Source of the DNA: Candidatus Cloacimonadota bacterium
GTDB lineage: Bacteria > Hydrothermota > E44-bin80
NCBI GenBank assembly: GCA_004376305.1
Contig: SOKD01000280.1
Location: forward strand, 1-15,757
Length of the DNA stretch: 15,757 nt
Direction of reading: 5' to 3'
The notes under the pieces are model-generated. The model was not told the origin of the DNA. It searched no databases and worked only from the letters and a program-made list of their open reading frames with translations. Positions 1 through 15,757 of this stretch are shown piece after piece (position 1 is the stretch's first letter; every line of letters begins with the position of its first letter). Both the position numbers and the translations under genes were made by a program.

Positions 1-573
1 ATTATTTATCCGCCCATTAATACTGAATTTTTTACCGTTGATAAGAAGGTAAAGAAAGAACCTTTTTTTCTCATTGTTTCACGGCTTCGTCCCTATAAAA
101 GAATTGACATTGCAATTAAAGCGTTTAACGAAACAAAACTTCCCCTTCTCATTATTGGAGAGGGCTCGTCAAAAGGAGCTCTCAAGAGAGTGGCAAATCG
201 TAACATTCAATTTCTTGGAAAAAAAACAGATGAAGAAATTCGTGCCTACTACAGAAGAGCACAGGCACTCATTTTCCCGACATTTGAAGATTTTGGGATT
301 GTCCCCCTTGAAGCGTGCGCTTGTGGGACACCTGTTATTGCCTTCCGCCAGGGAGGCACAACAGAAACGATCGTTGAAGGGAAAAGCGGAACCTTTTTCT
401 CTCCCCAAACTTCGGATGCACTTGTTGAAACAGTGATACATTTCCAGGCTGAAGATTTCAAACCCGATACTGTCCGGAAACATGCTTTAAAATTCGGGAC
501 AGCTGAATTTATTAACGGTTTAAGGAGGCTTATCGAAGATGTTACAAAGCAGAAGAAAAAGCCCGCGATGTAA
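1..573 (+). CDS. GT4-family glycosyltransferase, WbaZ-like (5' truncated)
   Basis: The open frame enters from the left edge and gives 190 residues, the C-terminal half of a GT-B glycosyltransferase. The fragment begins with a Y-P-P-I-N-T-E-F motif typical of WbaZ-type mannosyltransferases. The nucleotide-sugar binding core follows: VSRLRPYKRID (about residues 26-36), a GEG turn near 53-55, and the GT4 E-x7-E motif (E96 and E104) inside FEDFGIVPLEACACGTPVI. The tail is basic. The family transfers mannose or a related sugar from a nucleotide donor onto a growing polysaccharide or O-antigen at the inner face of the membrane; the actual sugar cannot be read from sequence. The last 35 bases overlap the next gene, so the two are probably co-transcribed. 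The family call is secure. The start and the N-terminal acceptor-binding domain lie outside the window. Confidence 0.9.
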   Translation: MIYPPINTEFFTVDKKVKKEPFFLIVSRLRPYKRIDIAIKAFNETKLPLLIIGEGSSKGALKRVANRNIQFLGKKTDEEIRAYYRRAQALIFPTFEDFGIVPLEACACGTPVIAFRQGGTTETIVEGKSGTFFSPQTSDALVETVIHFQAEDFKPDTVRKHALKFGTAEFINGLRRLIEDVTKQKKKPAM

Positions 574-1588
574 AATAGGAATTGTCGTTTTGTTGTTATT
601 ATGGGGAGTACTGCTTTCATTCAACTGCAAGAAGAAAGAAATTGAACCCGGTGATACATTAATAGAGTTCTTCAATTTACTCAATCAGGGTTCTTATAAG
701 AAGGCAGCAACTTTGTGTGTGGAGGATATAGATCCTTTCCTTCTTGATTTCACGTACAATGTCTCGCTCAGATATATTGACAGGGTGATTGTAAAAGAGC
801 GTCAGGTAGATGCTGAGAAGGCATCGTACTTTATTTACCTTATTCTCAAGGATGGTGTGCAATTCGTTTACTATCACAGGACAAAGGAAGGGTATCTTGT
901 TCCAGGAACCATGGAGCTAAGAAAGGTTATATCAAAAGATGATAAGGTTCAGTGGAAGGTTGTCTGCGGTGAATTCTGGGAAACCTATCATTGGAAGGAT
1001 ATTTCAAGAAAAATCAGGTTAAACATTATAAAGGTTGTTGAGCGCACCCTTTATTACCGCGATTCGACTGAAATGCTCCCCGGGAGCTTATCAGTCCTAT
1101 GGTCGGAAGAATTGGATAGCATTATTAATCCCGTTACCGGGGAAGAGGGGGGGATAGCAACACCAGAAAAGGTGATTTCCGGTGTCGTTACGTATTCGTA
1201 TAATGAAGAACAGAATGAGGTTAGTATAATAGGTTATGGTGTTCAGGGGGAAGCGATAGACTATTACATTGTTTCCCATGCTCGGGGGACTGAGAAGGCT
1301 GAATTGCTTGAGTTTTTTGATGTTCCACCCAGAAAAATTTCAATGGTTATACCTGGTTTCCCGGAGAGTGAACGGATGAAAGGTATTGAGGGCATAGTAT
1401 CCTTGAAGCTTTTAATTGGAAGAGATGGGATGGTGCATGAGATTAAAGTTGAAAGATCACTCTCCAGTGTATTTGACAGTGTTGCAGTCGAGGCTGTTAA
1501 ACACTCTGTTTTTTCTCCTGCTAAGAGGGACAGAAAACCGGTTGCGGTCTGGTATAATTTCCCGGTGAGATTTGTAATCGAAGAATAA
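539..1588 (+). CDS. predicted lipoprotein with TonB C-terminal domain
   Basis: This 349-residue protein has three recognisable parts. Residues 11-29 are a hydrophobic export signal ending at C30. The lipobox is loose (S-F-N before the Cys), so lipidation is likely but not certain. Residues about 34-140 resemble an NTF2/DUF4878-like fold. Residues about 262-349 are a TonB C-terminal domain, with GFPESERMKGIEGIV, the I-G-R-D-G-M-V turn, a VAVEAVKHSVFSPA helix and a final VWYNFPVRF strand. Residues about 165-245 resemble pilin cargo domains (LPGSL, INPVTG, V-V-T-Y, I-I-G-Y-G). TonB normally spans the inner membrane and drives outer-membrane receptors; here the domain seems to sit on a lipid-anchored periplasmic protein, as in the many TonB-like proteins of unknown partner. 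The start is supported by AAGGAGG at 522-528, and the gene overlaps the glycosyltransferase by 35 bases. The role is unknown. Confidence 0.85.
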   Translation: MLQSRRKSPRCKIGIVVLLLLWGVLLSFNCKKKEIEPGDTLIEFFNLLNQGSYKKAATLCVEDIDPFLLDFTYNVSLRYIDRVIVKERQVDAEKASYFIYLILKDGVQFVYYHRTKEGYLVPGTMELRKVISKDDKVQWKVVCGEFWETYHWKDISRKIRLNIIKVVERTLYYRDSTEMLPGSLSVLWSEELDSIINPVTGEEGGIATPEKVISGVVTYSYNEEQNEVSIIGYGVQGEAIDYYIVSHARGTEKAELLEFFDVPPRKISMVIPGFPESERMKGIEGIVSLKLLIGRDGMVHEIKVERSLSSVFDSVAVEAVKHSVFSPAKRDRKPVAVWYNFPVRFVIEE

Positions 1589-1596
1589 TCTCAAAG

Positions 1597-1626
1597 CACG
1601 GAGCGCCCCGTTTGGTTCGCTCTGTG
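1597..1626. terminator. possible convergent-region hairpin
   Basis: A 9-bp stem (1597-1605 with 1618-1626, one G-U pair) closes a 12-base loop in the short gap between two converging genes. Neither strand has a clean T-run after it, so it may be only a weak bidirectional terminator or an mRNA 3'-end stabiliser. It is the only candidate 3' structure seen for the minus-strand membrane-protein gene. Confidence 0.35.
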
Positions 1627-1637
1627 ATGCAGTTCTG

Positions 1638-2309
1638 TTATTTCGTATCGTTGTTCACTTCGTTCTGCGTGGAAACCTCTGAATCAAGAGGTTTTTTTTC
1701 TAAGGGAGCCTTCTTTTGTTTTCCTCTGCGAAGGGTTATCAGTATCGCGATAAGAAAATACGCGATGGAAAGAAAGAGCGCCGTTATAACAACTGTTCTG
1801 CTGGCACGGATTAATGGATACATCTGTTCGGGAATCGTGTCTGTTAATCCTACCATTTTGGCAAATCCTTTGAGTAATTGTACGTTCATTGAATGTCTGT
1901 AATATGAGCTGAGAAAGGTAAAAACAAAGAAAATAATGAATCCAATCCATAAAGACCACTTTTTCAAGGTACCTTTCTTTGCAAGTAGAACAACAATAAT
2001 AATTGCGAAATAGATGATTGTCAGCACTGTTCCGACAGAGAAAGGTACATGCGCCACTCGTGTGCTTTCAAGCAGGATACTTTCCACGTCAATTGGTGCA
2101 GAAGTTGCCAATGACCTGAGTGCATATGTCAGCCCTGAAAAGAGTCCTGTTGCACCAAGAGCAAACAGTATGCCTCCGAGCAATGTTCCTGCAATGAGCA
2201 AAATGTGTTTGGAAAGACGTTTAAACAGAACAGCTATTAATACAGTGGAAATAATAGCCCATACAATGATGAGCCATGAAAAGAGACCGATTGAAAGTAA
2301 CAAATTCAT
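1638..2309 (-). CDS. five-helix membrane protein, possibly MotA/TolQ/ExbB-like
   Basis: This 223-residue protein has five hydrophobic segments, at about 7-29, 35-59, 92-110, 119-136 and 172-193. A basic, hydrophilic tail follows (RRGKQKK, then acidic and polar residues). Segment 2 and the following stretch (LGATGLFSGL..., then A-P-I-D-V-E-S before segment 3) faintly recall the glycine-rich pore region of short MotA/TolQ/ExbB proton-channel proteins. The match is weak, and the last two helices are not part of that pattern. A strong ribosome site (GGAGG, five bases before the ATG) supports the start. The gene follows the chemoreceptor/solute-binding fusion gene after 55 bases on the same strand, with no terminator between them, so it is probably in the same operon. 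Its 3' end carries the terminator of the opposite-strand gene. I do not recognise the function. Confidence 0.75.
   Translation of the reverse strand: MNLLLSIGLFSWLIIVWAIISTVLIAVLFKRLSKHILLIAGTLLGGILFALGATGLFSGLTYALRSLATSAPIDVESILLESTRVAHVPFSVGTVLTIIYFAIIIVVLLAKKGTLKKWSLWIGFIIFFVFTFLSSYYRHSMNVQLLKGFAKMVGLTDTIPEQMYPLIRASRTVVITALFLSIAYFLIAILITLRRGKQKKAPLEKKPLDSEVSTQNEVNNDTK
1673..1699 (+). terminator. intrinsic terminator for the plus-strand pair
   Basis: AAACCTCT at 1673-1680 pairs perfectly with AGAGGTTT at 1687-1694 around a six-base loop. The right arm runs into eight consecutive T residues (1692-1699). This is a good Rho-independent terminator for plus-strand transcription. It lies about 85 bases past the TonB-domain gene and inside the last codons of the converging minus-strand gene. 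Read on the minus strand, the hairpin has no T-run, so it should act in one direction only. Confidence 0.75.
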
Positions 2310-2364
2310 TCAAACCTCCGTTTACTCGTCACCTAAAAACGGGTCAGGGACACATTCATTCATT

Positions 2365-5300
2365 TCAGTCAATCGAGAGTTTCCAGACATCCTCAAGTCG
2401 TTCCGTGGTCAGTGGATTTTTCGTATATCCCTGTATGTACTGCTGCATTGCAGTATAGTGTTGAGAGTGATAAAGGAATATCCATGGTGCATCGTCCACA
2501 AGAATTTCCTCTACCTGCTGGTACAGTAACGTTCTTTTATAATTATCGGTGAGCGTTGCCGCCTCATCGAGTAGTGCATCGACTGTTTCGTTTTTGTAGA
2601 ATGCTGTATTTCCGGGTTCGCCCCAGTTCTTAGAGTGAAAGAGGGGATAGAGAAAACTATCCGGATCAGCGTTGTCATTTGACCAGCCGAGAGCAAAAAG
2701 CAGGGATTTCCCTTTATGCGCGCTGCTGAGCAATTCTTCCCAGGAGAGGAGATTCAATTTTACGCGTATACCAACGCGCTCGAGACTTTTTCTAATTATC
2801 TCCCCCCCGATGGTTGCGATCTTTGAATCTCTGATGTCAAACTGGTACTCACCGGGCAATCCGTTAGGGAAGCCAGCCTCCACGAGGAGTGCTTTTGCTT
2901 TCTCCGGATTATGTTCATATCCAGTAAGTGTTTTATTATAGGAAGGAAAATTGGGAGGGAAAATTCCTCTGGCAGGGGTTCCGCGCCCTTTTGTAACTTT
3001 CTGAATGTATTCATTTCGGTCTAACGCAAAGTTCACTGCCTGCCTGACCAGTTTATTCTGAAAGGGCGTCTTGAGCCTGACATTGATACCGATATAGTAA
3101 ATATCGTAGATAAGGAAAGGTTCAATCCTGAATAGAGCGCTTTCCTCAGTTCCGGTAAAAGTTGTAATATCCACTGAACCAGGAATGTTAATGATGTCAA
3201 ATTCTCTATTCAGAAAACGTTCTGTTGTCTGTGTATCATCATGGCAGACAACAAAGTGAATTTCATCAAAAAAAGGTCTTTTACCAAAGTAATCATCAAA
3301 TGATTCCAGTACAATTTCTTTCCCTTTTTCCCAACTTTTTAGCATGTAGGGACCAGCACCCACCAGTCCCGTATCGGTTTGTTTCGCAATTCCACTGCAT
3401 GAAACAAATAGATTTTTCAGAAACGGAATATAGGGGTGACTGAGTTCTATGCTCAGATGGTGATTGTCCATTATCTTAATACCCTCAATATCCTTTGTTC
3501 TTCTTCTTGCAAATTCATTTGCTCCTCTTATCATGTCGAACATGTATTTGTGTGGTCCAGAAAGGATATGTTTGAGTGTTGATTTCACATCGTATGCGGT
3601 GAGCAAATCCCCGTCATGAAACTTCACATCATCTCGCAAAGCGAAATTCCATATGAGACCATCTTTTGATAATTTCCATCGTTTTGCAATTGCTGGAATC
3701 ACATTTGCATCAGGTCCCTGTTCCACGAGTCCCTTAAACACATTGACGGCTACTCTGTGTGAAGAAGAATCAGTTGTTCTTGAAGGATCAGTGTCCATAA
3801 TATCACCGGTTAGTCTCAGCCTCAGTATTGTTCTTGATGTTGTTTGGTCAGTAGGCACAAGCGGGAGGAGTTTCTTTTCAAGCTCTCCCAATTCGTACTT
3901 GAGTTTCGAGACAACCGAACCCATTTTTTCTGTTTCCCTAACCAGCGCGATACTCTGGTGGATGTTATCTTCAATCTTTGAAGAAAGGAAATTTTCCAAT
4001 GATGAAAGTGTCTCCTCCAGCACTGTTTGCCTGTCAAGTGTTCTCATCATTTCGTCAACGAGTTCATTGAGTTTACGTGTGGATATGTTCATTGCTTGAA
4101 AGCCTGTAGTTATTGGCTTGAAATCGTTTTTGCTCTCTCTGAGTTTTCCTGAGGTATCATACATAATCTGGTGCACATTTTTGAGGGATAGTTTTGCCTT
4201 GTTTACAGAATCCTCAATAGTTTTTAGGGCACCAGAGGATTGCTTGGAGAGGTCTTTTATTTGAGTCACAATAACATCGAGATTCTTCTTGAACTCAAAA
4301 GCTCTGGCGGATTCAATTGATGCATACAGGGAAAGAAGATTGCTCCTCTTTGAGAAAAGCTTGAGTTTCTTTAGTATCTCACCAACCCATTGCATTTCTT
4401 TTTCCAGAGAAGAAAAGTACGAATCCGCTCGCTCGACAAGCGCTGTCATCCTATCAATGATGGTAAGAATATTCTCTGACAGGGTATTTGTTTCATTAAA
4501 AAGGTCAGCAACCTCCTGTAATATATTCATCAGGGAATCAGTTTCCTGCGCTATCTCCTGTTTGATTTGTTTATTATCTTCAATAATTGAAAGGATCTGT
4601 ACCATTTTCTCTTTCTGGGATTCGAAATGTTTCGTTGCCTCAAGGGATGATTCCCGGATTTGGGATGTTAAGGAAGAAACCTTTACCATGTAATCTTTCA
4701 ACTTATTCGTATTAATGATAATTAACCCTGTATGAGCATTAAATGTGGACTTTTCTTTTTGCTCAAGAGACCCCAGGAGCAATAACATATTCTCGACAAA
4801 CCTGTTGACAAGGAGAGAAAGTGAATTCTGGCTTTGTTCAAGTGTGGTTAGGTTTCCTGTTTCTATGAGCGATTGTGTTGCAAATGCAGCAATAATCTCT
4901 TCTTCTTCCCCCAGTTTATTCTTTATTCCAAGCTGTTTGTCAACAGCAGTGTGGATTATATTGGAAACATCCATGAATTCTCCAAGCAAGTTTTCGCTTG
5001 ATTTGAGCTTGAGCTTCATATCCTCCGCATTTTGCTTAACCTGCTCCATGTTGTGTGTGAGTTCAGCGATGAAATTAACTGCTTCATTTGTCTTTGTCCG
5101 AAACCTTTGTATCATTTCGGGAACCTCGACGGTAATATTCAATGATTCTTTTGTTAACTGAGTTAACTCCCGTGCTATTACTTCAAACCCCTTTCCTTTT
5201 TCCCCGGCATGGAATGCTTTAATTCCAGCATTTCTTGATACGCCACGGGTAAGGTGAGAAATATTGTGTATTCGATCGATTGCAACCTCAATATCTTTGA

Positions 5301-5724
5301 TTCGCTCACCGAGTTCTCGCAAACTTTCGATTGATTTCGAGATGATTTCAATTATCTTGGTGAATCCTGTTGTTGCGGTTTCAAGGTTGGCATAGCGAAT
5401 CTCCCAATCGCGTTTCTGTTCTTCAAGCGCCGAAAAAGCAACTTCTGTTGCTTCTGCAATTATCTGGATGGATGCAAAAAGATTGTGTGTTTCCCTTTTC
5501 ATAGCTGCAAGTTTTTCCGATATTATGTAGCCACCGCTTGTTACTCTAAGGAGGGCATTCTCTCTCAATTCAAACTCAGAGCGCAACTCATCGTTGTTTT
5601 TTACAATTGCGTCTGCATGCTGTCGAAGCAGCTTGAGGGTTTCCTCCAAATCCTCTTCTGAGAGATATGTATATGTTGCGGTTTTGTCCATTTTCTGCTT
5701 TCGAGTGAAAAGATTCATTTTCAT
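2365..5724 (-). CDS. cytoplasmic double MCP-like signalling protein fused to a family 5 solute-binding domain
   Basis: One 1119-residue frame has no signal peptide and no membrane segment. Residues about 60-620 are almost entirely helical coiled coil and hold two chemoreceptor-type hairpin tips. Tip 1 (about 153-197) keeps the second half of the consensus: HAGEKGKGFEVIARELTQL. Tip 2 (about 452-500) keeps the first half: RSNLLSLYASIESARA. Residues about 630-1119 form a complete SBP_bac_5 domain, as in DppA, OppA and NikA: VNVFKGLVEQ, the VKFHDGDLLTAYDV signature (about 700-713), GAGPYML, and late motifs GWSNDNADPDSF and DDAPWIFLYH. Such domains normally bind peptides or metal chelates outside the membrane; here the domain should be cytoplasmic. 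T567-S575 (TVLEETLSS) is close to the receptor methylation consensus and lies about 95 residues past tip 2, as in known receptors. The start is uncertain: M1, M3 or M12 are possible, because the best promoter leaves almost no leader before M1. Its location opposite the cheR-cheD-cheB operon fits a chemosensory role. Confidence 0.88.
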   Translation of the reverse strand: MKMNLFTRKQKMDKTATYTYLSEEDLEETLKLLRQHADAIVKNNDELRSEFELRENALLRVTSGGYIISEKLAAMKRETHNLFASIQIIAEATEVAFSALEEQKRDWEIRYANLETATTGFTKIIEIISKSIESLRELGERIKDIEVAIDRIHNISHLTRGVSRNAGIKAFHAGEKGKGFEVIARELTQLTKESLNITVEVPEMIQRFRTKTNEAVNFIAELTHNMEQVKQNAEDMKLKLKSSENLLGEFMDVSNIIHTAVDKQLGIKNKLGEEEEIIAAFATQSLIETGNLTTLEQSQNSLSLLVNRFVENMLLLLGSLEQKEKSTFNAHTGLIIINTNKLKDYMVKVSSLTSQIRESSLEATKHFESQKEKMVQILSIIEDNKQIKQEIAQETDSLMNILQEVADLFNETNTLSENILTIIDRMTALVERADSYFSSLEKEMQWVGEILKKLKLFSKRSNLLSLYASIESARAFEFKKNLDVIVTQIKDLSKQSSGALKTIEDSVNKAKLSLKNVHQIMYDTSGKLRESKNDFKPITTGFQAMNISTRKLNELVDEMMRTLDRQTVLEETLSSLENFLSSKIEDNIHQSIALVRETEKMGSVVSKLKYELGELEKKLLPLVPTDQTTSRTILRLRLTGDIMDTDPSRTTDSSSHRVAVNVFKGLVEQGPDANVIPAIAKRWKLSKDGLIWNFALRDDVKFHDGDLLTAYDVKSTLKHILSGPHKYMFDMIRGANEFARRRTKDIEGIKIMDNHHLSIELSHPYIPFLKNLFVSCSGIAKQTDTGLVGAGPYMLKSWEKGKEIVLESFDDYFGKRPFFDEIHFVVCHDDTQTTERFLNREFDIINIPGSVDITTFTGTEESALFRIEPFLIYDIYYIGINVRLKTPFQNKLVRQAVNFALDRNEYIQKVTKGRGTPARGIFPPNFPSYNKTLTGYEHNPEKAKALLVEAGFPNGLPGEYQFDIRDSKIATIGGEIIRKSLERVGIRVKLNLLSWEELLSSAHKGKSLLFALGWSNDNADPDSFLYPLFHSKNWGEPGNTAFYKNETVDALLDEAATLTDNYKRTLLYQQVEEILVDDAPWIFLYHSQHYTAMQQYIQGYTKNPLTTERLEDVWKLSID

Positions 5725-5728
5725 TCAA

Positions 5729-5757
5729 TTTATAAAAGATAATGTTCTCATTGTCAA
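5729..5757 (-). promoter_or_regulatory. sigma70-type promoter of the receptor/solute-binding fusion gene
   Basis: On the minus strand a perfect -35 box TTGACA (5757-5752) is followed, after exactly 17 bases, by a -10 box TATAAA (5734-5729). The predicted transcript start falls near 5722, on top of the first possible ATG (5724-5722). The mRNA would therefore be leaderless, or translation would start at a later Met such as M12 (5691-5689). No Shine-Dalgarno sequence precedes M1. Confidence 0.6.
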
Positions 5758-5833
5758 GTGAAATGTGCCAGGGTGTTCGGTAAACAGGATTTTCATGTAT
5801 GAAAGGGTGATGCAGTGCTTGCTCGTTTTTCTC

Positions 5834-5862
5834 TTGACTTTTTTCAGGTATTATAGTAGTAT
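5834..5862 (+). promoter_or_regulatory. candidate sigma70-type promoter of the accB-pilT-accC-mglA-che operon
   Basis: TTGACT (5834-5839) and TAGTAT (5857-5862) are separated by 17 bases and lie about 130 bases before accB. The -35 box matches the consensus at five of six positions and the -10 box at four. With the minus-strand promoter at 5729-5757 this makes the 271-base gap a divergent control region. The long untranslated leader (about 5870-5995) shows no strong hairpin to my eye. Confidence 0.45.
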
Positions 5863-5995
5863 GAAATGTCATAGATTTTTTGCTGATTAAGGGCAGAAAG
5901 ATGACTTAAAAGCAAGCATTCAGTGACAGTTTTTTGAATGTAACAATGTTGGATGAATATGTACCTTACAATGAAGGTTTTTAAAGGGCAATTGT

Positions 5996-6445
5996 ATGAG
6001 AATTTCGTTTGTAAAGAAACTCATTGAGCTTGTTCAAGAAATGGACGTGGAAGAGGTGGAGATTAGACGCTGGTTCACTTCAATTCGCATCAAGATGAAT
6101 TCTGCAGGAGCGCCATTGGAACGGAAAGGGACGGGAATTCATCAGAAAACTGTTCAGCAACCTGTTGAAGCAGAAAAGGCAGAAGAAAAAAGCACTGAGA
6201 TAAATGTTACTGCTATTAAAACTCCCATGGTAGGAACATTTTACCGAGCGCCTGCATCTGACGCGCCCCCGTATGTTGAGATCGGTGACCATGTTTCTGT
6301 GGGGAAAATTGTATGTATTGTTGAGGCAATGAAGATAATGAATGAAATAGAATCAGATGTGAGCGGTACCCTTACGGATATTCTTGTGAAGAACGAAGAT
6401 CCGGTGGAATATAACCAGCAGCTCTTTTTAGTTAACCCAGAATGA
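5996..6445 (+). CDS. accB: acetyl-CoA carboxylase biotin carboxyl carrier protein
   Basis: AccB (BCCP) carries biotin between the biotin carboxylase and carboxyltransferase halves of acetyl-CoA carboxylase, the committed step of fatty acid synthesis, in the cytoplasm. At 149 residues it has the usual length. An N-terminal helix (about 1-24) precedes a charged Ala/Glu/Lys-rich linker. The biotinyl domain (about 70-149) holds the biotinylation motif EAMKIMNE with K113 as the modified lysine. The segment ASDAPPYV (87-94) corresponds to the BCCP 'thumb' and separates AccB from other biotinyl proteins. AAAGGG at 5983-5988, seven bases before the ATG, supports the start. It is the first gene of the plus-strand cluster; its partner accC is displaced downstream by pilT. 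Confidence 0.97.
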   Translation: MRISFVKKLIELVQEMDVEEVEIRRWFTSIRIKMNSAGAPLERKGTGIHQKTVQQPVEAEKAEEKSTEINVTAIKTPMVGTFYRAPASDAPPYVEIGDHVSVGKIVCIVEAMKIMNEIESDVSGTLTDILVKNEDPVEYNQQLFLVNPE

Positions 6446-6455
6446 GGAAGCAATT

Positions 6456-7562
6456 ATGAATCTTAAAAGTCTTTTGGAGAGGATGGTCAGGGAGGAAGCA
6501 AGTGATCTGCATTTGAAGGCTGGTTCACCTCCTGTGTTGAGAATTGATGGAAGATTGACAGCTCTTAAAGAAGAACCATTGAGTCCCGAAGAGCTTCGGA
6601 AAACTGCTCAGCAAATTATGACGAAGGATCAACAAGATGAGTTTATCCGGACGAAAGAATTGGATTTTGCCATCGGTGTTTCAGGGCTTGCACGTTTCAG
6701 GGTGAATGTGTATATGCAGAGGGGCAGTGTTGCGATTGCAATGAGAACAATTCCGCCTTCTATTAAGAGAATTGACGAACTGAATGTTCCTCAGGTACTC
6801 AAGGATCTCTCACTCAGACGCAGGGGATTGGTACTGTGCACCGGTACAACAGGAAGCGGAAAATCAACGACACTTGCTGCAATGATTGAACATATCAATG
6901 AGAATATTAGCCAGAATGTCATCACTATTGAAGATCCGATCGAATTTTTATTTCGAGACAAAAAGAGTATCATCAGTCAACGGGAGCATGGTATGGATAC
7001 TCATAGTTTTTCGAGTGCACTCAAGCATGTTATGCGTCAGGATCCGGATGTTATTCTGATCGGTGAGATCAGGGACAAGGATACCATGGATGTTGCCTTG
7101 AAAGCTGCAGATACAGGCCATCTTGTACTGAGTACTCTGCACACATTGAATGCAAGTGAAACGATAAACAGAATTATATCTTTTTATCCTCCGCATCAAC
7201 AACAACATGTGAGGGTACTCCTTTCAGCGACACTTGTTGCGGTTATTTCCTTACGGCTTCTTGCTCGGGCTGATGGCAAGGGGAGGGTTCCCGCTGTTGA
7301 AATAATGATTGTGACACCAACAATCAAAGAATATATTCTTGATCCTATAAAAACGCTTCTCATCCCTACAGCAATTGAAGAAGGTTCGCAGTACTTCATG
7401 CAGAGTTTTGACCAGTCAATAATGAAGCTTTACAGCGATGGCATCATTAGTTATGATGATGCTATGTCAAATGTTACCAATCCAGATGAGTTCAACCTCA
7501 AACTTCGCGGTATTAAGGGAACCTCAGAAGCGGGTTGGACAGATTTTGAAAGTAGAGGTTAG
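6456..7562 (+). CDS. pilT: type IV pilus retraction ATPase, PilT/PilU family
   Basis: This 368-residue cytoplasmic hexameric ATPase depolymerises type IV pili and so drives twitching. Visible motifs are Walker A GTTGSGKST (130-138), the Asp box ITIEDPIEF with E159, Walker B DPDVILIGEIRD with E204, and the His box TGHLVLSTLHT (220-230). All catalytic residues appear intact. The PilT 'AIRNLI' retraction motif is replaced by T-I-K-E-Y-I (289-294). The C-terminus (MQSFDQSIMKLYSDGIISYD, then DAMSN) also resembles the accessory ATPase PilU, so the PilT/PilU choice is open. The gene starts ten bases after accB, with AGGAAG at 6445-6450, and ends five bases before accC. No other pilus gene is in the window. 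Confidence 0.93.
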   Translation: MNLKSLLERMVREEASDLHLKAGSPPVLRIDGRLTALKEEPLSPEELRKTAQQIMTKDQQDEFIRTKELDFAIGVSGLARFRVNVYMQRGSVAIAMRTIPPSIKRIDELNVPQVLKDLSLRRRGLVLCTGTTGSGKSTTLAAMIEHINENISQNVITIEDPIEFLFRDKKSIISQREHGMDTHSFSSALKHVMRQDPDVILIGEIRDKDTMDVALKAADTGHLVLSTLHTLNASETINRIISFYPPHQQQHVRVLLSATLVAVISLRLLARADGKGRVPAVEIMIVTPTIKEYILDPIKTLLIPTAIEEGSQYFMQSFDQSIMKLYSDGIISYDDAMSNVTNPDEFNLKLRGIKGTSEAGWTDFESRG

Positions 7563-7567
7563 CTTGG

Positions 7568-8905
7568 ATGTTCAAAAGAGTCCTTGTTGCAAACAGAGGA
7601 GAAATAGCTCTTAGAATAATCCGGGCCTGCCAAGAACTCGGGATTGAGACTGTTTCAGTCCATTCAGAGATTGATGAGGATTCCCTTCATGTCCGTTTCT
7701 CGGATCAATCCGTCTGTATAGGTCCCCCTCAAAGCCAAAGTAGCTACCTCAGCACAAAAGAGATAATCAGTGCATGCCTTGTTACGAACTGCGAGGCAAT
7801 ACATCCCGGCTACGGCTTTCTTGCCGAAAATGCTCAATTTGCCGAAATGTGCGAGTCAAATGGCATTACCTTTATTGGACCACCTTATGAAATAATAAGA
7901 AGAATGGGTGATAAGGTATATGCGAAATCGGAAATGGAGGAAACAGGAATTCCGGTTATTCCTGGAAGCAAAGAAGCGATTTCCAAGATAGGCTCCGGAT
8001 TGGAAATCGCCAAAGATATTGGGTTTCCCATTATAATAAAAGCAGCCTTTGGTGGGGGGGGGAAAGGCATGCGAATTGTCACCGAGGGAAAAACATTTAA
8101 GGATGCTTTCAAAATTGCAAAAACTGAAGCTGAGAGTTCCTTTGGGGATGGGAGCCTCTATATTGAGAAATACATACAAAATCCCCGTCACATCGAATTT
8201 CAGATTCTATCGGATAACTATGGGAATGCGATTCATCTTGGAGAAAGGGAATGTTCGATTCAGCGAAGACATCAGAAGTTACTGGAGGAAAGTCCATCAA
8301 CCGCCATTGATGAAGCTCGACGCGCCAAAATGGGCAGGCTTGCTGTCAGAGGTATGAAGAAAATAGGATACAGAAGCGTCGGAACCGTTGAGTTCATAGT
8401 AGACCAGCAGAATCATTTCTATTTTATGGAAATGAATACGAGAATTCAAGTGGAGCATCCGGTAACTGAATTTGTTACGGATGTGGACCTCGTTAAGGAG
8501 CAGATCAAGATGGCGGCGGGTGCGAAGCTTGCTTTTAAACAAGGGGACATCAAACTAAAAGGAGTGGCTATTGAAGCGCGAATAAACGCAGAGGATCCTG
8601 AAAAGAATTTCATGCCTTCGGTTGGCAAGATTGATGGCTTTCATATTCCCGGCGGACCAGGTGTGAGAGTAGATACCCATCTCTATTCAGGCTACACTGT
8701 TTCACAATACTATGATTCCCTTATTGCTAAATTAATTACCCACGGGAGCGATAGGAACGAGGCGATTACCCGACTACGGCGTGCGCTTAATGAATTCGTG
8801 ATTGAGGGGATAAAAACAACGATTCCATTTCATCTAAAGCTTCTTGAGAACAAAAACTTTATTGACGGGAATATTCATACTGGTCTCGTGGATGAGATGC
8901 TCTAA
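7568..8905 (+). CDS. accC: acetyl-CoA carboxylase biotin carboxylase subunit
   Basis: AccC carboxylates the biotin on AccB using ATP and bicarbonate. The 445 residues align almost position for position with the E. coli enzyme (449). The N-terminal domain opens with KRVLVANRGEIALR, and the ATP-grasp glycine loop is KAAFGGGGKGM (158-168). Catalytic and ligand residues are present: K116, K158, H208, K237, E288, N290, R292, E296 and R338. The EAINAEDP-type motif reads EARINAEDP (336-344). The absence of fused carrier or transferase domains marks it as the stand-alone subunit rather than pyruvate carboxylase or propionyl-CoA carboxylase alpha. A run of nine G residues (8054-8062) encodes the glycine loop. 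The start lies five bases after pilT. Confidence 0.97.
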   Translation: MFKRVLVANRGEIALRIIRACQELGIETVSVHSEIDEDSLHVRFSDQSVCIGPPQSQSSYLSTKEIISACLVTNCEAIHPGYGFLAENAQFAEMCESNGITFIGPPYEIIRRMGDKVYAKSEMEETGIPVIPGSKEAISKIGSGLEIAKDIGFPIIIKAAFGGGGKGMRIVTEGKTFKDAFKIAKTEAESSFGDGSLYIEKYIQNPRHIEFQILSDNYGNAIHLGERECSIQRRHQKLLEESPSTAIDEARRAKMGRLAVRGMKKIGYRSVGTVEFIVDQQNHFYFMEMNTRIQVEHPVTEFVTDVDLVKEQIKMAAGAKLAFKQGDIKLKGVAIEARINAEDPEKNFMPSVGKIDGFHIPGGPGVRVDTHLYSGYTVSQYYDSLIAKLITHGSDRNEAITRLRRALNEFVIEGIKTTIPFHLKLLENKNFIDGNIHTGLVDEML

Positions 8906-8910
8906 GAGCA

Positions 8911-9504
8911 ATGGCTTTAATCAGATATGCAACAAAAGAAATTGTGTGCAAGATTGTTTATTATGGTCCCGGAAGATCCGGCAAGACGACAAACATGCAG
9001 TATCTTTACAGCAGGGTATCAAAGGACAGAAAAGGAGAAATGATCTCGTTGGCAACAAGCCAGGACAGAACACTTTTCTTTGATTTTTTCCCTCTGGATT
9101 TAGGGCTCATTTACGGTTTTCAGACAAGTTTTCAATTGTACACGGTTCCGGGGCAGGTATACTACAATTCGACCAGGAAACTGGTGCTGCAAGGTGCAGA
9201 TGGTGTTGTGTTTGTAGCCGATTCTCAGAGGTGCCGAAATGAGGACAATATCATCAGTTTTAGGAATCTTGATGATAATCTTGCTGCAAATGGTTACGAC
9301 ATCAAAGAGATACCACTTATAATGCAATACAATAAGAGAGATATTGAAAATGTTATAGAAGTAGATACACTCAAAAAGGAACTCAATTACCTTCAGGTAC
9401 CTGATATTGCTGCATCTGCCCTCAAAGGAGATGGTGTTATTGACACATTCAGGATGGTTGGAAAGGAAGTGCTTTCAAGTATCAGGAGGAAATTCGAAAA
9501 GTAA
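8911..9504 (+). CDS. mglA: MglA-type Ras-like polarity GTPase
   Basis: This 197-residue small GTPase matches Myxococcus MglA in length and in numbering of key residues. It has the P-loop GPGRSGKTT (19-27), the switch I residues R53 (the intrinsic arginine finger of MglA) and T54 in QDRTLFFDFFPLDLG, the switch II motif TVPGQVYYN with Q82, and NKRD (141-144) for guanine recognition. In Myxococcus and Thermus, MglA-GTP marks the leading pole and controls type IV pili. The cognate activator MglB is not in the window. The gene begins five bases after accC and its stop codon overlaps the next start (TAATG at 9502-9506), so its product is probably made in step with the ATPase that follows. The nearby pilT supports a pilus role. 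Confidence 0.93.
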   Translation: MALIRYATKEIVCKIVYYGPGRSGKTTNMQYLYSRVSKDRKGEMISLATSQDRTLFFDFFPLDLGLIYGFQTSFQLYTVPGQVYYNSTRKLVLQGADGVVFVADSQRCRNEDNIISFRNLDDNLAANGYDIKEIPLIMQYNKRDIENVIEVDTLKKELNYLQVPDIAASALKGDGVIDTFRMVGKEVLSSIRRKFEK

Positions 9505-11441
9505 TGAAAAAACAGTATACCATTAAGAACTTTGCAATAGGAAGAACGAACCAGCTGGCATATCTTTCCATAAGACGTGTGTTCAAAGATCTTGGCGGGG
9601 AAATTAATCCGCTCTTCATCTTTGCAAAAAAGGGGTTGGGAAAGACGCATCTCATGTTTGCTGTAAGGGAGGAACTGACAGAGGAACATGTTGAGTATTT
9701 TGATTGTACTGATGCAAAATACATTCCGGAGATGGATGGAACGGTACTTATTCTTGATAATTTTCATCTTTTACCCGATGAACTTAAAAAAGGTGGCGAT
9801 ATTATACATACAATCACATCATTTATCGAACAAAAGAAACAGGTTTTTATTACTTCCCTGTATCCACCCGAAGAGCTCAATTTGAGTGATAAACTCATTA
9901 CGATCATTAAGGAGGGACTTACGGTTCCAATACTGAGACCCGACACGGAACTTGTTGCGCGGATATTCAAGATGATGTGTAGCAACTACGACTTTACGTT
10001 GAATGATAATGTTATCAATTTTCTTTCCGGTTTTTCCTTCGGTGATATTCGGGAAATAAATTCTGTTCTGAAAAGGATTGATCTTCTCAGAGAAGTAACG
10101 GAGGAAATTACTGTTGAAAGTGTCAAAGATAGTATTGCGCTGGAAGAAATAGTGGCGGGTGAAAGAGTGCCAGATGAACCGGTTCCTGAAAGTTCAGAGT
10201 TTTTTGACTTTGTGAAAGAGCTGAGAGAAGGCTCAGATGATACTGCTGCGGACGAAAAGGATTCGAAAGCACTGAGAGAAGAATACATGCAGAAACTGTA
10301 TATTTGGAAGATGAAGGGTTTTCATGTTAGAAGGCTGGAAGACGTGATCGGCAAACCTATTGAGAAAATAATACAGGAATTTGTATCGTTTACATCGGAT
10401 GTACAGCGACTTATTGAGCTTCAGAAAATATACGGTGGTCTGGAGAAATCAATTTCTCTGAAAGAAAGGGAAATTCTTGAGAAACAGCTCTTTGATCCCG
10501 ATGCAATTTTTGAAATTGCAAGGGCTTTAAAACGGATAGAGGAGCGTAAAAGTCAGAAGGAAGACTACAACCGGTTCCTTGATAGGAGATTGTCGAACAA
10601 AAATTTTGTAATCCTGCCCTCCAACAGGGAAGCATTTAGTGTTTTGAAAAATGTAATGCTTAACAAGGATACAACCGCGTTTCCGGTGTACCTGCACGGA
10701 AGCGAGGGATGCGGGAAGACGCATCTAATCGTTGCGTTTACGAAAAAGATGCAGGCAACTCATCCGGACAGGCTTATTGCCTATATACCGTCAGCATTCC
10801 TGGCAGTTGAGTTAAAAAATCGACACGATGAGGAATCGAGAAACACATATCTGGAAAACCTGAAGGGAATCGATACTCTGTTTCTGGATGATATTGACAC
10901 CTTTGTGAGCGATACGATGGTCCGTGAGCTCTTCGGAACAATTCTGGATACTTTCTGCACAAAAGAGAAACAGTTGATAATTACCTCAAGGATTGCACCC
11001 CAGGAGTTAATCATCAGCGTAAAACAAAAGCACCTTATTTCAGCGGGAACCATTGTACCCATTAAAGCCAGCACCCAAAAGGATCGATTGGTGATCATCA
11101 ATAATTTTTTCATCAACAAAACAATCTCCGTTTCAGATGAATTAAAGGAATTCCTGAGCAGATATCTGTATGGTAATTTTACAGATATAAGGAACCATCT
11201 GGAGGACATTGTTAAGAATGTCGTCAATGAGAATTTGGAATTTTCAATTGATACCATTTCGAAATTCGTTGACGTAACGCATCCAGCAGAAGAGCCTGAA
11301 GAAGAGAAAACGGACGAGGAGAAAGTAGAGAAACCAGAAGAAGAATCATCGTACCAAGGAGAGGAAAAGATTTTACTTACTGAACTTGACCAGAAATGGC
11401 CATTCCTCAAAGAAAGGATTTTTGAGGACCATGCTTTCTGA
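9504..11441 (+). CDS. tandem DnaA/Hda-type AAA+ ATPase, no DNA-binding domain
   Basis: This 645-residue soluble protein contains two DnaA-like AAA+ modules. Module 1 (about 8-210) opens like DnaA domain III (FAIGRTNQLAY, then NPLFIFAKKGLGKTHL). It has Walker A at 41-48 with the first Gly replaced by Ala, Walker B VLILDNFH (81-88, second acidic residue changed to N) and a sensor II-like FGDIREINSVLKRI (179-192). Module 2 (about 365-590) has Walker A GSEGCGKT (399-406), Walker B TLFLDDID (458-465), sensor I IITSR (492-496) and sensor II-like DIRNHLEDI (561-569). A helical region (about 255-350) links them and an acidic tail (about 594-620) follows. The DNA-binding domain IV of DnaA is absent, so this is not the replication initiator. 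It is translationally coupled to mglA. A motor or assembly role beside MglA is inference. Confidence 0.85.
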   Translation: MKKQYTIKNFAIGRTNQLAYLSIRRVFKDLGGEINPLFIFAKKGLGKTHLMFAVREELTEEHVEYFDCTDAKYIPEMDGTVLILDNFHLLPDELKKGGDIIHTITSFIEQKKQVFITSLYPPEELNLSDKLITIIKEGLTVPILRPDTELVARIFKMMCSNYDFTLNDNVINFLSGFSFGDIREINSVLKRIDLLREVTEEITVESVKDSIALEEIVAGERVPDEPVPESSEFFDFVKELREGSDDTAADEKDSKALREEYMQKLYIWKMKGFHVRRLEDVIGKPIEKIIQEFVSFTSDVQRLIELQKIYGGLEKSISLKEREILEKQLFDPDAIFEIARALKRIEERKSQKEDYNRFLDRRLSNKNFVILPSNREAFSVLKNVMLNKDTTAFPVYLHGSEGCGKTHLIVAFTKKMQATHPDRLIAYIPSAFLAVELKNRHDEESRNTYLENLKGIDTLFLDDIDTFVSDTMVRELFGTILDTFCTKEKQLIITSRIAPQELIISVKQKHLISAGTIVPIKASTQKDRLVIINNFFINKTISVSDELKEFLSRYLYGNFTDIRNHLEDIVKNVVNENLEFSIDTISKFVDVTHPAEEPEEEKTDEEKVEKPEEESSYQGEEKILLTELDQKWPFLKERIFEDHAF

Positions 11442-11468
11442 TATGGTGAATAAAATGCTGAGATTGCT

Positions 11469-13040
11469 ATGGCAATAAAAGGGTCATTAAGAGAAGCAGG
11501 TCTCCCGGATGTTATTCAGCTTCTTTCAATGGGACAAAAAACCGGGATTCTTACGGTAACCGAGAAGGAACATTTTGGATCGATTTCATTCTTTAAAGGT
11601 AATATAGTCGATAGTTATCTTATTACTCGAAAAAACAGGATTGGAGAATTACTTGTTGCCTCCGGAGAGATGAGTGAAGAACAACTTGCGGAAGCGCTCG
11701 AGTTGCAGAAGAAAACGGGAGAAAAGATAGGAAAAATTCTCCTGAAAGAGAAATTTGTGAGAGAAGAATCCCTGGTTACATACCTGAAGCAACAAATTCA
11801 GGAAACAATAATGACAATGATGACATGGGAAAATGGGTACTTCAGTTTTGAACCTCGATTTACTGATATGGACGAAGAGCTTGTTGCCGTTAATCCAGCG
11901 AGTCTTCTGCTGGAAACGGCAAAGCAAGCTGATGAACTTTCTGAAGTATCACTTGATATCCTCAGGGAATCGTCCATTGTGAAACCAGTCGCTTCAGATG
12001 AGGAAATAGAGCAGCTCACCAAAAATGAGAAAAGAGTTTACTCTTTGATAGATGGGGAAAAAACATTAGAGATAATTATTGAGTTTTCTCCCTTTGATAC
12101 CTTTGATACGAAAGGAATTGTCTCTTCTTTTGTGAATAGAGGATACTGTCAAGTCATAGAAAGAATTTCACCTCAGGGAATATCTGAAAAGATTAACGAA
12201 CATCTTAATCTTGGCATTGCATTTTTAAAAACACAATTATATGATGAAGCGGAAAGGGAATTCAAGCACGTGGTTAAATTGAATCCAAAAAACCGGGATG
12301 CCAGGTTCTACCTGTCGGTTATCCTTACGAAGACAAAGAACTACAGGGAGGCTGAAGAGCTCCTCAGGAAGCTTCTGAAAGAGCATCCTGATAATTCTTT
12401 GTATCAGAACAATCTGGGATATATACTTGAAGTAAAGAACCGCTTGGATGAAGCAATGGAATGCTTCGAGAAGTCATCAGGACTGGAAATTTCCGGAATT
12501 CCCGTTTTAAACAAAGGCATTGTTCTTTTCAAGCGGGGAGATTTTGCTCCCGCAAAGGAGCACTTTGAGAGGGCTCTTGGGATTGATAAAAACCTCTTGC
12601 TGCCGCACTTCTATCTGGGAATGATAAACATAGTTGCGGGGAAACCTACAGATACCATTCAGGAATTCGAGTTCATCATTGAAAAAGACCCCACTATTCC
12701 CACTATCTATTTTAACCTTGGTATCATTTATGAAAATCTCATGAAATCAGAAAAGGCGGAAGAGAGCTACAAAAAAGCGCTTGAGCTTGCACCAAATTAC
12801 ATGGAAGCAAAGATTAAATTGGGAGGTTTGTACTATAAACAGGGATTGTATCCATCAGCGCAAAAAATATTTGAGATAATTTCCGGTGTTGGACTGGGCA
12901 ATGCAGATATGTTTCTTAAATTGGGGAATATTTATTTTAAGATTGGTCAAAAGGATCGGGCTCTTAAACAGTGGAAAAAAACCCTTGAATTTGATCCTGG
13001 AAACAAAATTGCGAGAAGAAACATCGAAATGGCAGGTTGA
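11469..13040 (+). CDS. DUF4388/PATAN protein with MshEN-like repeats and TPRs
   Basis: This is a 523-residue soluble protein. Residues about 4-135 form a DUF4388 (PATAN-type) domain: G-S-L-R-E-A-G-L-P-D-V-I-Q-L-L start, GILTV, FFKGNIVDSY, and a closing W-E-N-G-Y-F-S-F-E-P. Inside it sit two 24-residue motifs of the MshEN type, R57-Q80 and K86-Q109, separated by five residues. The first keeps the R-I-G-x-x-L-V-x-x-G pattern; the second is degenerate. Residues about 240-510 are some eight tetratricopeptide repeats, for example YDEAEREFKHVVKLNPKN and AEESYKKALELAPN. PATAN-domain proteins regulate type IV pili in cyanobacteria and MshEN binds cyclic di-GMP on pilus and secretion ATPases, so a link between signalling and pili is plausible. 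TPRs imply protein docking. The ribosome site is weak. The gene sits 27 bases after the ATPase gene. Confidence 0.88.
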   Translation: MAIKGSLREAGLPDVIQLLSMGQKTGILTVTEKEHFGSISFFKGNIVDSYLITRKNRIGELLVASGEMSEEQLAEALELQKKTGEKIGKILLKEKFVREESLVTYLKQQIQETIMTMMTWENGYFSFEPRFTDMDEELVAVNPASLLLETAKQADELSEVSLDILRESSIVKPVASDEEIEQLTKNEKRVYSLIDGEKTLEIIIEFSPFDTFDTKGIVSSFVNRGYCQVIERISPQGISEKINEHLNLGIAFLKTQLYDEAEREFKHVVKLNPKNRDARFYLSVILTKTKNYREAEELLRKLLKEHPDNSLYQNNLGYILEVKNRLDEAMECFEKSSGLEISGIPVLNKGIVLFKRGDFAPAKEHFERALGIDKNLLLPHFYLGMINIVAGKPTDTIQEFEFIIEKDPTIPTIYFNLGIIYENLMKSEKAEESYKKALELAPNYMEAKIKLGGLYYKQGLYPSAQKIFEIISGVGLGNADMFLKLGNIYFKIGQKDRALKQWKKTLEFDPGNKIARRNIEMAG

Positions 13041-13079
13041 TAAGTCAAAAGCAGGAAAACATAAGGGAAAACAGAGTAG

Positions 13080-13889
13080 ATGGAAATGGACAAGGATTTT
13101 GAAATTTTGAAAAAGACCATTACAAGAACAATCGACTTTTTTCCGGAACGCTATAAACAAAAGCCTCTAAAACGCAGGATTGCAGTAAGAATGAGATATA
13201 CAAAGAAGGATTCTTACCTTGAATATGCACATCTGCTTGAAAATAATAAGGAAGAGCAACGCCTTTTGCACAAAACGCTTACTATTAATGTTTCGAAATT
13301 TTTCAGGAACTATGAAACCTTTAAGAAAATAGAGAATGCAGTTCTTCCAAAAATATTTGATACGTATAAAAATAGCGGTGGCATTGTAAAAGTATGGTGC
13401 GCAGGGTGTGCGACCGGGGAAGAAACATATACGATTGCCATGCTTATTGATACATTCCTCAAAGAAAAGAAATTGTCAGTTCCCTTTACTGTTATTGGGA
13501 CAGATATTGACACTGATAGCCTGGAGAAGGCTTGCATTGGTTGCTACAGGAAAGAGTTGTTTAATGAAATGCCCGAACAGTATATTGATGAATATTTCGA
13601 AAGAAACGAGAGGCTTTGCGTGCGGCATAGCATTAAGGAGAGGGTGCATTTTAAAAGACTTGATTTAGAAGAAGATGATGAAGAACTCAATGACCTTGAT
13701 CTTATTCTTTTCCGGAATGTGCTCATCTATATGGAGAGGATGTTTCAGGAAAAAGTGCTTCTGCATATATACCGGAGGTTATGTGAGAATGGTTTTTTGG
13801 TTCTCGGAAAGGTGGAGATGCTCTTTGGAGAAGTAAAAAAAATGTTTACGGTTCTTGATTCAAGAGAAAGGATATACAGAAAGTGTTAG
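13080..13889 (+). CDS. cheR: chemoreceptor glutamate methyltransferase CheR
   Basis: CheR transfers a methyl group from S-adenosylmethionine to glutamates on chemoreceptor helices for adaptation. At 269 residues it has the usual length. The N-terminal helical domain carries LKRRIAVRMR (30-39) and TINVSKFFR (68-76), both family hallmarks. The SAM-binding motif is VWCAGCATGEETYTIAM (105-121), followed by the GTDID acidic strand (140-144) and FRNVLIYM (211-218). The final motif reads LGKVEM, where the family usually has LG-x-S-E. There are no extra TPR or receptor-tethering domains. The start at 13080 is preceded by AAGGGA (13063-13068); the Met two codons later is an alternative. The 3' end overlaps cheD by seven bases. 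Likely substrate receptors include the divergently encoded MCP-like fusion protein. Confidence 0.95.
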   Translation: MEMDKDFEILKKTITRTIDFFPERYKQKPLKRRIAVRMRYTKKDSYLEYAHLLENNKEEQRLLHKTLTINVSKFFRNYETFKKIENAVLPKIFDTYKNSGGIVKVWCAGCATGEETYTIAMLIDTFLKEKKLSVPFTVIGTDIDTDSLEKACIGCYRKELFNEMPEQYIDEYFERNERLCVRHSIKERVHFKRLDLEEDDEELNDLDLILFRNVLIYMERMFQEKVLLHIYRRLCENGFLVLGKVEMLFGEVKKMFTVLDSRERIYRKC

Positions 13890-14365
13890 ATTCTTACAGA
13901 AAAAAAGTTAAAATTGCAGATGTGGTTATTGGTGAGAGTCCTGTTATATTGACAACATATGGACTTGGATCGTGCGTGGCTGTTATGGTGTACGATCCTG
14001 TGGCAAAGGTGGGGGGGATGAATCATTTTCTCCTGCCCCATGCTTCTCCCGCAAAAAAGAATGATAATCAAGCGAAATTCTCAGATACAGGAATCAGTAT
14101 GCTTATTGAGAAAGTTGAAGAACTGGGTGCAAGGAAAGAGCGGCTTGTGGCAAAAATTGCAGGGGGCGCGAATATGTTTCCCTCACTTACGAAGAATGCG
14201 ATCGGTCAAAAAAATATTGATGCGGCGCTGAAAGTATTAAAAGAGCAAGGGATACGGGTTTTATCCTCGGATATTGGTGGAAATTGGGGAAGGTCGGTTG
14301 ATTTTGATCTTTCTAATGGAATGGTTACGGTCAGATCATACAGAGCAGGGGTGAAGGAAATTTGA
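13883..14365 (+). CDS. cheD: chemoreceptor glutamine deamidase CheD
   Basis: CheD hydrolyses specific receptor glutamines to glutamate, creating sites for CheR; in Bacillus and Thermotoga it also works with CheC. The 160-residue protein carries the catalytic pair C31 (in YGLGSCVAV) and H48 (in GGMNHFLLP), 17 residues apart as in the Thermotoga enzyme. The family motifs KIAGGANMF (91-99) and IGGNWGRSV (131-139) are also present. The start is a GTG inside the end of cheR, giving a seven-base overlap, with AAGGA ten bases upstream. The stop overlaps the cheB start. No cheC is present in the window. Confidence 0.95.
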   Translation: MLDSYRKKVKIADVVIGESPVILTTYGLGSCVAVMVYDPVAKVGGMNHFLLPHASPAKKNDNQAKFSDTGISMLIEKVEELGARKERLVAKIAGGANMFPSLTKNAIGQKNIDAALKVLKEQGIRVLSSDIGGNWGRSVDFDLSNGMVTVRSYRAGVKEI

Positions 14366-15390
14366 GCGGGCCAATTCGGGTACTGGTCGTTGAGGATTCG
14401 GTACTTATGATACATGTAATAACAGAAATGCTTAATAGCGACTCAAGATTGCAGGTAGTTGATTCAGCACGGAATGGAAAGGAAGGCATAGAGAAGGTTA
14501 TTTCATTTGATCCCGATGTTGTTACGCTTGATATGGAGATGCCCGTAATGGATGGCACTGAGTTCTTAAAAAACATTATGAATGTTCATCCTGTTCCTGT
14601 TGTCATGCTCAGTGCATATACGAAAGAGGGTGCCCGGGAAACGATTGAGGCATTGAAACTGGGTGCTGTTGATTTTGTGGCGAAGCCTTCCGGAAGCATC
14701 TCGCTCACTATACGGGATATGAAGAAGGAGTTAATCGAAAAAATTGTTCTTGCATCTGGAATAAAGCGCGAGAGATTGCAATCCGCGCCTCAATGTGAGT
14801 TGTATCCGCAAGCATATATTCCATCAAACCAAACAACCAGAGTTGTTACCATCTGCAGTTCCACTGGTGGTCCACGGGCACTCTGTGCCATTCTTTCGGC
14901 TCTCCCCAAAAACCTCAATGCCTGTATTCTTATTATTCAACATATGCCAGGGGAGTTTACATCGTTGCTTGCAGAGCGGCTTGATAGACTGTCTCCACTG
15001 GAGGTTACAGAAGCAAGAGGAGGTGAACCGATTCATAAGGGAAAGGTCTATGTCGCTCCAGGAGGAAAACACCTTGAGGTTACAGACGAGGGGAAAATTA
15101 CGCTTACCGATAAACCGAAGAAGCACAGTGTTCGACCATCCTGTGAGGTGACACTAAAATCACTGGCTTTCTTTGGAGAGAGGCTTCTTGCAATTATTCT
15201 CACCGGAATGGGTAGAGATGGTTCTGGGGGGCTCTGTTCTGTAAAAGAAAGGAATGGAAGGGTAATTGTTGAGGATAGATCGACATCTGTAATATTTGGA
15301 ATGCCAAAAGCAGCCATTAAAACCGGCTATGTTGACAAGATCGTTCCGCTTCATGATATTGCAAAGGAAGTTGTTGATTTTGCCAGGTAA
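14362..15390 (+). CDS. cheB: chemotaxis response regulator methylesterase CheB
   Basis: CheB removes receptor methyl groups and is activated by phosphorylation from CheA. It is 342 residues long. The receiver domain (about 4-125) has D12, the phospho-acceptor D57 (in VVTLDMEMPVMDG), S84 and K108. The linker runs from about 126 to 158. The esterase domain (about 160-340) has the catalytic triad S167 (in CSSTGG), H194 (in QHMP) and D286 (in GMGRDG). A standard two-domain enzyme is therefore intact. The likely start is TTG at 14362, which overlaps the cheD stop (TTGA) and needs translational coupling; no ATG or GTG fits closer. CheA, which should phosphorylate D57, is not in the window. Confidence 0.95.
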   Translation: MSGPIRVLVVEDSVLMIHVITEMLNSDSRLQVVDSARNGKEGIEKVISFDPDVVTLDMEMPVMDGTEFLKNIMNVHPVPVVMLSAYTKEGARETIEALKLGAVDFVAKPSGSISLTIRDMKKELIEKIVLASGIKRERLQSAPQCELYPQAYIPSNQTTRVVTICSSTGGPRALCAILSALPKNLNACILIIQHMPGEFTSLLAERLDRLSPLEVTEARGGEPIHKGKVYVAPGGKHLEVTDEGKITLTDKPKKHSVRPSCEVTLKSLAFFGERLLAIILTGMGRDGSGGLCSVKERNGRVIVEDRSTSVIFGMPKAAIKTGYVDKIVPLHDIAKEVVDFAR

Positions 15391-15514
15391 AGGGCAAAGA
15401 GCGAAGGACGAAAGGAACAACATGAATAGTAATATTAGTTGGATTGGTTTGATTGGTTGAAAGAATGAGAAAAGAATCTGTGTTAATGGTGACTTTGAGC
15501 TCAGAGGAAAATAA
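15391..15514. other. intergenic gap after cheB
   Basis: This 124-base stretch breaks the otherwise tight operon. I see no terminator hairpin. It contains a direct repeat of nine bases with one mismatch (GATTGGTTT at 15442-15450, GATTGGTTG at 15451-15459). A 12-codon reading frame at 15422-15460 (MNSNISWIGLIG) is preceded by AAAGGA at 15411-15416. Transcription probably continues into the next gene. Confidence 0.4.
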
Positions 15515-15757
15515 ATGGATTATTTTGAGAAATTGATATTGGATTTGAAGGAAAGATTGAAAGAGGCAAAATCCGGTGATAAACCTTCCCTCTATGCCGA
15601 GAAGGTCGAACATGTATATAACCTCGTAAGAAGCTACAGAAAGAAACTGGAAATCATTGAAAAGAATATGAAACACTATCTTGAAGAGAAAACAAAAATA
15701 GAAGAGCAGAAGAAGGAGAGGATGCTGGAGGGATTTGTTCAATCCATGACAATATCA
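15515..15757 (+). CDS. N-terminus of a coiled-coil protein, runs off the window
   Basis: An ATG at 15515 with a good ribosome site (AGAGGA at 15503-15508, six bases away) opens a frame that stays open for 81 codons to the window edge. A TAA directly precedes the ATG, so this is the first start in the frame. The visible part is highly charged and helical (MDYFEKLILDLKERLKEAK..., then YRKKLEIIEKNMKHYLEEK), with heptad-like spacing suggesting a coiled coil between about residues 28 and 70. The last residues (LEGFVQSMTIS) turn less charged, perhaps the start of a folded domain. Its place after cheB suggests a signalling or motility protein such as a sensor kinase. I do not recognise the family from this fragment. 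Confidence 0.7.
   Translation, partial: MDYFEKLILDLKERLKEAKSGDKPSLYAEKVEHVYNLVRSYRKKLEIIEKNMKHYLEEKTKIEEQKKERMLEGFVQSMTIS

Follow-up and report, generated by a model that had tools for sequence, protein, structure and literature searches.

A candidate single-chain chemoreceptor with two MCP hairpins and a C-terminal SBP_bac_5 domain in candidate division WOR-3

In the classical chemoreceptor, one subunit sequence serves both the trimer axis and the CheA/CheW side; therefore, the two roles are inseparable by mutating the homodimer. FrzCD of Myxococcus xanthus, described in the available text as a cytoplasmic receptor, a trait that it shares with the protein analysed here, is linked to MglA motility, has one signalling domain and is not known to carry an SBP domain. 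Single-chain receptors have been proposed as a means of altering the two subunits separately, and fused Tsr genes (Tsr~Tsr) were built for separating the subunit roles, where subunit swapping was met; the accessible part of the same source states that the roles of natural single-chain MCPs (Rhodospirillum centenum and others) are unknown (PMC4692393). Tsr~Tsr and the soluble R. centenum proteins carry two MCP subunits per chain, as does our fusion protein, from which the engineered Tsr~Tsr differs in being membrane-bound (PMC4692393, in part); the likeness to the R. centenum type is by description and not by sequence. DosM, a receptor of the cytoplasmic cluster I (F9) array of Vibrio cholerae, likewise has two signalling domains; according to its description these sit at the two ends of a rod, and the available portion of the source, by which it is compared here, mentions no SBP domain (PMC7534058). 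SBP_bac is listed among the sensor domains of archaea, some of whose cytoplasmic receptors carry their sensor domain at the C-terminus, but the double hairpin is not mentioned in the part of that survey available to us (PMC9680633). It has also been stated in general terms, in a source available in part, that cytosolic signalling proteins, too, use SBP domains as their sensors (PMC9602780). SgrR and DsvR are signalling proteins with a C-terminal SBP_bac_5, as is the fusion, but in the accessible account their output is an HTH DNA-binding domain and not a receptor (PMC13060122); the SgrR model matches our protein at 42 bits, against a cut-off of 476.

The bare soluble MCP–SBP_bac_5 combination of the preliminary description of the locus is not novel in databases, as single-hairpin forms are common in Clostridia. 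These proteins (L057 from Caloramator; P0031-P0150) likewise place an SBP_bac_5 domain C-terminal to an MCP signalling domain, and their highest hydropathy mean is 1.76 among the 120 listed of 7819 matches to the Caloramator protein, the rest of which may include single-domain proteins. They differ in having one hairpin, with a canonical tip in 119 of the 120 listed, whereas the fusion has two, neither of them canonical. Two MCP-DctP-MCP proteins (P0029 and P0030; hydropathy maxima 1.65 and 1.74, no strong hydrophobic segment) also unite a binding domain with two hairpins in a single polypeptide, but the domain is of the DctP type and both tips are canonical. What looks new is the combination of a double hairpin and SBP_bac_5 with reciprocal tip loss, for which no published account was found in the open-licence literature. 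A natural single-chain receptor with divided tips, spread over 12 families, would let residues be assigned to each role, and nature thus offers in the fusion a way of testing the contribution of each receptor half.

We read this protein, with a probability of roughly 0.6, as a soluble single-chain chemoreceptor whose two hairpins fold back into a four-helix pseudo-dimer and whose C-terminal DppA-type domain senses a peptide-like ligand in the cytoplasm.

Architecture, distribution and binding domain

The window, that is, the whole 15.8-kb stretch of DNA analysed here, is an entire contig of a 1.75-Mb MAG with 77.6% completeness; its features are collected in Table 1.

Table 1. Positions of the fusion gene, its parts and the divergent genes in the window
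Feature	Position	Strand	Remarks
Double-hairpin MCP–SBP_bac_5 receptor gene	2365..5724	-	1119 aa; fusion in 33/100 phylum genomes
SBP_bac_5 binding domain, residues 631-1119, DppA/OppA class	2368..3834	-	
Codon of Asp1017, aligned with DppA Asp408	2674..2676	-	Asp in 55/56 sequences
Hairpin 2, MCP-type coil, residues 325-622, joined directly to binding domain	3859..4752	-	6s18 E 1.1e-6, 2ch7 E 3.9e-5; AF2 helices
Tip of hairpin 2, residues 463-493	4246..4338	-	L, E, R kept; Tyr for Asn; GRGF lost
Hairpin 1, MCP-type coil, residues 23-322	4759..5658	-	3g6b sequence match E 2.4e-9; AF2 helix
Tip of hairpin 1, residues 163-183	5176..5238	-	N, G..G.GF kept; R, K, H replace canonical L, E, R; 55 aligned sequences
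Biotin/lipoyl carrier (accB-like), first gene of divergent run	5996..6445	+	PF00364 E 7e-21
pilT (type IV pilus retraction ATPase family)	6456..7562	+	TIGR01420 over cut-off; PF00437
Biotin carboxylase (accC-like)	7568..8905	+	PF00289, PF02786, PF02785 over cut-offs
Small Ras/Arf-like GTPase, presumably MglA-like	8911..9504	+	Arf, Ras matches just under curated cut-offs
DUF4388-TPR protein	11469..13040	+	PF14332 E 7e-29; TPR families
cheR	13080..13889	+	PF01739 E 9e-49
cheD	13883..14365	+	PF03975 E 2e-32
cheB	14362..15390	+	PF01339, PF00072

The fusion gene is read from an ATG start with zero internal stops. Pfam finds MCPsignal in two stretches (E 6.4e-25; 88.4 bits against a curated cut-off of 34.6) and SBP_bac_5 over profile positions 2-367 of 368 (E 5.2e-82), so that the DppA/OppA-class domain is covered in full, and each hairpin alone (queries of residues 23-323 and 324-626) matches solved MCP chains in a PDB sequence search. 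The single frame holding two MCP-type hairpins, and with them two signalling domains in one soluble chain, plus a complete SBP_bac_5 was therefore correctly recognised in the preliminary description. Its claim that signal peptide and membrane helix are lacking agrees with hydropathy, the sole measure used here for export and membrane calls: the Kyte-Doolittle 19-residue mean of the window protein peaks at 1.43, a value reached at residue 82 within a stretch of coil. Maxima above 1.7 occur in three of the 57 sequences (P0013, 1.86; P0016, 1.90; and the contig-edge L023, 2.01), all of them inside the helical part, proteins at the loci being started at their first ATG. By the same measure, the N-terminus has no hydrophobic segment and thus no export signal or lipobox typical of a transporter-linked SBP, and a long coil precedes the SBP domain. 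These results support the proposal of a one-piece receptor with a peptide-type binding domain that is probably cytoplasmic.

An assembly chimera at the junction near 3837, raised at the outset as a possible artefact, is ruled out because 33 of 100 genomes of the phylum (candidate division WOR-3), belonging to 12 families, have the fusion in one open frame; this count is a tally of match rows spanning both domains, in which the copy of G043 is truncated where its contig stops. In addition, the fusion is matched over 87-99% of its length by another 26 protein clusters (P0002-P0028, leaving aside P0018 with its 691 aa), and four fusion genomes contain a second related gene (G010:C13, G074:C16, G076:C47, and G088:C83). 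To our knowledge, the fusion-bearing lineage has no cultured member. A scan of genome contigs with the single protein found no relative, and a scan with the alignment gave 594 matches, of which the 80 listed are mostly to the SBP part alone; ORFs were read at three of these 80 (L057, L061, and L089). The L089 locus (Mcinerneyibacteriota) is cut by a contig end. In the scan of the phylum genomes, SBP proteins of 690-715 aa also matched, and the one that was scanned (L140) proved to be an SBP_bac_5-TonB_C protein and not a receptor.

Within the binding domain, Asp1017 occupies the place of DppA D408, a residue that we take to hold the amino terminus of the peptide; the mutant given in the name of entry 8z1z agrees with this role. 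The Arg for the peptide carboxylate (DppA R355) has a candidate in R965, kept in 33 of 56 sequences, but the alignments disagree by one residue, as that with 3m8u, read by eye, places an Arg there and that with 1dpp places D966. This incomplete conservation, as well as the fact that the SBP fold usually works outside the cytoplasm, would suit a domain without ligand that provides a platform for docking or forms a fixed cap; we consider such a role unlikely, given that the Asp is kept in all but one sequence, Trp1014 is kept in 56 of 56, and the segment around both is otherwise strongly conserved. A nutrient-binding fold probably works here as an internal sensor. Closure of the SBP domain on its ligand would move the C-terminal arm of hairpin 2, and this movement would change CheA activity through CheW.

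Hairpin tips and predicted packing

The canonical tip columns, L(-1), N(0), E(4), R(7), G(9), G(12), G(14), and F(15), are constant in 119 of the 120 listed clostridial relatives, a count made with an expression that itself demands N and the first G. A tip of this kind, which unites L, N, E, R, and GRGF within a single hairpin, was not found in the fusion, where its features are split between the hairpins. Our tip columns comprise 55 aligned sequences, the partial L023 and P0018 having been dropped from the 57; at 90% identity the set has 50 sequences. Hairpin 1 has R(-1) and N(0) in all 55, K in 43 or T in 11 at position 4, and H in 51 at position 7, followed by G(9), G(12), and G(14) in 55 each and F(15) in 51. 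Hairpin 2 has L(-1) in 53, Y(0) and E(4) in 55 each, and R(7) in 49; position 9 is G in 28 or F in 19, G(12) survives in two and G(14) in five, and L takes the place of F(15) in 51. The tip of hairpin 2 was also found by expression in 57 of 57 sequences. In these alignments the two hairpins show a conserved reciprocal loss, each keeping the opposite part of the usual receptor tip, a pattern that looks new.

Outside the 57, four of five further MCP-SBP relatives (P0154-P0158) have the R-N-K and Y-E tips, and neither tip expression matched P0158. The tandem relatives P0151-P0153 share the opposition of N/K to aromatic/E, but without the R(-1) or the G..G.GF of tip 1; MCPsignal was not detected by Pfam in the two of them that were scanned. 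Both points tell against the pseudo-dimer reading.

Sequence divergence of the coil is strong outside the tips, and conservation of 90% or more is reached at only 19 positions among the first 640 of the reference. Such drift would be expected if the protein were a usual cytoplasmic homodimer that signals through only one of its hairpins and retains the other as a degenerate remnant; however, all 19 positions lie in the tip regions, 12 in tip 1 and seven in tip 2, whereas the tip of a remnant should decay, which makes this explanation improbable. A more specific version of the preferred pseudo-dimer, which we advance only tentatively, is an obligate hetero-pseudo-dimer with the work split between its hairpins, one keeping the inter-dimer contact residues and the other the Asn and Gly motif; it would take only one orientation in the array, be poor in methylation, and report internal peptides to type IV pilus control. 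In Tsr, E385 and R388' form a lock across dimers and F396 is a trimer-stacking residue, according to the part of the source available (PMC8144572). In the preferred pseudo-dimer, hairpin 2, in which the E and R of this ionic lock are kept, would face the trimer axis and hairpin 1 would face outward. The division into inner and outer hairpins is not clean, because it is hairpin 1 that retains the equivalent of F396, whereas hairpin 2 mostly has Leu at this position.

The pseudo-dimer would arise by folding back near residues 321-324, which would give one four-helix signalling rod. The distance from tip to tip, 283-306 residues in 55 sequences, would suit a scaffold resembling DosM, whose two signalling domains stand at the ends of a rod (PMC7534058, in part), with the tips at opposite ends bridging two cytoplasmic CheA/CheW layers. 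The AF2 models (pTM 0.69 and 0.61) fit such a rod in one respect, as DSSP gives no helix break at tip 1 in either of them; the break falls at tip 2, and the fragment model breaks at residue 200 instead. Several observations argue against it, and we give it little credence. First, the middle linker: it is 19-35 residues long, contains Pro in 15 of 55 sequences, and interrupts the helix in both models. Second, the arrangement in three relatives: a stretch of SBP lies between their hairpin motifs. Third, the tips: both are altered, and differently, while a rod that bridges two layers would be expected to make full CheA/CheW contacts at either tip. Our assessment of packing draws on DSSP and on fold matches, and the latter would favour a compact bundle; it is important to consider that these matches are to helical folds of a generic kind (TTYH, pore-forming proteins), which, like the pTM values and the missing break at tip 1, counts against the pseudo-dimer. 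Foldseek matches of the helical model include 8c5v, 2ch7, 3g6b, and 3g67, and in its VIA listing the MCP rows among the 50 listed are integrative models only, at ranks 47 and 48.

Adaptation, chemotaxis partners and output

The divergent run reads accB, pilT, accC, the GTPase that we take to be MglA-like, a DnaA-like ATPase gene, DUF4388-TPR, cheR, cheD, and cheB. The preliminary description suggested that cheR-cheD-cheB adapts the fusion, and two observations speak for such a link: the genomes with CheD are precisely the 33 fusion genomes among the 100 (a raw co-occurrence, uncorrected for kinship), and accB-pilT-accC lies beside the fusion in all four genomes of the window's family, where this proximity is conserved (in G001, a 744-aa gene lies between). 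The functional link itself is weak, because methylation motifs are nearly absent from the fusion and, in 16 of 33 genomes, a different cheW locus is the one close to cheD. Strict motifs average 0.09 per protein over the 57 fusion proteins, and the loose motifs at 275 and 296 occur in 15 of the 57 each; the motif scan found no strict motif and two loose ones in the window's protein, and a strict one in 110 of the 120 listed clostridial relatives. By hand tally, those 16 genomes have CheD within about 5 kb of a CheW match on a contig without the main fusion, and in five of them (G011, G023, G033, G043, and G048) an MCP-like match stands between two CheW matches; CheD and the fusion are at most about 11 kb apart in G000 and G001 only. 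The window's own genome encodes, between two CheW genes, an MCP of 588 aa (L036) with HAMP and MCPsignal, several strongly hydrophobic N-terminal stretches, and a canonical tip, as well as one strict methylation motif and seven loose, overlapping ones. More plausibly, the adaptation enzymes serve this other receptor. Since CheD tracks the fusion, they may still act on it. In the preferred reading, adaptation would proceed mainly via CheC/CheD and not by methylation of the fusion.

CheW is present in 37 of the 100 genomes, namely all fusion genomes plus G005, G027, G081, and G099, while CheR exceeds its cut-off in 38 and is matched in 32 of the 33 fusion genomes, G049 having none. A CheW match adjoins the fusion in 24 of 33 genomes by hand tally, and CheA/CheW are its putative partners; the nine without it, which tell against the preferred reading, are G000-G003, the four genomes of family f16, and G049, and include the window's genome. 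We read 20 locus stretches by ORF calling and BLAST clusters, naming domains by Pfam at the G010 locus and in G001 and by cluster elsewhere. Eleven of them hold the fusion with an adjoining cheW, and eight of these 11 have the order receptor, CheW, CheY, CheA, CheC, and TPR protein; L053 reaches a contig edge after CheA, CheA and CheC follow the fusion in L046 (G023), where short genes were lost by the ORF caller, and cheW alone follows it in L044 (G012). Roadblock proteins are found further along in several of the loci. For the window's family, G001 carries the CheW-CheY-CheA-CheC set on a contig other than that of the fusion (L039), and in G000 a cheW flanked by the same genes is located at the edge of a contig (L144).

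With regard to the output, FlhA exceeds its cut-off in four of the 100 genomes, none of them among the 33 with the fusion, and PilT is found at E 1e-80 or better in 83, including all 33. Because PilT is present in all fusion genomes and FlhA is matched in none of them, the system probably steers type IV pili or MglA-dependent polarity, the latter in the manner of Frz, and phospho-CheY would act on the pili or on the MglA-type polarity system.

Chemoreceptor-type and candidate relatives

The end of a binding protein (SBP) at the contig edge of a Mcinerneyibacteriota MAG (locus L089), which has 37% identity within the SBP part, may represent a fusion member beyond the phylum. The relatives P0151-P0153, which are proteins of 1438-1489 aa, follow the chain order hairpin motif, SBP, hairpin motif, SBP, and one of their two tips (hairpin turns) carries K where the other carries E at the identical position; their gene in L061 is adjoined by a type II/IV secretion ATPase with an MshEN domain. 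In P0029 and P0030, a DctP-type binding domain shares one chain with two canonical MCP tips, located at residues about 124 and 728.

SBP-only matches

Matches restricted to the SBP occur in frames of 650-735 aa across many genomes of the phylum, with domains scanned in the L140 protein alone, whose N-terminus, judged by eye, is lipoprotein-like.

Gene neighborhoods in the window's genome

The DnaA-type ATPase gene of the window lies between the MglA-like gene and a DUF4388-TPR gene, and the pilT set is kept in 4/4 genomes of the window's family. In a second chemosensory locus (G000:C13, L036), an AAA ATPase gene comes first, followed by cheW, a membrane MCP and another cheW.

Coordinates of the features described
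Feature	Location	Content
SBP end	L089:2-895	
Tandem hairpin-SBP gene	L061:2358-6827	
SBP_bac_5 - TonB_C protein	L140:760-2865	SBP_bac_5, charged linker, TonB_C
pilT set	window 5996-8905	pilT flanked by biotin carrier and biotin carboxylase genes
DnaA-type ATPase gene	window 9504-11441	645 aa; DnaA-type ATPase matches over three stretches
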